This document shows, one piece after another, positions 1 through 64,000 of a DNA stretch of 64,000 nucleotides. Origin of the DNA: Paracoccus liaowanqingii. Lineage in GTDB: Bacteria; Pseudomonadota; Alphaproteobacteria; Rhodobacterales; Rhodobacteraceae. The notes under the pieces are model-generated. The model had not been told where the DNA came from. It ran no database searches and saw only the letters and a list, made by a program, of their open reading frames with translations. Both the position numbers and the translations under genes were made by a program. The stretch spans positions 62,001-126,000 of the forward strand of contig NZ_CP040765.1 in assembly GCF_004683865.2 (NCBI RefSeq). Direction: 5' to 3'. Within the stretch, counting starts at the first letter, position 1. Each line of letters opens with the position of its first letter.

Positions 1-2
1 CC

Positions 3-1022
3 GAAACCCCCGCCCCAGATTTCAACACTGGTGTTGCCGACACGGTCAGCCTGGTCGTGCAGAACCGGTTCCAATTGGGCGGGGCCGAGGTCACCGCGGG
101 TCTGGACACCGCTCGCAGCCGCGGCCGGTACGAGGGTCAATACGATGGCAGCGTCTTGGCCTTCCGCGAGGATCGTACCAATACCGGCCTCTTCGTGCAG
201 GCGCGGGGCCGCCACGGCCCGATCGATTACAGCGCCGGCCTGCGCTATGACCAGAGCCGCTTCACCGGCGTGGGCGGGCAGGCGGTCGATACCGACGGGG
301 CCAGCGTCAATGCCGCGATCACTTGGCACGTGACAGATACTCTGTCGCTGAATGCCGGCGCCTCCAGCGTGTTCGGGGGCACGCAGCTGGCCTCGGTCTA
401 CGAGCTGGACGATTTTTCGGCACCCGACGCCTATGACGCGCTCGGGGCGACGCGCGGGCAGAACCGGGTTCTGGGGGCCGAATGGACGCAGGGCGGCACC
501 ACCCTGGGGGCCGAGATCTTCCGCACCCGTCTTGGCGATGTCCGCAAGGGCCTGACCGCCCGGGACCTGGAAAGCGAAAGTTTCCGCCTGTCGGCCCGCC
601 AAGACTGGCGGGGGGGCTTCGCGGCGCTGCGATACAGCGATACCGAGGTGACGCTGGACGGGCGCGGGGCCTCCAGTTTCGATGTCCGTGAACTGGGCAC
701 CATCCCGGGCGCCATGCTGACGCTGGAGGCGCGCCACGAGGTAGGGGCCGGGCTGACCCTGGGCGGCATCGTCCAGCATGCCATCGAGGAGGAGACCCGC
801 GCGGCGGACACCGACAGCGACTGGCCGGGTTACACGGTCGTCGACATCTTCGCCGAATACGAGCCGGCCGTCCTCGACAATGTCACCTTCCGCGCCGAGG
901 TCACCAACCTCTTTGACCGCAACTATGTGGACCGCGCCAGCTATGGCGGCGACTATGCCGAGGTGGTGGGCCAGCGCGAACCGGGCCGCAGCATCTCAGC
1001 CACCGCCGTGCTGCGGTTCTGA
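3..1022 (+). CDS. TonB-dependent receptor, C-terminal beta-barrel part (5' end outside window)
   Basis: The frame is open from the window edge to the TGA at 1020-1022, so only the C-terminal ~339 residues are seen. The protein has alternating amphipathic strands rich in Gly, Tyr, Phe and Arg. Near the end it carries the outer-membrane receptor pattern 'YTVVDIFAEYEP...VTNLFDRNYVDRASYG...EPGRSISATAVLRF', in which the 'NLFDRNY' strand, the 'EPGRS' turn and the terminal Phe are typical of siderophore/haem TonB-dependent receptors. It would act in the outer membrane, taking up iron chelates with TonB energy. The plug domain and TonB box are not in the window, so the substrate cannot be told. Confidence 0.88.
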   Translation, partial: ETPAPDFNTGVADTVSLVVQNRFQLGGAEVTAGLDTARSRGRYEGQYDGSVLAFREDRTNTGLFVQARGRHGPIDYSAGLRYDQSRFTGVGGQAVDTDGASVNAAITWHVTDTLSLNAGASSVFGGTQLASVYELDDFSAPDAYDALGATRGQNRVLGAEWTQGGTTLGAEIFRTRLGDVRKGLTARDLESESFRLSARQDWRGGFAALRYSDTEVTLDGRGASSFDVRELGTIPGAMLTLEARHEVGAGLTLGGIVQHAIEEETRAADTDSDWPGYTVVDIFAEYEPAVLDNVTFRAEVTNLFDRNYVDRASYGGDYAEVVGQREPGRSISATAVLRF

Positions 1023-1420
1023 TCAAAACCCGGGGCAGCAGCACAGAAGCTGATATCGATGGAGCTGCCCCATTTGCGTGCGAAACATTGTGCGAGGGTC
1101 AAGCATTCAGGTTGCAAGCGCGCCTGGATGCCGATTGTTGCCATCCCATCTTCAAACATAAAACGTTCAGTGACAGAGGAGAGCGTATTCTTGCTTCGCC
1201 AGCAGATTATCAAACACGCGCATTTGTGAAATGGGTGACGAAGAAAGAAGTTCCGACAGTGGGGTGGTCGGAGCTTTCGCCGCCTGCTTGCGCGATGCCT
1301 GACGCGAACGCACGAGGACCCTCGAGCTTACCAACCTGACATCATGGAACCGTACCTGAAACATGCGTCTCGCAGGCTTGCGGGCCAACTTCTTCGACGG
1401 TCTGTAGGTCAGGACTGCGC
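1023..1420. other. Intergenic region, no gene supported
   Basis: About 400 bases between the receptor and the MarR gene. Short frames here lack any recognisable protein or clear ribosome binding site. The only structure I see is an 8-bp inverted repeat, GGGGCAGC at 1032-1039 and GCTGCCCC at 1064-1071, ten bases after the receptor stop. It could be a weak terminator, but no T-run follows it. Confidence 0.5.
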
Positions 1421-1879
1421 TCAGGAGATTGCTGAGATTGCATTCAACTGCGCGCGCAGGGCGTCAGTATCGGTGGTCAGCGTCTGCTCGATTGCGGCAT
1501 GGGTGGCGATCCAGATCGGGATCGCCTGTTCCAGCAGCGCCAGACCGCTGGCCGTCAGGGTCAGGCGGCGAGATCGGCGGTCCTCGGCATCGGGCGTCAC
1601 CGTCAGCAGGCCGCGCCGCTCCAGCGGCTTGAGATTGGCGGTCAGCGTCGTGCGGTCCATTGCCAGCAGACGGGCGACCGATCCGATCGTGGGCGGCTCG
1701 GGCCGGTTCAGCGAGATCAGCAGCGAAAACTGTCCGCATTTTAGACCGGCGGGGCGCAAGGCTTCGTCGAAGCGGCGGGACAGGGCGCGGGCGGCGCGTT
1801 GCGTGTGCAGGCACAGGCAGCTGTCGCGCACCAGCAAAGTCATGCCGAAACTGGCGTGATGTGAGGAATTCGTTGACAC
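1421..1879 (-). CDS. MarR-family transcriptional regulator
   Basis: 152 residues from a GTG start; an ATG twelve codons in (start at 1843) is an alternative. The middle holds the winged helix: 'PPTIGSVARLLAMDRTTLTANLKPLERRGLLTV' is the recognition helix region and 'DAEDRRSRRLTLTASG' the wing, both characteristic of MarR/OhrR-like repressors. The N-terminus contains two Cys ('SCLCLH'), which could sense oxidants or electrophiles as in OhrR-type proteins; this is inference. It is divergent from the detoxification genes at 1933 onward, and a perfect palindrome lies between the two starts, so autoregulation and control of that gene set are likely. Confidence 0.88.
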   Translation of the reverse strand: MSTNSSHHASFGMTLLVRDSCLCLHTQRAARALSRRFDEALRPAGLKCGQFSLLISLNRPEPPTIGSVARLLAMDRTTLTANLKPLERRGLLTVTPDAEDRRSRRLTLTASGLALLEQAIPIWIATHAAIEQTLTTDTDALRAQLNAISAIS

Positions 1880-1902
1880 AGATGCTTTTACGTTGATATC
1901 AA
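1873..1902 (+). promoter_or_regulatory. Candidate promoter for the DUF899 gene
   Basis: A TTGACA -35 box at 1873-1878 is followed after about 17-18 bp by an ATATCA/TATCAA -10-like element inside the palindrome at 1888-1907. The -35 overlaps the GTG start of the divergent MarR gene. A repressor bound to the palindrome would cover the -10 element. Confidence 0.5.
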
Positions 1903-1907
1903 CGTAA
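1888..1907. promoter_or_regulatory. Perfect 20-bp palindrome, probable MarR operator
   Basis: TTACGTTGATATCAACGTAA is its own reverse complement. It lies between the divergent starts of the MarR gene and the DUF899 gene, the usual place and length for a MarR dimer site. Binding is inferred, not shown. Confidence 0.75.
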
Positions 1908-1932
1908 CTGTCAAGGGAATCGGAGGATCACC

Positions 1933-2625
1933 ATGACCGAAACGCTGCTACCGGCTGCGGATCTGGCATTCCGCTCCACCACGCGATGGCGAAATGAAAG
2001 CGCCGACTATCGTGCAGCGCTCACTGCCCTTCTGGCCGAGGAGATCCGCCTGAGGCGCCATATCCAGCAGGTGGCCGCGCAGCGCCGCGCCTTGCCGCCC
2101 GGGGGCGAGATCGCGCAGGATTATGCGTTCGACGGCAAGGACGGACCGACTACCTTGGCCGGATTGTTCGGCCGCCATGACACGCTGATCGTCTATTCGA
2201 TGATGTATGGCCCCGACCGGACGCGGGTCTGCCCGATGTGCGCGGCGCTTCTGGACACGTGGGACGGCATGGCGCGTCATGTCGCACAGCGTGCCGCGCT
2301 GGTCGTCGTCGCACGGTCCCCGATCGCCCGCATCCTGGACTGCGCGGTCGAGCGGGGCTGGACCAGCCTGACCTTCCTGTCCGATCCCTCGGGCGACTTC
2401 ACCGCCGATTATGTGGGCGAACGCGATGCGGACATGCCCGCCTATACGATCTTCCGGCGCAGCGATGGCAAGGTGCGTCACTTCTACAGCGGCGAAGGCG
2501 GGATGGAGATCGCCGATCCCGGTCAGGACCCGCATTCCGCCCCGGACCTGAACCCGCTCTGGGTGATGCTGGACACCACGCCCGAGGGGCGCGGCACCGA
2601 CTGGTATCCGCGTCTGGACGACTGA
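1933..2625 (+). CDS. DUF899 family thioredoxin-like protein
   Basis: 230 residues, with GGAGG shortly before the ATG. The sequence matches the DUF899 family, a thioredoxin-like fold found beside MarR or AraC regulators in proteobacteria: 'LAGLFGRHDTLIVYSMMYGPD' followed by 'CPMCAALLDTWDG', then 'ARSPIARILDCAVERGW', 'FLSDPSGDF' and 'YTIFRRSDGKVRHFYSGEGG'. The CPMC motif is in the position of a redox-active Cys pair. The enzyme activity is unknown. It is the first gene of a co-directional set with DUF1428, VOC, GFA and GST genes, which suggests handling of reactive carbonyls or electrophiles. Confidence 0.85.
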   Translation: MTETLLPAADLAFRSTTRWRNESADYRAALTALLAEEIRLRRHIQQVAAQRRALPPGGEIAQDYAFDGKDGPTTLAGLFGRHDTLIVYSMMYGPDRTRVCPMCAALLDTWDGMARHVAQRAALVVVARSPIARILDCAVERGWTSLTFLSDPSGDFTADYVGERDADMPAYTIFRRSDGKVRHFYSGEGGMEIADPGQDPHSAPDLNPLWVMLDTTPEGRGTDWYPRLDD

Positions 2626-2660
2626 TCCGTCCCCCAACGCCCCCTTCAAAGGAGAACCCC

Positions 2661-3029
2661 ATGACCTATGTCAGCGGCTTCGTGGTCCCGGTCCCGAACG
2701 ACCGGAAAGAGGATTACCGAAAGATGGCTGCGGATGCGGCGGCGATGTTTCGCGATTACGGCGCGCTGGAGATGATGGAGGCCTGGGGCGACGATGTGCG
2801 CGACGGCACCGTCACCGATTTCCGCCGCGCGGTGCAGGCGGGCGAGGGCGAGACCGTGGTGTTTTCTTGGATCGTCTGGCCCGACCGCGCCACCGCCGAC
2901 GCCGCCGAGGCGCGCATGGAAACCGACAACCGGATGACGCCGCCCTCGGATGCGCCGTTCGACATGAAACGGATGATCTATGGCGGCTTCGCCCCGATCT
3001 TCGAGATGGGCCGGGGAGCGGAACAATGA
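2661..3029 (+). CDS. DUF1428 family protein
   Basis: 122 residues from the ATG at 2661, preceded by AAAGGAG. It begins 'MTYVSGFVVPVP' and contains 'DYGALEMMEAWGDDV', 'VVFSWIVWPDRATADAAEARM' and 'MPFDMKRMIYGGF'-like residues, the conserved pattern of DUF1428, a small dimeric alpha/beta-barrel-like family (E. coli YbaA relatives) without a settled function. Its stop overlaps the start of the next gene (ATGA at 3026-3029), indicating translational coupling in one operon. Confidence 0.86.
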   Translation: MTYVSGFVVPVPNDRKEDYRKMAADAAAMFRDYGALEMMEAWGDDVRDGTVTDFRRAVQAGEGETVVFSWIVWPDRATADAAEARMETDNRMTPPSDAPFDMKRMIYGGFAPIFEMGRGAEQ

Positions 3030-3802
3030 CGAACCCTGACGGAACCCCGATCTGGTACGAGCTGATGACCGACGCCCCCGACGCGGCGCAGGCCTTCTAT
3101 GCCCCGGTGATGGGCTGGGTCTTCGACACCCCTCCTGGCGGGATGGAGCGCGATTACCGCATCTTCACGGCCGCCGATGGCGAGGGGGTGGGCGGCGTGA
3201 TCTCCACGACCATGCCCGCGACATGGGCGGTCTATTTCGGCGTGGGCGATGTCGATGCCATGGCCGCGCGGGTCACCGATCTGGGCGGCCGGGTGCATCT
3301 GGGTCCGCAGGACATCCCCGGCGTGGGGCGCTTTGCCTTCGTGACCGACCCGCAGGGGGCCAGCTTCTATCTGATGCGGGGCGACAGTGCCGCCGACAGC
3401 ACCGCATTCGCGCCCGCAAGACCCGGGCATTGCAGCTGGAACGAGTTGGTGACATCGGATCAGGACGGGTCCTTCGCCTTTTATGGGGCGCTGTTCGGCT
3501 GGACGAAGGCCGGGGCGATGCCGATGGAAGGCATGGGGGATTACAGCTTCATCGGCCATGACGGCGGCATGATCGGCGCGATGATGACCGCGCCCCAGCC
3601 CGGCACGGTGCCGTTCTGGAACTTTGCCTTTACCGTGCCCGATATTGACCGCGCCAAGGCGGCGGTTGAGGCGGCGGGCGGGACCGTCCGGCAGGGCCCG
3701 GTCGAACTGCCCGGCGACGAGGGCGACTGGATGATCCAGATCACCGACCCGCAGGGGGCCAAGGTGATGCTGACCGGCAAACGCCCGGGCGGAGCCGTCT
3801 GA
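3026..3802 (+). CDS. Two-domain VOC (glyoxalase/bleomycin-resistance-like) protein
   Basis: 258 residues from the ATG at 3026, chosen because it overlaps the DUF1428 stop. Two VOC repeats are visible: residues ~5-120 ('WYELMTDAPDAAQAFYAPVMGWVF ... GRFAFVTDPQGASFYLM') and ~130-255 ('SWNELVTSDQDGSFAFYGALFGW ... QITDPQGAKVMLTG'). Each repeat has the start strand and the 'DPQGA' end strand that build a metal site in this superfamily. A specific substrate cannot be given. The next gene is another VOC protein and overlaps by one base. Confidence 0.87.
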   Translation: MTNPDGTPIWYELMTDAPDAAQAFYAPVMGWVFDTPPGGMERDYRIFTAADGEGVGGVISTTMPATWAVYFGVGDVDAMAARVTDLGGRVHLGPQDIPGVGRFAFVTDPQGASFYLMRGDSAADSTAFAPARPGHCSWNELVTSDQDGSFAFYGALFGWTKAGAMPMEGMGDYSFIGHDGGMIGAMMTAPQPGTVPFWNFAFTVPDIDRAKAAVEAAGGTVRQGPVELPGDEGDWMIQITDPQGAKVMLTGKRPGGAV

Positions 3803-4284
3803 TGGACCAGATCAGCACCTTTCTGTGGTTCGACGGTCAGGCCCTTGAGGCCGCCGAATTCTATACCGCCCTGTTTCCCGACAGCCGGATCACTGATCGC
3901 ACCCCCAGCCCGATCGATTATCCCGGCGGCGCGGCGGGACAGATCATCACCGTGGCCTTTACCCTTGACGGTCGCGGCTTCATCGCCATGAACGGCGGGC
4001 CAGGCCATCCCTTCACCGATGCCGTCTCGCTGTCCATCGATTGCGACGATCAGGCCGAGGTTGACCGGTACTGGGACGCACTGTCCGATGGCGGCATGCC
4101 GGTCGCCTGCGGATGGATCAAAGACCGCTTCGGTCTCAGCTGGCAGGTCACGCCGCGCATCCTGCCCCGGCTGCTGGCCGATCCCGACCGCGCCAAGGCC
4201 CGCCGCGTGATGGAGGCGATGACCCGGATGGTCAAACTCGACGTCGCGGCCATCGAGGCGGCGGCCAAGGGCGATGCGCCATGA
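3802..4284 (+). CDS. VOC family protein, PhnB / 3-demethylubiquinone-like type
   Basis: 160 residues. The start 'MDQISTFLWFDGQALEAAEFYTALFPDSRI' and the inner 'FTDAVSLSIDCDDQAEVDRYWDALSDGG ... GWIKDRFGLSWQVTPRILPRLL' are diagnostic of the PhnB-like VOC subfamily, often annotated 3-demethylubiquinone-9 3-methyltransferase-like by sequence only. It overlaps its neighbours by 1 and 4 bases, so it belongs to the same operon. Catalytic activity is unproven. Confidence 0.86.
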   Translation: MDQISTFLWFDGQALEAAEFYTALFPDSRITDRTPSPIDYPGGAAGQIITVAFTLDGRGFIAMNGGPGHPFTDAVSLSIDCDDQAEVDRYWDALSDGGMPVACGWIKDRFGLSWQVTPRILPRLLADPDRAKARRVMEAMTRMVKLDVAAIEAAAKGDAP

Positions 4285-4727
4285 CCCTGCCCCTCACCGG
4301 CCAGTGCCGCTGCGGCAGGGTGCGCTTCCGCATCACCGCGCTGCCGGCCGTGACCAGCGCCTGTCACTGCACCGGCTGCCAGAGGATGACCGGCAGCGCC
4401 TTCTCGCTGTCAGCAGCCTTTGCCGGCGAAGCCTTCATGATCACGCAAGGCGATACCGTCATCGGCGGCCTGCACGGCCCCGAGGCCCACCACCATCATT
4501 GCGACCATTGCAAAAGCTGGGTGTTCACCCGGTGGGGCAACATGGTGAACCTGCGCGCGCCGATGCTAGACGATCCCGCATGGTGCGAACCCTTCATCGA
4601 GACCTGGACCCGCGAGAAGCTGCCTTGGGCCAACACCCCGGCGCAGCACAGTTTCGAGGAATTTCCGCCGATGGAGGCCTTTGCCGACCTCGTCGCCGCC
4701 TATGGCCAACATATCGGCGCGACCTGA
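4281..4727 (+). CDS. GFA family (CENP-V/glutathione-dependent formaldehyde-activating-like) protein
   Basis: 148 residues from the ATG at 4281, which overlaps the upstream stop. Zinc-binding cysteines of the GFA fold are present in order: 'GQCRCG' near the start, 'CHCTGC' at ~34-39 and 'CDHC' at ~75-78, and the fold then runs through 'WVFTRWGNMVNLRAPMLDD'. The family includes glutathione-dependent formaldehyde-activating enzyme and S-(hydroxymethyl)glutathione synthase, though most members are uncharacterised. Nearby GST genes support a glutathione-linked detoxification role. Confidence 0.87.
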   Translation: MTLPLTGQCRCGRVRFRITALPAVTSACHCTGCQRMTGSAFSLSAAFAGEAFMITQGDTVIGGLHGPEAHHHHCDHCKSWVFTRWGNMVNLRAPMLDDPAWCEPFIETWTREKLPWANTPAQHSFEEFPPMEAFADLVAAYGQHIGAT

Positions 4728-4749
4728 ACCCGCAAGAAGGGATGTTACC

Positions 4750-5421
4750 ATGAAGGACAGCAAGCTGACCGTCACCGCCTTTGACTGGGTGCCCGCCTTC
4801 GCCCAAGGCCATGTCCGCGACCTGCGGGTCCGTTGGGCGCTGGAGGAGGCCGGGTTTCCCTATCAGGTCGAGGTGATGACCCAAGGCGCGCAAAAGCACC
4901 CCTCGCATCTGCGCCGGCAGCCCTTCGGTCAGATCCCGACTCTGGAGATCGACGGACGCACCCTGTTCGAAAGCGGGGCGATCCTTTGGCGCATCGCCGA
5001 AACCAGCGACACGCTGCTGCCACAGGACCCCGCCGCCTGCGACAGGGTGCTGGCTTGGGTCTTCGCCGCGCTGAACACGTTGGAGCCGCCGGTCGGCATG
5101 CTGGCCATGCTGGATCTGTTCATCAAGGACAAGGAGGCGGCCGCGCGCATCCGTCCCGAGATCGCCAGCGCCGCCCGGGACATGCTCGACAAGCTGGCCG
5201 CGGTATTGGGTCCTGAGCCGCATATCGCAGGCGGGTTCTCGGTCGCCGACATCGTGCTCACTACGGTCCTGCGCGATGTGCCCGACGACCTGATCGCCGG
5301 ATACCCGACCCTGCGCGCCTATGTCGACCGGCACACGGCACGGCCCGCCTTCCGCGCGGCTCTAGAGGGGCAGATGAAACCCTTCCTCGAAAACGCCGCA
5401 AGGTACGAGGCGGCAGGCTAA
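4750..5421 (+). CDS. Glutathione S-transferase family protein
   Basis: 223 residues from the ATG at 4750 with AAGAAGGG just upstream. The N-terminal thioredoxin-like domain shows 'LRVRWALEEAGFPYQV', 'RRQPFGQIPTLEIDGRTLFESGAILWRIAE', which includes the cis-Pro (QIP) and the 'ESGAI' glutathione-gamma-Glu site. The C-terminal helical domain contains 'HIAGGFSVADIVLTTVLRD', the conserved N-capping Asp motif. It resembles the second GST at 6250, suggesting duplication. It probably conjugates glutathione to electrophiles in the cytosol. Confidence 0.9.
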   Translation: MKDSKLTVTAFDWVPAFAQGHVRDLRVRWALEEAGFPYQVEVMTQGAQKHPSHLRRQPFGQIPTLEIDGRTLFESGAILWRIAETSDTLLPQDPAACDRVLAWVFAALNTLEPPVGMLAMLDLFIKDKEAAARIRPEIASAARDMLDKLAAVLGPEPHIAGGFSVADIVLTTVLRDVPDDLIAGYPTLRAYVDRHTARPAFRAALEGQMKPFLENAARYEAAG

Positions 5422-5568
5422 GGCCTCGTCCGGCCACAGGACCGTAACTGGAACCAGCATGCGTCGCGACGCATCCATCGGCCCCCGCAGGCAATCAATT
5501 CGAGCCATGAAGGGCTCGGTGCCCTCCTGTGAGCGGCGACACTCATATCATCATACGAGGAGACCAAG

Positions 5569-6015
5569 ATGACGGAAGCGGCGCACATGCTGGAAGGAAG
5601 GTGTTTATGCGGGTCGGTCCGCCTTGTCGTGCAGGGAACTGGCGACAGCATCGAAGTCTGCCATTGCTCCATGTGCCAAAGGTGGAGCGGTGGGCCGCTT
5701 TTCTGCCTGCATGGTCTGCCAGAGGACGCAATCACGATCACCGGCGAAGAGCATGTATCCCGCTACACGTCGTCGGAATGGGCCGAGCGCGCCTTCTGCA
5801 GTCGATGCGGCAGCAATCTGTGGTATCACTTTGTTCCTGGTGGCACCCGCGCCTTGATGGCGGGTCTGTTCACGCTACAAGACGACGTCAAGATCGGCAT
5901 GCAGATCTTCGTGGACGAGCGGCAGCCCTGGGCGCGGCTGGCTGCCGAAACCCCTGAAAAGACCGGCGCGCATGTTGTTGCGGAGGCCAAGGCTGCAGGG
6001 TTTGGATTCGACTGA
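5569..6015 (+). CDS. GFA family protein (second copy)
   Basis: 148 residues, with GAGGAG ahead of the ATG. Zinc ligands follow the GFA order 'GRCLCG', 'CHCSMC' and 'CSRCGSNLWY'. It is diverged from the GFA protein at 4281, with the more typical 'RAFCSRCGSNLWY' third motif. It stands ~150 bases after the first GST and probably has its own transcript. The exact substrate is unknown. Confidence 0.87.
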   Translation: MTEAAHMLEGRCLCGSVRLVVQGTGDSIEVCHCSMCQRWSGGPLFCLHGLPEDAITITGEEHVSRYTSSEWAERAFCSRCGSNLWYHFVPGGTRALMAGLFTLQDDVKIGMQIFVDERQPWARLAAETPEKTGAHVVAEAKAAGFGFD

Positions 6016-6249
6016 TGCGTGTTTCTGGACCGACATCTGCCGTTTGATCCGATCGTCAGCCGCATTCGAAGAGTTTGGACAGGTTTGTTAGCGGCTAAAA
6101 GATATTGACGCTGTTACCGAGCGGCTGCAGCTTTGCAGAACGGCGTGCAAACGCATGGTCGCCGGGAAGCCTGCATCGGCCACCGGGAACGAAAGTCGGC
6201 TCCTCCGTGCAGTTTGCTTTAGGTGCCATGACGAGCCAATGCATTCGGG

Positions 6250-6860
6250 ATGAACACTATGCCCACGATCACAGCGTTCAGGACATCGCCGGATAAAGGC
6301 GCAGGGCTGGCACGGGACATGCGCGTCCGTTGGGCGCTTGAAGAGGTCGGCAGTCCATATGACGTGCAATTGGTGACATTCGATGAGTTGAAAGAGCTTG
6401 CCCACCTCAAGCGCCAGCCGTTCGGCCAGATCCCGACCTATGAAGATGGAAACGTGGTGTTGTTCGAGCCCGGTGCCATCGTGCTTCACCTCGCGGAAAG
6501 TCATGTTGGCCTATTGCCCGAAGATCCGGCGGCTCGCGCCACAGTCCAAAGTTGGATCTTCGCTGCCTTGAACACGGTCGAGCCACCCATCATGGAGCGC
6601 GATTACGTGAAGTATTTCGAAGCCGACAAAAGCTGGCAGCCCGAACGGTTTGCCATGGTGGACGATAGGATCAAGACACGGCTGGATCAACTTGCAACAG
6701 CACTCGGGGATTCGACCTGGCTGGCCGGGACGTTCAGCGCCGCAGATATTTTGATGGTCCACGCATTCCGGAGGCTCGAAGGGTCGGGAATGCTGGAAGA
6801 CTATCAAGTGCTCACAGATTACATCGCCCGCGCCGCCGAACGCCCCGCATACAAGCGGAC
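6250..6860 (+). pseudogene. Glutathione S-transferase family gene with displaced 3' end
   Basis: From ATG 6250 (a second ATG at 6259) the protein is a clear GST relative of the one at 4750: 'MRVRWALEEVGSPYDV', 'KRQPFGQIPTYEDGNVVLFEPGAIVLHLAE', 'WLAGTFSAADILMVHAFRRL'. Homology ends at 'RAAERPAYKR' (~6860). The frame then runs on to 7083 through sequence antisense to the SDR gene, adding about 70 residues of no recognisable origin. The natural last helix is therefore missing; the gene may still make a hybrid protein, but I read it as damaged by the rearrangement that joined it to the SDR fragment. Confidence 0.7.
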
Positions 6861-6882
6861 TTTTTGCGTGTCCGGACCGGCG

Positions 6883-7758
6883 CTATTGCGGTGCGGCTTC
6901 GGGAAAGGACACCCCGGTCAGCTGTTCCGACCAATCCCACAGGCGGGACGCCGTCTCCGGATCCAGCGCCTGCGGGGGGACGCGGGCGGGCATGGGGTGT
7001 CCGCGTGTCTCTCCCATGCGATCGGGGCCATAATAGCCTCCGGACTCGGCATCGGGGGATGTGGCGGCGAAGAGCACTGGTAGAGCTCCCTGTGACGCCG
7101 GCTGGAAGAGAAACGGCAGGGTGACACGGACCAGCCGGCCGATGTCCCAACGGCCTGCGGAATTTGGCAGAAGGTCCGTGCGCGAAACACCGGGATGCGC
7201 CGCGATGCTGGCGATGCCCCAGTTGTTTGTGGTGCTCCTTCGCTGCAGTTCGATGGCGAACATGAGGCAGGCTAGCTTGGACTGGGCATAGACGGGCATC
7301 GGGCGATACGACCGCTCGGCCTGTAGATCATCGAAATCGATCTGCCCGCTGCGTGCGGCGACGCTTGACAGGGCAATGACACGGGCGTTCGTACCCTGTT
7401 GCAGAAGCGGCAGCAAATGCGCGGTGAGGGCGAAATGGCCGAGATAATTCGTGCCAAGCCGAAGCTCGAACCCGTCCGCGGTGCTGCGCCGCGTCGGGGG
7501 GGTCATTACGCCGGCATTGTTGACCAGCAAGTCCAACCGGTGATGATCAAAGCGAATCCTGTCGCCGAAGGCAGCGACTGAAGCGAGGCTGGCGAGATCA
7601 AGCACCTCGAAGCGCAGCGTCGCGCCAGGGACGGCGCTGCGGATGCTGTCGACCGACGCCCTGCCCTTGGCCGGATCGCGCCCGGCCAGGATGACCTCGG
7701 CGCCCGCTCGCGCAAGGGCGAGGGCTGTCTGATAGCCGATCCCACCGGTCCCGGTGAC
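6883..7758 (-). pseudogene. Short-chain dehydrogenase/reductase, 5' end cut by the IS21 element
   Basis: About 290 codons of an SDR related to retinol-dehydrogenase-like oxidoreductases. The cofactor motif 'TGTGGIG' (TGxxxGxG) lies at the very start, followed by 'VILAGRD', 'LVNNAGVM', the catalytic Ser region 'ALSSVAARSG', and the catalytic Tyr and Lys in 'PVYAQSKLACLMF'. The first few residues before 'VTGTGG' are replaced by the end of the IS21 element at 7759, so the native start codon and promoter are lost. A TTG in the IS end could restart translation, but no ribosome binding site is evident. Confidence 0.8.
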
Positions 7759-7821
7759 TGTCAATCGGCGCCCAATATTGACCCCCTTTCGGCGTGCAAT
7801 TTTGACCCCTTAGCTGTGTGG

Positions 7822-7881
7822 TGATCAGGGTCTGTCCCGACGCAGCTGATCATGTTGCGGAGGCGGGACAGACCCTGATCA
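7822..7881. terminator. Perfect 18-bp hairpin at the end of istB
   Basis: TGATCAGGGTCTGTCCCG at 7822-7839 is exactly repeated in inverse at 7864-7881, with a 24-base loop. The right arm covers the istB stop region. It probably ends istAB transcription and blocks read-through; it has no T-run. Confidence 0.6.
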
Positions 7882-8607
7882 GGCGCGGTTCTTGAAGCGC
7901 CAGGACTCGTTGCCGGTTTCGAGGATCTCGCAGTGATGCGTGAGGCGGTCGAGCAGGGCCGTTGTCATCTTGGCATCGCCGAAGACGGCCGGCCATTCGC
8001 CGAAGGCAAGGTTCGTCGTGACGATGATGGACGTGCGCTCGTAGAGCTTGCTGATCAGGTGGAACAGCAACTGGCCGCCTGCCTGAGCGAATGGAAGATA
8101 TCCCAGTTCGTCGAGTACGATGAAGTCGAGACGGGTCAGGTATTCGGCCGTGCGCCCCTGTTTACCGCTGCGGCTCTCGGTATCGAGCCTGTTCACCAGA
8201 TCGACCACGTTGAAGAAGCGGCCTCGGGTGCCGTTCCGTATCAAGGCGCGAGCGATCGCGATGGCGAGATGTGACTTTCCCGTGCCAGTGCCACCGATCA
8301 GCACGACATTGCGCTGGTCGGCCACGAATGTGCCAGTCGCAAGATCGCGCACCAGGCCCTCGTTGACCGGTGTGTCGGCAAAGTCGAAGTCTTCGATATC
8401 CTTCGCGAGCGGCAGCTTTGCCACGGTGAGCTGATACTTGATCGATCGGGCCTGCTTCTCGGCGATCTCTGACTGCAACAGATCACCGACAATACGGGGC
8501 GGTTCGAACTGGCGCTTGATACTGGTGGCCATGATCTCGTCATAGGCGCTGCGCATCCCGTAGAGCTTGAGAGTGGCCATCAATTCCAGAACCTGGGTGC
8601 GTTCCAT
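7879..8607 (-). CDS. istB: IstB-like transposase helper ATPase of the IS21 element
   Basis: 242 residues, the usual IstB length. The AAA+ core is visible: Walker A '[15 protein letters not shown]', Walker B '[12 protein letters not shown]', and '[13 protein letters not shown]' in sensor 1 position. It ends with '[21 protein letters not shown]', typical of the family. IstB oligomerises with ATP and directs IstA to target DNA. It overlaps the end of istA by 68 bases. Confidence 0.95.
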
Positions 8608-10160
8608 CGTAGTTTGTCCTCCTGAGGCTGTCGTAGCGTGCGCAATCAGCCACGGGCTCGTGGGTCAGCCGCAACGCGGTGGGGGTGAGAAGCAATGGAG
8701 GTGGTGCCGGGTCCCGGCTGCGCGCGAGGATGTTGATGATGACCGGCGCCGAAAAGACGCCCTGTGCGAGGGCCTCCTGGCACGCGGCTTCCACAGCAAG
8801 GAGGCCATCGGTCGCGACGCAGCCGAGGATTGCCACCATCTGTCGGTCGCCGTCATTCATGCTCTTGAGCTTGCGGCGCACCGTCGCTATCGCGGTCGGC
8901 AGCACCCAGTTCTGGAACGGGGCACCATTCCGTAAGGCGCCGGGTTTGCGTGCCAGAACAGGCACATAGTGCCAGGGATCGTAGACCGTCTCGTTCCTGC
9001 CAAAGCAGCGGGAATGTTCTGCCACGATGACCCCGTCCTGCCGGATGACGATCTTCTCGGCATAAGCGTGGACTTCGACGGGCCGTCCGACAGCCGTCGA
9101 GATCACGGAATACCTGTTGTTGTCGAACCGGACGAGGCAGGTCTTGGAGACGGAGGCCGGAACGGAATGGAAGCCGTCAAACGAGCCGACATAGGGGACG
9201 AGGGTCGCGCGCTCTGTCTCGAACATCTGCCAGATCATCTGATCGCTGCGCTCAGGGTGCTTGTGCGCCTTCGCATAGGCGATGCATTTGTCGAGCAGCC
9301 AGACGTTCAGCTCGTCCAGGCTCCTGACCCGAAGCCTTGGGGTGAAGAACCGTTCGCGCACAAGGCCAACCTGGTTCTCGACCTGGCCTTTCTCCCAGCC
9401 CGACGCAGGCGTGCAGGCAACCGGCTGAACCAGATAGTGGCTGCACATCTGCAAAAAGCGCCGATTGTAGAGCCGCTCCTTGCCGATAAAGACCGCCTCG
9501 ACCGCCGTCTTCATGTTGTCGTAGATCCCGCGCGTGCAAGTGCCCTTGAAGAAGGCGAAGGCCCGGTCATGCGCGTCGAACATCGAAGCCACCGCGGCGC
9601 CATCGGTTTGAGCCCGATGGCTGAGGCTCCTGGCTCTCGCGCATATACGCCCGGGCGAACATCATGCGGCTGTGGCAGAGCCTGACATGCGCGACCTTGA
9701 CCGTCGTCGTCACGCCGTTGATCAGCACGACCTCATGGCTCCAGTCGAATTGGTAGGCCTCGCCGGGCGCATAGTAGAGCGGCACGTAGGCTTCGGCAGC
9801 CGCTGATCCGCGCGCCTTCGACCAAGTCTTGGCGTAACGCCGGATTGCATCGTAACTGCCCTCGTAGCCGAGTGACCGGACCTCCTCGTAGATCCGGATC
9901 AGGGTCAGCCGTTCTCGCGACGCCTTGCCTTCATTGGCAACTAGGAACCGATCCACCTCCGACTGCCAGGGCCCAACCCGCGGCATCGGCTGATGGTCAC
10001 GCTCGTAGGTGAAGTCCGTCTCGTCTGACCGCAGGATCTTGCGCACCGTGTTGCGCGACACATGCAGGTCCCGGACGATGCGCTTCATCGACCAGCCCTG
10101 CACATGAAACGCCCGACGCACCCGCGCTATCGTATCCACTCGCTTCAACTCCCCCTCCAT
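8540..10160 (-). pseudogene. istA: IstA transposase, interrupted by a frameshift
   Basis: The 5' part (10160 down to 9567) encodes the helix-turn-helix 'WSMKRIVRDLHVSRNTVRKILR' and the first part of the DDE core ('YQFDWSHEVVLINGV'). The rest continues in another frame from about 9592 to 8540: 'MFDAHDRAFAFFKGTCTRGIYDNMKTAVEAVFIGKERLYNRRF' and the C-terminal DNA-binding part. In IstA relatives 'RESQE' runs almost directly into 'xFDAHDRAFAFF'. Here about 43 extra bases, including an 8-bp inverted repeat at 9599-9621, sit between them and shift the frame. Unless ribosomes change frame, no full transposase is made. Confidence 0.8.
9599..9621. repeat. 8-bp inverted repeat inside istA at the frameshift
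   Basis: GCCATCGG at 9599-9606 and CCGATGGC at 9614-9621 flank a 7-base loop. The repeat falls inside the ~43 bases that are extra compared with the expected IstA protein, so it is probably part of the insertion that broke the gene. Confidence 0.6.
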
Positions 10161-10259
10161 CCGCTGCCTCGCAACGGATGGTCAGATGAAACCCGAGGGG
10201 GGTCAAAATTGGACGCCGATTACCCCGCCAAGGGGGTCAGTTTTGCACGCCGAAACACA

Positions 10260-11045
10260 GTTCAAGGCGCGTAGCCAGCTTTTGATATAAGCGCCGGACT
10301 GACCAAAATCCGGGGTCAGGCCAAGCTGGGCGCAGACCATGCAGTTGCCGATTTCCGCAATCAGTTCCTCGAACGCATAGGCCTTGCGGTCGGTGAAGCG
10401 CGCAAACCGGTCAAGCCGGGTGCCGTGCCCTGTCCAGTGGCAAGCCTCATGGGCAAGTGTCCCGTAATAACCCGCCGCATCGTGGAAGGTGGCAATCGGC
10501 GGCATGTGGATATGATCTGCAGCGGGGTCATAGTAGGCGCGCGGATCGTCGCTGGTGCGGATCTCGGCTCCGGTGGCGGCAAAGAAAGCGTCGAGCGCCG
10601 GGTCTGCCTCGGTCCCAAGGTCGCGGGCGGCCTCGGCAGGCGTGCCATAGTATTCCGGCGCCAACCCCTCGATCTGTTCGGCGTTAAACACGCTGTAGGA
10701 TTTCAGATAGGGGATGCGGCGATCCTCGCCGGTGGCCTCGTCCTCACGCTCAAAGGTGCCGTATTTGACAACGGTGGCGCATGTCTCGCCCTTGCGCACC
10801 TGCCAGCCTGCTTCTTTGGCTTGCCGATAGGTGAACCAGAACGGGGCGCGATAGCCTTTTGCATCGGCGGCCAGCCACAGCATCAGGACATTGATGCCGG
10901 AATAGGGTTCGCCGTTGCTGCGCAGGGGGAAGGGTGCGCCGCCCTTGTCGCCGGTCCAGGGCTTGCGCCATGCCGGGGTGCCGGACTCGATGCTGGCGAT
11001 GATGCTGTCGGTCACGTGCTGATATAGATCGAACGCTTTGGCCAT
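10260..11045 (-). pseudogene. ArdC-like antirestriction / zincin-type protein, 3' truncated
   Basis: The start is the ATG at 11045, after GAGAAGGAAAG. The N-terminal ssDNA-binding ArdC domain reads 'DLYQHVTDSIIASIESGTPAWRKPW' and 'NGEPYSGINVLMLWLAA'. The metallopeptidase-like domain has 'YGTLAHEACHWTGHGTRL' (HExxH-like: HEACH) and 'AFEELIAEIGNCMVCAQLG'. The natural C-terminus after 'SGAYIKSWLRAL' is replaced by IS21-derived residues running to 10203. ArdC-type proteins travel on conjugative plasmids and counter restriction on entry, so this gene suggests a plasmid past. Confidence 0.82.
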
Positions 11046-11762
11046 GTGGCTTTCCTTCTCTTGCAGCGGTCCCGCCCGGTCTCTGTGCCGTGGTCGGGTG
11101 CCCAAAATGGGCGGGGTTTCTGGCGAGGAAGCGCGAAGCGCGCCCCTCTCCTGAAACCTTGCCTCCCGGCGAGGGCAGGGGGGGACCGCCGCAATGAGAA
11201 AATCAAACAGGCAAGGGGGTGGTGCGGCCCGCAGCCGAAGGCGAGGACACGGCCCCGCAGGATGTGCAGTATTTTCTTGTTGCGGTGGGGGGCTTGCGGC
11301 CCCCTAACGGACAGGCGCGAAGCGACTGGCCCAACAAAGGCAGGGGGCGTTTGGCTTGCCCAAATCCCCCTGCGTCACGATCACCGCGCCTGCGCGGGGA
11401 TCTCGGTATTCTTTATAGAGAAGGGTAGTGGTCTGCTGCATCAGCTGCCCCAGGCCGCACCCGGTTGCCCACAGGCCCTTGATCCGTGCCGTCTCGCGCG
11501 GGCCTGCTCCGGTCCCGCGCCTTCACTCCCAAGGTCGTTCCGACGCACAACTGGACAACCGGGTGCCCGCCTCGCGTCAGCGGTCCCGCCCGTCAGGGAC
11601 GAGATGGGCAGGGCAGGGGGCCCAGAACCGGTGTGCGAGGGGATGGCTTGGGACAAGACATTCAACCGTGCAGCGCAGCCGGGCGCTTCGCCCTGACCCG
11701 CTCGGGTGGAGGCCGGCACAGCCGGCCGGAACCGGGGGGCGCGGCCCGAAGGCGACGCCCTC
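11046..11762. other. Gene-free GC-rich region upstream of ardC
   Basis: Several frames are open here because GC is high, but none has a recognisable product or good start. Short GC-rich palindromes such as GCGCGAAGCGCGC occur. It may be a decayed plasmid backbone segment. I can support no gene. Confidence 0.4.
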
Positions 11763-11791
11763 TTGACAAGTGTATATTCTTTTCGTATATA
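11763..11791 (+). promoter_or_regulatory. Consensus sigma-70 promoter of brnTA
   Basis: TTGACA at 11763-11768, a 17-bp spacer, and TATATA at 11786-11791. The -10 box touches the first copy of the 32-bp tandem repeat, so the toxin-antitoxin complex could repress it there. Confidence 0.7.
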
Positions 11792-11851
11792 CATTGTACG
11801 GGCCGAAGTGCAACCTGTTTATACATTGTACGGGCCGAAGTGCAACCTGTT
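11788..11851. repeat. Two perfect tandem copies of a 32-bp repeat
   Basis: The unit begins TATACATTGTACGGGCCGAA and occupies 11788-11819 and 11820-11851 without any mismatch. Each unit contains the near-palindrome TATACATTGTA. It lies between the promoter and brnT and duplicates the -10-like TATACA. It could be an operator duplication or a recent slippage event. Confidence 0.8.
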
Positions 11852-11909
11852 AGTGTAGTCCATTCCGAAGGAGCCTGAATGATCCACTTTATTTTAACTC
11901 GGAAGAGCT

Positions 11910-12203
11910 ATGCATCGGTACGAATGGGACGAGAACAAGCGTCGTCTAACGCTTGAAAAGCACAAGATTGACTTCATTGATGCTGCTGAAGTGTTCGCGT
12001 CGGTATATCTGAAGATTGCTGGTCGCTCTGAAAGCGAACTACGCTTTATTGCGGTTGGGGAAATCAATGGGATCCATATCGCGGTAGTTTTCACTGAGCG
12101 TGAAGATGTTATCCGCATAATTACAGCCCGAAGGGCCAGATTAAATGAAAGAGAAGCTTACATCGAGCATGTCGCTGGAAGAAGTGAGGAAACTTCGCAG
12201 TGA
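11910..12203 (+). CDS. brnT: BrnT-family toxin (RNase)
   Basis: 97 residues. It opens 'HRYEWDENKRRLTLEKHKIDFIDAAEVF' and continues with 'RFIAVGEINGIHIAVVFTEREDVIRIITARRARLNEREAY', the BrnT signature of an RelE-fold ribonuclease. The conserved 'WDE/K..N..KH.I.F..A' start and 'RIITARRA' strand are intact, so the toxin is probably active. The brnA start lies inside the brnT end (12145), as is normal: the toxin gene comes first and the pair is autoregulated. Confidence 0.9.
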   Translation: MHRYEWDENKRRLTLEKHKIDFIDAAEVFASVYLKIAGRSESELRFIAVGEINGIHIAVVFTEREDVIRIITARRARLNEREAYIEHVAGRSEETSQ

Positions 12204-12426
12204 GACCCGTTGGGATGAGGTCCGGGCAACCGGGGATCATCAGGGCGATTCAGAGATTGAGGTAGACTGGCGCCGTGTTGAGGTGGTTCTTCCTGAGAAG
12301 AAAGTGATGATCTCTGTGCGTCTTGACGCAGACGTTTTAGACTTTCTTCGATCGCAAGGGCCGGGCTACCAAAGCCGAATGAATGCAATTTTGCGATCTT
12401 ATATGAAGTCTCACGAAAAAGCTTGA
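12145..12426 (+). CDS. brnA: BrnA-family antitoxin
   Basis: 93 residues, overlapping brnT by 59 bases. The N-terminal part ('EEVRKLRSETRWDEVRATGD') is the toxin-binding region. The C-terminal part 'KVMISVRLDADVLDFLRSQGPGYQSRMNAILRSYM' is the ribbon-helix-helix DNA-binding domain typical of BrnA. It neutralises BrnT and should bind the repeat-containing promoter upstream. A strong terminator follows. Confidence 0.9.
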   Translation: MKEKLTSSMSLEEVRKLRSETRWDEVRATGDHQGDSEIEVDWRRVEVVLPEKKVMISVRLDADVLDFLRSQGPGYQSRMNAILRSYMKSHEKA

Positions 12427-12428
12427 GC

Positions 12429-12472
12429 ACCCTGATAAGCCCCGGCTGCGTGCAGCCGGGGCTTATCAGGGT
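12429..12472 (+). terminator. Very strong hairpin terminator after brnA
   Basis: Perfect 21-bp arms (12429-12449 and 12452-12472, starting ACCCTGATAAGCCCCGG) with a 2-base loop, followed by ACGTTTTA. Three bases after the brnA stop codon. It probably works for either strand. Confidence 0.85.
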
Positions 12473-13451
12473 ACGTTTTAATCTCAGCTGAAATTTACTT
12501 CCACATGCGCTCTGCGGCATCTCTCAGGTACCTATACCCGCGCTTCGACGGCATTCCGTTACCGGACCTATGCGCAAAGTTTATTAAATGATAATAACAA
12601 TTCCCCCGAAGTGGTCATGAAACAGTCCGTTGCAAAACCAAAGAACGGTTGCGCTAAACTGGCAGCCTCGTCGGTTGTCGGTGCCGGGGCATGAATAGCG
12701 GCATCGAGACAGGCGAAGACGGCAACAGGGTACCGCGCGGACAACAATTAACTGGATGACTGGGCGTTGTACGGGTTAAATGATCCCGAGGTCAGCCAGC
12801 TTGTAGACCGCTTAGCTCTGGGTCACGGGATGCGCGTATGCGGGAGGATACCTCAGAAAAGGACCTTGACCCGCGCAGCTCGGTCAAAAAGTCAAAACCT
12901 GTATTTTTGATACATAACATAACTTATTGGAATTTTTGAGATCGAAAGGTGGACCCCTATCTTCGCAACCATCGACGAGCGTTTTTTGCAACCCAAGATG
13001 ACCCGGCGCAACATTCGATAACTGCTTCGCTCGTACTGACACTATGGACCTGACAACCCAGGAACGAGGTTTTGCTTCGGGGTCGTCAGCAAAAGGAAAC
13101 TCATGTTTAGGAACGCGCCTTTAGGCGAGTGACCGATCTATAGTTCACGTGTAAATCTAGCTTGCTGGTCGCTTTGTTCCCGAAGCCATGCTTCGAACTT
13201 GGGCTTGGGCGCCCCGAAGAACATCAGATTGTCGAGTTCCTGAAGGCAGGCGGCCGCGTCCTTGACAGGCTTGAGCCGCTTTCCCGTATCGGCCCGCCAG
13301 AGCCACGCCACGCGGCTCTCCGCGTCCAGTTCAGCTAAGCTTGGGTAGCGAACCGCCAGTTATCCACAATTTCCGGGGATGCTTCTGGGGATAGGCAAGA
13401 ATTTCCTAATCGAATGAATCCCTTCATGTCGAGAGGTTCAGTGTCGCAGAG
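12473..13451. other. Gene-poor region with decayed coding fragments
   Basis: Nearly 1 kb without an intact gene. Three short reading frames look like protein leftovers: minus strand ending at 12495 ('KRGYRYLRDAAERMWK'), plus strand 12757-12909 ('LDDWALYGLNDPEVSQLVDR'), and minus strand 13138-13352, listed separately. None has a clear start or a family I recognise. A DnaA-box consensus TTATCCACA is at 13360-13368. The middle (12900-12960) is AT-rich. Confidence 0.45.
13138..13352 (-). pseudogene. 3' fragment of an unidentified gene
   Basis: An open frame of about 70 codons ends at the TAG at 13138-13140 and reads '...RYPSLAELDAESRVAWLWRAD' followed by 'KRLKPVKDAAACLQELDNL', 'APKPKFEAWLREQSDQQ'. 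The amino-acid mix and charge pattern look like real protein, but no ATG/GTG start is in frame before an upstream TAA, so I read it as a truncated remnant. Family not recognised. Confidence 0.4.
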
Positions 13452-14213
13452 CTACTGCAAAGGACAGCTCTCATCCGCGGCCCAGTCCCCAAAGCTAAGG
13501 TAATATACCCGGACATCCGCCTGCCCCGCAGTGATCGCCGCCAAGGCTGCCAAGGCAGCGCGTCCGCCCCCTTGGCAGTGGGTGATGACCGGACTACCAC
13601 CGTCGAACCCTGCATCAGCCATCATCTGCGCCAGTTCGGATGCCGGTCGCAAACGCCGCCCGTCAAGCAAACTTCGATGATCGAGATGAGCCGCGCCCGG
13701 CAGATGCCCCCCGCGCGGGTTTCCCTTCTGATCTTCGCCGCCAAACTCGGCGGCCGTCCGGACGTCCAGGACTTGAACCGATGGCAAGGCCGACTTCAAC
13801 TCATGCCTTCCCATCAAGCGGACCGCCCCTACACCGGGGCGAAGATTAGGGATATTCGTGCTTGGCGTCGCCTGTGCGGGAAGCGTGCCCATTTCCGGCA
13901 GGCCGCCATTCAGCACCGCGGCCGGAAGCCCGAAATACTGCAGGATGAACCAGACACGGGCGGCCTCGGTCATGCTGCCATCGTCGAGGACCACGGTCAG
14001 GACGTCCCGCGCCAGATCCAGTTGGGCGATCTGTTCCTGCCAATACGCTACATCATCGAAACCCGTCTCGCTCTGCCTGGCCGTGGCGATCCAGTCCCGG
14101 ATTGGGACGACCACCATGCCGGCGGGATGTTCGTCGGCTGTTGGCACGTAAAGCAAGCGCAGCGGACCTAAGTTGGTCAGGTCGGCGGAGTTCACGATGG
14201 GAGAGGCGGTCAT
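13452..14213 (-). CDS. Two-domain sulfurtransferase (rhodanese family)
   Basis: 253 residues with two rhodanese-like domains. The N-terminal domain ('VVPIRDWIATARQSETGFDD ... VVLDDGSMTEAARVWFILQYFG') has Asp where the catalytic Cys would be and is inactive. The C-terminal domain ('QVLDVRTAAEFGGEDQKGNPRGGHLPGAAHL') has the active-site loop 'HCQGGGRAA' with Cys213. This resembles SseA-type thiosulfate/3-mercaptopyruvate sulfurtransferases. It is directly upstream of, and on the same strand as, chrA's downstream side, next to the rhodanese-fused ChrB, so a role in chromate or thiol stress is possible. Confidence 0.87.
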   Translation of the reverse strand: MTASPIVNSADLTNLGPLRLLYVPTADEHPAGMVVVPIRDWIATARQSETGFDDVAYWQEQIAQLDLARDVLTVVLDDGSMTEAARVWFILQYFGLPAAVLNGGLPEMGTLPAQATPSTNIPNLRPGVGAVRLMGRHELKSALPSVQVLDVRTAAEFGGEDQKGNPRGGHLPGAAHLDHRSLLDGRRLRPASELAQMMADAGFDGGSPVITHCQGGGRAALAALAAITAGQADVRVYYLSFGDWAADESCPLQ

Positions 14214-14287
14214 AGGTTAAGGTCCTTCTGTGGTTTGTCCGGCAGGGGTCTGATCGGGTTGTAAAAAACCCAAGCTGCATGAGATCG

Positions 14288-15651
<1,364 letters not shown>

Positions 15652-15655
<4 letters not shown>

Positions 15656-16473
15656 GATGCAGTCCTTGGGGTGTTTGCGGGCCAATTGTGGGTCTCGGAC
15701 GTCGCATCGCGCGCCCACCGATACAGCGCATCATAGACCAGCATCCCGGCTTCCAGCTGCTCCAGGTCATCGGCATACATCCGCGATAGCCCAAGCGAGA
15801 TGGCCAGCAGGCCCGCCGCTTCGGGCGCCAGGTCCAGCCGCGCCGTATCGGCAGCCCGCACGATCACCGCCAGGCGATCCAGCGCCGGAACGGACAGGCC
15901 CAGTTCGGCCAGCATCACGTCGAAGCTGCACAGATCGCCCCGGTGGCTGAAGAACACGTCCTCGATGTCAAAGGGAGCAGCATTGTGGCGTTCCGCCACG
16001 CCCGCGACCTCGGACGGGGCCACGAACAGGATCACCGCGCGGGGATCGACGAACCGGCGGATCAGCCACGGGCAGGCGATCCTGTCGATCTTGGGCCGCG
16101 CGCGGGTGACCCAGACCGTGCGCCCCTGCCCGTCGCGAGGCGGCAGATATGTCGTCGTGACCAAGGGCAGTCCTGCGTCGTGCCAGCTTTCGAAGCCGCC
16201 TTCCAGGTATTCTGCCGGGCGACCCTCGGCGCGCAGCCAGGCCGCCGCGCCCTGGCTGCGGCGATGGCCCGCCTGGCACAGCATAAGGACAGGCCCGAGC
16301 GGCAGCGGCGGAAGATCTGCCAGCGCGCGGTCATCCGCACGGATGGCCCCGGGCAGCAGCCGTGGATCGGTAGCAAAGTCCTGATCCGACCGGACATCCA
16401 GAATGACCGGCGCGCGGGGCGTGCCGATGATCCGGGCAAGCTTGTCGACAGAGATCGCGTTGGGCGCAGGCAT
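15652..16473 (-). CDS. chrB: Rhodanese-ChrB fusion, chromate resistance protein
   Basis: 273 residues from the ATG at 16473, chosen for the GGGAGGAACG just before it. Residues ~1-110 are a rhodanese domain with the active loop 'CQAGHRRSQ' (Cys66). Residues ~120-273 are the ChrB C-terminal domain: 'VWVTRARPKIDRIACPWLIRRFVDPRAVILFVA', 'PFDIEDVFFSHRGDLCSFDVMLAELGL'. ChrB proteins sense chromate or help its efflux or reduction. Here the N-terminal DNA-binding part seen in regulatory ChrB is replaced by rhodanese, so a redox or sulfur-transfer role is more likely than repression. It is coupled to chrA. Confidence 0.88.
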
Positions 16474-16739
16474 GGGCGTTCCTCCCGTGAAGGTTTTGAC
16501 TGGAACGCGAACTTCGGCTGACGCCTCGTGGGGCGGTCGCAAGCCCCATATGTCGGGAATAGAGCGTGGGCGGGGCCAAGGTCAAGCAGGCGGCGCCGTC
16601 CAACATCCAGGCGGTCCCTTGCAGCCGGTGGGTACAAACGGCGCCGCAGGGTTCTTGCGATGCCCGACCGATGGGTCGCGCGCTCGCAGAGGAAGAAAAG
16701 CCGCCGTTTGCCGTGTAAAGGCGAATAGCGGCCAAACGA

Positions 16740-17399
16740 TCAGTAGGTTTCGACGATGGCGCTGTAATCGCCGCGCACTTGGATCGTCATGTCGATCGGG
16801 GTGCTGTCGCGGTTGCGCCAGAACCAGCCATGATCACCGGCGAAGGGCGCCTCGATGCTACCCTCGCCGTCGGTCGCGCCGCTGCCGCGTTCGTAGTCGA
16901 TGGCCTCGCCGCCGCTATGGGCGTGCAGGTCGAAGTTGACCCGGCCACCGGTCGCGGTCCAAGCGTATTCGACCACGCCGCCCTCCTCCATTGTCATCTT
17001 GATCTCGGCAGTGTCGCCGGGTTCCAGCGTGAAGGTGACAGTGTCCGTCCAAGCCTCGGGTGCCTCTTGGGCGTAGGCCGTACCGACGAACAGGCCGAAG
17101 ATGCTGTCGAGGACGCTGGACGTCTGATCCTGCGCGGGCTGTTGCTGCCCCAGCTGTTCGTCCAGCAAGCGATCCGCCTCGGCCTCGGCGGCCAGCTGGA
17201 CCTTGATCTCGCCCATCTCGGTCAGGCCGGTGACGCGACCGATCCCGGTTGGGTCGATGCCGTATTCGGCGGGCAGGTAGATGGCGACCATGATCACCGC
17301 CGCGCCAATGCCGGCCAGGATCGTGGAGCGGCGCAGCTGCGCCTTGGTCGGTAGCTCGTCGATGTTCGGTTTGGGTGCATTGTGCATGGGAGTATCCAA
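16740..17399 (-). CDS. Membrane-anchored periplasmic protein of unknown function
   Basis: 219 residues (a second ATG four codons in). One membrane segment near the N-terminus ('TILAGIGAAVIMVAIYLPAEYG') follows a short cytoplasmic tail. A conserved 'DPTGIGRVTGLTEMGEIKVQLAAEA' comes next, then a region with an AQE cleavage-like site, and a beta-rich C-terminal domain ('TVTFTLEPGDTAEIKMTMEEGGVVEYAWTATGG ... GDHGWFWRNRDSTPIDMTIQVRGDY'). This matches a family annotated only as transmembrane anchor protein, usually next to HupE-like genes as here. Function unknown; probably metal-island related. Confidence 0.65.
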   Translation of the reverse strand: MDTPMHNAPKPNIDELPTKAQLRRSTILAGIGAAVIMVAIYLPAEYGIDPTGIGRVTGLTEMGEIKVQLAAEAEADRLLDEQLGQQQPAQDQTSSVLDSIFGLFVGTAYAQEAPEAWTDTVTFTLEPGDTAEIKMTMEEGGVVEYAWTATGGRVNFDLHAHSGGEAIDYERGSGATDGEGSIEAPFAGDHGWFWRNRDSTPIDMTIQVRGDYSAIVETY

Positions 17400-17406
17400 T
17401 CTGTTT

Positions 17407-18135
17407 TCAGGTTGAAGCGATGTAGCCGGCGACCTGGTTGAAGGTCAGCCAGATGCCGAGGCCCATCATCACCACGTTGGCGATGGTGGCCTGGCGCAGG
17501 AAATTCGGGCTGCGGCGCCAATAGCCCATGACGATCAGGATCACCGCCAGAGCCAGCAGCTGGCCGACCTCAACACCGACGTTGAAAGCCAGCAGGTTGG
17601 CCAGTAGCCCGTCCTGCGGGATGTCATAGTCGAGGATCTTGGTGGCCAGACCCGTACCATGAAACAGGCCAAAGATCAGCGTGGCGGCCTTGGTGTTCGG
17701 CTGGACCCCGAACCATCTTTGATAGGCGCCAAGGTTGTCCAGCGCCTTGTAGACCACGGACAGACCGATGATCGCGTCGATGATGTAGGCGTTGATGCCC
17801 CAGCCATACCAGACGCCAAGAAGCATCGTGACCGAATGGCCGATAGCGAAGAGACTGACATAGATGCCGACGTCTTTCATCCGGTAGAGGAAGAACACCA
17901 CGCCCAGCAGGAACAGGATGTGGTCATAGCCCGTCACCATGTGCTTGGCACCGAGGTAGATGAAGGGGATGATCTGCACCCCCCAGATTTCCTGGATGTA
18001 GCCCGCGTCGCCGGCGGTGACATTATGAGCAAGGGCTGGAGCTGCGGTCAGCATGAAGGCCGCCATGATAGCAAGGGTCAGCATGGCCGTCTGGCGTGGC
18101 GCCAGGGCAGGCAGGACCCGCAGAGTCGAGGTCAT
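17407..18135 (-). CDS. HupE/UreJ-family membrane protein
   Basis: 242 residues with a signal-like N-terminus ending 'APALAHNVTAGDAG' and about six transmembrane helices. The motif 'LGAKHMVTGYDHILFLLGVVFFLY' (with His and Asp in the membrane) and 'LFAIGHSVTMLLG', 'FGLFHGTGLATKI', 'NVGVEVGQL' are those of HupE/UreJ-2 proteins, thought to be Ni or Co permeases. It lies 7 bases before the membrane-anchored protein at 16740 and near a nickel-type regulator, which supports nickel or cobalt handling. Confidence 0.85.
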   Translation of the reverse strand: MTSTLRVLPALAPRQTAMLTLAIMAAFMLTAAPALAHNVTAGDAGYIQEIWGVQIIPFIYLGAKHMVTGYDHILFLLGVVFFLYRMKDVGIYVSLFAIGHSVTMLLGVWYGWGINAYIIDAIIGLSVVYKALDNLGAYQRWFGVQPNTKAATLIFGLFHGTGLATKILDYDIPQDGLLANLLAFNVGVEVGQLLALAVILIVMGYWRRSPNFLRQATIANVVMMGLGIWLTFNQVAGYIAST

Positions 18136-18192
18136 GAGAAAACTCCGGTGTGGATTTGTTTGATCGGGAAAGCCGCGCGAAGGCGGCGCCGA

Positions 18193-18546
18193 TCAGGCCC
18201 GCGGAGGTCGTTCGATCAGATAGACCCGATGCGGCCCGTCGAGGGACGCACGTAGCCGGAAGCCGTCCCGATAGGCTGTGGGCGGGTACGAGCCGGCAGT
18301 GAGAACCAACATGGCCTGAGAGTGATCGTGATCGGCCACGTCATGGCTGTGACCGTGCAGCGCCCAGAACAGATCCTCCTCCAGCCCATGGGAATGGCCG
18401 TAATCCGCGATCATGTCCGTATGCTCGGCCACAACCTCGAAGATCGAAGGGACGTGGCTGGAGCTTGGCGCAAGGGACCAGACCACCAGCGACAGGCAGA
18501 TGACTGCCACAAGTGCGCTTTGCGCAAATGTCCGCACGTGGTTCAC
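18193..18546 (-). CDS. Small exported His-rich protein
   Basis: 117 residues with an N-terminal signal or anchor segment ('SALVAVICLSLVVWSLAP') and a His/Asp-rich middle ('GHSHGLEEDLFWALHGHSHDVADHDHS'), a probable metal-binding patch. The C-terminus 'RVYLIERPPRA' resembles the ends of the exported proteins at 27097 ('LRRPPRA') and 29610 ('LRSPPRPFI'). Layout recalls DUF2946-like small proteins. It is divergent from the CsoR-type regulator at 18621 and could share its operator. Function unknown, likely periplasmic Ni/Co/Cu buffering. Confidence 0.6.
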   Translation of the reverse strand: MNHVRTFAQSALVAVICLSLVVWSLAPSSSHVPSIFEVVAEHTDMIADYGHSHGLEEDLFWALHGHSHDVADHDHSQAMLVLTAGSYPPTAYRDGFRLRASLDGPHRVYLIERPPRA

Positions 18547-18591
18547 TGGCCTGCCCGCTCACTCGCGGCACGCTGATCGTGCCGTCTTGTT

Positions 18592-18611
18592 CTATCCCCT
18601 CGGGGGGATAG
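18592..18611. promoter_or_regulatory. Inverted repeat, probable CsoR/RcnR-type operator
   Basis: CTATCCCC-TCGG-GGGGATAG: 8-bp arms with a 4-base centre, lying 10 bases before the start of the CsoR/RcnR-type regulator and in the divergent intergenic region. G-tract dyads of this kind are the known target type of CsoR/RcnR repressors. Confidence 0.75.
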
Positions 18612-18620
18612 CCTGACTGT

Positions 18621-18881
18621 ATGACACACCCGCATGTTCACGCAAGCCACCCTGCCCTCGTCACCCGGCTGAAACGCGCCGACGGCCACTTGCGGGCAGT
18701 GATCGAGATGATCGAGGCTGGAAAACCCTGCCTTGATATCGCCCACCAGCTGCAAGCGGTCGAGAAGGCCGTCATCAATGCCAAGCGGGCCCTCATCCAC
18801 GACCATATCGATCATTGTCTGGACGCCGAGCATTCAGCTGACGATCGCGCCAAAATGAAGGCCATTTCCCGATACCTTTGA
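18621..18881 (+). CDS. CsoR/RcnR-family metal-responsive repressor, InrS-like
   Basis: 86 residues, all helical. The core 'TRLKRADGHLRAVIEMIEAGKPCLDIAHQLQAVEKAVINAKRALIHDHIDHCL' is the CsoR/RcnR fold. Ligand positions are His residues in the 'MTHPHVHASH' N-terminus plus Cys37, His62 and Cys66, the His-Cys-His-Cys arrangement known for nickel-sensing InrS. The neighbour at 18891 is an MFS exporter with a His-rich tail, as in the InrS-nrsD pair, so nickel or cobalt is the likely inducer. It should bind the dyad at 18592. Confidence 0.85.
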   Translation: MTHPHVHASHPALVTRLKRADGHLRAVIEMIEAGKPCLDIAHQLQAVEKAVINAKRALIHDHIDHCLDAEHSADDRAKMKAISRYL

Positions 18882-18890
18882 GGTCACCTC

Positions 18891-20210
18891 ATGCTGGACG
18901 TCCTCGCCGACCGCACCTACCGCCACCTCTTTGCAGCGCAGGTGGTGGCGCTTCTGGGCACTGGGCTTGCCACGGTGGCGCTTGGGCTTCTGGCCTTCGA
19001 TCTGGCAGGCGACAATGCGGCCATGGTGCTGGGCACGGTCTTTACCATTAAGATGGTGGCCTATGTTGGCATTGCCCCCATCGCGGGCGCCTTCGCAAAT
19101 CGCGTGCCGCGCCGGGGCTTCCTGGTGGCGCTGGACCTGGCGCGGGCCGCTGTCGCGCTGTGCCTGCCCTTCGTCACCGAGATCTGGCAGGTCTATGTGC
19201 TGATTTTCGTGCTGCAATCCGCCTCCGCGGCGTTCACGCCGACCTTCCAGGCGACTATCCCCGACGTGTTGCCCAACGAGGCGCGCTATGCCCGCGCGCT
19301 GTCGCTGTCGCGGCTGGCCTATGATCTTGAGAACATCGTCAGCCCGATGCTGGCCGGCCTGCTCCTGGCTGTGATCAGCTACAACTCCCTCTTCTTCGGA
19401 ACGATGGTCGGGTTTGCGGCATCTGCGGCACTGGTCCTCTCGGTCATGCTACCCAGCCCGAAACCCACCGAGCCGCGCGGGATCTATGACCGCACGACCG
19501 GCGGCATCCGTATCTATCTGGCCACGCCCCGCCTGCGCGGATTGCTGGCGTTGAACATGGCCGCCGCAGCGGCAGGGGCGATGGTGCTGGTCAACTCGGT
19601 CGCGCTGGTGCGCGGCACGCTTGGGCTGGATGCCTCCGCACTGGCCTGGACGTTGCTGGCCTTCGGGGCAGGCTCGATGATTGCAGCCCTGCTGCTGCCG
19701 CAGGTGCTGGACAGGGTGCCGGATCGCCCGGTGATGGTGGGCGGGAGCATTCTGATGGTGCTGACCCTTCTGGGGCTGGCAGGTGGGGTCGCCGCGTTTG
19801 GCCTGGCCTGGCCGGCCCTGCTGGGTGCTTGGTTCTTCGTGGGGCTCGGATATTCCGCTGTTCTGACGCCGTCCGGGCGGCTTCTCCGGCGCTCAGCCCA
19901 TGCCGAAGACCGTCCGGCGCTCTTTGCCGCGCAGTTTGCCCTGAGCCACGCCTGCTGGCTGCTCGCCTATCCCCTGTCGGGGTGGCTGATGACCCGGCTC
20001 GGCCCCGTCGCAGCGCTTGGCGGTCTGGCCGCATTGGCCATCATGGGCCTCCTGGCCGCCCTCCGGCTCTGGCCGCGCAATGACCCAGAGACCCTGGAGC
20101 ATACCCACGATAACCTTCCACTTGATCATCCGCATGTGCAGGGGACACGCCGCCACGCCCACCCCTTCGTGGTGGATGAACACCATCCCCGGTGGGCGTC
20201 ACAGCTGTAG
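18891..20210 (+). CDS. MFS transporter, NreB/NrsD-like nickel (cobalt) exporter
   Basis: 439 residues with about twelve transmembrane segments and MFS features: 'AFANRVPRRGFLVALDLARAAVALCL', 'QATIPDVLPNEARYARALSLSRLAYDLENIVSPMLAG'. The hydrophilic C-terminus is His-rich ('LEHTHDNLPLDHPHVQGTRRHAHPFVVDEHHPRW'), as in the nickel exporters NreB and NrsD. It starts ten bases after the regulator stop, forming a two-gene operon. Export of nickel or cobalt from the cytosol is inferred from the tail and regulator type. Confidence 0.82.
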   Translation: MLDVLADRTYRHLFAAQVVALLGTGLATVALGLLAFDLAGDNAAMVLGTVFTIKMVAYVGIAPIAGAFANRVPRRGFLVALDLARAAVALCLPFVTEIWQVYVLIFVLQSASAAFTPTFQATIPDVLPNEARYARALSLSRLAYDLENIVSPMLAGLLLAVISYNSLFFGTMVGFAASAALVLSVMLPSPKPTEPRGIYDRTTGGIRIYLATPRLRGLLALNMAAAAAGAMVLVNSVALVRGTLGLDASALAWTLLAFGAGSMIAALLLPQVLDRVPDRPVMVGGSILMVLTLLGLAGGVAAFGLAWPALLGAWFFVGLGYSAVLTPSGRLLRRSAHAEDRPALFAAQFALSHACWLLAYPLSGWLMTRLGPVAALGGLAALAIMGLLAALRLWPRNDPETLEHTHDNLPLDHPHVQGTRRHAHPFVVDEHHPRWASQL

Positions 20211-20305
20211 AGGTAGCCATAGGACAGCGTGGCTAGCATGTGGCCGACACTGATTAAGCGCCAGCATCGACTACTTGACGTACAAATACCCGGCGGCAAT
20301 GAAAT

Positions 20306-20521
20306 TCAAACCAAGCTGGCAGGATATCCAGCTGCGGCTAATGCTGTTTGGACACTATCGGGATCAGCGCGGCTGCGTAAGTTGATGCTTCGTGACGCCA
20401 TGTCGAAATCGATTTGTGCCTCAGCGTCCAAGGCATGAATGGTCTTTTCCACCTTCGCCCTGCAGTGGCCGCAGCTCGTACTAGGAATACTAAACGTCGC
20501 CATTTGCAGATCTTCTCTCAT
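20306..20521 (-). CDS. Heavy-metal-associated (HMA) domain protein, CopZ-like
   Basis: 71 residues from ATG 20521 (alternative ATG at 20503). A single HMA domain with the metal loop 'TSCGHCRAKVEKTI' (CxxC), followed by 'DFDMASRSINLRS' and 'ALAAAGYPA'. Size and fold match copper chaperones that pass Cu(I) to P-type ATPases. No copper ATPase is in the window. It opens the copper cluster. Confidence 0.85.
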   Translation of the reverse strand: MREDLQMATFSIPSTSCGHCRAKVEKTIHALDAEAQIDFDMASRSINLRSRADPDSVQTALAAAGYPASLV

Positions 20522-20617
20522 TTTTTCGGACCTTTCTATTTGCTCTTTAACGCTAAATTTTCGAACGAAAAAATTACCTATAGGAGCCAGTTCCTGTTAT
20601 CGCTTATTTTTCCGAGA

Positions 20618-20780
20618 TCAGTTGGCTTTGGTGCGGGGAGTGCCCGCAGGTGCGTCGCCATTCGCCTCGATATCGGCAATGTAACTTGTCATTTCAGCTA
20701 TCTCGTTCCGCTGAGCTTCGATGATCGCGTCAGCAAGGTTCCGGACCCATGGATCTGAAAAATCAGCTCGCTCAGGTGAG
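20618..20780 (-). pseudogene. 3' fragment of a DUF305 gene
   Basis: The minus frame ending with TGA at 20618-20620 reads 'SDPWVRNLADAIIEAQRNEI' then 'AEMTSYIADIEANGD', which matches the end of DUF305 proteins ('DPEVRxLAxxIIxAQxxEIxxM'). The HHxxAI metal motif and the signal peptide are missing; upstream codons are unrelated. It is a remnant of a second DUF305 gene, the intact one being at 22683. Too short and start-less to be translated alone. Confidence 0.75.
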
Positions 20781-20837
20781 ACGTCGTGCTGACAACGTAG
20801 TTCGCTCTGCAGCCCCCCTATTTGAAAAGCCGCGCCA

Positions 20838-21599
20838 TCAATGTCCCAGCATGGTGACCTTGATCAGCATCCAGATGGCCATGGCGATCATCATCAGGTT
20901 CTCGGTCAGCGACACGAAGCCCAGGGGCACGTTGCTGTCGCCACCCACGCAGGCGCATTTGATCTCGCGCTTGTCGATATAGACCGCCTTGTAGACCGAT
21001 ACGGCACCGATCGTGCCAATGAACAGGGCGACCGGGATCGACAGCCACATCAGCGCGCCCGCAACCATCAGGACACCTGCCAGACCTTCGGCAAAGGGAT
21101 AGACGTATCCGTAGCGCACCCATCTCTGCGCCAGCAGGTCATAGTTCAGGAACATGGTGGCGAAGCTGTCCACGTCCTTCAGCTTTTGCAGGGCCAACAG
21201 ACACATCGCGAAGGCCACAAACCATTCCGCCGCAGCGACGGTTATCAGTGCGCCGAACGCGGCCCAGCTGGTGGCCAGCGCCATCGCGGCAGCCATGGCG
21301 AACAGCGCTATCACCGGGCGGTAGGTTGTCGCGCTCTTGTCGCGAACGGTCTTTCCGAAATGCCGCCGCAGGTCATCATAGCCGCCGATCCGCTGGCCGC
21401 CGATGAAGGTCTGCGGAGTGGTCTGGACGTCGTGCTCCTCCTTGAAGGCATCGACCTCGGCGCGGGTGGTCAGGTGACGATCCTCGACGCTGAAGCCCTC
21501 GCGCTTGAGCAGATCCAGCGACTTGAGCCCGTAGGGGCACATGTGCTTTGTCATGACCATCCTGTGGAGGGTCGCGGTTTTAGACGCTGCGTTTGCCAT
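20838..21599 (-). CDS. Glutaredoxin-like domain fused to a MauE/DoxX-type membrane domain
   Basis: 253 residues. Residues ~12-85 are glutaredoxin-like, with 'KHMCPYGLKSLDLLKREGFSVEDRHL' and 'TTPQTFIGGQRIGGYDDLRRHFG'; the redox loop is CPYG, with one Cys. Four transmembrane helices follow (~95-250), of the MauE/DoxX superfamily, ending with 'REIKCACVGGDSNVPLGFVSLTENLMMIAMAIWM'. The CxC and this C-terminus are conserved in MauE-like proteins of copper islands. It may deliver electrons or handle thiols at the membrane. It is nine bases after the DUF411 gene in the cueR operon. Confidence 0.85.
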   Translation of the reverse strand: MANAASKTATLHRMVMTKHMCPYGLKSLDLLKREGFSVEDRHLTTRAEVDAFKEEHDVQTTPQTFIGGQRIGGYDDLRRHFGKTVRDKSATTYRPVIALFAMAAAMALATSWAAFGALITVAAAEWFVAFAMCLLALQKLKDVDSFATMFLNYDLLAQRWVRYGYVYPFAEGLAGVLMVAGALMWLSIPVALFIGTIGAVSVYKAVYIDKREIKCACVGGDSNVPLGFVSLTENLMMIAMAIWMLIKVTMLGH

Positions 21600-21608
21600 T
21601 GGAAGTCC

Positions 21609-22064
21609 TCAATATCTAGCAAAGACGTTTGTGCCCGTGCCGGTCCAGAGAATGACCTCGAACGGCTCGCTCTGATCGCCCATCTCCATGCCGGGGGAGC
21701 CGATCGGCATGCCCGGAACCGCTAGACCGAGGGCATCGGGATTCTGATCCAGCAGGGTGCGGATGGCCTCGGCCGGAACGTGGCCCTCGATCACATAGCC
21801 CTCGACAAGAGCTGTGTGGCAGGACCTGAGAGGCTGGGGCACGGCATACTGATCCTTTAAGGCGTCGACATCATCCGAGAAGGTTTCCTCGACGGTGAAC
21901 CCGCTTTCCCGCAGGTGATCGATCCACGCGCCACAGCAGCTGCAATCGGGGGAGCGGGCGACCGAGATGAGGGTTTTTTCCGGCGCGGGTGATGCGCTCA
22001 GCACCGCACCTGCCGGAGCAAGAACCGCTGCCATCGTTCCGATGAAAAGACGTCTGTTGATCAT
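21609..22064 (-). CDS. DUF411 family periplasmic metal-binding protein
   Basis: 151 residues with a signal peptide ('RRLFIGTMAAVLAPAGAVLSASPA'). The family motif 'SPDCSCCGAWIDHLRESGF' supplies three Cys. Further conserved parts are 'LRSCHTALVEGYVIEGHVPAEAI', 'ALGLAVPGMPIGSPGMEMG' with Met ligands, and the C-terminal 'VFARY'. DUF411 proteins accompany copper-resistance genes and are thought to bind Cu(I) in the periplasm. Its ATG overlaps the cueR stop. A second DUF411 protein is at 28229. Confidence 0.87.
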   Translation of the reverse strand: MINRRLFIGTMAAVLAPAGAVLSASPAPEKTLISVARSPDCSCCGAWIDHLRESGFTVEETFSDDVDALKDQYAVPQPLRSCHTALVEGYVIEGHVPAEAIRTLLDQNPDALGLAVPGMPIGSPGMEMGDQSEPFEVILWTGTGTNVFARY

Positions 22065-22522
22065 GATGTGATCCTTTCCTGGATAGCCGTGTTGCTTTTG
22101 TTGCGATGCTTTCGGCCGCCTTGCGTCGGGGCTTTCTGCGCCGCCAGATCCTTTAGGATGGGACAGTCCGGGCGCTCATTTCCGGCACAGGTTCGGGCCA
22201 GATCCTCCAGCGTGCCCGCCATGTCCTGGAGATGGGCGATTTTCTCGCGGAGATCCTGGGCCCGCGCCTGTGCCAGTGCTTTCACATCAGCGCTGCGCCG
22301 GTCCTTGTTTCGCCATAGGTCCAGCAACTCGCTGATCCCTGCGATCGAGAAGCCCAGATCCCGCGCCCGCGCAATGAACCGCAGCATGTGGACGTCTGGA
22401 TCCGTGTAATCCCGATACCCTGTCCGCGTCCGCTCTGCCTTCGGGATCAGCCCTATCTGTTCGTAATAGCGGATCATCTTGGCTGTGACGCCTGACTGAC
22501 TGGCGGCTTCTCCGATATTCAT
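22061..22522 (-). CDS. cueR: CueR/HmrR-type Cu(I)-responsive MerR regulator
   Basis: 153 residues from ATG 22522. The MerR winged helix is 'MNIGEAASQSGVTAKMIRYYEQIGLIPKAERTRTGYRDY'. The metal-binding loop 'CAGNERPDC' places Cys112 and Cys120 exactly where CueR binds monovalent copper, and no Ser/Cys typical of mercury or zinc sensors replaces them. It leads the operon cueR-DUF411-glutaredoxin/MauE. A MerR-type promoter with a 19-bp spacer is just upstream. Confidence 0.92.
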   Translation of the reverse strand: MNIGEAASQSGVTAKMIRYYEQIGLIPKAERTRTGYRDYTDPDVHMLRFIARARDLGFSIAGISELLDLWRNKDRRSADVKALAQARAQDLREKIAHLQDMAGTLEDLARTCAGNERPDCPILKDLAAQKAPTQGGRKHRNKSNTAIQERITS

Positions 22523-22551
22523 GATCGTCGCTCCGTCGCGTGTTCGGGACA

Positions 22552-22582
22552 GATATGGGGCTTCCCACCATGGTAAGGTCAA
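22552..22582 (-). promoter_or_regulatory. MerR-type promoter with 19-bp spacer upstream of cueR
   Basis: On the minus strand a TTGACC -35 (22577-22582) and a CATATC -10 (22552-22557) are 19 bp apart. The over-long spacer holds the dyad-like CCTTACCATGGTGGGAAG, matching the layout of CueR-controlled promoters, which are twisted into activity when Cu(I)-CueR binds. Confidence 0.7.
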
Positions 22583-22682
22583 GGGCGTGGCGGGCATTTT
22601 TTACAGAGGCCGAGAGCGATCAGCGGCACACCCGACACCGAGAAGAAGACCGCGCGATCAAAGCCGCGCGGCCTGATACATC

Positions 22683-23201
22683 TCACTCGGCGTTTTCAGA
22701 GAGCCAAGTGGTCATTTGCTCCATCTCGCCGACTTGGGCTGCGATGATTTCACCCGCAAGCTTGATCATCTCCGCGTCTTCGCCATGTTCAAGCAAGACC
22801 TGCGCCATATCGATGGCGCCCTGATGGTGGGCAATCATTCCGCAGGCGAAAGCCACGTCAGCATTTTCGTTCATCATGCCGTCGTGCATGGCGGGCATCG
22901 TGACCATCATGCGGCGCATGTTCTCCTGAACGTGTTCGGGCATGGTTTCCATATCCATGCCGCCCATGCCCATCATGGCGCCCATGCCGCCTGTATGATT
23001 TCCATGACCGGCAGAGGTCTCGGGCATTCCCCCCATCGGCATGTCTCCGGCAGGCATTTCGCCACCGGCCGGCATGTCGCCTGCGGGTGCTGCCATGGCG
23101 CACTGCTCGGGCATCTGGAAGTCAGTGTCTTGGGCAAAAAGCGGCGTAGAAAGGCTGCTTGCCGTGACCGCCGCAATGATAAGAGCTTTGTAAGTAATCA
23201 T
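22683..23201 (-). CDS. DUF305 family periplasmic copper-island protein
   Basis: 172 residues from ATG 23201 (GGAGAACG upstream). A signal peptide is followed by a Met/Gly/Pro-rich segment ('MPAGGEMPAGDMPMGGMPE', 'MGAMMGMGGMDM') likely to bind Cu(I). The DUF305 core is 'FACGMIAHHQGAIDMAQVLLEHG' and 'KLAGEIIAAQVGEMEQMTTWL', with the conserved His-His pair and ferritin-like helices. The family is common in copper clusters; the mechanism is unknown. It is 29 bases after the CusF-like gene. Confidence 0.88.
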   Translation of the reverse strand: MITYKALIIAAVTASSLSTPLFAQDTDFQMPEQCAMAAPAGDMPAGGEMPAGDMPMGGMPETSAGHGNHTGGMGAMMGMGGMDMETMPEHVQENMRRMMVTMPAMHDGMMNENADVAFACGMIAHHQGAIDMAQVLLEHGEDAEMIKLAGEIIAAQVGEMEQMTTWLSENAE

Positions 23202-23230
23202 TTTCGTTCTCCGATGTTCGTTTTTCCGGA

Positions 23231-23512
23231 TCATTCCAGAATTTCAGTAATGGTCAGCTTTCCCTTCACCCGGTCAACGGCAAAACGAATGTTCTGTCCC
23301 TCGCTCAGGTCATCGAGCATTTCCGGCTCTGCGACCTGGAAGACCATTTTCATGGCCGGCATATCCAGGTTCTTCAGCTCCTCATGGTCGACGGTCACCT
23401 TGCTCCACTGGGTGTCGATCTTGGTGACGGTCCCATTGGTGATGTGCGTGTCAGCCAGAGCGGCCCCGGACGACACGATCAACGCCGCAGCGGTCAAATG
23501 GATCAGGTTCAT
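23231..23512 (-). CDS. CusF-like periplasmic copper-binding protein
   Basis: 93 residues from ATG 23512, chosen because of GAGGACC upstream and because a signal peptide then begins at once ('MNLIHLTAAALIVSSGAALA'). The mature part is a small OB-like beta-barrel: 'GTVTKIDTQWSKVTVDHEELKNLDMPAMKMVFQV' and 'GQNIRFAVDRVKGKLTITEI'. The conserved H..(x)..W and 'MPAMKM' Met ligands match CusF, which carries Cu(I)/Ag(I) to efflux pumps. It lies between the cupredoxin and DUF305 genes in one run. Confidence 0.88.
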   Translation of the reverse strand: MNLIHLTAAALIVSSGAALADTHITNGTVTKIDTQWSKVTVDHEELKNLDMPAMKMVFQVAEPEMLDDLSEGQNIRFAVDRVKGKLTITEILE

Positions 23513-23529
23513 GGTCAGGTCCTCGCGGT

Positions 23530-24012
23530 TCAGGATTTGGTGACGTTCAGGGGGCCGTGCATGCCGGACTCGTAATGGCCCAGCATCAGACAGGCGAATT
23601 CGTATTCGCCGGCGTTCTCGAAGGTCCACAGGATCTCACCAGTCTCGCCGGGCTGGAGACGGACCGCATTCGGATCGTCATGTTCCATCTCAGGGAACCG
23701 GGCCATCAGCTCCTTGTGCTCGGCATTGGCCTCCACCGTGTCCATGACGAACTCATGATCCAGTTCGCCCTCGTTGGTGATGACGAGGCGCACAGTCTCT
23801 CCGGACACAAACGACAGCTCTGCAGGCTCGAAAATCATCGTGCCCTCTTCGGTTTCCCGCATGGTGACTTCGACAGTCTTCATGTCGCCGGCAGAGGCTT
23901 CGGCAGGCGGGCCCATGGCGTAGTCGTCATGGCCGCCTTCATGGGTTCCCGCCGCAAAGGTGATGGCCGGGAAGAGGGTAATGGCAGTCACCAGCATCAA
24001 CGATTTCATCAC
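23530..24012 (-). CDS. Cupredoxin (plastocyanin-like) protein
   Basis: 160 residues with a signal peptide ('SLMLVTAITLFPAITFAAG') and a His-rich start ('GTHEGGHDDY'). The cupredoxin fold ends with the copper loop 'CLMLGHYESGM' and has an upstream His in 'GELDHEFVMD', giving the His-Cys-His-Met set of a type 1 copper site. Extra Met/His residues may hold Cu(I). It could pass electrons to, or copper to, the multicopper oxidase encoded next. Confidence 0.9.
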   Translation of the reverse strand: MMKSLMLVTAITLFPAITFAAGTHEGGHDDYAMGPPAEASAGDMKTVEVTMRETEEGTMIFEPAELSFVSGETVRLVITNEGELDHEFVMDTVEANAEHKELMARFPEMEHDDPNAVRLQPGETGEILWTFENAGEYEFACLMLGHYESGMHGPLNVTKS

Positions 24013-24042
24013 GTTTCCTTTTTGTTGCTCGATAGGGTCAGG

Positions 24043-25410
24043 TCAGCCCAAACGCTTGCCGCCACGCGGCGTCAGGATCGTCTTGGGGCTGTAGTTGCTG
24101 GCATGTTCGGGCAACTCGCCCGTCCATTCCCAGGCCTGCGTACCGGGGGGGTTCTCGTACCAACCCGGATCGGAGTAGTCGTCAGGGGCGATGCCTTCGC
24201 GCACTTTCACGACAGAGAACATACCGCCCATTTCCAGCGGACCATGCGGACCCCAACCGGTCATCATCGGGATGGTGTTCTCGGGGATCTCCATGGACAT
24301 CTCGCCCATATCCGCCATGCCGGCGGTGCCCATCGGCATGTAGCCGGGCTGATGCCTGCGGACCATGTCAGTGACGCGGCTCTTGTCGGCGCCAATGATT
24401 GTGGGCAATTCATGCCCCATGGCATTCATGGTGTGGTGCGACTTGTGGCAGTGGATCGCCCAGTCACCCAGATGTTCGGCGTTGAACTCGTAGGCCCGCA
24501 TCGCACCCACAGGGATGTCGATGCTGACCTCCGGCCAACGGGCCTCGGGCCGGACCCAACCGCCATCCGTGCAGGTCACTTCGAAATCATAGCCATGCAT
24601 GTGGACGGGGTGGTTGGTCATGGTCAGGTTTCCGACCCGGACGCGGACCCGGTCGCCCCTGTTGACTACCAGAGGATCGATATCGGGGAAGATGCGGCTG
24701 TTGAACGTCCACAGGTTGAAGTTCGTCATCTCGGCGACGCGGGGGATATAGGTGCCGGGATCGATGTCATAGGCTGCCAGCAGGAAGGCGAAGTCCCGAT
24801 CCACCGGCATGAAGGCCGGGTCGCGCGGATGCACGATGAACAGCCCCATCATGCCCATGGCCATCTGGACCATCTCGTCGGCGTGGGGGTGGTACATGAA
24901 GGTCCCGGACTTCACGAGGTCGAACTCGTAGACGAAGGTCTTGCCCGACGGGATGCCGGGATGGCTGAGCCCCGACACGCCGTCCATCCCGGATGGCAGG
25001 ATCAGGCCGTGCCAGTGAACCGAGGTATGCTCAGGCAAACGGTTGGTCACATAGATCCGGACCCGCTCCCCCTCGATGGCCTCGATCGTGGGGCCGGTGG
25101 ACTGGCCGTTATAGCCCCAGAGGCGCGCGATCATCCCGTCTGCCATGATGCGCTCGACCGGCTCGGCGACCAGGTGGAACTCCTTGACGTTGCCGTTCAT
25201 ACGGTAAGGCAGCGACCAGCCGTTCAGGGTCACAACCGGGTTGTATTCGATCCCGGTCGTGGGGCGCGGCGGCACCTGCGTATAGGGGCTGTCGGTACTG
25301 GCGGCTTCGGGCAGATCGCGAAACCGCGTTTCGGCCTGACCCATGTTGACGGTCAGGGCCGCAGCCCCTGCCCCGATGCCCGCACCCATCACTTGCCGAC
25401 GATTCATCAT
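24043..25410 (-). CDS. Multicopper oxidase (CopA/CueO-type)
   Basis: 455 residues with a twin-arginine-type start ('MNRRQVMGAGIGAGAAALTV'). All four copper-binding motifs are present: 'HWHG', 'YHPHADE', 'HPVHMHG' and 'HCHKSHHTMNAM', giving type 1, 2 and 3 copper sites. A Met-rich stretch ('MPMGTAGMADMGEMSMEIPE') near the C-terminus resembles the Cu(I)-binding inserts of CueO/CopA. It would oxidise Cu(I) to Cu(II) in the periplasm. Its ATG overlaps the stop of the TolC gene. Confidence 0.93.
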   Translation of the reverse strand: MMNRRQVMGAGIGAGAAALTVNMGQAETRFRDLPEAASTDSPYTQVPPRPTTGIEYNPVVTLNGWSLPYRMNGNVKEFHLVAEPVERIMADGMIARLWGYNGQSTGPTIEAIEGERVRIYVTNRLPEHTSVHWHGLILPSGMDGVSGLSHPGIPSGKTFVYEFDLVKSGTFMYHPHADEMVQMAMGMMGLFIVHPRDPAFMPVDRDFAFLLAAYDIDPGTYIPRVAEMTNFNLWTFNSRIFPDIDPLVVNRGDRVRVRVGNLTMTNHPVHMHGYDFEVTCTDGGWVRPEARWPEVSIDIPVGAMRAYEFNAEHLGDWAIHCHKSHHTMNAMGHELPTIIGADKSRVTDMVRRHQPGYMPMGTAGMADMGEMSMEIPENTIPMMTGWGPHGPLEMGGMFSVVKVREGIAPDDYSDPGWYENPPGTQAWEWTGELPEHASNYSPKTILTPRGGKRLG

Positions 25411-26810
25411 TCGTCCTCTCCATTGTCACTTGCGCCACCCCAGATCGCGGCGGTGGCATCCGCCTCGGCCAGCCAATAGTCGCGCTTGGCCTCGGCAGCG
25501 CTCAGTTGGGATTCGAGACCCTCGCGGGCGTCGTTCAGCAGCTCGAAGGTTGAGGTCAGCATGCCGTTGTAGCTCAGCAGCGCCTGCTCATCGATTTCCC
25601 GGCGCAGGGGCAGGACCTGATCGCGCCAATGCAGAGCGATCTGATGCTTGCCCGTGACCGCCGTGTAGGCCGAGCGCGCCTCGGAGCGGGCATTAATTGC
25701 CGACTGCGCCAGGCTGTTGGCCGAACGCTGGTATTCCAGCTTTCCGCGCCGGGAGATCAGGCCACTGGTATCGTAAACCGGAATGCTGAACGCGACATCG
25801 ACGATGGGGGAGCGCTCGTTTTCACCATCCTCGCGCTCGATCTCGACGCCGGCACCGACTTCTGCATCTGACAGCATCCTGGTCTGGCCGTTCAGCTTGT
25901 AGCGCGCCGCCACAGCCTCCATTTCCAGCCGTCCTGCCGCCAGATCCACGCGGTTTTCCAAGGCCAGACGCTCGATATTAGCCCTGTTCGGCACGCTGCC
26001 CGGAAGCGCGGGCAGACTGTCGGGAATATAGAAATCGGTATCGGTGCCCCATAGGCCCAGAAGACGGACCAGCTGTTCCTTTGCCAGTTGGGCCTCCAGC
26101 CTCGCCTCTGCCTGTTCGGCGGCCAACTCCGCGGTGAACACATGTTCCCGTGCCTGATCGGCACGGCTCAGTGCTCCCGTTTCGCCAAGCTGCGCGGCCA
26201 ATTCGGATGCCGCGTCCGCGGCACCTTGGGCGCGCCCGACAAGTCCGGCGGCCTCGAACGCACCGACGGCCTCGATCCAGGTCCGGCGGGTTTCATGGGC
26301 AAGCGCCAGGGTTTCGCCCGCTGCAGCAAGTTGCGCTTGCCGGAATTCAAGATCGGCTGCCCGCGTACGGTATTTTTTTGTAACCATATCCAGAATTGAG
26401 GACGCCACCGTGCCTTCCACGGACCGGGTGACATCACCGCTGACCAGCCCCGACACAGAGATGCCGACGCTCGGTACCGGCCCGAGAGCTGTCTCCCACA
26501 GGTCTGCCGCAGACATGCCCAGATCGGCATAACTGGCCTGCAGGCCGGGGTTGTTCAGAAGCGCCACCTGCACCGCGTGTTCGGCGCTGATCGTCTTGCC
26601 CTGAACGACGGTACGAACGCGTTGCGCATGGGCCTGCCGCTCCGCCGGGGTCTGGAGCCACGCTGCCTCTGCCCCCGTCGCCTGACGCGAGATGCCAGCA
26701 ACGGTCGCGAACCCTGCCCGCTCGTCGCGGGCTTTGCTCATCGTTGCCGTATCCGCGCAGGCTGTCAGCAACAGCAACGCGCCCATCGAGAGTCTCAATG
26801 CCGTCTTCAT
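25407..26810 (-). CDS. TolC-family outer-membrane efflux lipoprotein
   Basis: 467 residues with a lipobox ('ALLLLTACADT'). The body has the two TolC repeats: 'ALLNNPGLQASYADLGMSAADLWETALGPVPSVGISVSG' and 'ENRVDLAAGRLEMEAVAARYKLNGQTRMLSDAEVGAGV', with long coiled helices. TolC-like proteins in copper islands form the outer-membrane channel for metal efflux, but no RND pump or adaptor gene is seen here, so its partners are unknown. It is coupled to both neighbours by 4-base overlaps. Confidence 0.88.
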   Translation of the reverse strand: MKTALRLSMGALLLLTACADTATMSKARDERAGFATVAGISRQATGAEAAWLQTPAERQAHAQRVRTVVQGKTISAEHAVQVALLNNPGLQASYADLGMSAADLWETALGPVPSVGISVSGLVSGDVTRSVEGTVASSILDMVTKKYRTRAADLEFRQAQLAAAGETLALAHETRRTWIEAVGAFEAAGLVGRAQGAADAASELAAQLGETGALSRADQAREHVFTAELAAEQAEARLEAQLAKEQLVRLLGLWGTDTDFYIPDSLPALPGSVPNRANIERLALENRVDLAAGRLEMEAVAARYKLNGQTRMLSDAEVGAGVEIEREDGENERSPIVDVAFSIPVYDTSGLISRRGKLEYQRSANSLAQSAINARSEARSAYTAVTGKHQIALHWRDQVLPLRREIDEQALLSYNGMLTSTFELLNDAREGLESQLSAAEAKRDYWLAEADATAAIWGGASDNGEDE

Positions 26811-27025
26811 TCGACACCCGGACCTTGCGCGTTGTTCAGATCGGTCCAGTTACCCGACTCCTGAACGCTGCGGCTTCGATAGGTGACGGCGGGACCAGCC
26901 TGCAGGGTCGAGACCGGCGACGCGGTATCGGCGACGCTCACAAGCCCAGCAGACGTATCCAGAGGAGGCAGCGGCGCGCAGCCCACCGCAAGCAGCGGCA
27001 TCGCAGCCGCAAACACGAATTTCAT
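26807..27025 (-). CDS. Small lipoprotein of the copper cluster
   Basis: 72 residues: signal and lipobox 'AMPLLAVGCAPLPPLD', then a short polar tail ('AVTYRSRSVQESGNWTDLNNAQ'). The stop overlaps the TolC start, so it is the first gene of the lipoprotein-TolC-MCO run. The 'DWTxLNxAQ'-like end recurs in small lipoproteins upstream of such TolC genes. Function unknown. Confidence 0.65.
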   Translation of the reverse strand: MKFVFAAAMPLLAVGCAPLPPLDTSAGLVSVADTASPVSTLQAGPAVTYRSRSVQESGNWTDLNNAQGPGVE

Positions 27026-27096
27026 GAGAAGTTTCCGCTTTTAGATCAGAATGATGAAAGCCGCGGTCGGTCAGACCACGTCAGGCAACGTTCGGA

Positions 27097-27504
27097 TTAG
27101 GCCCGCGGAGGGCGGCGAAGTCCTTCGGAGACGGTCAGTTCCACCAGCGGGGCCGTACGGACGGCATCCAGAACCTGGCTGATCAGAAAAGCCTGGGCGA
27201 CATCGCTGGATGACAGGAACGCGGTCGCAGGGCAGGCATGGGCCTTGCAGTGCGAGCCATGTCCCTCGGAGGATGTATCTTCGTCATGCACATGGTCTTG
27301 AACCATCACCGCTGGTTCATGGACATGGTCGGAACCCCCTGCCCCGGAATGCTGGCCATGTCCGTCTGGTGCCTCGACTGATGCCGCTGTCAGCATCATC
27401 TCGCACTTCAGATCCATCGACGCGTTGCCAGCAGACACGGTGATGCCCATCGTGACCAAGGTCACGACGAAGAGCATAGCCAGCTGGCGCAGCACGTGGA
27501 TCAT
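27097..27504 (-). CDS. Small exported His/Cys-containing protein
   Basis: 135 residues, signal-like N-terminus ('LAMLFVVTLVTMGITVSAG'), a His/Met/Cys-rich middle ('GHGQHSGAGGSDHVHEP', 'HGSHCKAHACPATAFL') suited to metal binding, and the C-terminus 'GLRRPPRA'. It shares this end and layout with the proteins at 18193 and 29610. No named family recognised with certainty; DUF2946-like at best. Probably a periplasmic copper-binding protein. Confidence 0.6.
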   Translation of the reverse strand: MIHVLRQLAMLFVVTLVTMGITVSAGNASMDLKCEMMLTAASVEAPDGHGQHSGAGGSDHVHEPAVMVQDHVHDEDTSSEGHGSHCKAHACPATAFLSSSDVAQAFLISQVLDAVRTAPLVELTVSEGLRRPPRA

Positions 27505-27668
27505 GAGTGATGTCTATTGGGGTCAAAGTTCCACATCAATGGATTTCGAGAGGCTCACGCACGAATGTTACCCTCTCGGCAGGATGTTGCTGCTTCGCGA
27601 AATGCTGCTGCAAATACCATAGAGTGCCGGCTGCAGTTGCTGCAGATCGAACGTGATCATTCAGAGCC

Positions 27669-28202
27669 CTACGCATAAAGCATCACTGGTACACCCGGCT
27701 GCAGCATTGCGTAGACATCCTCGATTTCCTGATCGGTGAGGGCAAGGCACCCAGCTGTCCAATCGCGGTTGCGTGGTGCAAGGGCGTTCCCCTCCGGGCC
27801 TCGCCCGTGGAACATGATGTCGCTCCCGGCACTACGACCAAACTGTGCGGCGTAAGCCTTGTCCTGTTCGTTTGGGTAGGAGATACCGACAGACAGGTGA
27901 TACCTGCTGCGCGGGTTGAAGCGGTCGATGAAATACAGCCCCTCGGGCGTCTTTCCGTCGCCTTCGAACTGCTTGTGACCGACCGGCTGGTTGCCCAGCC
28001 CAAAATCATAGGACCGCAATACAGTCTGGCCGTTCAGCAGATGCATCCGGCGTTGGCCCTTGTAGACAGCCACCTGTGTTACCGGCGGGCCGGAGTATCG
28101 CTTGAATTGCGGTGCAGGGGCCGAGCCGGGCCCTGACGATCCGCATGCAGCAAGGGATGCGAGCATAGCCAACGACGCATGTCGGCGATTAAAGGTCATC
28201 AT
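27669..28202 (-). CDS. L,D-transpeptidase (YkuD-type) lipoprotein
   Basis: 177 residues with a lipobox ('AMLASLAACGSS'). The YkuD domain shows 'VAVYKGQRRMHLLNGQTVLRSYDFGLG', 'KTPEGLYFIDRFNPRSRYHLSVGISYPN' and the active site 'IMFHGRGPEGN' followed by 'RDWTAGCLALTDQEIEDVY', with the catalytic Cys in TAGC. Such enzymes make 3-3 peptidoglycan cross-links or attach lipoproteins to the wall. In copper islands LD-transpeptidases are thought to support wall integrity because they are copper-sensitive; this role is inference. Confidence 0.87.
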   Translation of the reverse strand: MMTFNRRHASLAMLASLAACGSSGPGSAPAPQFKRYSGPPVTQVAVYKGQRRMHLLNGQTVLRSYDFGLGNQPVGHKQFEGDGKTPEGLYFIDRFNPRSRYHLSVGISYPNEQDKAYAAQFGRSAGSDIMFHGRGPEGNALAPRNRDWTAGCLALTDQEIEDVYAMLQPGVPVMLYA

Positions 28203-28228
28203 AGAGAGAGCTCCTTGGAGATCATGCT

Positions 28229-28705
28229 TCAGGCCGGCGCAGCGGCGTATCGGTTGAAGATCGTATAGCTTCCATCCTTGAGCACGAGCAGGACATCATA
28301 AGCCTCACGGCGGCTTTCCGGGCCCATTCCGGGGCTGCCATAGGGCATGCCCGGAACGGCCAGGCCAAGGGCGTCAGGGCGCTCTTGAAGCAGTTTGCGG
28401 ATATCGGTGGCTGGAACATGTCCTTCCACAAAATAGCCCTCGACCGACCCGGTGTGACAGGACGTCATGTCGATGGGAACGCCGAGATCGATCTTGTGCT
28501 GCATGAGAAGCGTGCCGAAACGCTCCTCACTCGTGACCTGAAAGCCGGCATTCTGAAGGTGCTTTGTCCATTGCCGACAGCATTCGCACCCCCTGCCCTC
28601 CACGACATGAATGGCGGGGGATACGACGGGCAGCTGCCCAAATGCAGGCAGTGCGGTCACGGCGGCGGCGGCACATAACACGAAGCGACGGGTGATGAGG
28701 TTCAA
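28229..28705 (-). CDS. DUF411 family periplasmic metal-binding protein (second copy)
   Basis: 158 residues from a TTG start at 28705, chosen because GGGAGGATC lies at the right distance before it and a signal peptide ('TRRFVLCAAAAVTALPAFGQ') follows at once; longer frames upstream have no start signal. The DUF411 motifs are intact: 'GRGCECCRQWTKHLQNAGF', 'MTSCHTGSVEGYFVEGHVPATDI', 'ALGLAVPGMPYGSPGM', 'YTIFNRY'. It is a paralogue of the protein at 21609 and should bind copper in the periplasm. Confidence 0.87.
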   Translation of the reverse strand: MNLITRRFVLCAAAAVTALPAFGQLPVVSPAIHVVEGRGCECCRQWTKHLQNAGFQVTSEERFGTLLMQHKIDLGVPIDMTSCHTGSVEGYFVEGHVPATDIRKLLQERPDALGLAVPGMPYGSPGMGPESRREAYDVLLVLKDGSYTIFNRYAAAPA

Positions 28706-28766
28706 CGCCGATCCTCCCAGCAAAGGTGGCCAGGGACCGCCGATTGGCTTGTGGATTTTGCTGCGA

Positions 28767-29246
28767 TCATTCTTCGGGTCCCTCACGGTCGGAGACCTCG
28801 GCCTGATACTCGTATTGGCGCTTGGGCCATGTGCTTTTGATGTAGGCCAAGGTGGCGCGGATTTCTGCATCCGTCAGAACGCCATCGAAGGCCGGCATGT
28901 CGCTTTCGTAGCCAGGCACGACACCACTGACCCCCAGCTTGGTCAGCGTGAAAAGCTGACTGTCGGAGTGGTGCCATGTATGCCCTGTTTCGTCATGGGG
29001 CGGTGCCGGCATCCGCCCGCTCTCCAGCGTACGTTTCCAGTCTGGCTGTCCTTCCAGATCCGGGCCGTGGCATGACGCGCAATTTTGCGCGTATAGTTCT
29101 TTTCCTTGTGCGATCTCTTGCGCGGTTACGGGGACGCCCAGAAAAGCCACTTCAGCCCTTTCGGACCGATTGACCTGGGCGAAAGCTGCCGCGGTCGCTA
29201 CACCGGCAAATGACAGGCCGGCGAGCATCATGGCACGCACTCTCAT
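28767..29246 (-). CDS. c-type cytochrome (monohaem)
   Basis: 159 residues from ATG 29246, which overlaps the small membrane-protein stop (ATGA). A signal peptide is followed by the haem site 'NCASCHGPDLEGQ' and the distal Met in 'YESDMPAFDGVLTDAEIRATLAYIKSTWP', the standard class I cytochrome c pattern. It could take electrons from the copper-oxidising proteins of the cluster. Confidence 0.9.
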   Translation of the reverse strand: MRVRAMMLAGLSFAGVATAAAFAQVNRSERAEVAFLGVPVTAQEIAQGKELYAQNCASCHGPDLEGQPDWKRTLESGRMPAPPHDETGHTWHHSDSQLFTLTKLGVSGVVPGYESDMPAFDGVLTDAEIRATLAYIKSTWPKRQYEYQAEVSDREGPEE

Positions 29247-29371
29247 GCCGGTCCCCGCAGGTACTTGAGAAGGGCGGCTATGCCCAGGAACAGGATAGCC
29301 AGGACGAGAAGCGCAAAGAGTCCGCAGCCCAGCATCATCATGCCCGCCATGGGGCTATTCATCATTGTCAT
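29243..29371 (-). CDS. Small single-helix membrane protein, 42 residues
   Basis: ATG at 29371 with GGAGGG eight bases before it. The product begins 'MTMMNSPMAGMMMLGCG', then has one hydrophobic helix ('LFALLVLAILFLGIAALLKYL'-type residues) and ends 'RGPA'. Met-rich N-terminus plus one helix is a common layout for tiny proteins in copper islands. It overlaps the cytochrome c gene by four bases, so the two are co-translated. Confidence 0.65.
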   Translation of the reverse strand: MTMMNSPMAGMMMLGCGLFALLVLAILFLGIAALLKYLRGPA

Positions 29372-29609
29372 GCCATTGCCCTCCACAGAGGGTGGTCAAG
29401 CCATTCTTCGCAAGCGGCATTGACCGCAGAAATCTCAGGGGAAAACTGAGTGTGTAAAGCTGCATGCAAACTTTGCTGCATAGGACACCTGACTATCTGG
29501 ATTTGAAACGGGACTGCCGATCTGAAGGGATTCAGCAGTCCTGGCGGCGAACGAGCTCAAGGGGACAAAACCTTGTGCGCAAGCGTCGCCTGCCGCGGCG
29601 GCAGTCAAA

Positions 29610-29951
29610 TCAGATGAATGGGCGTGGGGGGCTTCGTAACGGCAGCCAATTCAGGTCACTGAACATGATATCGCTAACCTGCCGCTTCGAAAGGCGCCGA
29701 GCGTGTCTGAGATCAGAGGTCTGAAATTCAGGAACCGTGACGAAGCCCCCCGCCGCACAGATCAGATTGCAGCCCGCCGTTCCAATTTCACCCCTGTCGC
29801 TGCAATCTAGGCATTCTGACATGCCGAAATGTGCCATTGCCATCATGCCGTCATCGGGCACTGACGCGGCAGTCGCCGGCGCGGGCATCATCGATCCAAC
29901 CGCAAATACGGTGAAGGCGACAAGAAACAGGGCCCGCAGATAGTTCTTCAT
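29610..29951 (-). CDS. Small exported Cys-containing protein
   Basis: 113 residues from ATG 29951. Signal peptide 'RALFLVAFTVFAVGSMMPAPATAAS', then 'HFGMSECLDCSDRGEIGTAGCNLICAAGG' with four Cys, and the C-terminus 'DLNWLPLRSPPRPFI'. Together with the proteins at 18193 and 27097 it forms a group of small exported proteins with metal-type residues and a Pro-Pro-Arg end. This layout is close to DUF2946-like proteins. Function unknown. Confidence 0.6.
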   Translation of the reverse strand: MKNYLRALFLVAFTVFAVGSMMPAPATAASVPDDGMMAMAHFGMSECLDCSDRGEIGTAGCNLICAAGGFVTVPEFQTSDLRHARRLSKRQVSDIMFSDLNWLPLRSPPRPFI

Positions 29952-30086
29952 GACTATCGAGTTAGCGGCATGCTGCAGAAAAATCCATGACAAGATGATC
30001 GCTTTGCCGTGACCGGAACAGGATGGATCTGACCGGGACACTGGCGCTGAGCCGACGCCCGCCCTCGTGTTTCGACCGATCGCTTA

Positions 30087-30362
30087 TCAGGGCCACATCT
30101 GCGCGGCATGCAGCACGCGAAGGATCGTCACGACAGACGGCGTCTCAGCATAGATGACAATGTAGTTCGGGCGAACGACCAATTCACGTGTTCCTTGAAC
30201 GCGTCCTGACCGGCAGCGCTTGGGATGCATTGGAAGTTGCGAAACCTTTCCCTGAATTTCCTCCATCAGAGAAAGAGCAGCATCAGGATTGTCATCCGAG
30301 ATATAGTCGACAATTGCCATGAGGTCGGCGACCGCGAAGGCTTTCCATTCGAGTTCAGGCAC
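30087..30362 (-). CDS. RelE/ParE-family toxin
   Basis: 91 residues. 'AVADLMAIVDYISDDNPDAALSLMEEIQGKVSQLPMHPKRCRSGRVQGTRELVVRPNYIVIYAETPSVVTILRVLHAAQMWP' has the ParE/RelE order: helix hairpin, 'GxRELVV..NYIVIY' strand, and 'ILRVLHAAQ.WP' at the end. The antitoxin gene overlaps upstream by eight bases. Whether it cuts mRNA or hits gyrase cannot be told from sequence. Confidence 0.9.
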   Translation of the reverse strand: MPELEWKAFAVADLMAIVDYISDDNPDAALSLMEEIQGKVSQLPMHPKRCRSGRVQGTRELVVRPNYIVIYAETPSVVTILRVLHAAQMWP

Positions 30363-30648
30363 CCCGTTTGCCGTCGATCAATGCCCGGGCGTCGCGAATG
30401 ACCTGGTCATGTGGAACGCCAGCTCGAGTGTCTGTCAGCGCTTCCTGCACCTTCGCCCGGAACCAGCTATCATAGCTTTCAGGATTTGCAGTCAGACCGG
30501 CCGGCAGTCCCCCTTCAGCAGCCACACGGGTCAGCAGGATACGGACTGCGTCTGATAGGGTCAGGCCTACACCTGCCAGTGCGCTACTGGCCTGTGCCTT
30601 GAGATGATCGTCCACACGGACATGCAGCATCGAGGTATGCGTGGGCAT
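30355..30648 (-). CDS. RelB/DinJ-family antitoxin
   Basis: 97 residues. The N-terminal ribbon-helix-helix is 'MLHVRVDDHLKAQASSALAGVGLTLSDAVRILLTRVAAEGGLP', a clear DinJ/RelB signature; the C-terminal part binds the toxin. The gene is upstream of and overlaps relE, and a perfect palindrome precedes its start, so the pair is probably autoregulated. Confidence 0.9.
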   Translation of the reverse strand: MPTHTSMLHVRVDDHLKAQASSALAGVGLTLSDAVRILLTRVAAEGGLPAGLTANPESYDSWFRAKVQEALTDTRAGVPHDQVIRDARALIDGKRGA

Positions 30649-30660
30649 TCAAGCCTCCTG

Positions 30661-30680
30661 TGTATCTCATATGAGATACA
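30661..30680. promoter_or_regulatory. Perfect 20-bp palindrome, toxin-antitoxin operator
   Basis: TGTATCTCATATGAGATACA equals its reverse complement and begins twelve bases before the antitoxin start on the minus strand, the expected place for DinJ/RelB binding. Confidence 0.8.
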
Positions 30681-31115
30681 CAATGACATAGGAGGATCAA
30701 GACTTGTTTGGCCTTAACTGGCTCAGCAGTGTGGAATGCAGCTTCAAGAATGAGACGGAAGGCATTGTAGCGTCAAAAATTATTGCTTTTATCCCCGATA
30801 TTACCCCCGAAAAACGTGGATAAGTTCTCAGCGTCCGGTGGCTGCGTGATGATGGCCGAGGTTAACGTCAACCAAGGTGCGTCAGCAGAGCTGGTCAGGC
30901 CAAGAGACCGAATATTAAGTCGCTGTCAGAAAAACGAGGGTTTTTCTTGCAGCTTCCCATCGACACAAGCTGCCTGATCCCTGCCCCGTATGCTGGACAC
31001 AGTGCACGAACTGCAAGGGGTGCTGATTTGGCTTCGGTTGCTGATGGACGCCATAGACCTCGAGACCTTATTAGAGATTAGAGGGCCCAGACTACGTCGT
31101 TCACGCAGCAACAAG
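30681..31115. other. Intergenic region with a possible small gene split by IS256
   Basis: No complete gene. A plus-strand frame starts at ATG 30990 ('MLDTVHELQGVLIWLRLLMD ... RLRRSRSNK'), runs into the IS256 element at 31116, and continues in frame after the element from 32525 ('VNRLDLCHRLFP', stop at about 32560). If real, it is a ~54-residue protein broken by the insertion. No family recognised. The rest of the region holds nothing I can support. Confidence 0.35.
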
Positions 31116-32515
31116 GAGCTATGCGGGATTTTGGGTGACGCGGCCTGATCAAGCGGCGCGGCTTTCGTTGGCGTCCTGCTCGGCGACACCGTCAGTGAAC
31201 TTGACGCCTTCGACGACGAGAGGCAACTGGTTTGCGCCCTTCAGTCGTCGCCATTTCTTCGCTGCGGCCTGAACCAGCTTGAACACCATCAGCTTCGCTG
31301 TCTTCTGAGACAACGCGCCTTTGGTTCGGACGGTGCGATGGCGGACGGTCGCGAAGACGCTCTCGATCGGGTTGGACGTGCGCAGGTGGTCCCAGTGAGC
31401 GGCCGGGAAGTCGTAGAAGGCCAGCAGTGCCTCTCGATCCTTGGTCAGGCAGGCGACGGCTTTCTCGTATTTCACGCCATACTTCTCGACGAAGGTATTG
31501 ACGGCGGTCTCTGCCGCCGCGCGGGTCGCGGCTTGCCAGATCTCCCGCAGGTCAGTCTTCACCGCCGGGTGCATCGACTTCGGAAGCTTGTTCAGGACGT
31601 TGGACACCTTGTGGGTCCAACAGCGTTGGTGGCGCGTGTCGGGGAAGATCTCATCCAGCGCCTTCCAGAAGCCAAGGGCACCATCTCCGACCGCGAGGTC
31701 CGGTGGCGCCGAGAGGCCGCGGGCCCTGAGGTCGACCAGCAGTTCATGCCAGCTCTGCGCGCTCTCGCGGACCCCAACCTGGAACCCCAGCAGCTCCTTC
31801 TTCCCTTCCGGCGTCGCCCCGATGATCACCAGCATGCACTCGGCCTGCGGCTCCATCCGGGCCTGCAGATACACGCCGTCGGCCCAGACATAGACGTAGC
31901 GCCGGGCCGAGAGGTTTCGGCGTTGCCAGCGGTCATGTTCTGCTTGCCACTCGCCCGTGAGCCGCGAGATCGCTCCTGGCGACAGGTTGGGCGCATCCGG
32001 ACCGACCAGCGCGCTCAGAGCCTCCTGGAAGTCTCCAGTCGAGACGCCGCGCAAGTAGAGGACCGGAAGCAGAGCATCAAGGCTAGGCGAACGGCGCGCC
32101 CACTTCGGAAGAATGCGCGAATTGAACCGGATCTTGTCCTCCGGCGGCGCATCAGCTGCCCGGTCGCGCACCTTCTGTCTCTGCACCGGGATAGGGCCGA
32201 TCCCGGTCTGGATGTTCCGCTCAGGGCCGGTGCCGTGGTGGACAACGCGCTGCCTGCCATCGGGCAGGCGCTCCTCAGCAAACTGCGCGACAAAACTCGC
32301 GGCCTCAGCCCTGAGTGCCGCTGCCAGCATCTGCCGGGCGCCGTCGCGTGCAATCTCGGTGAGTGGATCAACGACAGATCCGGGCTGGTGAAGCGGGGTG
32401 ATCGTGATATCATCTTCCAAGGCGTATCGCTCCTTCGGGAGGTTCTGGCAGGCTTTGACACCCACCACGATACGCCGCCTTCTCAGACCCCATCACCCAA
32501 AATCGGCCATAGCTC
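31116..32515 (-). mobile_element. IS256-family element, copy 1 (1400 bp)
   Basis: Imperfect terminal inverted repeats: GAGCTATGCGGGATTTTGGG at the left end, and GAGCTATGGCCGATTTTGGG read inward from the right end. It is flanked by 9-bp direct repeats AGCAACAAG at 31107-31115 and 32516-32524, so it inserted cleanly. The transposase encoded is the same, residue for residue, as that of copy 2 at 58803-60202, which has the opposite orientation. Confidence 0.93.
31149..32468 (-). CDS. IS256-family (mutator-type) transposase, copy 1
   Basis: 439 residues from GTG 32468; a TTG sixteen codons in, after GGAGCG, is an alternative start. Mutator-type features: 'ILPKWARRSPSLDALLPVLYLRGVSTGDFQEAL', the DDE-region 'YVWADGVYLQARME', 'VGDGALGFWKALDEIFPDTRHQRCWTHKVSNVLNKLPK', and 'LRTSNPIESVFATVRHRTVRTKGALS' with the catalytic Glu in NPIES. 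The frame is intact and likely functional. Confidence 0.94.
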   Translation of the reverse strand: MVGVKACQNLPKERYALEDDITITPLHQPGSVVDPLTEIARDGARQMLAAALRAEAASFVAQFAEERLPDGRQRVVHHGTGPERNIQTGIGPIPVQRQKVRDRAADAPPEDKIRFNSRILPKWARRSPSLDALLPVLYLRGVSTGDFQEALSALVGPDAPNLSPGAISRLTGEWQAEHDRWQRRNLSARRYVYVWADGVYLQARMEPQAECMLVIIGATPEGKKELLGFQVGVRESAQSWHELLVDLRARGLSAPPDLAVGDGALGFWKALDEIFPDTRHQRCWTHKVSNVLNKLPKSMHPAVKTDLREIWQAATRAAAETAVNTFVEKYGVKYEKAVACLTKDREALLAFYDFPAAHWDHLRTSNPIESVFATVRHRTVRTKGALSQKTAKLMVFKLVQAAAKKWRRLKGANQLPLVVEGVKFTDGVAEQDANESRAA

Positions 32516-32722
32516 AGCAACAAGGTCAATAGGTTGGATTTATGTCATCGTCTTTTTCCATGAAACCCCAGACCTGATCGCTTCTGGCGGCATGATCATG
32601 ATTGTTGGTGCAGGAGTGTTGTCCCTTCGCCGATGAGCGGCAGCTTGTCCCGCAAAGCTGCCGGTCAGCCGTTGCGTCCGTGTGAGCGCTATGCGGGACC
32701 TTCCGGCCATTCGCCGCAGGTA

Positions 32723-32958
<236 letters not shown>

Positions 32959-33008
32959 TGGATCGTTAACGTCTAGGCCGATGAGCGGCCATCTTGCTAA
33001 GTCCACAA

Positions 33009-33025
33009 ATAGGGGATACCCCTAT
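33009..33025. promoter_or_regulatory. Inverted repeat at the dmeR start, RcnR-type operator
   Basis: ATAGGGG-ATA-CCCCTAT: perfect 7-bp arms around a 3-base centre. It ends five bases before the preferred dmeR start (33030) and covers an earlier ATG at 33024. The G-tract dyad is the kind bound by RcnR/DmeR repressors. Confidence 0.78.
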
Positions 33026-33029
33026 GCCT

Positions 33030-33308
33030 ATGGGACATACGATCAAGAACAAGGCGGCCCTGCTGGCGCGTGTGCGGCGCCTCAAGGGGCAGATAGACGC
33101 GATCGAGCGCATGCTTGATGAGGACGCGCCCTGCGCCGAGGTGGTGAACCTCGTGGCATCCGTCCGCGGTGCCATATCGGGGCTGACGGCGGAACTGATC
33201 GAGGATCACGTCCGCAACCATGTCGCCGATCCCGAGACGGATACCGATCCGAACCGAGCCAAAGCGGCAGGCGAATTGATCGCCGTCATCAGGACCTATC
33301 TCAAATGA
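33030..33308 (+). CDS. dmeR: DmeR, RcnR/CsoR-family Ni/Co-responsive repressor
   Basis: 92 residues. With the start at ATG 33030 ('MGHTIKNKAALLARVRRLKGQ') the ligand residues fall at His3, Cys35, His60 and His64, exactly the numbering of RcnR, which argues for this start over ATG 33024. The helical core 'GQIDAIERMLDEDAPCAEVVNLVASVRGAISGLTAELIEDHVRNHV' is CsoR/RcnR-like. It is followed by dmeF with a 4-base overlap. It should repress dmeRF until Ni(II) or Co(II) binds. Confidence 0.88.
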   Translation: MGHTIKNKAALLARVRRLKGQIDAIERMLDEDAPCAEVVNLVASVRGAISGLTAELIEDHVRNHVADPETDTDPNRAKAAGELIAVIRTYLK

Positions 33309-34234
33309 CCGATGCCAGCCGCTTTGCCGCCCCGCATGAGCATGTCTTTCTGGGGCAGGATCATCACCGCAACGAGCGGCGCACCTGGGCCGTAATTGCC
33401 ATCACGACGGCGATGATGGTGATCGAAATCACCGCCGGCACGGTCTTTGGTTCGATGGCGTTGGTGGCGGACGGCTGGCACATGGCAACGCACGCCGCTG
33501 CCTTGCTGATCGCGGCGCTCGCCTATCGCTTCGCCCGGCGCAGGGCCGATGACAGGCGCTTTACGTTCGGGACGGGCAAGCTGGGCGATCTTGCCGGGTT
33601 CGGCAGCGCGGTCATTCTGGCAGTGATTGCGCTGCTGATCGGATGGGAGAGCTTTCAGCGTCTCGTCAACCCGGTGGCAATCAGCTTCGGCCAGGCCATT
33701 GCCGTGGCTGTCATCGGGCTGATCGTCAATCTGGGCTGCGCGTGGCTCTTGCGTGACGATCACGGCCATGATCACAGCCATAAGCACACTCATGAGCATG
33801 GGCACGGTCATCGGGACAATAATCTGCGCGCAGCTTACCTGCACGTCCTGGCCGATGCGCTGACGTCGGTTCTGGCAATCATTGCACTGGTGGTGGGCAG
33901 CCAGTCCGGCTGGCTGTGGATGGACCCTCTGATGGGCATTGTTGGCGGACTGGTCATCGCACGCTGGTCCTGGGGACTGATCCGCGACTCTGGTCGGGGA
34001 CTCCTGGACTATGTTCCCGAGGACGAAGACCTTCCTGAGGAAATCCGCGAGGCCATCGAGATCAGCGGCGACCGGATCGTGGACCTGCATGTCTGGCAGT
34101 TGGGCCCGGGGCATCATGGTGCAACCCTGTCCATCGTCAGCGATGCGCCGCAAGACGTCAGCACCTATCGGGCCCGGTTGGCGCATATCCACGATCTGTC
34201 GCACCTGACGATCGAGGTGACCCGGCCCGGCTGA
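33305..34234 (+). CDS. dmeF: DmeF, cation diffusion facilitator for Co/Ni
   Basis: 309 residues with six transmembrane helices. Helix 2 'GSMALVADGWHMATHAAALLIAALAYRFA' and helix 5 'LHVLADALTSVLAIIAL' carry the HxxxD metal sites of CDF transporters. Between helices 4 and 5 lies a His-rich loop ('DHGHDHSHKHTHEHGHGH'), typical of DmeF. The cytoplasmic end ('RIVDLHVWQLGPGHHGATLSIVS') is the CDF C-terminal domain. It exports Co(II)/Ni(II) and forms an operon with dmeR. Confidence 0.93.
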   Translation: MTDASRFAAPHEHVFLGQDHHRNERRTWAVIAITTAMMVIEITAGTVFGSMALVADGWHMATHAAALLIAALAYRFARRRADDRRFTFGTGKLGDLAGFGSAVILAVIALLIGWESFQRLVNPVAISFGQAIAVAVIGLIVNLGCAWLLRDDHGHDHSHKHTHEHGHGHRDNNLRAAYLHVLADALTSVLAIIALVVGSQSGWLWMDPLMGIVGGLVIARWSWGLIRDSGRGLLDYVPEDEDLPEEIREAIEISGDRIVDLHVWQLGPGHHGATLSIVSDAPQDVSTYRARLAHIHDLSHLTIEVTRPG

Positions 34235-34238
34235 TCCC

Positions 34239-34535
34239 TCAGCCGAGCGGTATCCAGAAGACCTGCCCGTCCCCATCGGCAGCAAACAACCAGCCACTTT
34301 CCGTAGCCACAGCCAGTGTCTCGATGGCCGGTCCCTGCCTCTGCTTGATGATCTTCGGCACGGCATCGTCCTGCGCCTGCGACACCATGATCCGGCCATC
34401 GGCAAACCCGGCAAGGACCCGTCACGAGTGTTCTTTCATGGTGACAGACCTGCAAGGGCGCCTTTCCCATCGGTCCGGTGGCCCCGTCGAATGACCATAG
34501 GATCGCACTATCCGCCCCGGTCGTAGCGAGCTAGG
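34239..34535 (-). pseudogene. WD40-repeat protein, C-terminal fragment with frameshift
   Basis: The minus strand ends at TGA 34239-34241 with 'GFADGRIMVSQAQDDAVPK' and 'VATESGWLFAADGDGQVFWIPLG', plainly WD40 blades. Upstream, 'GADSAILWSFDGATGPMGKA' continues the repeat in another frame, the shift being near 34420-34430. Sequence before about 34535 is unrelated, so the N-terminal blades are lost. It is convergent with dmeF, five bases away. Confidence 0.7.
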
Positions 34536-34633
34536 GTCGCGTGCCGCACCAGGCCTAGCCTTAGAACGAAGCTGACCGCTACGTCAGCGTACCAGAATCG
34601 CGGAAATCAATGGGACGGGAACGGCGCATACGA

Positions 34634-34737
34634 ATGATCTCGACCGCCATCGAAACCTCCATCGTTTAATGGCAACGATTCAGATGATCAGGTCGAGGGA
34701 AGTCCCGTGCGAGTCGGAGCTCAGTGCCGTTGGTATA
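34634..34737 (-). mobile_element. Remnant of an IS630-family element end
   Basis: About 100 bases resemble the right end of the IS630 element at 57291-58449: the start 'ATGGCGGTCGAGATCAT' of the transposase gene, the spacer with 'GGCAACGATTCAGATGATCA', and the terminal repeat ending GTGCCGTTGGTATA. The rest of the element is gone. It marks the upstream border of the peptide cassette. Confidence 0.75.
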
Positions 34738-34986
34738 AGTACACGGCAAAATTCTATGCCATTTGGTCTAAAAGTATCCCATCTATTAAACATTCTCGCC
34801 ATGAGGTTACGTTGCTAACGCAACTTCTAGATGAAAAGCCCCAACGTGAATTAATTATAGCGAAGAATTAGGTTAAAAAATGCGAAGAAACCGCGATCAG
34901 AGCGAAATTTGAGTTTTCCTAGACGCTGACGTGTTCATTCTCAAAAACAGGAGGCCAATCCCTGGTCTCTGTGAGGAGAAAAGCAA
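34738..34986 (+). promoter_or_regulatory. AT-rich leader region of the peptide cassette
   Basis: Clearly more AT-rich than the neighbouring DNA. It contains nested dyads: GTTA (34806-34809) with TAAC (34816-34819), and GTTGC (34811-34815) with GCAAC (34820-34824), a plausible binding site for the cassette's own response regulator. GAGGAG at 34973-34978 is the ribosome binding site of the peptide gene. No exact -35/-10 pair can be chosen with confidence. Confidence 0.4.
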
Positions 34987-35139
34987 ATGCGTGATCTCAA
35001 AACGGAAGAGCTCGAAAGCGTTTACGGTGCCGGGAGCCGCGGTCGTCGTCGTCGCAAGCACCGCAAAGCACGTCGTCGCGATGCCAGCAATAGCAATAGC
35101 AATAGCAATAGCCGTAGCCGGAGCAATAGCAATAGCTGA
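34987..35139 (+). CDS. Precursor peptide with double-glycine-type leader, Arg-rich and (Asn-Ser)n core
   Basis: 50 residues, ATG at 34987 after GAGGAG. The N-terminus 'MRDLKTEELESVYGAG' has the form of colicin-V-type leaders (MR.L...EL.SV.GG), with a Gly-Ala-Gly in place of Gly-Gly. Cleavage after Gly14-Ala15 (or Ala15-Gly16) would release about 35 residues. The core has two halves: 'SRGRRRRKHRKARRRDA', strongly basic, and an Asn-Ser repeat 'SNSNSNSNSRSRSNSNS' encoded by the hexamer AGCAAT. A C39 exporter follows in the same operon. It may be a bacteriocin or a signal peptide. Ser-rich tails are modification sites in class IIb microcins; modification here is only a guess. No known family matches the core. 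Confidence 0.75.
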   Translation: MRDLKTEELESVYGAGSRGRRRRKHRKARRRDASNSNSNSNSRSRSNSNS

Positions 35140-35241
35140 CGCACGCCGACTCTGCGATTTGGCGCGTCGGCAATCCAACCTAGGTGCGTCCCGAGACACG
35201 ACCATCGGGGCGCGCGCACATTATAGACAGGAGTTTGAACA

Positions 35242-36219
35242 ATGCCCTTCGAGAGCGTAGCGGGTCTCGATGCAGAAATGAGCCGTGTTGCTTCGGCCAA
35301 TGACTCCGATATCCAGCGGGAAATCTGGCTTCTGGGTCAGCCGCCTCTGACGGACTTTCTGGATTACGTGAAGAAGGGAGTGGACGGCGGCGACAAAATC
35401 GATCGCGGCGTGCTTGTTGATGCCTGGCGGGATGCGAATGATCACTACTATGACCTTGAACAGCACGAAGCCGGTATTGCTGACACGATACAATGTTTTG
35501 AATTGCCGAGCTCTTTAGATGCGCTGGCCCGGGATCTCTCGGATCACGAACACTTTCGCAATACTTTTGATCGTATGCCCACCACGTTCGGCATGGTCGA
35601 GCTCGACAAGATAGTGGTCTCACAAAGACGCGTAACATTGCCTTTTGTCGATGCTCTGGCGTCGCAGCTTGGCCCACACACCGATGCTGTCAGTCTGTTT
35701 CGCTTTTGCCAGCCTTTCGAGCGCCGCGATCCGCAGGTCGAAATTCGGCGCTTGGGCAACCAGCGGTACGTTTTCATGTCTGCCTCCAACGACTTGCGTT
35801 TTCATGATGTTGTCTTGCTAGGCCCGAGTCAGATCCTTGACCGCAAAAGTTGCGCGCCTGTTTCGGGGGCCATTGGTGCCTTCGTTGGCTATGGCTCTAA
35901 TTTCTTGACCGTTATCCGGTCTGACGACCGAATGGTGCTCCACAACGGCTATCATCGCGCCGTCGCTATGCGGGCAGCGGGGATCACCCACGCGCCTTGC
36001 GTCATCCAAACTGTGACACGACGGGACGAACTGGAAGTTGCTGCCGCACAGCCTGTTGTTGATGACCCAGCCTTCTATTTCCGGTCGGCCCGTCCACCAG
36101 TTTTGAAAGATTTCTTTGACCCGAAGATCAGGACGATACTGCGCGCTCGCCGAACTCAAAAGCATGTCGAGGTTAACTTCGAAGTCAAGGAATACACCGT
36201 CTATGAGGGCGGACAATGA
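35242..36219 (+). CDS. ParB/sulfiredoxin-like protein of the peptide cassette, function unknown
   Basis: 325 residues with AGGAG before ATG 35242. Residues ~225-262 read 'IRSDDRMVLHNGYHRAVAMRAAG' and 'APCVIQTVTRRDEL', matching the core of the ParB/Srx fold (the NGYHR at 235-239 is the usual DGxHR phosphate-binding motif). That fold includes nucleases, CTPases and the ADP-dependent serine kinase SerK. The N-terminal 200 residues match nothing I know. No membrane segment or signal is seen. Its place between peptide and exporter genes suggests peptide modification, or regulation or immunity. It overlaps the HlyD gene by 4 bases. Confidence 0.6.
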   Translation: MPFESVAGLDAEMSRVASANDSDIQREIWLLGQPPLTDFLDYVKKGVDGGDKIDRGVLVDAWRDANDHYYDLEQHEAGIADTIQCFELPSSLDALARDLSDHEHFRNTFDRMPTTFGMVELDKIVVSQRRVTLPFVDALASQLGPHTDAVSLFRFCQPFERRDPQVEIRRLGNQRYVFMSASNDLRFHDVVLLGPSQILDRKSCAPVSGAIGAFVGYGSNFLTVIRSDDRMVLHNGYHRAVAMRAAGITHAPCVIQTVTRRDELEVAAAQPVVDDPAFYFRSARPPVLKDFFDPKIRTILRARRTQKHVEVNFEVKEYTVYEGGQ

Positions 36220-37520
36220 ATGGCCGAAGAGCTTCCGAACGCCTCGAAAAGGACGCGCCACTTTTCCGCGCTGAGGCGGTGGCTGAACAGCAAGACCGAT
36301 GGCTTGGAACAGTATTGCTGGTGCCGCGTATTTCGCATGTTTTGTGGACCGGCGTCGCGACTTTTCTGGTCGCCGGAGTGATTGGACTCGTTGGATTCGG
36401 GGAATACACCCGCAAGTCCCGCCTCCAAGGGTCACTTGTTCCTGAAGGTGGCTTGATCCAGGTAATGGCACCGCAACCCGGCGTGCTTACCAAGGTTTCG
36501 GTAACCGAAGGAAAAAAAGTAGTCCGCGGGGCTGCGTTGGCGGTTCTGTCGATCGAGCGTCGCAGCGAGACCATGGGCGAAACGCAGGGAGAGGTGGTGC
36601 GTGCACTGCGGGCACGCCGAGATGCCCTGGTTGCGGAGCGCGACCGCCATATCGCGCTATTTGACGGACAAGACGGGGCACGCCAACGTCGCATGCAGGG
36701 AATGAATGCAGCGCTTGAGCATCTTCAAGTTGAGTTTGACCTGCAGCATTCCCGAGTCGACCTTTCCCGGAACGCTCTGGATCGCCAGCGCGCTCTAAGG
36801 CAACGCAATCTGGTGACGGAGGAGACCCTTAGGTCGGCGGAGGAGGAGGCGCTGGATCAAGCGCTGGCGTTGCAGACGCTTGAACGCCAGCGCAGCACAT
36901 TGGATCTTGAGAAACTCGATATCGAGGTTGCTCACGAAGAGGCACCGTTCCGACGCGACCTGCAGCTTTCCGAAATCGACCGTTCTGTGGCCGCGCTTGA
37001 TCAGGAAATCGCTGAGGCCGAGGCCGCCCGCGAGATCGTCATTGCAGCCCCCCAGTCCGGTACGGTGACGGCATTGCAGGCGTCAGCTGGCAGCTCTGCG
37101 GGACCGGACATGCCGTTGATGACACTGGTCCCCGAGGATTCTTATTTAGAGGCCAGGCTCTACGGACCGAGCAGCGCGATCGGCTTCGTCCGGCCGGGAC
37201 AGCGGGCGATGATCCGGTACGAAGCGTATCCCTACCAAAAATTTGGACTTTACGAGGGGGTGGTCGCGTCGGTATCGCGCTCTACGATTGGGCATCTCGA
37301 GCTGGCAGCGGCGGGTATTTCCACCGTGACGGACTCCGGAAGCGAGCCTGTCTATCGGGTAACAGTTCGGCTCGCTGCACAGTCGGCAACTGCATATGGC
37401 GAGGACGCACCCCTACAGCCGGGTATGACGCTGAGCGCTGATATCGTGATCGAGACCCGCCGCATCTATCAATGGATTCTCGACCCTCTCTATTCACTGA
37501 CTGGGGAGGGCAAAGTGTGA
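36216..37520 (+). CDS. HlyD-family periplasmic adaptor of the peptide exporter
   Basis: 434 residues: cytoplasmic tail, one transmembrane helix ('GVATFLVAGVIGLVGFGEYTRK'), a lipoyl-like half ('GGLIQVMAPQPGVLTKVSVTEGKKVVRGAALAVL'), a long coiled coil (~115-270, 'RALRARRDALVAERD ... VAALDQEIAEAEAA'), the second lipoyl half ('IVIAAPQSGTVTALQASAG') and a beta-barrel region with 'VRPGQRAMIRYEAYPYQKFGLYEGVV'. This matches adaptors of colicin-V-type and RaxA-like exporters. It links the inner-membrane ABC protein to an outer-membrane TolC channel; no TolC gene is in the cassette. Confidence 0.9.
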   Translation: MNGRRASERLEKDAPLFRAEAVAEQQDRWLGTVLLVPRISHVLWTGVATFLVAGVIGLVGFGEYTRKSRLQGSLVPEGGLIQVMAPQPGVLTKVSVTEGKKVVRGAALAVLSIERRSETMGETQGEVVRALRARRDALVAERDRHIALFDGQDGARQRRMQGMNAALEHLQVEFDLQHSRVDLSRNALDRQRALRQRNLVTEETLRSAEEEALDQALALQTLERQRSTLDLEKLDIEVAHEEAPFRRDLQLSEIDRSVAALDQEIAEAEAAREIVIAAPQSGTVTALQASAGSSAGPDMPLMTLVPEDSYLEARLYGPSSAIGFVRPGQRAMIRYEAYPYQKFGLYEGVVASVSRSTIGHLELAAAGISTVTDSGSEPVYRVTVRLAAQSATAYGEDAPLQPGMTLSADIVIETRRIYQWILDPLYSLTGEGKV

Positions 37521-39694
37521 GCTCCGCAGGGCTGCAGTTTGGTTGGGGCCGCCGGCTGCCGGTTAGTCTGCAGTCCGAGGCGGCAGAGTGTGGTCTCGTT
37601 TGCCTGTCAATGATCGCGAGCTACCACGGGCAACATTCAGATCCTGGAGCCTTGCGGCGACGCCACGGGTTCTCGCTCATGGGGGCAAGCCTCAAGGATG
37701 TGATCTCGGTTAGCGACCGGATCGGGCTCGCCGCACGCCCGGTACGCCTCGAGCTAGATGAGCTTCGGCTACTGCGCCTGCCCTGCATCCTGCACTGGGA
37801 TTTAAACCATTTTGTAGTTCTGCAGGCGGTACGCCGAGGTGGTGTGACAATTCACGATCCGGCCGAAGGCGTGCGCCGGTTGTCTTTGGCAGAAGTCTCC
37901 CGGCATTTTTCTGGCGTAGCGCTCGAACTTACGCCGACGGGCGGCTTTGAGGCAGCCGAGGCGCCACCGCGGATCCGCATTCGTTCACTTCTAGGCCGCA
38001 TCACGGGTATGCGCCGTTCGCTTGCTCACCTGCTGCTCCTTGCTTTCGCTCTCGAGATTTTCGCACTGCTCGCACCCCTGTTTCTTGGCTTGACGGTTGA
38101 CCAAGCTATCGTTTCTGCCGATCGAAGCCTCCTGCTGTCGTTAGCTATCGCTTTTGCTCTTCTGCTCTTGTTGCAGACGGCGATCGGCGCGCTGCGCGGC
38201 TGGATGCTAATCACGCTTGGAGCAAGCCTAAAAGTGCAGGCCAGGACAAACTTGTTCTCGCACTTGATTGCCCTGCCCGCGAGCTATTTCGAGACACGAC
38301 ATGTTGCTGATGTGATGTCGCGCTTTGACAGCCAAGACACTATTTTGCAGACGCTGACGACCGACCTCGTGGTGGCAATCCTTGACGGATTGATGTGCAT
38401 AATCACCCTCGTCGTCATGTTTGTTTTGGCCCCGACACTCGCGACTGTCGCACTTGTCGGCGCGGCACTTTACGCGTTGCTACGCTGGTCGTCTTACATG
38501 CCCCTGCGGCAGGCCTCGGCTGAAGCCATCATCTGGGCGGCGCGACGCGACAGTCACTTCCTCGAGACCCTGCGAGGAATTAAGACCATTAAGCTTTTCA
38601 ACGGCCAGCAGGATCGGAGGGCGCACTGGTTGAGTCTCCTGGTTGAGACGACAAATCGACAGCTTATCACTCAGCGGCTAAACCTCCTCTTTCGCACCGC
38701 AAATAGCTTGCTTCTCGGTATCCTCAGCATCCTAGTAGTCTATCTTGCAGCACGGATGATCTTTGAGAATGTCTTCTCGGTGGGGCTGCTGATCGCCTTT
38801 ATTGCATACAAAGATTTGTTTGTGCGCCGGGTCAGCGGGTTAATCGACACTTTTGTTGAACTCAGGATGTTGGGTTTGCATGCAGAGCGTCTGGCTGACA
38901 TTGCACTAACTGCCCCGGAGCCCATTGCTGACCTGCGCCCGAAGGTGGCGCATCGAAATCCCGTCGGGATCGAAGTGCGCGATTTGTCGTTCCGCTACGG
39001 GCCCAACGATCCCCTTGTTTTACACGGGGTCAGCTTTCAGATTGCGCCGGGGTCGTCGGTAACCTTCGCCGGTCCCTCGGGATGTGGCAAGACTACCCTG
39101 CTGAAGCTGCTGGCCGGACTTCTTGTTCCGACATCAGGGACGATCATGATAGATGGTGAACCAATGGCGCGCCTCGGCCCAGAAAATTGGCGCGCGATGA
39201 TCGGTGTCGTCATGCAGGATGACTTTCTATTCGCAGGCTCTATTGCAGATAATATTGCTTTCTTCACCGCAGGCGCCAATCCCGACCTGATCGAAGACTG
39301 CGCACGGCGCGCAGCTGTCCATGATGATATCATTGCTATGCCTATGGGTTACGGCACACTGATTGGCGACATGGGCACTGTTCTATCTGGCGGACAAAAG
39401 CAGCGTCTTCTTCTCGCCCGCGCGTTGTTTCGTTCACCGGGGCTGCTGCTGCTCGACGAGGCCACGAGCCATCTTGACGTAGCGCGTGAACGGGCGGTGA
39501 ATAAGGCGCTGCAAAACTTGGCAGTGACCCGGATAGTCGTCGCACACCGCCCCGAGACGATATTCGCCTCCGAACGAGTCATTACGTTCGCGAAAGGCCA
39601 GATCGTGTCTGACACAGGCAGAGAGGACGAAACGGATGAGCATCCGCAACAAGATCATCGCCTTCCAGTTGATCGTTGCTCTATTGTTGCTTAG
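37517..39694 (+). CDS. Peptidase C39 ABC exporter (CvaB/RaxB-type)
   Basis: 725 residues from GTG 37517, overlapping the HlyD stop (GTGA). The C39 peptidase domain (1-~150) has the full catalytic set: Gln19 and Cys25 in 'LQSEAAECGLVCLSMIASYHG', His98 in 'LNHFVVL' and Asp114 in 'IHDPAEG'. Six transmembrane helices follow (~180-450). The nucleotide-binding domain has Walker A 'GPSGCGKTT', 'LSGGQKQRLLLARAL' and Walker B 'LLLLDEATSHLD'. It should cut the leader of double-glycine peptides and export them with ATP. The 3' end overlaps the kinase gene by 59 bases. Confidence 0.95.
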   Translation: MSSAGLQFGWGRRLPVSLQSEAAECGLVCLSMIASYHGQHSDPGALRRRHGFSLMGASLKDVISVSDRIGLAARPVRLELDELRLLRLPCILHWDLNHFVVLQAVRRGGVTIHDPAEGVRRLSLAEVSRHFSGVALELTPTGGFEAAEAPPRIRIRSLLGRITGMRRSLAHLLLLAFALEIFALLAPLFLGLTVDQAIVSADRSLLLSLAIAFALLLLLQTAIGALRGWMLITLGASLKVQARTNLFSHLIALPASYFETRHVADVMSRFDSQDTILQTLTTDLVVAILDGLMCIITLVVMFVLAPTLATVALVGAALYALLRWSSYMPLRQASAEAIIWAARRDSHFLETLRGIKTIKLFNGQQDRRAHWLSLLVETTNRQLITQRLNLLFRTANSLLLGILSILVVYLAARMIFENVFSVGLLIAFIAYKDLFVRRVSGLIDTFVELRMLGLHAERLADIALTAPEPIADLRPKVAHRNPVGIEVRDLSFRYGPNDPLVLHGVSFQIAPGSSVTFAGPSGCGKTTLLKLLAGLLVPTSGTIMIDGEPMARLGPENWRAMIGVVMQDDFLFAGSIADNIAFFTAGANPDLIEDCARRAAVHDDIIAMPMGYGTLIGDMGTVLSGGQKQRLLLARALFRSPGLLLLDEATSHLDVARERAVNKALQNLAVTRIVVAHRPETIFASERVITFAKGQIVSDTGREDETDEHPQQDHRLPVDRCSIVA

Positions 39695-41210
39695 TACGGG
39701 AGGAGGAACGTACTTCGCAATCGAGCGCATCGACTATTATTTCGATCGAAGCCGCTTGGCCCGTGCGCAAATGGATACTGTCATCCGGCTGTCTGCGCAC
39801 ATGAACCGATACTCAGAGAATATCGCGGAGATGCTTCTCCTTGGAAGAACAGAGCTTGATGATTTCTATGTTGCGCGCGCCAGTCTTGAAGACAGCTTCG
39901 ATCTTCTCACCGATATGGTCGAAGAAGAAATAAGCTTCGTACGTTCCTCCGATGAGCGCGACGAGGAGCAAGAAGAGCTCGTGCGTGTACGGGCGATGCG
40001 CGAGCTCTATGAATCAATCGATCTGACGGCCGAGCGTTTGATGGTCCTGCGCGATTCCGGCCGTCAGGCCGAGGCGGTCGAGCTATTTAGGGACGACATC
40101 GAGAATCGCATGGATGAGGAACTCGAAAGGTACATCTCAGCCGCAATTGCCGACGAAACCGAGGAGCTTGAAGTTATCCAAACGCGGACCAATCAGCTTG
40201 AGCAGCAGCTGACGATCCTCGTCATTGCGATCTGTTTTGCTGCGTTGGGAGTATCTCTGGTTGCGGGAACGATGCTTACCCGGGCCTTAACGCGACCGAT
40301 CCGTGCTTTGATTTCAGGCGCACAGGCAATTGGCGACGGCAACCTTGGCTACCGGATAACTTACGACCGCAAGGACGAGTTTTCCGATTTGGCAGACCAG
40401 TTCAACACGACAGCTGCGCAACTTGAAGCGCAGCGTAACCAGCTTCTTGAGGTTCAGTCGGGACTCGAGACAGAGATTGGCCAGAGGATCAGCCAACTCG
40501 AAGAGGCAAATAGTCGTTTGAAAAAGCTCGATGAGATGCGAATGCTGTTTCTCGCCGATATTGGACACGAGTTGCGCACGCCGCTCACCGTACTGCGTGG
40601 CGAGGCCGAGATTGTGCTTCGTGGGAATAAGGTAGTCGAGGATTATCGAGAGACATTGAGCCGCATCGTTGGGTTAACTGGTCAGATGGGTCGTTTGATC
40701 GAGGACCTCCTGTTTCTTTCTCGTGCCGAAGTGGGCGCGATCCGCTTTGAAATGGAACCGCTTGTGCTTCGAGATGTCTTCGAAGTGGCGCTTGGCGAGG
40801 CGCGCGTTCTGGCAGCGGAAACAGGCGTGCTGTTGCAAGCCACCATCGACGAGCCCTTTTGCAAAGTGGAGGGCGACGCCGAGCGCCTGACCCAAGCCTT
40901 CTTAATCGTACTTGATAACGCTATTAAGTATTCCAAGCGCGGCGCCTCCGTCGACGTGACACTATGTTCCACCCGGCATGACGCCGTGGTCAGCGTGCGC
41001 AATGCAGGCGCCAGTATTCCCGCGAACGATCTGCCTTTTGTCTTCCACCGTTTCTACAGAGGACATCAGTCTGATAATCGCCCGACCGTCGGTAGCGGTC
41101 TCGGCCTTCCAATTGCCAAGTGGATTACCGACACCCATGGTGGGAACATTTTCCTGAAAAGCGCAGACTGTGAGACAGTTGTAACATTTCGCTTTCCCCT
41201 GATCGCGTGA
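39636..41210 (+). CDS. Sensor histidine kinase of the peptide cassette
   Basis: 524 residues. A first membrane helix (~5-28), a ~155-residue acidic, helical periplasmic domain, a second helix ('LTILVIAICFAALGVSLVAGTML'), a HAMP domain ('TRALTRPIRALISGAQAIGDGNLGYRITY'), a coiled coil, the dimerisation box 'LADIGHELRTPLTVL' (His311), and the ATPase part with 'LIVLDNAIKYS' and 'VGSGLGLPIAKWITDTHGG'. The periplasmic helical bundle could sense the exported peptide or membrane stress. It overlaps the exporter gene and is followed by its response regulator after ten bases. Confidence 0.93.
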   Translation: MSIRNKIIAFQLIVALLLLSTGGGTYFAIERIDYYFDRSRLARAQMDTVIRLSAHMNRYSENIAEMLLLGRTELDDFYVARASLEDSFDLLTDMVEEEISFVRSSDERDEEQEELVRVRAMRELYESIDLTAERLMVLRDSGRQAEAVELFRDDIENRMDEELERYISAAIADETEELEVIQTRTNQLEQQLTILVIAICFAALGVSLVAGTMLTRALTRPIRALISGAQAIGDGNLGYRITYDRKDEFSDLADQFNTTAAQLEAQRNQLLEVQSGLETEIGQRISQLEEANSRLKKLDEMRMLFLADIGHELRTPLTVLRGEAEIVLRGNKVVEDYRETLSRIVGLTGQMGRLIEDLLFLSRAEVGAIRFEMEPLVLRDVFEVALGEARVLAAETGVLLQATIDEPFCKVEGDAERLTQAFLIVLDNAIKYSKRGASVDVTLCSTRHDAVVSVRNAGASIPANDLPFVFHRFYRGHQSDNRPTVGSGLGLPIAKWITDTHGGNIFLKSADCETVVTFRFPLIA

Positions 41211-41220
41211 GGTAATCCCC

Positions 41221-41892
41221 GTGACAAAAATTCTTCTTGTCGAAGACGATCCCCGGATTGCCAGTTTCATCTCACGGGGTCTGACAGCCGAGGGGCATGC
41301 CATAGATATTGCTTACTGCGCTCTGGAAGGCCTATCTTTGGCACGTACGACGGGATACTCGTTGATTATCCTCGATAGGATGTTGCCCGATATAGATGGT
41401 GTCGAGGTCTGTCGGCAATTGCGCAGCGATAACTACGGCGGCCGCATACTGATGTTAACTGCCAAGGATGCGATAGGGGATAAAATTAGCGGTTTGAACG
41501 CTGGCGCGGACGACTATATGACGAAACCTTTCTCGTTCGACGAATTCGTGGCGCGGGTCGAAGCTCTTTTACGTCGCAGCACGCCAGAGAGTATTGATCC
41601 GATGTTGCGAGTCCAAGACCTGACCTTGGACCTGCGCTCTCGACAGGTACGGCGCGGTGATCGGGAAATAGAGCTCACGCGCAAGGAATACGCCCTACTC
41701 CGCTACCTGATGGAGAACACGGGGACTGTCCTAACCCGTACACAGATTCTGAATAATAATTGGGGCTATGGTTTCGACCCTGGAACCAAGGTTGTCGACG
41801 TCTATGTGCGTTATCTTCGCAAGAAGGTGGACGACGGAGAAGCGAGACCACTTATTAAGACGAAGCGGGGAGCCGGCTATAGCATTGGATAG
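41221..41892 (+). CDS. OmpR-family response regulator of the peptide cassette
   Basis: 223 residues from GTG 41221 after GAGG. Receiver: 'ILLVEDDPRIASFISRGL', phosphorylated Asp52 in 'IILDRMLPD', Thr80, Lys102 in 'MTKPFSFDEF'. The C-terminal winged helix has 'EIELTRKEYALLRYLMENTGTVLTRTQILNNNWGYGFDPGTKVVDVYVRYLRKKVD'. With the adjacent kinase it forms a complete two-component system. It may bind dyads upstream of the peptide gene. Confidence 0.93.
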   Translation: MTKILLVEDDPRIASFISRGLTAEGHAIDIAYCALEGLSLARTTGYSLIILDRMLPDIDGVEVCRQLRSDNYGGRILMLTAKDAIGDKISGLNAGADDYMTKPFSFDEFVARVEALLRRSTPESIDPMLRVQDLTLDLRSRQVRRGDREIELTRKEYALLRYLMENTGTVLTRTQILNNNWGYGFDPGTKVVDVYVRYLRKKVDDGEARPLIKTKRGAGYSIG

Positions 41893-41988
41893 CCCGTGGC
41901 CGGTATTCACGTCACATATCGTGCTTAAAATTTCAGGAAGAACTATTAAAAAGTGAAGCTTTCTATTCAGTTGAGCCGATGAGTTAAA

Positions 41989-43512
41989 TCAAATCTCCCG
42001 CGTGGCGATGATGGTTGCTTTCCTCTTTGTGAGGTAACGGCGCAGGCTTGAAACGGCATCTGATCCGGTCTCCGGGGCAACGAGCACCAGCTTTGGTCGC
42101 AAAAGGTGGAGCCTCACCAGACTGATGGCATCACACTCAGCATCTGTCAGGTTTCGGCCACCTTCCTGAACCCTCCCATTCAAGCCACCAAGCCTCGTCA
42201 ATAAAGGCTGCAATCCCTGAGCGGTGGCCAGGCGCACAAGCCGCTGGTCATCAGGACGGGTATCGCACCCGAGCGTGAGTGCGCGTCGCAATGATCCCTG
42301 CAGGATTTGAGGTGATGGACCGACCAAGGCAACGTTGCGGCGCAAGGTGCCCCGGCTCAGGTCGCGCAGATCGATACCAGACAATAAAATCGTTCCCGTC
42401 CCCGAATCATCCAGTCCCAGAAGCAGGTTATGCAAGATGAGCGCATCGCAGGGTGCAAGCGGGATCACCTCAACGACGCCGGGTAGGATCTTCCGGGTCA
42501 GCAACCGACCTGACGAGAGCTGGACTTTGGAAAGTCCGACCGCGACCGGCCCCGATGGCAGGCTTCGCCCGGCGCGATACAGGTCACGCGGCCTTCGGTC
42601 CAGCGCCGCGGTCGCCTTGACGGCCGCAGCCCGGAACGCACTCCAATAGTCCCAAGCCGCACCGAGATCCCGCAGCGGCGTGACCAGTAGTCCGAGGACC
42701 GCCAGGGAAGCCGCAATGGTGCCCGCCTGCAATTCTAGCTGGTGACTCAAGATCATGACGGCGGCCGCTGCGACACCGGCTGCTGCGTCTGGCACGGCTT
42801 TCAGGCTTTCAACTGTCAACCGCTGGCGCAGCGCCGCAGACACCATCCGGTCCGTCAGACGATCCAGAAGCGCCAGTTCTGTCCCCCGACGGCCAAGCCG
42901 GTCAAGATGGGGGGCCATGGGCATGCGTTCGGCCATTTCCGCGGCGATACGGGCACGGCGCGCGCGCAGCCTGCGCTGCGTGGCTGGCAGCGACAGCCCG
43001 CCAGCCGTGATGGCGACCAGGGACAGGGTCACCAGTCCCCCGACGACAAGGGCCAGTGTCGGATGCAGCAGCCACAGGATGAACAGCGCTGCGGGGATCA
43101 GAACCGCTGCCGCAACGACACCGGGCAATCCAAGTGCAGGCCAGTTGCGGAACGCCGTCATGTCACCCACGAACCGCAGCGACATATATCCCGACCGACG
43201 TTGCGCCACAGCCTGTGCGGGCATCCGAGCTGCCTGGTCGAACAGGGCCGCGCGGATCTCGCGCGCGTAGTCCTGTCCAATGCGTTCCCCCGCATAGCGG
43301 GCGGCGATCCGCGTCGCGGCGAAGACAAGTCCCGCACCGACCAACACAGCCAGGCCGATAAACGGCAAGGACTGGCCCTGATGGATTGCCTCGAACAGGG
43401 ACCGTGTTGCAAACGCCCCTGCCCCGGCGGCGACCCCTTGCATCACCGTCAGGGCGGCCACGCGCGCAAGCCCCCCCTTTCGGGCGGAGTTGAGAAGGGG
43501 CGGCAAATCCAT
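41989..43512 (-). CDS. ABC-transporter-like protein with degenerate nucleotide-binding domain
   Basis: 507 residues. Five to six hydrophobic segments (~15-300) with the layout of type I ABC exporters or CydC ('YAREIRAALFDQAARMPAQAVAQRRSGYMSLRFVGDMTAFRNW'). The C-terminal part aligns with an ABC domain, but where the Walker A loop should be, it reads 'IPLAPCDALILHNLLLG' with no Gly-rich Lys loop. The signature region ('QEGGRNLTDAECDAISLVRLHLLRPKLVLVAPETGSD') also lacks LSGGQ and the catalytic Asp-Glu. It is unlikely to use ATP by itself. It is coupled (TGATG) to the P-loop protein upstream. Function unknown. Confidence 0.75.
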   Translation of the reverse strand: MDLPPLLNSARKGGLARVAALTVMQGVAAGAGAFATRSLFEAIHQGQSLPFIGLAVLVGAGLVFAATRIAARYAGERIGQDYAREIRAALFDQAARMPAQAVAQRRSGYMSLRFVGDMTAFRNWPALGLPGVVAAAVLIPAALFILWLLHPTLALVVGGLVTLSLVAITAGGLSLPATQRRLRARRARIAAEMAERMPMAPHLDRLGRRGTELALLDRLTDRMVSAALRQRLTVESLKAVPDAAAGVAAAAVMILSHQLELQAGTIAASLAVLGLLVTPLRDLGAAWDYWSAFRAAAVKATAALDRRPRDLYRAGRSLPSGPVAVGLSKVQLSSGRLLTRKILPGVVEVIPLAPCDALILHNLLLGLDDSGTGTILLSGIDLRDLSRGTLRRNVALVGPSPQILQGSLRRALTLGCDTRPDDQRLVRLATAQGLQPLLTRLGGLNGRVQEGGRNLTDAECDAISLVRLHLLRPKLVLVAPETGSDAVSSLRRYLTKRKATIIATREI

Positions 43513-44564
43513 CAGGCGACCTGCCGCGGCATCCCAAGGGCGCGCAAGGCAAACAGATTGGCTTCGGCCGGGTCGGCAAGGTCTGATTTGCGCAGGACCG
43601 TGACACCTGTCGCAGCCTGCGCTTCAGCCACCGCCATGGGCGAGCAGCTCAGGAGACCCGTAAGGACGTCGGGCCGCAATCCATGGCGAGCCAGTTCCGC
43701 CAAGCCTCCGGCGGCGGCAACAGCATCCCCACAGGCAAAGACCAGGCCGGACATCCGCGCCCGCAGCCACGGATCAGCCACCAATTGACCGGTTTCCCGC
43801 TGAAACAGGCCGTCGGCAATCTCCATCACGGCGATCTGGCACCCCGCCTCGGCCGCGTGGCCCAGCAGTTTGTCCAGGCCGTCCTTGATCCTCGTCAGCG
43901 GCTCCATATAGGTTGTCACCATTCCAGCATCCGTGAAATCTGCCACAAGATGCGCGCCGGTATCGGCGTATTCGTTCAGGTCTCCGAATGCTCCTGTGCC
44001 GGTCCCCTTCAACGCCGCCACCTTGTATCCCGCACGCCGCAATCCCAGGGCCAGTTGTGCGGTGGCAAGTGTCTTGCCAGAGTTCATGGCTGTCCCAAGA
44101 ACGAAAATGACCGGTATTTCGTAGGCCCGGGGAGAGGATGGCAACGAGAAGCGATCTAGATTGACCGCATGTCCCTGCGCGTCACACAGGCGGCCCACAG
44201 GTAACAGCTGGGTCGCGGGTTTGATGCGTTCGTTGCGCGCGGTCATGCGTCCGATACAGCCTCCGCCGGCCAGGAGGTCGGCGCCCGCAGGATCGATCTC
44301 AGCCACACCCTCGAACTGATCAGGGGCGTAGCGCGCGCCACAAGCCAGCACGATCATGTCGCCGGGATAGATGGCCGAGGGCCGTCCCGATGTCAGTTGA
44401 ACACGCTGGTGCTGACCCAGCTGCACCACCTGCGCCAGGATCAGATCGCCAGCGCGGACAGTGTCGAAAGACCCGTCGATCCCGGCGATCAGGCTGCGGT
44501 CTACCCGCCGGGTTGCAAAAGTCCACTTGGCCGGGACCAAAGACGACAGAAGGGAGATGCTCAT
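43512..44564 (-). CDS. DUF1611-like P-loop protein
   Basis: 350 residues. An N-terminal ~140-residue part without known match is followed by a P-loop domain: 'IPVIFVLGTAMNSGKTLATAQLALGLRRAGYKVAALKGTGTG', with GTAMNSGKT at 157-165. Further parts are 'DTGAHLVADFTDAGMVTT' and 'VMEIADGLFQRET', the pattern of the DUF1611/dethiobiotin-synthetase-like NTPases. Its Walker A is intact, in contrast to the adjacent ABC-like protein, so it could supply NTP hydrolysis. It may be transcribed with the hydrolase and sigma genes upstream. Confidence 0.7.
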   Translation of the reverse strand: MSISLLSSLVPAKWTFATRRVDRSLIAGIDGSFDTVRAGDLILAQVVQLGQHQRVQLTSGRPSAIYPGDMIVLACGARYAPDQFEGVAEIDPAGADLLAGGGCIGRMTARNERIKPATQLLPVGRLCDAQGHAVNLDRFSLPSSPRAYEIPVIFVLGTAMNSGKTLATAQLALGLRRAGYKVAALKGTGTGAFGDLNEYADTGAHLVADFTDAGMVTTYMEPLTRIKDGLDKLLGHAAEAGCQIAVMEIADGLFQRETGQLVADPWLRARMSGLVFACGDAVAAAGGLAELARHGLRPDVLTGLLSCSPMAVAEAQAATGVTVLRKSDLADPAEANLFALRALGMPRQVA

Positions 44565-44593
44565 TGGGAAGCTCCTGTGAATAACGAGACAGA

Positions 44594-45418
44594 TCAGGAT
44601 GCACGTGTCAGACGCACATTCTCTGCAGCGACGACGAGGCGGGCCAGACCAGTCTGGGTGATGGCGAGGGCAACGTCATGGGGGACACTCGGCAGCTCAG
44701 TCAGGGTGATGTCGGGTGTTCGGCCCAATGCTTCAGCGGCCCTGCGAAAGGATGTCAGGTAATGGGCCGCACGGTCTCGACGGGTGCGGCCCTGAATGCG
44801 ATCCAGCGAAGCCGTCTTGCGCAAGCTATTGTCACGCCCCAGGTCCAATGCACCGACATAGAGGCGGACGGACAGACCAACATAGATCGATAGCATCTCA
44901 GTGTGCCGGCGCACCCAAGCCGTATCTGCAGATCGATGGCTTTCAGCCAGTCCGTAAGGATGGGGCATCGAGGCGTCAGGGAGGCAGTACCAGCCCGCAG
45001 CCGCCAGATGTAGCCTTCCGATCCGGTTTGGGTAAAGCATCGCAAATCTGTGGGCCAACTGGGCGCCTCCGGAGTGGCCAAACAGATCAATCGGCCCCCG
45101 CATCCCTGAATCCCCGGCCTCAATCTGTGTCAGAAGGGCCAGCAGCGCCAGATCGGGACGCGCCACACGACTTGGTCGCTGAAAGTCGGGCCAGGCTTCG
45201 GCTTCAAAATGTGGAACGATGACGACCCGGCCGCTGCATTCGGCCTCCGGGCGGAACAGGTCTACCAGCTGATCCGCGTTTCGCGAAATGCCATGCAAGA
45301 CAACCAGCGGGGCAAGCCCCGAAGGGGCGGATGGGTGGATGACGCATGCGCGCAAGACGCCTGCCGTCGAAGCGCTGGTGATGCGCGTGACCATTAGTTT
45401 GGGACTTCGCCGCTGCAT
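44594..45418 (-). CDS. Alpha/beta-hydrolase fold protein
   Basis: 274 residues (a second ATG at codon 9). 'PLVVLHGISRNADQLVDLF' is the oxyanion-hole strand, 'DLFGHSGGAQLAHRFAMLYP' the nucleophile elbow with Ser116, and 'ELPSVPHDVALAI' near the end offers the His. Similar to depolymerase- or esterase-like hydrolases. No signal peptide. Substrate unknown. Its position between the DUF1611-like gene and the anti-sigma gene is part of a five-gene run. Confidence 0.82.
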   Translation of the reverse strand: MQRRSPKLMVTRITSASTAGVLRACVIHPSAPSGLAPLVVLHGISRNADQLVDLFRPEAECSGRVVIVPHFEAEAWPDFQRPSRVARPDLALLALLTQIEAGDSGMRGPIDLFGHSGGAQLAHRFAMLYPNRIGRLHLAAAGWYCLPDASMPHPYGLAESHRSADTAWVRRHTEMLSIYVGLSVRLYVGALDLGRDNSLRKTASLDRIQGRTRRDRAAHYLTSFRRAAEALGRTPDITLTELPSVPHDVALAITQTGLARLVVAAENVRLTRAS

Positions 45419-45598
45419 GACTGCCTCCTGCGGGTTTGCTGCAAGAGATACGCGCAGTCGGGACTTTTATTCCGTCACCAAGACCTTTTTATGTGCAGGT
45501 CCAGGCCGGGCATCAGGATGGCGCGACAAATTTCGCAGTCGGGCGTGTAGCCCGCCGCACCAGGCAGCGACTACCAAGGTTAAGTTATCGGCTGCAGT

Positions 45599-46297
45599 CT
45601 AGCGCCGAAGGGCTTCAGCCTCTGCCTCGAGCGACAGTGGCTGGCTTGCCTCGACCTCGGACATCCACGCCTCCAGAGCATCAATATCACCTGATGCCGG
45701 CTGGTAGCCGCCCGCCGTTGTCCTATCCAAGGCAAAGCGCTCGTCAAATTGTTCATTCGATGTCGTCCGGCACATGACCGACAGGCGGGTGCGCTCCTCG
45801 CGAACGGTCTCGACTTCGCGGCAAAACGCGCCCGCGGCGGTGTGAAAGCTGCCGATAACAGTCAGATCGGTGCCATCTGGCAGGACGAGACCTTCTCCCG
45901 CAGGAAGCTGGGTCAACGCCTGTTGCAGCGGTGTCAGGGTGTCACTGCCGGGGGTCAACTGCCAGCCGACGGTGATTGTTACCGCCACCACTCCAGCCGC
46001 AACAGCCGCCCGGAGCGCGCGGTTGGCGTTGGCAGCTGAGCTCACCGCACGCATGCGACCGTGCTCCGGCACAGTGATGCTTGCCGCCCTGATCCGGGCA
46101 ATCAGATCAGCATCAGCAGGGCCCTGCGTTGGCAGCGCGGTTTGCAATGCCTCCAGCCGCAATCTGGTTGTCCGGAACCGCGCAAGGCGCAATCGAGCCT
46201 CGGGGTCTGCCGCGAGACGTGCTTCCAGGGCAAGGGCTTCGACAGCATTCAGTTCGTCGTCAGCCAAAGCCATCAAGGTAACATCGTCAATCTTCAC
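45599..46297 (-). CDS. Anti-sigma factor (membrane-bound)
   Basis: 232 residues. The N-terminal 'DDVTLMALADDELNAVEALALEARLAADPEARLRLARFR' is the anti-sigma domain (ALADDEL pattern) without the zinc-binding Cys motif. One transmembrane helix follows ('ALRAAVAAGVVAVTITVGWQL'), then a periplasmic sensor part with two Cys. It is 50 bases after the ECF sigma gene and should hold that factor inactive until a periplasmic cue arrives. The divergent subtilase may be its target or its activator. Confidence 0.85.
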   Translation of the reverse strand: MKIDDVTLMALADDELNAVEALALEARLAADPEARLRLARFRTTRLRLEALQTALPTQGPADADLIARIRAASITVPEHGRMRAVSSAANANRALRAAVAAGVVAVTITVGWQLTPGSDTLTPLQQALTQLPAGEGLVLPDGTDLTVIGSFHTAAGAFCREVETVREERTRLSVMCRTTSNEQFDERFALDRTTAGGYQPASGDIDALEAWMSEVEASQPLSLEAEAEALRR

Positions 46298-46347
46298 GGT
46301 TGTGGTCCTTACCGAATGATCTTGTCATGATGTCGACGTCTCATCCC

Positions 46348-46839
46348 TCAGTTTATTCCCAAGGCTTCAGCAAGCGCGAGTCGGGCCCGGCACAGGCGGC
46401 TCATGACCGTTCCCCTTGGAACACCCAGGACTTCTGCGGCCTCGGCATAACTTAACCCCTCGATGCAAACGAGACTGAGGATGTCGGCTTGCTCAACTGG
46501 CAGTCTGGCGATCGCTGCTTGGGTTGCCGTCAGCATAAGCCTGGCCTCAATCCCGGCGGCAGAGTCCACAGACAGAATGTCGGGATTGTCCACGACGTCA
46601 ATCGTGATGCCTTGGCTTCGCTGACGACGCGTCATGTCGATGAACGCATTCCGAAGGATCCGAAACAGCCATGGTTCAAGTCGCTGCGTTGGATCATGGC
46701 TTGAGTGGTGGGTGATCGCCCGCTCAATCGTAATCTGAACCAGGTCATCAGCCTGATCGCTGCGCCGGGAAAGTGATAGAGCGTATCGACGCAACTTTGG
46801 CAGCAGTCGGACCAAGGCATCGCCAAATGCCGCATCCAT
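46348..46839 (-). CDS. ECF-type RNA polymerase sigma factor
   Basis: 163 residues. Region 2: 'LRRYALSLSRRSDQADDLVQITIERAITH' and 'LEPWLFRILRNAFIDMTRRQRSQ'. Region 4: 'LPVEQADILSLVCIEGLSYAEAAEVLGVPRGTVMSRLCRARLAL'. The two-domain size is typical of extracytoplasmic function sigma factors. It is paired with the anti-sigma gene downstream and divergent from the subtilase gene. Confidence 0.93.
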   Translation of the reverse strand: MDAAFGDALVRLLPKLRRYALSLSRRSDQADDLVQITIERAITHHSSHDPTQRLEPWLFRILRNAFIDMTRRQRSQGITIDVVDNPDILSVDSAAGIEARLMLTATQAAIARLPVEQADILSLVCIEGLSYAEAAEVLGVPRGTVMSRLCRARLALAEALGIN

Positions 46840-46873
46840 GTCGATCTACCTTGCTCCCATGCTCTACTTTGGC

Positions 46874-46898
46874 GGAATACTTGTGTGCAAGCTGAGTT
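46874..46898 (+). promoter_or_regulatory. Candidate ECF-dependent promoter of the subtilase gene
   Basis: GGAAT at 46874-46878 and GTT at 46896-46898 are 17 bases apart, similar in form to GGAAC/GTT promoters of ECF sigma factors. It lies 31 bases before the subtilase start, inside the divergent gap. One match only, so weak evidence. Confidence 0.35.
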
Positions 46899-46928
46899 GT
46901 CCAGACTGCATTCCCACCGGAGAGCCCA

Positions 46929-48452
46929 ATGACGCGACCTGTCATCTTTCTGTTATTGTTTTTTACAGCAACGATTCTCCAGTTTCGGGCCGATGCCACA
47001 GGCATCCACCTTTTGTCATCAGCGATGGCGCAGTCAGACGATGGCGATGATGACGGGGATGACGACGGCGACGACGACGGAGGTGATGACGACGGGGGTG
47101 ATGACGGCGATGGTCGCGACGACAACGATGGTGGCCGCGATCGAGATGACGACGATGATGACGATGACGACCGCAGCGGAGGCCAGGGCCGTGACAGGGG
47201 AACATCGTTCTCTGAGCGCCCAGAAGACCGCGAGGGAGACGCACCTCGTCCAGCCCAGGTCCAGGCCGCTCCTACGTCACCACGTGTCACGCCTCCGCCT
47301 GCTCCCTCGCAGGTTCGCCGAGCAACGCCAGCGCCTGCGCCATTGCCGCAACGCGCACCCGATGAAATCATCGCGCGTGGTATCTCGGCGATAGATCTTG
47401 CGGAACTGGAGACCGAGGGCTTTCTGGTGCTCGAGCAGCGAGACCTGAGCCAGGGCAGCAACCTGGTTCGTCTTCGCAAGCCCAACCAACTGGACCTCGA
47501 TTCGGCCCGCCTGGTGGTTCGAGCGCGGGCAACAGCGGCCTCTGCGGATTTCAACCATTTTTACCGCAGTGAGCAAGGCCCACCACAGGACGCTGACCGT
47601 TGCCCTGGGGGGCTTTGTCTTGCCCGAGAAATTATTGCTTGGGAGACGCCCACTGCGTGTGGAACGCTGCCGCGCGTGGGAATGGTGGATACCGGCGTGA
47701 ACGCCGATCATGCGGCATTTGCTTCTGCGGACCTCACAGTCCACAGCCTCGACCCGGCTCGTGAACGCGAGCGGGCAACGTCATCGGACGCCCTGCACGG
47801 GACGGCCGTTGCCGCCTTGCTGGTCGGAGGTCCCGAGACGCGCAGTCCTGGTTTGATCCCGGATGCCCCATTGTTTGCGGTCGATGCCTTTGTTCGCGAC
47901 GGCGCTGATCAGCGCAGTGACGCTTTCAGTCTGATTGCCGCCCTTGACTGGCTCGCGGCGCAGGATCTTCGGCTGATCAACATGTCACTCGCAGGCCCTC
48001 CAAATGATGAACTGGCAGGTCAAATCGGATTGATGGTGGAGCAGGACATCTTGATCGTAGCAGCGGCGGGTAACGTCGGTCCCCGTGCAGATCCTGTCTA
48101 CCCCGCCGCTTATGATGGCGTCATAGCGGTCACGGCAGTGGACCGAAGCAAACAAATCTATCGCCGCGCCGGACGTGGGCCCCATATCGATCTGGCTGCA
48201 CCTGGAGTGGAGGTCTGGACCGCAGCCTCTATCAGCGGAGCCCGAACAAAGACCGGTACGTCGTATGCGGCACCCTTCGTGACCGCCGCTGCTGCCCTGT
48301 GGCTGCAGACTGAACCGGAACTGTCGGCCGAAGACCTCGCTCAACGCTTGATTGCTCAGGCCAACGACCTCGGAGACCCCGGCAGAGATCCGGTATTCGG
48401 TTCAGGATTGCTGACCGCGCCCAAGCCATGCAGTTCTTCAGTCGCCCCATAG
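46929..48452 (+). CDS. Subtilisin-family (S8) serine peptidase with Asp/Gly-rich N-terminal tract
   Basis: 507 residues with a signal peptide ('VIFLLLFFTATILQF'). Residues ~37-82 are almost only Asp and Gly ending in nine Asp, then a Pro/Ala-rich linker to ~120. The peptidase domain has Asp254 ('RVGMVDTGVN'), His290 ('LHGTAVAALLVGG') and Ser445 ('GTSYAAPFVTAAAALWL'), with oxyanion Asn in 'AAAGNVGP'. The acidic tract could bind calcium or act as a pro-region. It is probably exported. The divergent ECF sigma/anti-sigma genes suggest regulated expression, or that the protease takes part in their signalling. Confidence 0.92.
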   Translation: MTRPVIFLLLFFTATILQFRADATGIHLLSSAMAQSDDGDDDGDDDGDDDGGDDDGGDDGDGRDDNDGGRDRDDDDDDDDDRSGGQGRDRGTSFSERPEDREGDAPRPAQVQAAPTSPRVTPPPAPSQVRRATPAPAPLPQRAPDEIIARGISAIDLAELETEGFLVLEQRDLSQGSNLVRLRKPNQLDLDSARLVVRARATAASADFNHFYRSEQGPPQDADRCPGGLCLAREIIAWETPTACGTLPRVGMVDTGVNADHAAFASADLTVHSLDPARERERATSSDALHGTAVAALLVGGPETRSPGLIPDAPLFAVDAFVRDGADQRSDAFSLIAALDWLAAQDLRLINMSLAGPPNDELAGQIGLMVEQDILIVAAAGNVGPRADPVYPAAYDGVIAVTAVDRSKQIYRRAGRGPHIDLAAPGVEVWTAASISGARTKTGTSYAAPFVTAAAALWLQTEPELSAEDLAQRLIAQANDLGDPGRDPVFGSGLLTAPKPCSSSVAP

Positions 48453-48741
48453 TACAGACAAAGTCGATTTGTTGCCTCCTCCTTGGCGCGAAGAGCCCTT
48501 GACGTCGACGCTGTTTTGCAGCCGTGAGGCTGTTTTCGAAAGTGGCGCGGTGATCGCGGTAACTGCAATCGCCGATCCCAATGGCAGCCCGTGACTGTCA
48601 AGCAAAAACGTCATTTTGACCTTTTGTCGGACCAAAAGGTCATACTGCTTTCCTAAGGTAGGCAAACCCAGTGACATGCAGCAGTTCCAAAGCTGCAACG
48701 CGGATCAACGAATGCCCGGCTCCCCTGCCCCTATTTCAAAG
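48453..48741. other. Intergenic region between subtilase and IS1182
   Basis: No gene I can support. A 9-bp inverted repeat GACCTTTTG (48619-48627) / CAAAAGGTC (48634-48642) with a 6-base loop may end transcription. A minus-strand frame across 48438-48600 ('MTFLLDSHGLPLGSAIAVTAI') slightly resembles IS5-type transposase pieces, but the match is too weak to call. Confidence 0.4.
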
Positions 48742-50435
48742 TGTTCAAAAACGATCCAGACCGTGTGAAAACTTGGGGAAGTCTGATGGTGTGCAGGGGT
48801 TTCGGCTGGATCGGAGATTTTCCTTTAGAGGATCCGGATCAAACGCTTAATCGTGGGTTTTGGGATCCTGTGGGGATCTCTGAAGGCAAATATGGGCTGA
48901 CACTTAAGGAAATGGGGAGCCTTCACAGCCTGACAGCCGCAATCAACGCCGGAATGCCGACAAGGCTGATCGCTCGACGCAAATTGTAGGCGATGGCCGT
49001 CAGGCTGAACTCAGCGCGCACGTTCTCCAGCCTGCGCATCAGGAATGCACCCTGGCCCATCCATTGCTTCACGGAGCCGAACGGGTGCTCGACGCTCTCG
49101 CGCCGCTCATCGAGCACCCCGGGCCGCGCGGCAAGCCGTTTCGCCATCCGGTCCAGCACGGCCTCGTTCTCATAGCGCGCAACCTTGCGGTAGGCCGCGG
49201 TGGTGCAACGTGTCTTGAGTGCGCAGGACTTGCAGGCAGCGGCATTGGCATAATCGAACACGCGGATCTCGCCACGAACCGGGCGGCTGTGCACATGGCG
49301 CAAAGCCGCGCCGCCCGGGCATGTGTAGATGTCTGCCTCGGCATCATAACGGAACTGGTCCTTGGGAAAAAATCCCTTGGCAACGGCAGATCCGCGCTGC
49401 GGTTTGGGAACGTAAGGGACGATGCCTGCCGTTTCGCAGGCCTCGATATCTTCGATCTTGAAGTAGCCCCGGTCGGCCACGGCATCGATCTGCGCAACAT
49501 CGAGGGTCTCACGCGCAGCCTTGGCCGTCTCGGTCAGCAGGCCCAGGTCGCTGACCTTGTTGTGGACCTGCTGCTCCGCAATCAGTTTGTGCTTGGTATC
49601 GACCGCAATCTGGACGTTATAACCGACCCCGACGCGACTGCTGGAGTGCATCGCGCGTGCGTCCGGGTCGGTCAGCGAGATCTGGTCCGCGCCGCTGTCT
49701 GCAAGGGCTTTGCCATGATCATCAAGCCGTTCACGCCGCTTGCGGAGCGCTGCGATCTTTTCCTGCAGCCTCTCGACGGTGCCCCTCTCTGGCGCGTCCT
49801 CACCGTCCTTGTCGGCCTCATCGAGCTGCTTGAGATACCGCGCCAAGCGCTCATCGCTTTCCGCTATCGCTTTGGCCAGCTTGGCCTTGGTGAAATTCCG
49901 CTCCCGGCTGTTCACGGCCTTGATCCGGGTGCCGTCGACTGCGATCAACTCTCGTCCGAACAAGTCGAGTTCACGACACAGCAGCACGAACTCCCGGAAC
50001 ACCTGGCGGAACGCCGTTCTGTTGTCGCGTCGGAAGTCTGCGATTGTCTTGAAGTCGGGGGTCAGGCGGCGGAGCAGCCAGATGACTTCAAGATTGCGAT
50101 GCGTCTCTACCTCCAACCGGCGGCTGGACCGCACCCGGTTCAGGTATCCGTAAATGTAGAGCTTCAAGAGATCGGCCGGATCATATCCCGGTCGACCGGT
50201 ACTTTTCGCCTGGACCCGCCCAAAGCCAGCTGCCCTCAGATCGAGCCCGTCAACGAAAGCATCGATAAACCGGACAACATTGTCCGGCCCCACATAGTCG
50301 TCCACAGAGTCCGGCAAAAGCAGGAGTTGGGACCGATCACCGCCTGAAATATGTGCCATGCCCAAAAATACCACGGCCGCTCAATGCTGGGAATCCGGTT
50401 CGTGTTTTCACACGGTCTGGATCGTTGGCGCAACA
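48742..50435 (-). mobile_element. IS1182-family element
   Basis: The 23 bases at 48750-48772 (beginning AACGATCCAGACCGTGTGAA) are exactly inverted at 50404-50426, and the outer ends both start TGTT. Between them lies one intact transposase. I see no clear target duplication. The right end abuts an ihfB-like pseudogene. Confidence 0.88.
48923..50374 (-). CDS. IS1182-family transposase
   Basis: 483 residues. N-terminal 'LLPDSVDDYVGPDNVVRFIDAFVDGLDL' and 'GRPGYDPADLLKLYIYGYLNRVRSSRRLEVETHRNLEVIWLLRRLTPDFKTIADFRRDN', then the DDE part 'ELIAVDGTRIKAVNSRERNFTKAKL', 'NVQIAVDTKHKLIAEQQVHNKVSDLGLL', 'AVADRGYFKIEDIEACE', and the C-terminal 'SVEHPFGSVKQWMGQGAFLMRRLENVRAEFSLTAIAYNLRR'. Length and motifs are those of IS1182 transposases; the frame is intact. 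Confidence 0.94.
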   Translation of the reverse strand: MVFLGMAHISGGDRSQLLLLPDSVDDYVGPDNVVRFIDAFVDGLDLRAAGFGRVQAKSTGRPGYDPADLLKLYIYGYLNRVRSSRRLEVETHRNLEVIWLLRRLTPDFKTIADFRRDNRTAFRQVFREFVLLCRELDLFGRELIAVDGTRIKAVNSRERNFTKAKLAKAIAESDERLARYLKQLDEADKDGEDAPERGTVERLQEKIAALRKRRERLDDHGKALADSGADQISLTDPDARAMHSSSRVGVGYNVQIAVDTKHKLIAEQQVHNKVSDLGLLTETAKAARETLDVAQIDAVADRGYFKIEDIEACETAGIVPYVPKPQRGSAVAKGFFPKDQFRYDAEADIYTCPGGAALRHVHSRPVRGEIRVFDYANAAACKSCALKTRCTTAAYRKVARYENEAVLDRMAKRLAARPGVLDERRESVEHPFGSVKQWMGQGAFLMRRLENVRAEFSLTAIAYNLRRAISLVGIPALIAAVRL

Positions 50436-50611
50436 GTGTGCTTCCGCATCTTGCTCGCAAAGCTTCCAAACCCCCGGAACTCGACCCTCATGCCTTGTGC
50501 AAGACTGTCGGTGATCTAACTCAGGATGGACTCCACGGCAGCTTCGACCACCAGCGGCGACAGATGCGGGTGGGCCTTTGCAAGCTTCCGGACCAGCTCG
50601 GAACGGATCAT
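50436..50611 (-). pseudogene. ihfB-like gene fragment with nonsense codon, cut by IS1182
   Basis: From ATG 50611 the minus strand reads 'MIRSELVRKLAKAHPHLSP' and 'VVEAAVESILS', then TAG at 50516-50518, then 'ITDSLAQGMRVEFRGFGSFASKMRKH' up to the IS end. This is the integration host factor beta pattern (RGFGSF arm start). The DNA-binding arm and last helix are missing, and the remainder is not found on the other side of the element. A non-functional accessory copy, not the main ihfB. Confidence 0.82.
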
Positions 50612-51144
50612 GGGCATTCATTTTTCAATATTAAGCCCGCTATAACGCCTTCGGCTGGATTTCCGATGCGAAGCCAATTACCAAAATCCTCGGTGCCCAG
50701 TCCGCTCAATACGCGGCCTGTGCTTTTCGCAAAGATGGGTGTTCCCTCGGGAGCGACGACACGCGCTCACTTTTGTTCAGAAATTAGAACAGATAATGAA
50801 CAATCTGGCATATGCACAACCTAAACGTGCAGAACATCGTTGAGGCGTTATGTGCTAGGGGTGTCTTAGGTGGGTCCTTGATCTGGCTGGATGTAGGCCG
50901 CTGAATTGGTCCCGTCTGCGAGCTTCAGATCTGGAAATGCCCTGCACCATTCGATGTCAAGGCCCCCTGCCCAAACGCGGGCGGCACTTGCAGATGCGGT
51001 AACTGCGTTTTTAGGTAACCACCGCATGCAGGTTTCGATTCCGGAAAAGCAGCCTTCGCAGCACAAGGAAGGTCCGGCAATCACGATCACCGTAGGACAC
51101 GCAACTTTTGATTGAGTGCACAGTTAAAGCGACGCGAGCAAAAA
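50612..51144. other. Intergenic region, no gene supported
   Basis: About 530 bases. Two overlapping frames on opposite strands (50866-51115) have no recognisable product. AT-rich DNA at 50770-50820 could hold the promoter of the ihfB-like remnant or of the small frame at 51145. Confidence 0.4.
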
Positions 51145-51291
51145 ATGGCGGATCTAACCGTGCAGAAAAGAATGATTGTAACCACCACAACGCGGGACGA
51201 TCTGACGCTGATCGTCACGGCATTGTCGGCTTACCAGCACAACGCCCGGTATCGGGCGCTTTATGAACGGCTGATGGCTCACCTGCAATAG
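51145..51291 (+). CDS. Possible small protein, 48 residues
   Basis: ATG 51145 to TAG 51289-51291. The product ends 'DDLTLIVTALSAYQHNARYR' and 'ALYERLMAHLQ', an amphipathic helix-like pattern with natural codon use. The start lacks a good ribosome binding site; an ATG at 51172 is an alternative. Family not recognised, so this is tentative. Confidence 0.35.
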   Translation: MADLTVQKRMIVTTTTRDDLTLIVTALSAYQHNARYRALYERLMAHLQ

Positions 51292-51530
51292 GGCGGCGGC
51301 AAGGTCACGAGCGTTGCTGCTTTCCTCTTGAGAAACACTGCCTGCAACGATGCTCACGTAGGAAAGATAGGCATGGTTGCCCTGTAAGTGTGGCCTAGAT
51401 GGCTTCCTGACAGGTAACCTTCTACGCAACTGGCGTTTGCGAGAGCGTCGATCACCTTGCTGAAGCCTTCCCGGACATGGTGCGCAGGTTACCCATTCAG
51501 TGTGAGTGGGTAATCTGTAATTTCTCAAGA

Positions 51531-51758
51531 TCAGAGACGTTTAGTTGTCGTGGTAGGGACGTCATCGCGCTGACGTCCCTTCAAGCCGGCGAGCCCGAGC
51601 AGTCCCAAGAGGCCGAGCAAGCCCCAATCGAAACCGTCATCCCGCTCAACTCCGACCGGCGGCGCGTTCGCAGGCTCTGTCGTCGTCACCTGGGCTAAAA
51701 CGGGGCTGCTGGCAGCGAGTGCGAGAGCGACCGTGCAGATGCGAAGTCCTTTAGACAT
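51531..51758 (-). CDS. WGxxGxxG-CTERM-type small exported protein
   Basis: 75 residues from ATG 51758 with GGAGAA upstream. Signal peptide 'RICTVALALAASSPVLAQ', a short acidic/Pro-rich middle, then 'FDWGLLGLLGLLGLAGLKG' followed by Arg and Asp. The WGxxGxxG plus Gly/Leu helix plus basic end is the WGxxGxxG-CTERM anchor pattern, related to PEP-CTERM-like sorting tags. The protein is little more than signal and anchor. Partner sortase not in the window. Confidence 0.75.
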   Translation of the reverse strand: MSKGLRICTVALALAASSPVLAQVTTTEPANAPPVGVERDDGFDWGLLGLLGLLGLAGLKGRQRDDVPTTTTKRL

Positions 51759-51909
51759 GATGAATTTCTCCTGTTCTGCCATCCTACCAGCCTGGCGCGG
51801 TCCTAACAGCACGCGAGGTGAGATGTTCCTGGTGATCGAGAAGCGCCCTCTCCATTCGCCTTCCGACAAGTCCTGTCCTTCCTACCTCCTGATCAGGCTG
51901 GAGGCCGAG

Positions 51910-52212
51910 ATGTTCCTGGCTCTCCCGTCTGTGCTAGAATGGGTTATGGAAGAACATGAGTTCCAGGGCATGTTTCTGGAGGCGGGCATGCCAGAGGATC
52001 ACATTGATGCGGCGCTGACACGCTTTCACGCCTACGGGGACTCGCCCAAAATCCTGTCCCAGAACGACTACGTGACTGCAAAGGCAATCTACGCCGTGAT
52101 GGATGCCCGCGTAGACCCTGATGACGCCCACAGCCCTGTCGGGCGCTACCTTATCTCTCTCGGCGCGCGCATAGCCGATTGGGAGGACAAGATTGCCCAG
52201 CTCACCCGTTGA
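51910..52212 (+). CDS. Hypothetical protein, 100 residues
   Basis: Start ATG 51910 chosen for GGAGG five bases before it; the frame is open further up but without start signals. The product 'MFLALPSVLEWVMEEHEFQG' is followed by 'MPEDHIDAALTRFHAYGDSPK' and 'YVTAKAIYAVMDARVDPDD', and looks helical and soluble. I recognise no family. It stands alone between two gene-poor stretches. Confidence 0.55.
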   Translation: MFLALPSVLEWVMEEHEFQGMFLEAGMPEDHIDAALTRFHAYGDSPKILSQNDYVTAKAIYAVMDARVDPDDAHSPVGRYLISLGARIADWEDKIAQLTR

Positions 52213-52244
52213 TAGGTGCTCTTTCCCGTGATGGCTGTTAAGGG

Positions 52245-52490
52245 GTGAATTTCATCGGCAAGGCTTTGGTACCGGTTAGAGCGACCACTGACACGCTACT
52301 TACCGCACTGGGCGCAGCTAGTTTGAACATAGCATTCACCCCTATCCACCACGGAACAATCATGGAAAAAATTAAAATGGATGCAGCCCAGGAAAAGCAG
52401 CTGTCGCAGTCTTTGTCCGATGCGCTGGATCGGAACAACCTCCGTCAGCACCTAGAAGGGTCTGGGTGTTTGATAAGCAAATTCTCGTAG
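52245..52490 (+). other. Reading frame possibly belonging to the 5' part of the pyruvyl transferase gene
   Basis: 81 codons. The last part 'EKQLSQSLSDALDRNNLRQ' runs to 'HLEGSG', where a one-base shift would continue into 'VFDKQILVVDFSYRN' of the gene starting at 52466. I read it as either the true N-terminal part separated by a frameshift or the end of a lost upstream gene. The ribosome binding site is weak. Confidence 0.35.
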
Positions 52491-53499
52491 TAGACTTTTC
52501 CTATAGGAACGTTCATTTTGGTTTCGACATGACCCCATTATTGGACAAAAAGCTTTCTGTTGATCTCCTAAAGAGAGACAGATCACAAACCTCATTCATA
52601 ATAACTTCCGCCGCACGAGGGAAGGATAGATTAACGTCGAGCACCGTGCCGGATGAGGCAGTTAACGTGGTTGTAGATAAAGCAATCGACTTGGTTAATC
52701 GGATTGATCTCCACTACAGCGCAATTGAAGACGGATTTGCATTCCCTGTTTCCGGCGACACGCACATTCCTGGAACAGAAAGTAAAGGTCCACGCCCCGA
52801 TACCAAACCTCACAAAGTTGGTATTTTTACACTGCCTCTTGGGAGGAATTATGGTGGCATCCTTCAAGCCTATGCTCTAATGAAAACAGTACGAGATCTT
52901 GGATGCGACCCCATCTTGATTAATAGGCGGTTTGCTGACAAAGAAGTTTCACTTACCCCGGAAAGAGATGAAAACGATATTATTCCAGCGATTACCAACA
53001 AGATTGATATGGAAGTAGATCTAGAAACTCGCTCATTTATCGAAAATAACATTCTTCCGATAAGTCGACCCTTTCGCACTTCAGCAGAGCTAAAGAAAAA
53101 TATGGCCGATTACGACCTGCACGCAGTGATCTCTGGCAGTGACCAGGTATGGCGCGCGAAATATGCCCGCGGCCTGCTGAAAGACTTCTTTCACGGATAT
53201 CTTGATCCAAAAGATCGCCGCATTAAGCGTATTAGCTATGCCGCTTCCTTTGGGGCTGATCAGTGGGAATTCACTGAAGAGCAAACAAAAATGGCGGCAC
53301 GTTATGCCAAGCTCTTCGACGCTATTTCTGTCCGGGAAAAGAGTGCGACTGAACTATGCCGGGAATATTTGGGAGCCGATGCGCGGCACGTTTTGGATCC
53401 AACGCTCCTGCAGACACCAGAATGTTATCGACGCTTATTTGCAGACCGGGTGAAGGTCGCGCCGGGGCGGCGTATCACCAGCTATATTCTGGATGCTAG

Positions 53500-54328
53500 G
53501 GTCAGGATTCATAACCAATAGATGACGGTTGCTGCGAGGGCGATGGCCGAGAGGAATATCTTCGGACATCTGTCGTATCGCGTCGCCACGCGCCTCCAAT
53601 CCTTGAGCCTGCCGAACATGATCTCGATGCGACTTCGCCGCTTGTAGCGCCGCTTGTCATACTTGATCGGCGTCTTGCGTTGCTTCCGACCGGGGATGCA
53701 GGCGCGTATCCCCTTGTCCTGCAACGCGTCTCTCAACCAGTCAGCATCATAACCGCGATCGCCAAGCAGCCATTTGACGTTCGGCAAGCCGCTGAGCAGC
53801 GCCCGTGCGCCGATATAATCGCTCACCTGCCGGCAGTGATGAACAGGTCGAGCGGTCGTCCCTGGCTGTCGCAAATGGCGTGCAGCTTAGTGTTCATGCC
53901 GCCTTTGGTGCGGCCGATCAGGCGGCCACGCCCCCCTTTTTGACGGCCATACTGGTCGCTGTGCGATGTGCCTTCAGGTATGTCGCGTCAATCATCACGG
54001 TCTTCTCTTCACCATGTTCGGCCGCGAGGCCGGCCATCATCCGAGCGAAAAATGCCCTTCCCGCTCCAACGCCTCCAACGGCTGTAAAGCGTCTTGTGAG
54101 GCCCGTAGGCGCTAGGTGCATCACGCCAGCGCAAGCCATTGCGGATAATGAAGATAATCCCACTGAGAACACGCCTGTCATCAACGCGTGGCTTGCCATG
54201 CGACTTTGGAAAAAAGGGGGCCATGCGTGCCATCTGCGCGTCAGTCAGCCAGAAAAGGTCGTTCATGTCACCGCTCCGTTTCCGGGCCGTGAATCACGCA
54301 GCGCAACGAAAATCAATGCATCCTGACC
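53500..54328 (-). mobile_element. IS5-family (IS427 group) element, 829 bp
   Basis: Ends start GGTCAGGATTCATAA on the left and GGTCAGGATGCATTG on the right. It is flanked by CTAG on both sides (53496-53499 and 54329-54332), a YTAR-type target duplication normal for this group. The transposase frames lie on the minus strand. Confidence 0.88.
53509..54266 (-). pseudogene. IS427-type transposase, in shifted frames
   Basis: Frame 1 (54266-54009): 'MNDLFWLTDAQMARMAPFFPKSHGKPRVDDRRVLSGIIFIIRNGLRWRDAP'. A middle frame (to 53918) has 'MIDATYLKAHRTATSMAVKKGG'. The last (53874-53509) has 'LLGDRGYDADWLRDALQDKGIRACIPGRK' and 'RRSRIEIMFGRLKDWRRVATRYDR'. The usual IS427 ORFA/ORFB pair needs one programmed shift; here three frames are needed, so I take it as partly decayed or sequence-damaged. 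Confidence 0.75.
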
Positions 54329-54756
54329 CTAGCCCAGAAAAAGCTCAATTCATGAATAAAGTTTCTGATCAGCTTGGAATGAAGATCGTTGCAGCGAATA
54401 GGCGTTTTGATAGCGCTGGCACCCTTACTCGTGACAGGACCGTCGAAGGATGGCTGGTAGATTTTTATCAAGCTGATTTTATTTTAACAGATTCTTTCCA
54501 TGGCGTGGTATTTTCCATACTATTCAACAGGCCATTTATTGTGTTCTCGAATCCCATCCGGGGATTGGCGAGATTTTCGTCAATACTTGGACTCTTTGAA
54601 CTGGAAGCCCGCATGGTTAAAGATGTTGGCTCTGCCGATCATGAGGCGTTATTAACTCCTATTGACTGGATAAAGGTCAATATGCGCCTGGACGAATTAC
54701 GCCATCAATCAATAGAGTTCCTGCGTAACGCGCTCGAAATTCCGCCCAAAACGTAA

Positions 54757-55118
54757 AGCAGCATGCCTCCCTATCCCGCGAGCCGCCCACGAACTACTCG
54801 GTCCTTCCCAGTCTGCTGCCTTTGCTGCATCAGCGTCGATGATCAAGCTGCCTCACTCGATGCCTACCGTGCCCTGTTTCCTGTAACAGGGAATATCCTG
54901 CGGGCCGCGGCATGGCACAGCGTGTAGGGGTCCGCCTCCGAACCGCCCTGCCACTCGTGGGCAGGGCAGCGCTGGCCGGCCTAGAGTTCCCGTTAGAACA
55001 CAGTCCATCGAAAAAATTGGAAAGTTAACATTCTGTATTTCCCAACATCTTCTTCGAGGTTGAAGTGTAAAGGCGACCAGAAACGCAGACGTCAGTTGTT
55101 TACTCTCGGAGAGAGCCA
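54757..55118. other. Intergenic region, no gene supported
   Basis: About 360 bases. The GC-rich inverted sequence around 54940-54975 (GCCCTGCCACTCGTGGGCAGGGC) can form a 9-bp stem and may be a terminator for the pyruvyl transferase gene. The rest shows no gene. Confidence 0.4.
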
Positions 55119-55364
55119 ATGGACCTGAAAGACAAATTTGAGCTTGAGCTTCTACGAGTGATAACCACCCGCATCATCGCAGCTGTCGATGCGCAAGGCT
55201 ACGACTGGCGTGATGATTTGAGAGCGGGCGCAGCTAGCGATCCAATCCGCTTTAAAACGCATGCTCAGCCAGGACAAAATATCGAGGAGGCCTTGGAAGC
55301 CGCGTTCAAAGACGTTGCTATTCGACTTGGCTTTGAGCCGCAGGATCATCTGACGCGTCACTAG
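55119..55364 (+). CDS. Hypothetical protein, 81 residues
   Basis: Preceded by GGAGAGAG. The product 'MDLKDKFELELLRVITTRII' continues with 'QGYDWRDDLRAGAASDPIRFK' and 'NIEEALEAAFKDVAIRLGFEP', looking like a small helical soluble protein. No family recognised. Its 3' end overlaps the end of a minus-strand remnant at 55318. Confidence 0.5.
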   Translation: MDLKDKFELELLRVITTRIIAAVDAQGYDWRDDLRAGAASDPIRFKTHAQPGQNIEEALEAAFKDVAIRLGFEPQDHLTRH

Positions 55365-55555
55365 GGAACGCACTCTGCCAATACGTCGCCAACTCCGTAT
55401 CAGTGAGTCGAACAGCCCTGCTGACCGCTGACAGCGGCGTGCCGATCATCATTGGCGCATCGATGTCCGTTGTAAGCGTTCTCTGCCCCCCACCTTCCGC
55501 GCGGCATTCTGATCGGTTCATTGGACCGTGATGATTGTTGTGACGGAGTTTCTCC

Positions 55556-55945
55556 ATGGAGTCTGCATTGGAGCTTCTCCCGGGTGGCGGCCGCGGCCGT
55601 CGGAACCGGAAGTGGCTGGATGAGGTAAAGGCGCGGATTGTGGCGGAGACGCTGATGCCGGGCGTGACCGTGAATACCGTTGCGCGGCGGCACGGGGTGC
55701 CGGCGAACCATGTCTCTTCTTGGCGGACGCTGGCGCGGAAAGGGCGACTGGTGCTGCCTGCTCCTGAAGATCCGGTGGAGTTTGCGGCGCTGTTGCTCGG
55801 CCCCGCTGAAGATGCGCCGCGGGCCGATGTCGGTGCCGTGGCCCGGCCGGAGATCGTCTCGGGCGCGGTGGTGATCCGTCTGGAAGCCGGGGCCTCGGCG
55901 GAGCGGATTGCCATGGTCGTGCGCGCCCTGGCGGCTACCCCATGA
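55556..55945 (+). CDS. tnpA: IS66 TnpA, accessory transposition protein
   Basis: 129 residues with a helix-turn-helix: 'GRRNRKWLDEVKARIVAETLMPGVTVNTVARRHGVPANHVSSWRTLARKGRLVLP'. The rest ('IVSGAVVIRLEAGASAERIAMVVRALAAT') is the normal IS66 OrfA end. It overlaps tnpB by four bases. Intact. Confidence 0.92.
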   Translation: MESALELLPGGGRGRRNRKWLDEVKARIVAETLMPGVTVNTVARRHGVPANHVSSWRTLARKGRLVLPAPEDPVEFAALLLGPAEDAPRADVGAVARPEIVSGAVVIRLEAGASAERIAMVVRALAATP

Positions 55946-56295
55946 TCTTCCCCTCCAACCGCGTGAGGATCATGGTTGCGACCAAACCCGTCGATTTCCG
56001 CAAGGGGCATGATGGCCTGGCTGCACTGGTGTCGTCGGTGCTGCGCAAGGATCCGTTCACCGGCACGGTGTTCGTGTTCCGCTCGCGCCGGGCGGACAGG
56101 CTGAAGCTTTTGTATTGGGACGGCACCGGTCTGGTAATGGCTTACAAGCGGCTGGAGGATACAACCTTTACTTGGCCGGCCATCAGGGACGGGATCATGG
56201 CGCTGAACCATGCCCAGTTTGAGGCGCTGTTTGCCGGGCTCGACTGGCGCAAGGTCAAAGCTCTGGAAACCCGCCCCCCTGCTGCGGCAGAGTGA
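55942..56295 (+). CDS. tnpB: IS66 TnpB, accessory transposition protein
   Basis: 117 residues, the usual size. 'VRIMVATKPVDFRKGHDGLAALVSSVLRKDPFTGTVFVFRSRRADRLKLLYWDGTGLVMAYKRLEDTTFTWP' is the strongly conserved IS66 Orf2 signature. Intact and coupled to tnpA (ATGA). Confidence 0.95.
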   Translation: MIFPSNRVRIMVATKPVDFRKGHDGLAALVSSVLRKDPFTGTVFVFRSRRADRLKLLYWDGTGLVMAYKRLEDTTFTWPAIRDGIMALNHAQFEALFAGLDWRKVKALETRPPAAAE

Positions 56296-57290
56296 ATCAG
56301 TTGCCTGATTTTCCATGTTTTTGCCGGAGCTCCTTGATAAAATCAGAGCATGTTCGCAGCCTCTGTTCTCGATCTTTCCGCCATTCCCAACGCGCAGCGT
56401 GCGGCGGTTCAGGCGTTGCTGGAAGAGGTGGCGGCTCTCAAGGACATCACCAGACGCCAGGAGCATCTGATCGCCGAGCTGAACCATGCCCTGCATGGCA
56501 AGCGGTCGGAAAAGCTGACCGAGGATGAGCGGCAGCTGGCTTTCGAGGACCTGTCCATTGCGTTGGCCGAGGTCGAGGCGGAGAAGGAAACGCAGGCCAC
56601 CAGGACGGACAAGGGGGCGACCAGGCCCGCGCCGAAGCGCAATATCGGCAACCTACCGGCTGCACTGCCGCGTATCGAAGAGGTCATCGAGCCCGCCAGC
56701 CTGATCTGCCCCTGCGGCTGCGGCATCATGCACAAGATCGGTGAAGACCGCAGCGAGCGGCTGGACATCGTGCCTGCCCAGCTGCGCGTCATCGTCACCG
56801 TCCGCCCGAAATATGCCTGCCGGTCCTGCACCGACGGCGTCACTCAGGCACCAGCACCTTCCCGCCTGATCACGGGCGGGCTGCCAACCGAGGCGACGCT
56901 CGCCCATGTGCTGGTCAGCAAGTATGCGGACCATCTGCCGTTGTATAGACAGAGCCAGATCCTGGCGCGGGCGGGCCTTGATCTGCACCGCGCCGTTCTG
57001 GCCGATTGGGTGGGCAAGGCCGCGTTCCATCTGACGCCGGTGGTGGACCGGCTGGCCGAGCATCTCAAACGGTCGGGCAAGCTGTTCATGGACGAAACAA
57101 CGGCCCCGGTGCTGGACCCGGGGCGTGGGACCACAAAGACCGGATATCTCTGGGCACTGGCGCGCGATGACCGGCCGTGGGGCGGCGAGGACCCGCCCGG
57201 CGTGGTCTACTTTTATGCCCCCGGCCGCGCAGGCGAGAATGCCGAGACCTTCCTGACCGGCTTCGATGGCATTCTGCAAATCGATGGTTA

Positions 57291-58449
57291 TACCAACGGC
57301 CCTAAGCACTGACCCCTTTTGCGTATTCACGCGTGGCAATCGATCGGACGCGCTCGGGGTCGTTTGCGAAGGCGTTCCATGCGCTGCAGCATCGGTCGAC
57401 AATGTCTGCGTAGGTGTCAAAGACGGTGATGGCGAGGCAGTTTGCGCGCAGATAGGCCCAGATGTTCTCAACCGGATTCAGCTCTGGCGCATAGGGCGGA
57501 AGCGTCACGATGGTGATGTTGTCGGGGATGCGCAGAGCGCTGGAGTTATGCCAGCCGGCGCCGTCCATCACGAGCACGGCATGGGCGCCCGACGCGACGG
57601 TTTTCGCGATTTCAGCGAGATGAGCGTTCATGGCCGAGGTATCGGCACGTGGCATGACAAGTGCCGCGGTCGTGGCGCGCGATGGACAGACGGCGCCGAA
57701 GATATAGGCCCATTTGTAGCGGGTGTCGCGCGGCGCACGAGGCCGGGTTCCGCACTCGGCCCAGGTCCGGGTGAGCGTCCCCTGTTGACCTACGCGTGCT
57801 TCATCCTGAAACCACACCTCCAATGGCTTCCCGTGCGCCGTCTCCGGCAGGGCGGCCTTTACCGTAGCGGCAAAGTTTTTTTAAATGCCTCCTGTGCCAA
57901 CGGGTCGGATCTGGGGTGCTGTGGGCGCACTGAAAGGCGGCGGAAGCCAAGGGCTGCCAGCTGCTTGCCGACCGTCCGCTCGTGCATGACCACGCCGAAG
58001 CGATCTTCGATCTTGCGCTTGAGATCGACGCAGCGCCAGCGGACCACCCCATCGGCCTCAAGGTCAGGCCCTTCACGGACCATCCGGGCAAGTTCCGCTT
58101 TCTGCTCAGAGTTCAGGAGCGGCGTCGGGCCTGCCCAATACCGGTTCGACAGACCGGTGATCCCCTCGGCGTTGTAGCGATGAACCCAATCGCGCAGGGT
58201 CTGCCGGTCCATGCCGCAGGCCTCCGCCGCCGTCTTGCGATCCGCGCCCTCCAGAACAAGAGCGATCGCCAAAATCCGCCGCACCGCTTTTGCATCCTTT
58301 GTGCGCGCCGCCGCCGCCCGAAGCTCACTTGTCGACATATCCGTTCGAGTGATCTCAATCGCCATCAGAACCTCCATCTCTTGATGGCAATGATTCAGAT
58401 TTTCAGGTCGAAGGGAATCCCGTGAGTCAGAGCTTAGGGCTGTTGGTAT
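57291..58449 (-). mobile_element. IS630-family element inside IS66 tnpC
   Basis: Ends: TACCAACGGCCCTAAGC on the left, and the inverse of GCTTAGGGCTGTTGGTA on the right, one mismatch in 17. TA at 57289-57290 and 58450-58451 is the expected TA duplication. Excision restores the tnpC frame. A decayed relative of its right end lies at 34634. Confidence 0.88.
57302..58365 (-). CDS. IS630-family transposase in two frames with a slippery A-run
   Basis: ATG 58365. Frame 1 (to 57859) carries the helix-turn-helix part 'AVRRILAIALVLEGADRKTAAEACGMDRQTLRDWVHRYNAEGITGL' and ends just after 'DPLAQEAFKK'. Seven A residues on the coding strand (57876-57882) allow a shift into frame 2, which has the DDE core 'VWFQDEARVGQQGTLTRTWAECGTRPRAP', 'VLVMDGAGWHNSSAL' and 'LPPYAPELNPVENIWAYLR'. 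Many IS630 elements use such programmed frameshifting, so this may be functional rather than broken. Confidence 0.85.
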
Positions 58450-58802
58450 TACACAGGCTATAACCGGCTGACCAAACCGATCCGCAAGGGCGGTGCCCCC
58501 ATTCGGATCGCGCATTGCTGGGCGCATGCAAGGCGCAAACTGAAGGAAGTCTTCGACCGCGATGGCTCCGAGATCGCTGCTGAGGGGCTGCGCCGCATCG
58601 CCGAGCTCTACGCCGTCGAGGCCGACATCCGCGGTGTCTCGCCCGGCCAGCGCCTCTCGGCCCGCCAAGCCCGCACCGCACCGCTGGTGGCCGCCTTCGG
58701 CGGCTGGCTGCAGGCGCAACGCCGAAAGATCTCCACCAAATCCCGGTTGGGCGAAAAACTCACCTATATCCATAACCACTGGGAAGGGCTGCAAGCTTTC
58801 CT

Positions 58803-60202
58803 GAGCTATGGCCGATTTTGGGTGATGGGGTCTGAGAAGGCGGCGTATCGTGGTGGGTGTCAAAGCCTGCCAGAACCTCCCGAAGGAGCGATACGCCTTG
58901 GAAGATGATATCACGATCACCCCGCTTCACCAGCCCGGATCTGTCGTTGATCCACTCACCGAGATTGCACGCGACGGCGCCCGGCAGATGCTGGCAGCGG
59001 CACTCAGGGCTGAGGCCGCGAGTTTTGTCGCGCAGTTTGCTGAGGAGCGCCTGCCCGATGGCAGGCAGCGCGTTGTCCACCACGGCACCGGCCCTGAGCG
59101 GAACATCCAGACCGGGATCGGCCCTATCCCGGTGCAGAGACAGAAGGTGCGCGACCGGGCAGCTGATGCGCCGCCGGAGGACAAGATCCGGTTCAATTCG
59201 CGCATTCTTCCGAAGTGGGCGCGCCGTTCGCCTAGCCTTGATGCTCTGCTTCCGGTCCTCTACTTGCGCGGCGTCTCGACTGGAGACTTCCAGGAGGCTC
59301 TGAGCGCGCTGGTCGGTCCGGATGCGCCCAACCTGTCGCCAGGAGCGATCTCGCGGCTCACGGGCGAGTGGCAAGCAGAACATGACCGCTGGCAACGCCG
59401 AAACCTCTCGGCCCGGCGCTACGTCTATGTCTGGGCCGACGGCGTGTATCTGCAGGCCCGGATGGAGCCGCAGGCCGAGTGCATGCTGGTGATCATCGGG
59501 GCGACGCCGGAAGGGAAGAAGGAGCTGCTGGGGTTCCAGGTTGGGGTCCGCGAGAGCGCGCAGAGCTGGCATGAACTGCTGGTCGACCTCAGGGCCCGCG
59601 GCCTCTCGGCGCCACCGGACCTCGCGGTCGGAGATGGTGCCCTTGGCTTCTGGAAGGCGCTGGATGAGATCTTCCCCGACACGCGCCACCAACGCTGTTG
59701 GACCCACAAGGTGTCCAACGTCCTGAACAAGCTTCCGAAGTCGATGCACCCGGCGGTGAAGACTGACCTGCGGGAGATCTGGCAAGCCGCGACCCGCGCG
59801 GCGGCAGAGACCGCCGTCAATACCTTCGTCGAGAAGTATGGCGTGAAATACGAGAAAGCCGTCGCCTGCCTGACCAAGGATCGAGAGGCACTGCTGGCCT
59901 TCTACGACTTCCCGGCCGCTCACTGGGACCACCTGCGCACGTCCAACCCGATCGAGAGCGTCTTCGCGACCGTCCGCCATCGCACCGTCCGAACCAAAGG
60001 CGCGTTGTCTCAGAAGACAGCGAAGCTGATGGTGTTCAAGCTGGTTCAGGCCGCAGCGAAGAAATGGCGACGACTGAAGGGCGCAAACCAGTTGCCTCTC
60101 GTCGTCGAAGGCGTCAAGTTCACTGACGGTGTCGCCGAGCAGGACGCCAACGAAAGCCGCGCCGCTTGATCAGGCCGCGTCACCCAAAATCCCGCATAGC
60201 TC
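58803..60202 (+). mobile_element. IS256-family element, copy 2 (1400 bp)
   Basis: Same ends and same transposase as copy 1, opposite orientation. AGCTTTCCT is duplicated at 58794-58802 and 60203-60211. It sits in IS66 tnpC. Each copy has its own 9-bp duplication, so the two inserted separately and no inversion between them has occurred since. Confidence 0.93.
58850..60169 (+). CDS. IS256-family (mutator-type) transposase, copy 2
   Basis: 439 residues, identical to the copy 1 product over its full length. GTG start at 58850 or TTG at 58898, the latter preceded by GGAGCG. The identity of the two copies points to recent transposition within this replicon or this cell. Confidence 0.94.
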   Translation: MVGVKACQNLPKERYALEDDITITPLHQPGSVVDPLTEIARDGARQMLAAALRAEAASFVAQFAEERLPDGRQRVVHHGTGPERNIQTGIGPIPVQRQKVRDRAADAPPEDKIRFNSRILPKWARRSPSLDALLPVLYLRGVSTGDFQEALSALVGPDAPNLSPGAISRLTGEWQAEHDRWQRRNLSARRYVYVWADGVYLQARMEPQAECMLVIIGATPEGKKELLGFQVGVRESAQSWHELLVDLRARGLSAPPDLAVGDGALGFWKALDEIFPDTRHQRCWTHKVSNVLNKLPKSMHPAVKTDLREIWQAATRAAAETAVNTFVEKYGVKYEKAVACLTKDREALLAFYDFPAAHWDHLRTSNPIESVFATVRHRTVRTKGALSQKTAKLMVFKLVQAAAKKWRRLKGANQLPLVVEGVKFTDGVAEQDANESRAA

Positions 60203-60673
60203 AGCTTTCCTGACCGACGGGCGCATCGAGATCGACTCCAACAGGGTCGAAAATCTGATCCGCCCCATCACCCTCAATCGCAAGAATGCGCTCTTCGCAG
60301 GTCACGACGAAGGCGGCGTTGCCTGGGGCCGCATCGCCTCGTTGATCGAGACCTGCAAGATCAACGGCATTGAGCCCTTTGCCTATCTGAAGGCCACCCT
60401 CACGGCGATCGCCACCGGCCATCCACAAAGCCGCCTCGATGACCTGCTACCGTGGAACTTCAAGCCGTCAAGCTAAGTCGACAGTGGGGGCCAGCGACCG
60501 CTTACTGTCCGTTTCAGCTCGTGCCAGATCTTCGAACCATCGCGGCCGGGCGACGACTCCTCCCAAAGTGCCGTCCGGCCTATTGTGATAATAGTCCCAC
60601 CCGATGCTCTAGCGGCATATCTTTTTTGGTAAGCAGCTTGCCCTCGCCATTGTGTAGCTAGCCTTTGAACCTC

Positions 60674-61210
60674 TCACAGATCGCTCGAAAACTCGTCAAG
60701 AGTCCTTTTGAGTTCCGCCTCGCTAAATGGTTTGCTGATCCAGCCTATCGGCTTTGCATCAGTCGCACGCTCGCGCGTCTCTGGATTTCCGTAGGCCGAT
60801 ACGAAGATCGACCGAACGCCGAGCATTTGGTAGAGTTCTATCGCGGCACTTACGCCATCCCGGTCACCGTGGATATTGATGTCCATCGTCGCGCAGTCAG
60901 GCCGGTGCTGCCGGGCCAGGCGTACGGCCTCGGAGGCGCTGGTAGCCTTGCAGACAACCTCTGCGCCAAGGTCCTCGAGGGTCATCTCCAGGTCCATGGC
61001 GATGAGAGCTTCGTCCTCGACGATCATGACGCGAAGTGGGCGTCCGATACCTTGGAGAGGTCCTCCAGTTCCTGCGTAAGGGCTGGTGCTCATCATAATC
61101 GGAATGTGTGTGTGCATGGAGGATGGTTGCATACGTCTGATGTGGCGACTGTCCTGCCAGCGTCTATCGGTATGTCGCAAATTTGGGAAATGGGAATAAA
61201 GGAGTCTCAT
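60674..61210 (-). CDS. Single-domain response regulator (receiver only)
   Basis: 178 residues if translation starts at ATG 61210, which overlaps the kinase stop (ATGA); an internal ATG at 61096 would give just the receiver. Receiver motifs: 'LRVMIVEDEALIAMDLEMTLEDLG', phosphorylation site Asp110 in 'PDCATMDINIHGDRDG', 'SIFVSAYGN' and the Lys in 'WISKPFSEAEL'. No output domain. This type commonly works with HisKA_2/HWE kinases in alphaproteobacteria. Confidence 0.87.
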   Translation of the reverse strand: MRLLYSHFPNLRHTDRRWQDSRHIRRMQPSSMHTHIPIMMSTSPYAGTGGPLQGIGRPLRVMIVEDEALIAMDLEMTLEDLGAEVVCKATSASEAVRLARQHRPDCATMDINIHGDRDGVSAAIELYQMLGVRSIFVSAYGNPETRERATDAKPIGWISKPFSEAELKRTLDEFSSDL

Positions 61211-62244
61211 CGCTTCGTATGGTCCAAACGTGAACGAAAATGGATCGAAGCCTTCGCTCCGTCGTCATCCACCAGTCTTAGCGCGGCCCCGATCTGACGG
61301 CAAAGGGCGCGCACGAGTGTCAAGCCTGAGGACCGCGTTTCCACTTGTTCGCCAAAGCCACGCCCATCATCCTTCACCTCGAATAGGTACCCTTCTGGGG
61401 AGGACGTGAACGACACCGCAATAGTTCCGCCCGTGCCGGAGAGCCCGTATTCAAAGGCGTTCGTAATAAGCTCATTGGCAATAAGCGAGAGACAGTGAGC
61501 CTCTTCCGCGGTCATTTTTTCTTCCGCAATCGAAAGGTTAATTCGGTCGGAGCCCCCGAACCCAGAGGCGGTCCCCTGAACCACCTGTTCGAGAAAATCT
61601 CGGCTAGACAAAACCCCGGCGCTTGCCCTCTGGTAGAGTGCCTCCTGGGCCGCGCTCATTGCACGAAGACGGCGGGAGGCCGTCGCCACGACCTCCGTGA
61701 CCTCGGCAGAGGAGTGTTTCGCGGCGGACATCCGGATGAGAGGCAGCATCTGCTGGATATTGTTCTTAACGCGATGCTGCAGCTCGCGGACCAGCATATG
61801 GTTCTCGGACAGCGCTTCTTTTAGAAGAATGTTCTCCCGGACACGCTCCAGCAGGACACGATCCATTTCTGCCAAGCGTCGGTTCAAAACGCTGAAGTGA
61901 TCACCATTCGCCTCGATCAGCCTTAAGACGACCATGGTTTCAGGAATGTCCGCGTGTCGAACACGTGCTGCGAGAGCCCGGTAACGCTTTTCTCCCGCCT
62001 TTAGTCGAACCTCCATCGCGCCAAGATGGGAGGACGTCGACCGGCTGGCCCGAGAAAGGAAGGCAGAGACAGCCTCCGGCGCCGCTACTTTGTCAAAAAA
62101 ACTCCTTTGAAGAAGATCTTTGCCCAACAGGTTAAGCGCAGCCGAGTTCGCACGGTGCACAGATCCGTCCAAGGACATCACCAAGGCAGCTTCCTGAAGA
62201 AACTCCAAATCAAGCCCGGCGACACCTGTATCTTTCGACGTCAT
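61207..62244 (-). CDS. PAS-HisKA_2 sensor histidine kinase (cytosolic)
   Basis: 345 residues. Residues ~12-115 form a PAS-like sensor ('EFLQEAALVMSLDGSVHRANSAALNLLG'). The HisKA_2 box is 'LVRELQHRVKNNIQQMLPLIRM' with His157. The ATPase part has 'HCLSLIANELITNAFEYG', 'VKDDGRGFGEQVETRSSGLTLVRALCRQIGAALRL'. No membrane helix, so it senses a cytoplasmic cue. It overlaps the output-domain gene upstream (TGATG) and the receiver gene downstream. Confidence 0.9.
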   Translation of the reverse strand: MTSKDTGVAGLDLEFLQEAALVMSLDGSVHRANSAALNLLGKDLLQRSFFDKVAAPEAVSAFLSRASRSTSSHLGAMEVRLKAGEKRYRALAARVRHADIPETMVVLRLIEANGDHFSVLNRRLAEMDRVLLERVRENILLKEALSENHMLVRELQHRVKNNIQQMLPLIRMSAAKHSSAEVTEVVATASRRLRAMSAAQEALYQRASAGVLSSRDFLEQVVQGTASGFGGSDRINLSIAEEKMTAEEAHCLSLIANELITNAFEYGLSGTGGTIAVSFTSSPEGYLFEVKDDGRGFGEQVETRSSGLTLVRALCRQIGAALRLVDDDGAKASIHFRSRLDHTKR

Positions 62245-62789
62245 CAGTCTTCGACCCTGAAATATTCCCTTGTGTTCGGCTCGATGTTCTCGAGCGGCTT
62301 CAGATGGACGATCACCTTGCAGCCAGGATGTCCGGTCGCGATTGCCTCCTCGATCTCGACACGGGCATAGCCGAGGTTTTGTGCAGTGATCGAGCCAAAG
62401 ACATTCGATGTCATCATACAGAGCGAGGGACGCCCTTGCACGAAAGCACCAAACGGGCAGGCCCGATTTCCGAGGACGATGCGATCCTCGCGTTCTTCGA
62501 TAATGAAGAAATCACCTTGAATCCGACGCTTCAGGTCGACAAGGACGTCTTGGACCTGCGCCCTGTCAAGCCGGTCGACCTTTAGCGCGGCCCGGTATGA
62601 CGCATCGATCTGCTCGCCTATGGCACCACCAACAACACTGATATAGCCCGACGCCTCTGCCACTCCCACAACGCTTTCCAACGTGCCGGCCAATTCTCTC
62701 AGCAGGCTTCGTAGAAAGATATCGCGCCCGAGGTCAACAGGGGCATTCTGAACAGAGGGCTCAAGCTGGTCGTTCGCTGCCTTCATCAC
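62244..62789 (-). CDS. Methanogen-output-domain-like sensory protein
   Basis: 181 residues. The centre '[26 protein letters not shown]'-like stretch and '[63 protein letters not shown]' resemble the domain named methanogen output domain 1, which has Cys residues (CPFG, CMM) and is often encoded beside PAS kinases. First gene of the operon with the kinase and receiver. Ligand unknown; the Cys may bind metal or haem. Confidence 0.6.
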
Positions 62790-63004
62790 GCACCTTTCGG
62801 TTCAATATGGAGCGCTAACCCTCTCATTGACACACAAGGGCGCGAATTAGTGTAAACGGAAATTACGTATATATATCGTCCACGCAAGCATCTTCAGACG
62901 CTTGCCTGAGTTTGAGACTGGTCGCATTAACGACCTGAAGGCAATTCAGTCCGATTGGGTACGTGGTTTAACCGGATGTAGCTGGAACCCGGAGCCATTA
63001 AGGT

Positions 63005-63700
63005 GTGACCTGCCCTCCGTTGGTCCCTCGGTCATAACGAGAGTCCGCCGGTTTGTGCGCTGCTCCCCGACCTTGGACCGCCGGATGCTGGAGTTTTCCG
63101 GCTCGGTCATGGCGACGGGCTGGCTGCGCCGCCGGGATAATGCAGGGCGATCGGGACGTTATATCCGATCGCACTATGAGGTCGGTCCTCGTTGTAGTGC
63201 CTACGCCAAGTCTCCAGTTTTTCCTGCGCGTCCACAAGGCTCATGAAGTTGCCATTGTCGCGCCATTGGTCCGAGCGGCAATGGCGACGCGCGTTCAGGC
63301 ATTCGGACCGGAGCTTGCTGTTGAACGCCTCGATGAAGCCATTGTCGGTGGGCTTGCCAGGGCGTGAGAAGTCCAGGGTGATATCGTTGGCGTAGTCCCA
63401 CAGATCGAGGTCGCGCGAGATGAACTCGCTGCCCGTCGACCCGGATCGTCCTGGGATAGCCGACCTCGGCACAGATCCGTTCCAGTGTCCGGACCACATC
63501 CTCGCCGCGGTAGGTGAAGCGCGGGTCAGCTGCTGGACAAAAACGGGAATGCGTGTCGACGATCGTCAGGATCCGCAGCTTGTTGCCTAGGGCGAGTTGG
63601 TCATGAACAAAATCCATGGCCCAGACATCGTTCAGCCCGACAGCCTCCTGGCGATCTTCGCGCAGTTTGGTCTTCACCGGGGGAGTGTCATGAACTTTGT
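63005..63700 (-). pseudogene. IS3-family ORFB fragment with frameshift
   Basis: Minus-strand frames 63677-63201 and 63499-63107 together give the rve integrase core: 'EAVGLNDVWAMDFVHDQLALGNKLRILTIVDTHSRF', 'YRGEDVVRTLERICAEVGYPRTIRVD', then in the other frame 'SEFISRDLDLWDYANDITLDFSRPGKPTDNGFIEAFNSKLRSECLN' and 'WRRHYNEDRPHSAIGYN'. A frameshift at the 'RVD(Q)GSEF' site and the lack of ORFA and of the ORFB start show it is dead. Its left end lies near 63005. Confidence 0.82.
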
Positions 63701-63705
63701 GTATC

Positions 63706-63960
63706 TGGGCAGGCCCATGGGCCGAGCAGAACGACGTCGCCTGGCACTACATTGACCCCGGCAAGCCGCAGCGGAACGCTTTTATCGAGTCGTTCAACGG
63801 CAGTTTGCGCGACGAGCTGCTGAACGAGGAGATCTTCGACACCCTGGATGACGCCCGTTGCAAGATCGCCCTCTGGCACTATAACTACAATGCCCTCAGG
63901 CGACACTCCTCGCTCGGTCCAGCCCTGAGCGCGAGACATTCGGGGCAAAAAAACTCCCGG
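63706..63960 (+). pseudogene. IS3-family ORFB 3' fragment
   Basis: The plus strand encodes '[20 protein letters not shown]' and '[20 protein letters not shown]', '[24 protein letters not shown]', the C-terminal third of an IS3-type integrase. It is unlike the fragment at 63005 and in the opposite direction, so it is from another element, joined back to back near 63700. The frame is open to beyond 63960 near the window end. Confidence 0.8.
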
Positions 63961-64000
63961 ACCACAGACAGAAGATCGTCAAGCAGAAGCAGCAACGACT

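Follow-up and report, generated by a model that had tools for sequence, protein, structure and literature searches.

In the RaxX-RaxSTAB system of Xanthomonas, as set out in the available excerpts of PMC6637879, a precursor with a double-glycine leader is clustered with a single modifying enzyme, a tyrosylprotein sulfotransferase, with RaxA and with the leader-removing exporter RaxB, while TolC is supplied by the core genome and the system is spread sporadically, with lateral transfer. Class II microcins and colicin V employ a leader and exporter of the same type, and the lasso clusters for paeninodin and pseudomycoidin feature an extra gene beside the lasso A/B/C genes whose product, the kinase PadeK or PsmK, could act on the precursor (excerpts of PMC9266682).

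Here we describe a cassette from Paracoccus liaowanqingii whose architecture resembles that of RaxX-RaxSTAB, with a ParB/Srx-fold protein as the putative modifier in place of the sulfotransferase. Unlike the Xanthomonas system, it also has a repeat-like polycationic core and a kinase/regulator pair of its own, for which a candidate site is present. The low-complexity, polycationic nature of that core and the extra ParB-like protein also set the cassette apart from class II microcins and colicin V; in a non-systematic look through the ORF list, no immunity gene was recognised among its frames. The ParB-like protein is unlike PadeK and PsmK, and neither the lasso review (PMC9266682) nor a Stenotrophomonas lasso note (PMC4675943) mentions ParB. 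The bacteriocin cluster of Paracoccus marcusii is a DUF692 cluster and thus a different one (excerpts of PMC8273931), and we found no description of the ParB-like/peptide combination among the open-access PMC papers listed by our searches.

Results

Within the window, the whole stretch of 64,000 nucleotides that was analysed, six frames from precursor to regulator occupy positions 34987..41892, all of them on one strand as the initial annotation had described:

34860..34892, + strand: candidate response-regulator site; three 11-bp units GCGAAGAATTA GGTTAAAAAAT GCGAAGAAACC with (A/T)AGA-like cores
34987..35139, + strand: precursor peptide gene; 50 aa; GAGGAG ribosome site present
35086..35136, + strand: hexanucleotide tandem repeat AGCAAT; 8.5 copies, 86% matches; codes for Ser-Asn repeats
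35242..36219, + strand: ParB/Srx-fold protein gene; 325 aa; putative maturation/tailoring factor
36216..37520, + strand: HlyD-family membrane fusion protein gene; Pfam HlyD; 4-bp overlap with the ParB/Srx-like gene
37472..39694, + strand: C39 ABC exporter gene; Pfam Peptidase_C39, ABC_membrane and ABC_tran; 49-bp overlap with the HlyD gene
39636..41210, + strand: sensor histidine kinase gene; Pfam HAMP/HisKA/HATPase_c; 59-bp overlap with the exporter gene
41221..41892, + strand: OmpR/PhoB-type response regulator gene; Pfam Response_reg/Trans_reg_C; 10-bp gap after the kinase gene

The overlaps and the short gap confirm the earlier description of genes that overlap or nearly touch from the ParB-like one onward. 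Base use does differ from the surroundings, with a GC content of 56.4% in the cassette vs. 61.8% and 59.2% in the left and right flanks, and a GC3 of 58-63% vs. 76% and 70% for the two neighbouring genes on which it was determined. Searches with Pfam and further family models revealed no sulfotransferase among the six products, and no sigma-70-type promoter was found upstream.

The precursor consists of the leader MRDLKTEELESVYGA, with the hydrophobic spacing and the Gly-Gly/Ala/Ser ahead of the cleavage point that mark C39-type leaders, and of a 35-residue core that is rich in Arg, Ser and Asn, carries a net charge of +12 and is nearly devoid of hydrophobic residues. The annotation had recognised the leader as colicin-V-type and had called for a search for leader-bearing small frames in related loci; the pattern is indeed present in 20 of the 21 loci collected via the ParB-like protein. 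In the sole exception (L028) the ParB gene is split in two and a C39 gene could not be found. In 18 of these 21 loci the precursor is encoded just upstream of the ParB/Srx-fold gene, an adjacency kept down to ~42% identity of the ParB-like protein, and HlyD and the C39 exporter are usually present too. A strict version of the pattern gives 24 matches in 507,502 bases (29 loci), 23 of them at most 1.7 kb from a ParB-like gene and the last (L013) 3.1 kb away on the opposite strand, with zero matches in eight lasso-type loci and zero elsewhere in the window. Over 16 leader codons, the window and Roseivivax show eight synonymous and no non-synonymous base differences. By these sequence criteria the small precursor frame is a real gene, beyond chance.

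The cores of the collected loci, mostly low-complexity polycations with SNSN, SKSK, RSRR or GSHK repeats, drift from locus to locus while the leader stays fixed. None of the Pfam and NCBIfam models tried matched the window precursor or ten relatives above cut-off; against plasmids, the leader query found no match and an NNGxGNG-type query only a known Blastomonas plasmid.

The exporter, the sole Peptidase_C39 match in the whole genome, retains Q34, C40, H113 and D129, in agreement with the reported intact Gln, Cys, His and Asp. Since the leader is found in 20 of 21 loci, the leader-bearing peptide is supported as the candidate substrate of this exporter, as originally proposed. The best-scoring exporter models are TIGR03796 (NHLP) and TIGR01846, yet both scores fall far under the cut-offs (472.1 vs. 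853.3 and 384 vs. 726, respectively), which places the protein outside NHLP. A leader, HlyD and C39 exporter of class II microcin type, together with the frequent antimicrobial activity of cationic peptides, could speak for an ordinary unmodified microcin, bacteriocin or peptide pheromone with an incidental ParB-like neighbor. We regard this as quite improbable in view of the conserved precursor/ParB-like gene adjacency, the second precursor class that the ParB-like family accompanies (see below), the core almost without hydrophobic residues and the fact that no immunity gene was recognised in the window cassette.

The ParB-like protein, whose role the initial annotation had left open, proved the most revealing member of the cassette. 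Its family comprises 1,033 relatives, some of which UniRef already labels 'ParB/Sulfiredoxin domain-containing', so that the fold as such had been assigned before. Structure comparison places the core domain in the ParB/Srx superfamily, which Foldseek against pdb ranks first with a weak match, and upholds the annotated ParB-like fold; VIA rows 33-34 of the structure matches are Osa, which likewise has a ParB/Srx fold, and VIA rows 35-36 are unrelated small heat-shock proteins. A ParB partition protein was considered and rejected, as both PF02195 and any HTH model were absent from the matches at E<=1 in the 71 members tested. Viral contigs contained no relative.

Among 247 genomes of another family, eight have a ParB/Srx-fold relative, in every case beside lasso A/B/C genes, and the associated precursors end in TTSP in eight of eight and in FPTTSP in seven. 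Because the family thus adjoins a second precursor class, the data suggest that the ParB/Srx-fold protein is a hitherto undescribed RiPP maturation or tailoring factor.

The core-domain fold and the G-x-H-R motif, here NGYHR in the Gly-Gly peptide class and NGSHR in the lasso class, are common to SerK, SbnI and sulfiredoxin, whereas the ParB-like protein differs from all three by ~75 residues inserted between the fold halves (judged by eye) and ~100 extra N-terminal residues. The catalytic Cys of sulfiredoxin sits in GCHR; in the ParB-like family Tyr or Ser takes its place. When the family profile is compared with the PDB, the top match is the unrelated plasmid-stabilisation protein 5ceg (E 0.84), and the ParB/Srx-fold entries matched are all SerK, at E 0.99-1.5, aligned at DGHHR/NGYHR. 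Invariant Gln128 lies opposite SerK Glu30 (alignment by eye) and invariant Asn235 opposite the Asp of SerK DGHHR, equivalent to Asp58 of SbnI, whose catalytic acids are Glu20 and Asp58 (excerpts of PMC9641203); the protein lacks both the catalytic Glu and the catalytic Asp of the SerK/SbnI kinases. H238, R239, R284, D290, D184 and R186 are common to both precursor classes.

These comparisons bear on whether the protein could be a peptide Ser/Thr kinase that adds phosphate to the recurring Ser/Thr residues in the core to give a phospho-repeat peptide, perhaps with the TTSP end of lasso-type precursors as a further target. At least four Ser/Thr are present in each of 23 ParB-linked cores, the ParB/Srx-fold profile matches are all to a free serine kinase, and phosphorylated lasso peptides exist, made by kinases of another type, PadeK/PsmK (excerpts of PMC9266682); but Lys and Gly are equally universal in the cores, the SerK matches are marginal given that 5ceg tops the list, Ser inside a peptide is not a SerK substrate (excerpts of PMC5120207), and the amide replacements make the reading unlikely. 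The same replacements would suit a regulator, NTP switch or leader-binding chaperone that is not an enzyme acting on the core: ParB folds are often NTP-dependent switches (excerpts of PMC12704722), and EdeB, a ParB-family protein of a peptide-antibiotic cluster, binds its own promoter (excerpts of PMC9641203). EdeB, however, is said to have an HTH, whereas the 71 members matched none; the Rhodobacterales cassettes already possess a kinase/regulator pair with its own candidate site, and the shared His, Arg and Asp residues resemble a reaction or ligand centre, so that we find such a role somewhat doubtful. With a probability short of an even chance, the family could be a previously undescribed group of ParB/Srx-fold enzymes that tailor RiPPs by a reaction new to the fold, perhaps an NTP-dependent change to hydroxyl, amine or amide side chains. 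Its members would have been recruited to precursors of two unrelated classes, low-complexity polycationic, C39-exported tandem-repeat-core peptides (a new class) and Xanthomonadaceae-type lasso peptides.

The kinase H-box starts at 309 (His311) and the regulator carries Asp51. All seven cassettes that have both a precursor and the kinase/regulator pair share a 33-bp triple repeat, placed 93-98 bp ahead of the precursor and with leave-one-out rank 1 in each; the middle unit of the window copy reads TAAA. The 21-bp pattern of the site (<=2 mismatches) has two matches in the 4.9-Mb genome and none in the control. Because the site is shared by seven of seven cassettes, we infer that the adjacent pair probably controls cassette transcription through it. 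At E<=1e-60 a kinase turns up in 13 of the 125 genomes of the genus, and the window's own genome has a second copy; the same site also precedes RTX genes next to four paralogous kinase/regulator pairs (the non-cassette kinase loci examined were four of 48-54% identity, with those of 32-36% left out). The idea of a dedicated two-component system is thus strengthened as regards control of the cassette but not as regards exclusivity: a pair confined to the cassette is rejected, and, because the paralogous pairs adjoin RTX genes, quorum-type sensing of the mature peptide by the kinase is weakened. The net charge of the sensor domain (-16 to -23 in the seven peptide-linked kinases, -8 to -18 in the four RTX-linked ones and -12 in L015) is only suggestive of an acidic domain tuned to a cationic peptide. 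Outside Rhodobacterales, no pair lies directly downstream in loci where the flanking sequence reaches far enough.

The nearest relative is found in Roseivivax at 75%, whereas the intact copies of other Paracoccus reach 53-57%; this closer match supports acquisition from another rhodobacterial lineage, the initial annotation having supposed that the cassette was acquired. The IS630 remnant that it placed at the border is only weakly borne out: ~110 bp at 34631-34747 have five further copies in the genome at 80-82%, and a DDE_3 transposase frame lies ~0.5 kb away from one of these copies. ParB-like relatives occur in at least 6 of 125 genomes in the genus sample, at least 4 of 390 in the order sample (all in the genus), at least 1 of 385 in the class sample (the window's own genome) and at least 3 of 398 in the phylum sample, counts that include the own genome and are lower bounds, only part of the candidates having been scored. 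Low-complexity, polycationic cores drifting under a fixed leader, and paralogous pairs in the genus that share the site and adjoin a 245-aa RTX gene, could point to a matrix or envelope component, with extracellular DNA, capsule, mineral or another secreted protein as its binding partner, instead of a toxin or signal; the sparse spread in genus and class fits an accessory weapon or signal equally well, and we consider this role fairly unlikely.

Discussion

We think it reasonably likely that the cassette forms an operon under two-component control, dedicated to a small polycationic peptide that is secreted and probably disordered. The kinase would phosphorylate the regulator, which would bind the triple repeat at 34860-34892 and switch on the precursor and downstream genes, as conservation of the site suggests. 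The 50-residue precursor would be recognised through its leader, and the ParB/Srx-fold protein, with its nucleotide-binding fold and without a recognisable HTH, would act on it in the cytosol in maturation or tailoring, a step deduced from its invariant polar residues and from the two unrelated kinds of RiPP-type precursor that its family adjoins. C39 exporters cut the leader and export the peptide; on this basis the C39 domain would cleave after Gly14-Ala15 to give a ~35-residue Arg/Ser/Asn peptide, to be exported by the ABC/HlyD pair and a housekeeping outer-membrane channel. Outside the cell, the peptide may serve in attack on competitors or in an envelope or matrix role.

The predicted operator comes with the operon, and regulation, processing and modification are consequently each directly testable. 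With their simple repeats and fast drift, the peptides make up a family that none of the tried Pfam and NCBIfam models recognises. So far the ParB/Srx fold has been associated with chromosome segregation, serine phosphorylation and sulfinic-acid repair. Should the ParB/Srx-fold protein modify these precursors, peptide natural products would be added to this list, and two classes of substrate would be available for comparison.

Cassette organization and origin

All six frames described in the initial annotation were found with their expected domains, and the C39 exporter, the only Peptidase_C39 match in the whole genome, retains its full catalytic set (Q34, C40, H113 and D129). The cassette and its left-hand neighborhood read as follows.

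34987-41892, plus strand: precursor peptide, ParB/Srx-fold (ParB-like) protein, HlyD, C39 ABC exporter, kinase and response regulator
34860-34892: 33-bp element, candidate regulator site
34631-34747: stretch of ~110 bp, possible insertion sequence remnant
32994-34234, immediately left of the cassette: small regulator-like frame and CzcD-like cation efflux frame (by eye only)

The deviant base use reported earlier is borne out: cassette GC is 56.4% vs. 61.8% and 59.2% in the window remainder to the left and right, and GC3 is 58-63%, whereas the two measured flanking genes reach 76% and 70%. In the ParB tree, the window protein groups with that of Roseivivax (100/100); four other Paracoccus proteins and a Rhodobacter plasmid protein (98/95) stand apart from this pair. 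The five larger cassette proteins are 73-85% identical to their Roseivivax counterparts; a ParB-like relative occurs in at least 6 of 125 genus genomes, the organism’s own included. The proposed acquisition of the cassette by horizontal transfer is likely. Assignment of the bordering ~110-bp stretch to an IS630 remnant is plausible rather than proven: it has five further copies in the genome, and a DDE_3 transposase frame lies ~0.5 kb from one of them.

A conserved precursor with variable cores

With the ParB-like protein as query, 21 distinct loci were collected, window included, from 13 one-per-species genomes, 5 genus genomes besides its own (one overlapping the 13) and 3 plasmids. The precursor peptide gene is real: under a strict leader pattern, a conserved leader-bearing small frame lies near the ParB-like gene in 20 of the 21, the nearest lying 202-468 bases ahead of the point where the ParB match starts in 18; in L018 the frame is downstream, and L019 has one on either side. 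The sole locus without such a frame, L028, has its ParB gene split in two, and no C39 gene was found there apart from a 26% ABC piece 6.7 kb off. Beyond ParB-adjacent frames, the pattern was met just once in 507,502 bases, in L013 (~1272, minus strand), as a further small frame (MRELDPSECDVVSGGCGRGWGKK...) separated by 3.1 kb from that locus's ParB-like gene. Across the first 16 codons, the window and Roseivivax precursors differ by eight synonymous and no nonsynonymous bases, and those of L025 and L026 by seven and none.

The precursors join a leader, MRDL..EELE.VYGA, to a core such as SNSNSNSNSRSRSNSNS, SKSKSKSKSK, RSRSRRSRRSRR, GSHKGSSGKGSHKGS or NTNKQNTNKQNTNK. A profile search returned 217 relatives at E<=10; among the 120 listed (P0127-P0246), 69 carry repeat-type cores and 51 a second, NNG-x-GNG class built around GNNGFGNG...PGNSG, which among the 21 ParB-linked loci is found in L019 and L024 only. 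Repeat-type cores among the matches listed contain Ser (22%), Lys (21%), Gly (20%) and Arg (8%), with 4% LIVMFWA, and in them SK pairs are enriched (290 observed vs. 138 shuffled), with SS and KK at about half of expectation. All 23 cores of ParB-linked loci (distant L013 frame excluded) hold at least four Ser/Thr and two Lys/Arg; two are net acidic. The Ser-Asn stretch of the window precursor is encoded by a hexanucleotide tandem repeat, compatible with drift by slippage. Neither this precursor nor 10 relatives reached Pfam or NCBIfam cut-offs.

Proposed control by the adjacent two-component pair

A kinase/regulator pair follows C39 (HlyD in L028) in 8 of the 21 loci (window, L007, L008, L022, L025-L028), all Rhodobacterales, a count in which the available sequence of L009, L010, L014 and L016 ends before the region could be judged; L015 carries a distant pair upstream on the opposite strand. 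All seven loci with both pair and precursor contain the 33-bp element. It is built from three units of 11 bp, whose cores are (A/T)AGA-like, and its end lies 93-98 bases upstream of the precursor start codon. Direct, phased 11-bp repeats are typical of OmpR/PhoB-type regulators. In leave-one-out scans the element ranked top in each of the seven (26.8-46.3 bits; runner-up at most 9.9), which is not an independent test because these loci are related; it was absent from nine further loci scanned, where the top score, 8.7 bits, came from a place in L028 away from any precursor.

An independent test was provided by four paralogous kinase/regulator loci chosen by kinase similarity (L053 5963-9299 (G000:C7), L054, L055 and L056): in all four, a 245-aa RTX-type frame (Pfam run on one) is preceded at 99-107 bases by the element, which scores 24-37 bits. 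A 21-bp pattern of the element, allowing two mismatches or fewer, occurs at exactly two places in the whole genome (control, 0), one ahead of the precursor and the other ahead of the second pair's RTX gene. Because the element is conserved at precursors and paralogous RTX loci alike and confined to these two genomic places, the previously proposed control of the precursor gene by its adjacent pair, through this candidate site, is well supported at the sequence level.

A putative role for the ParB-like family

ParB-like relatives, 27-34% identical to the three query proteins used, also occur in 8 of 247 genomes of a family whose lineage is inferred to be Xanthomonadaceae. Lasso A, B and C genes adjoin the ParB-like gene in all eight loci (L033, L034, L041-L046), with lasso A divergent from it at a distance of ~200-350 bases; Pfam returned Transglut_core3 and Asn_synthase for the lasso proteins searched (B and C of L043, C of L041). 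The lasso-type precursors end in SETKAHNHGTLWDGVFPTTSP, exactly in five and as a variant in three, with TTSP in all eight. Thirty positions are conserved across 20 GG-peptide and 8 lasso-type ParB-like members, with at most one exception per set, and named relatives include Stenotrophomonas, Xanthomonas, Steroidobacter and Microbulbifer (gene context read for the eight lasso loci). Mainly because it accompanies this second precursor class, we infer that the ParB-like family is a putative maturation or tailoring factor of peptides. A Blastomonas plasmid (L024:1334-3698) carries, in order, a precursor, the ParB-like gene, a 2OG-Fe(II) oxygenase and another precursor, the two precursors being of different core classes. 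Two distant cassettes, L010 and L023, each carry a FemAB-like gene (49% identical), possibly a further modifier, on the downstream side of the ParB-like gene.

Taken as a whole, a pair-controlled operon for a small secreted polycationic peptide, with the ParB-like protein as putative maturation or tailoring factor, is the best explanation and a moderately probable one; the random control for the word common to the promoters, which is not fully clear-cut, counts slightly against it. The accessible part of the RaxX-RaxSTAB account (PMC6637879) describes a similar architecture but a different modifier. The ParB-like proteins of the cassette family lack a PF02195 match in the 71 members tested, unlike those of a 2025 ParB-fold survey, which, by its accessible portion, were drawn by PF02195, and no description of the cassette family was found in the open-access literature searched. 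The cassette family is real and widespread and its general kind already known; what would be new, within this known kind of system, is the role of one of its components.
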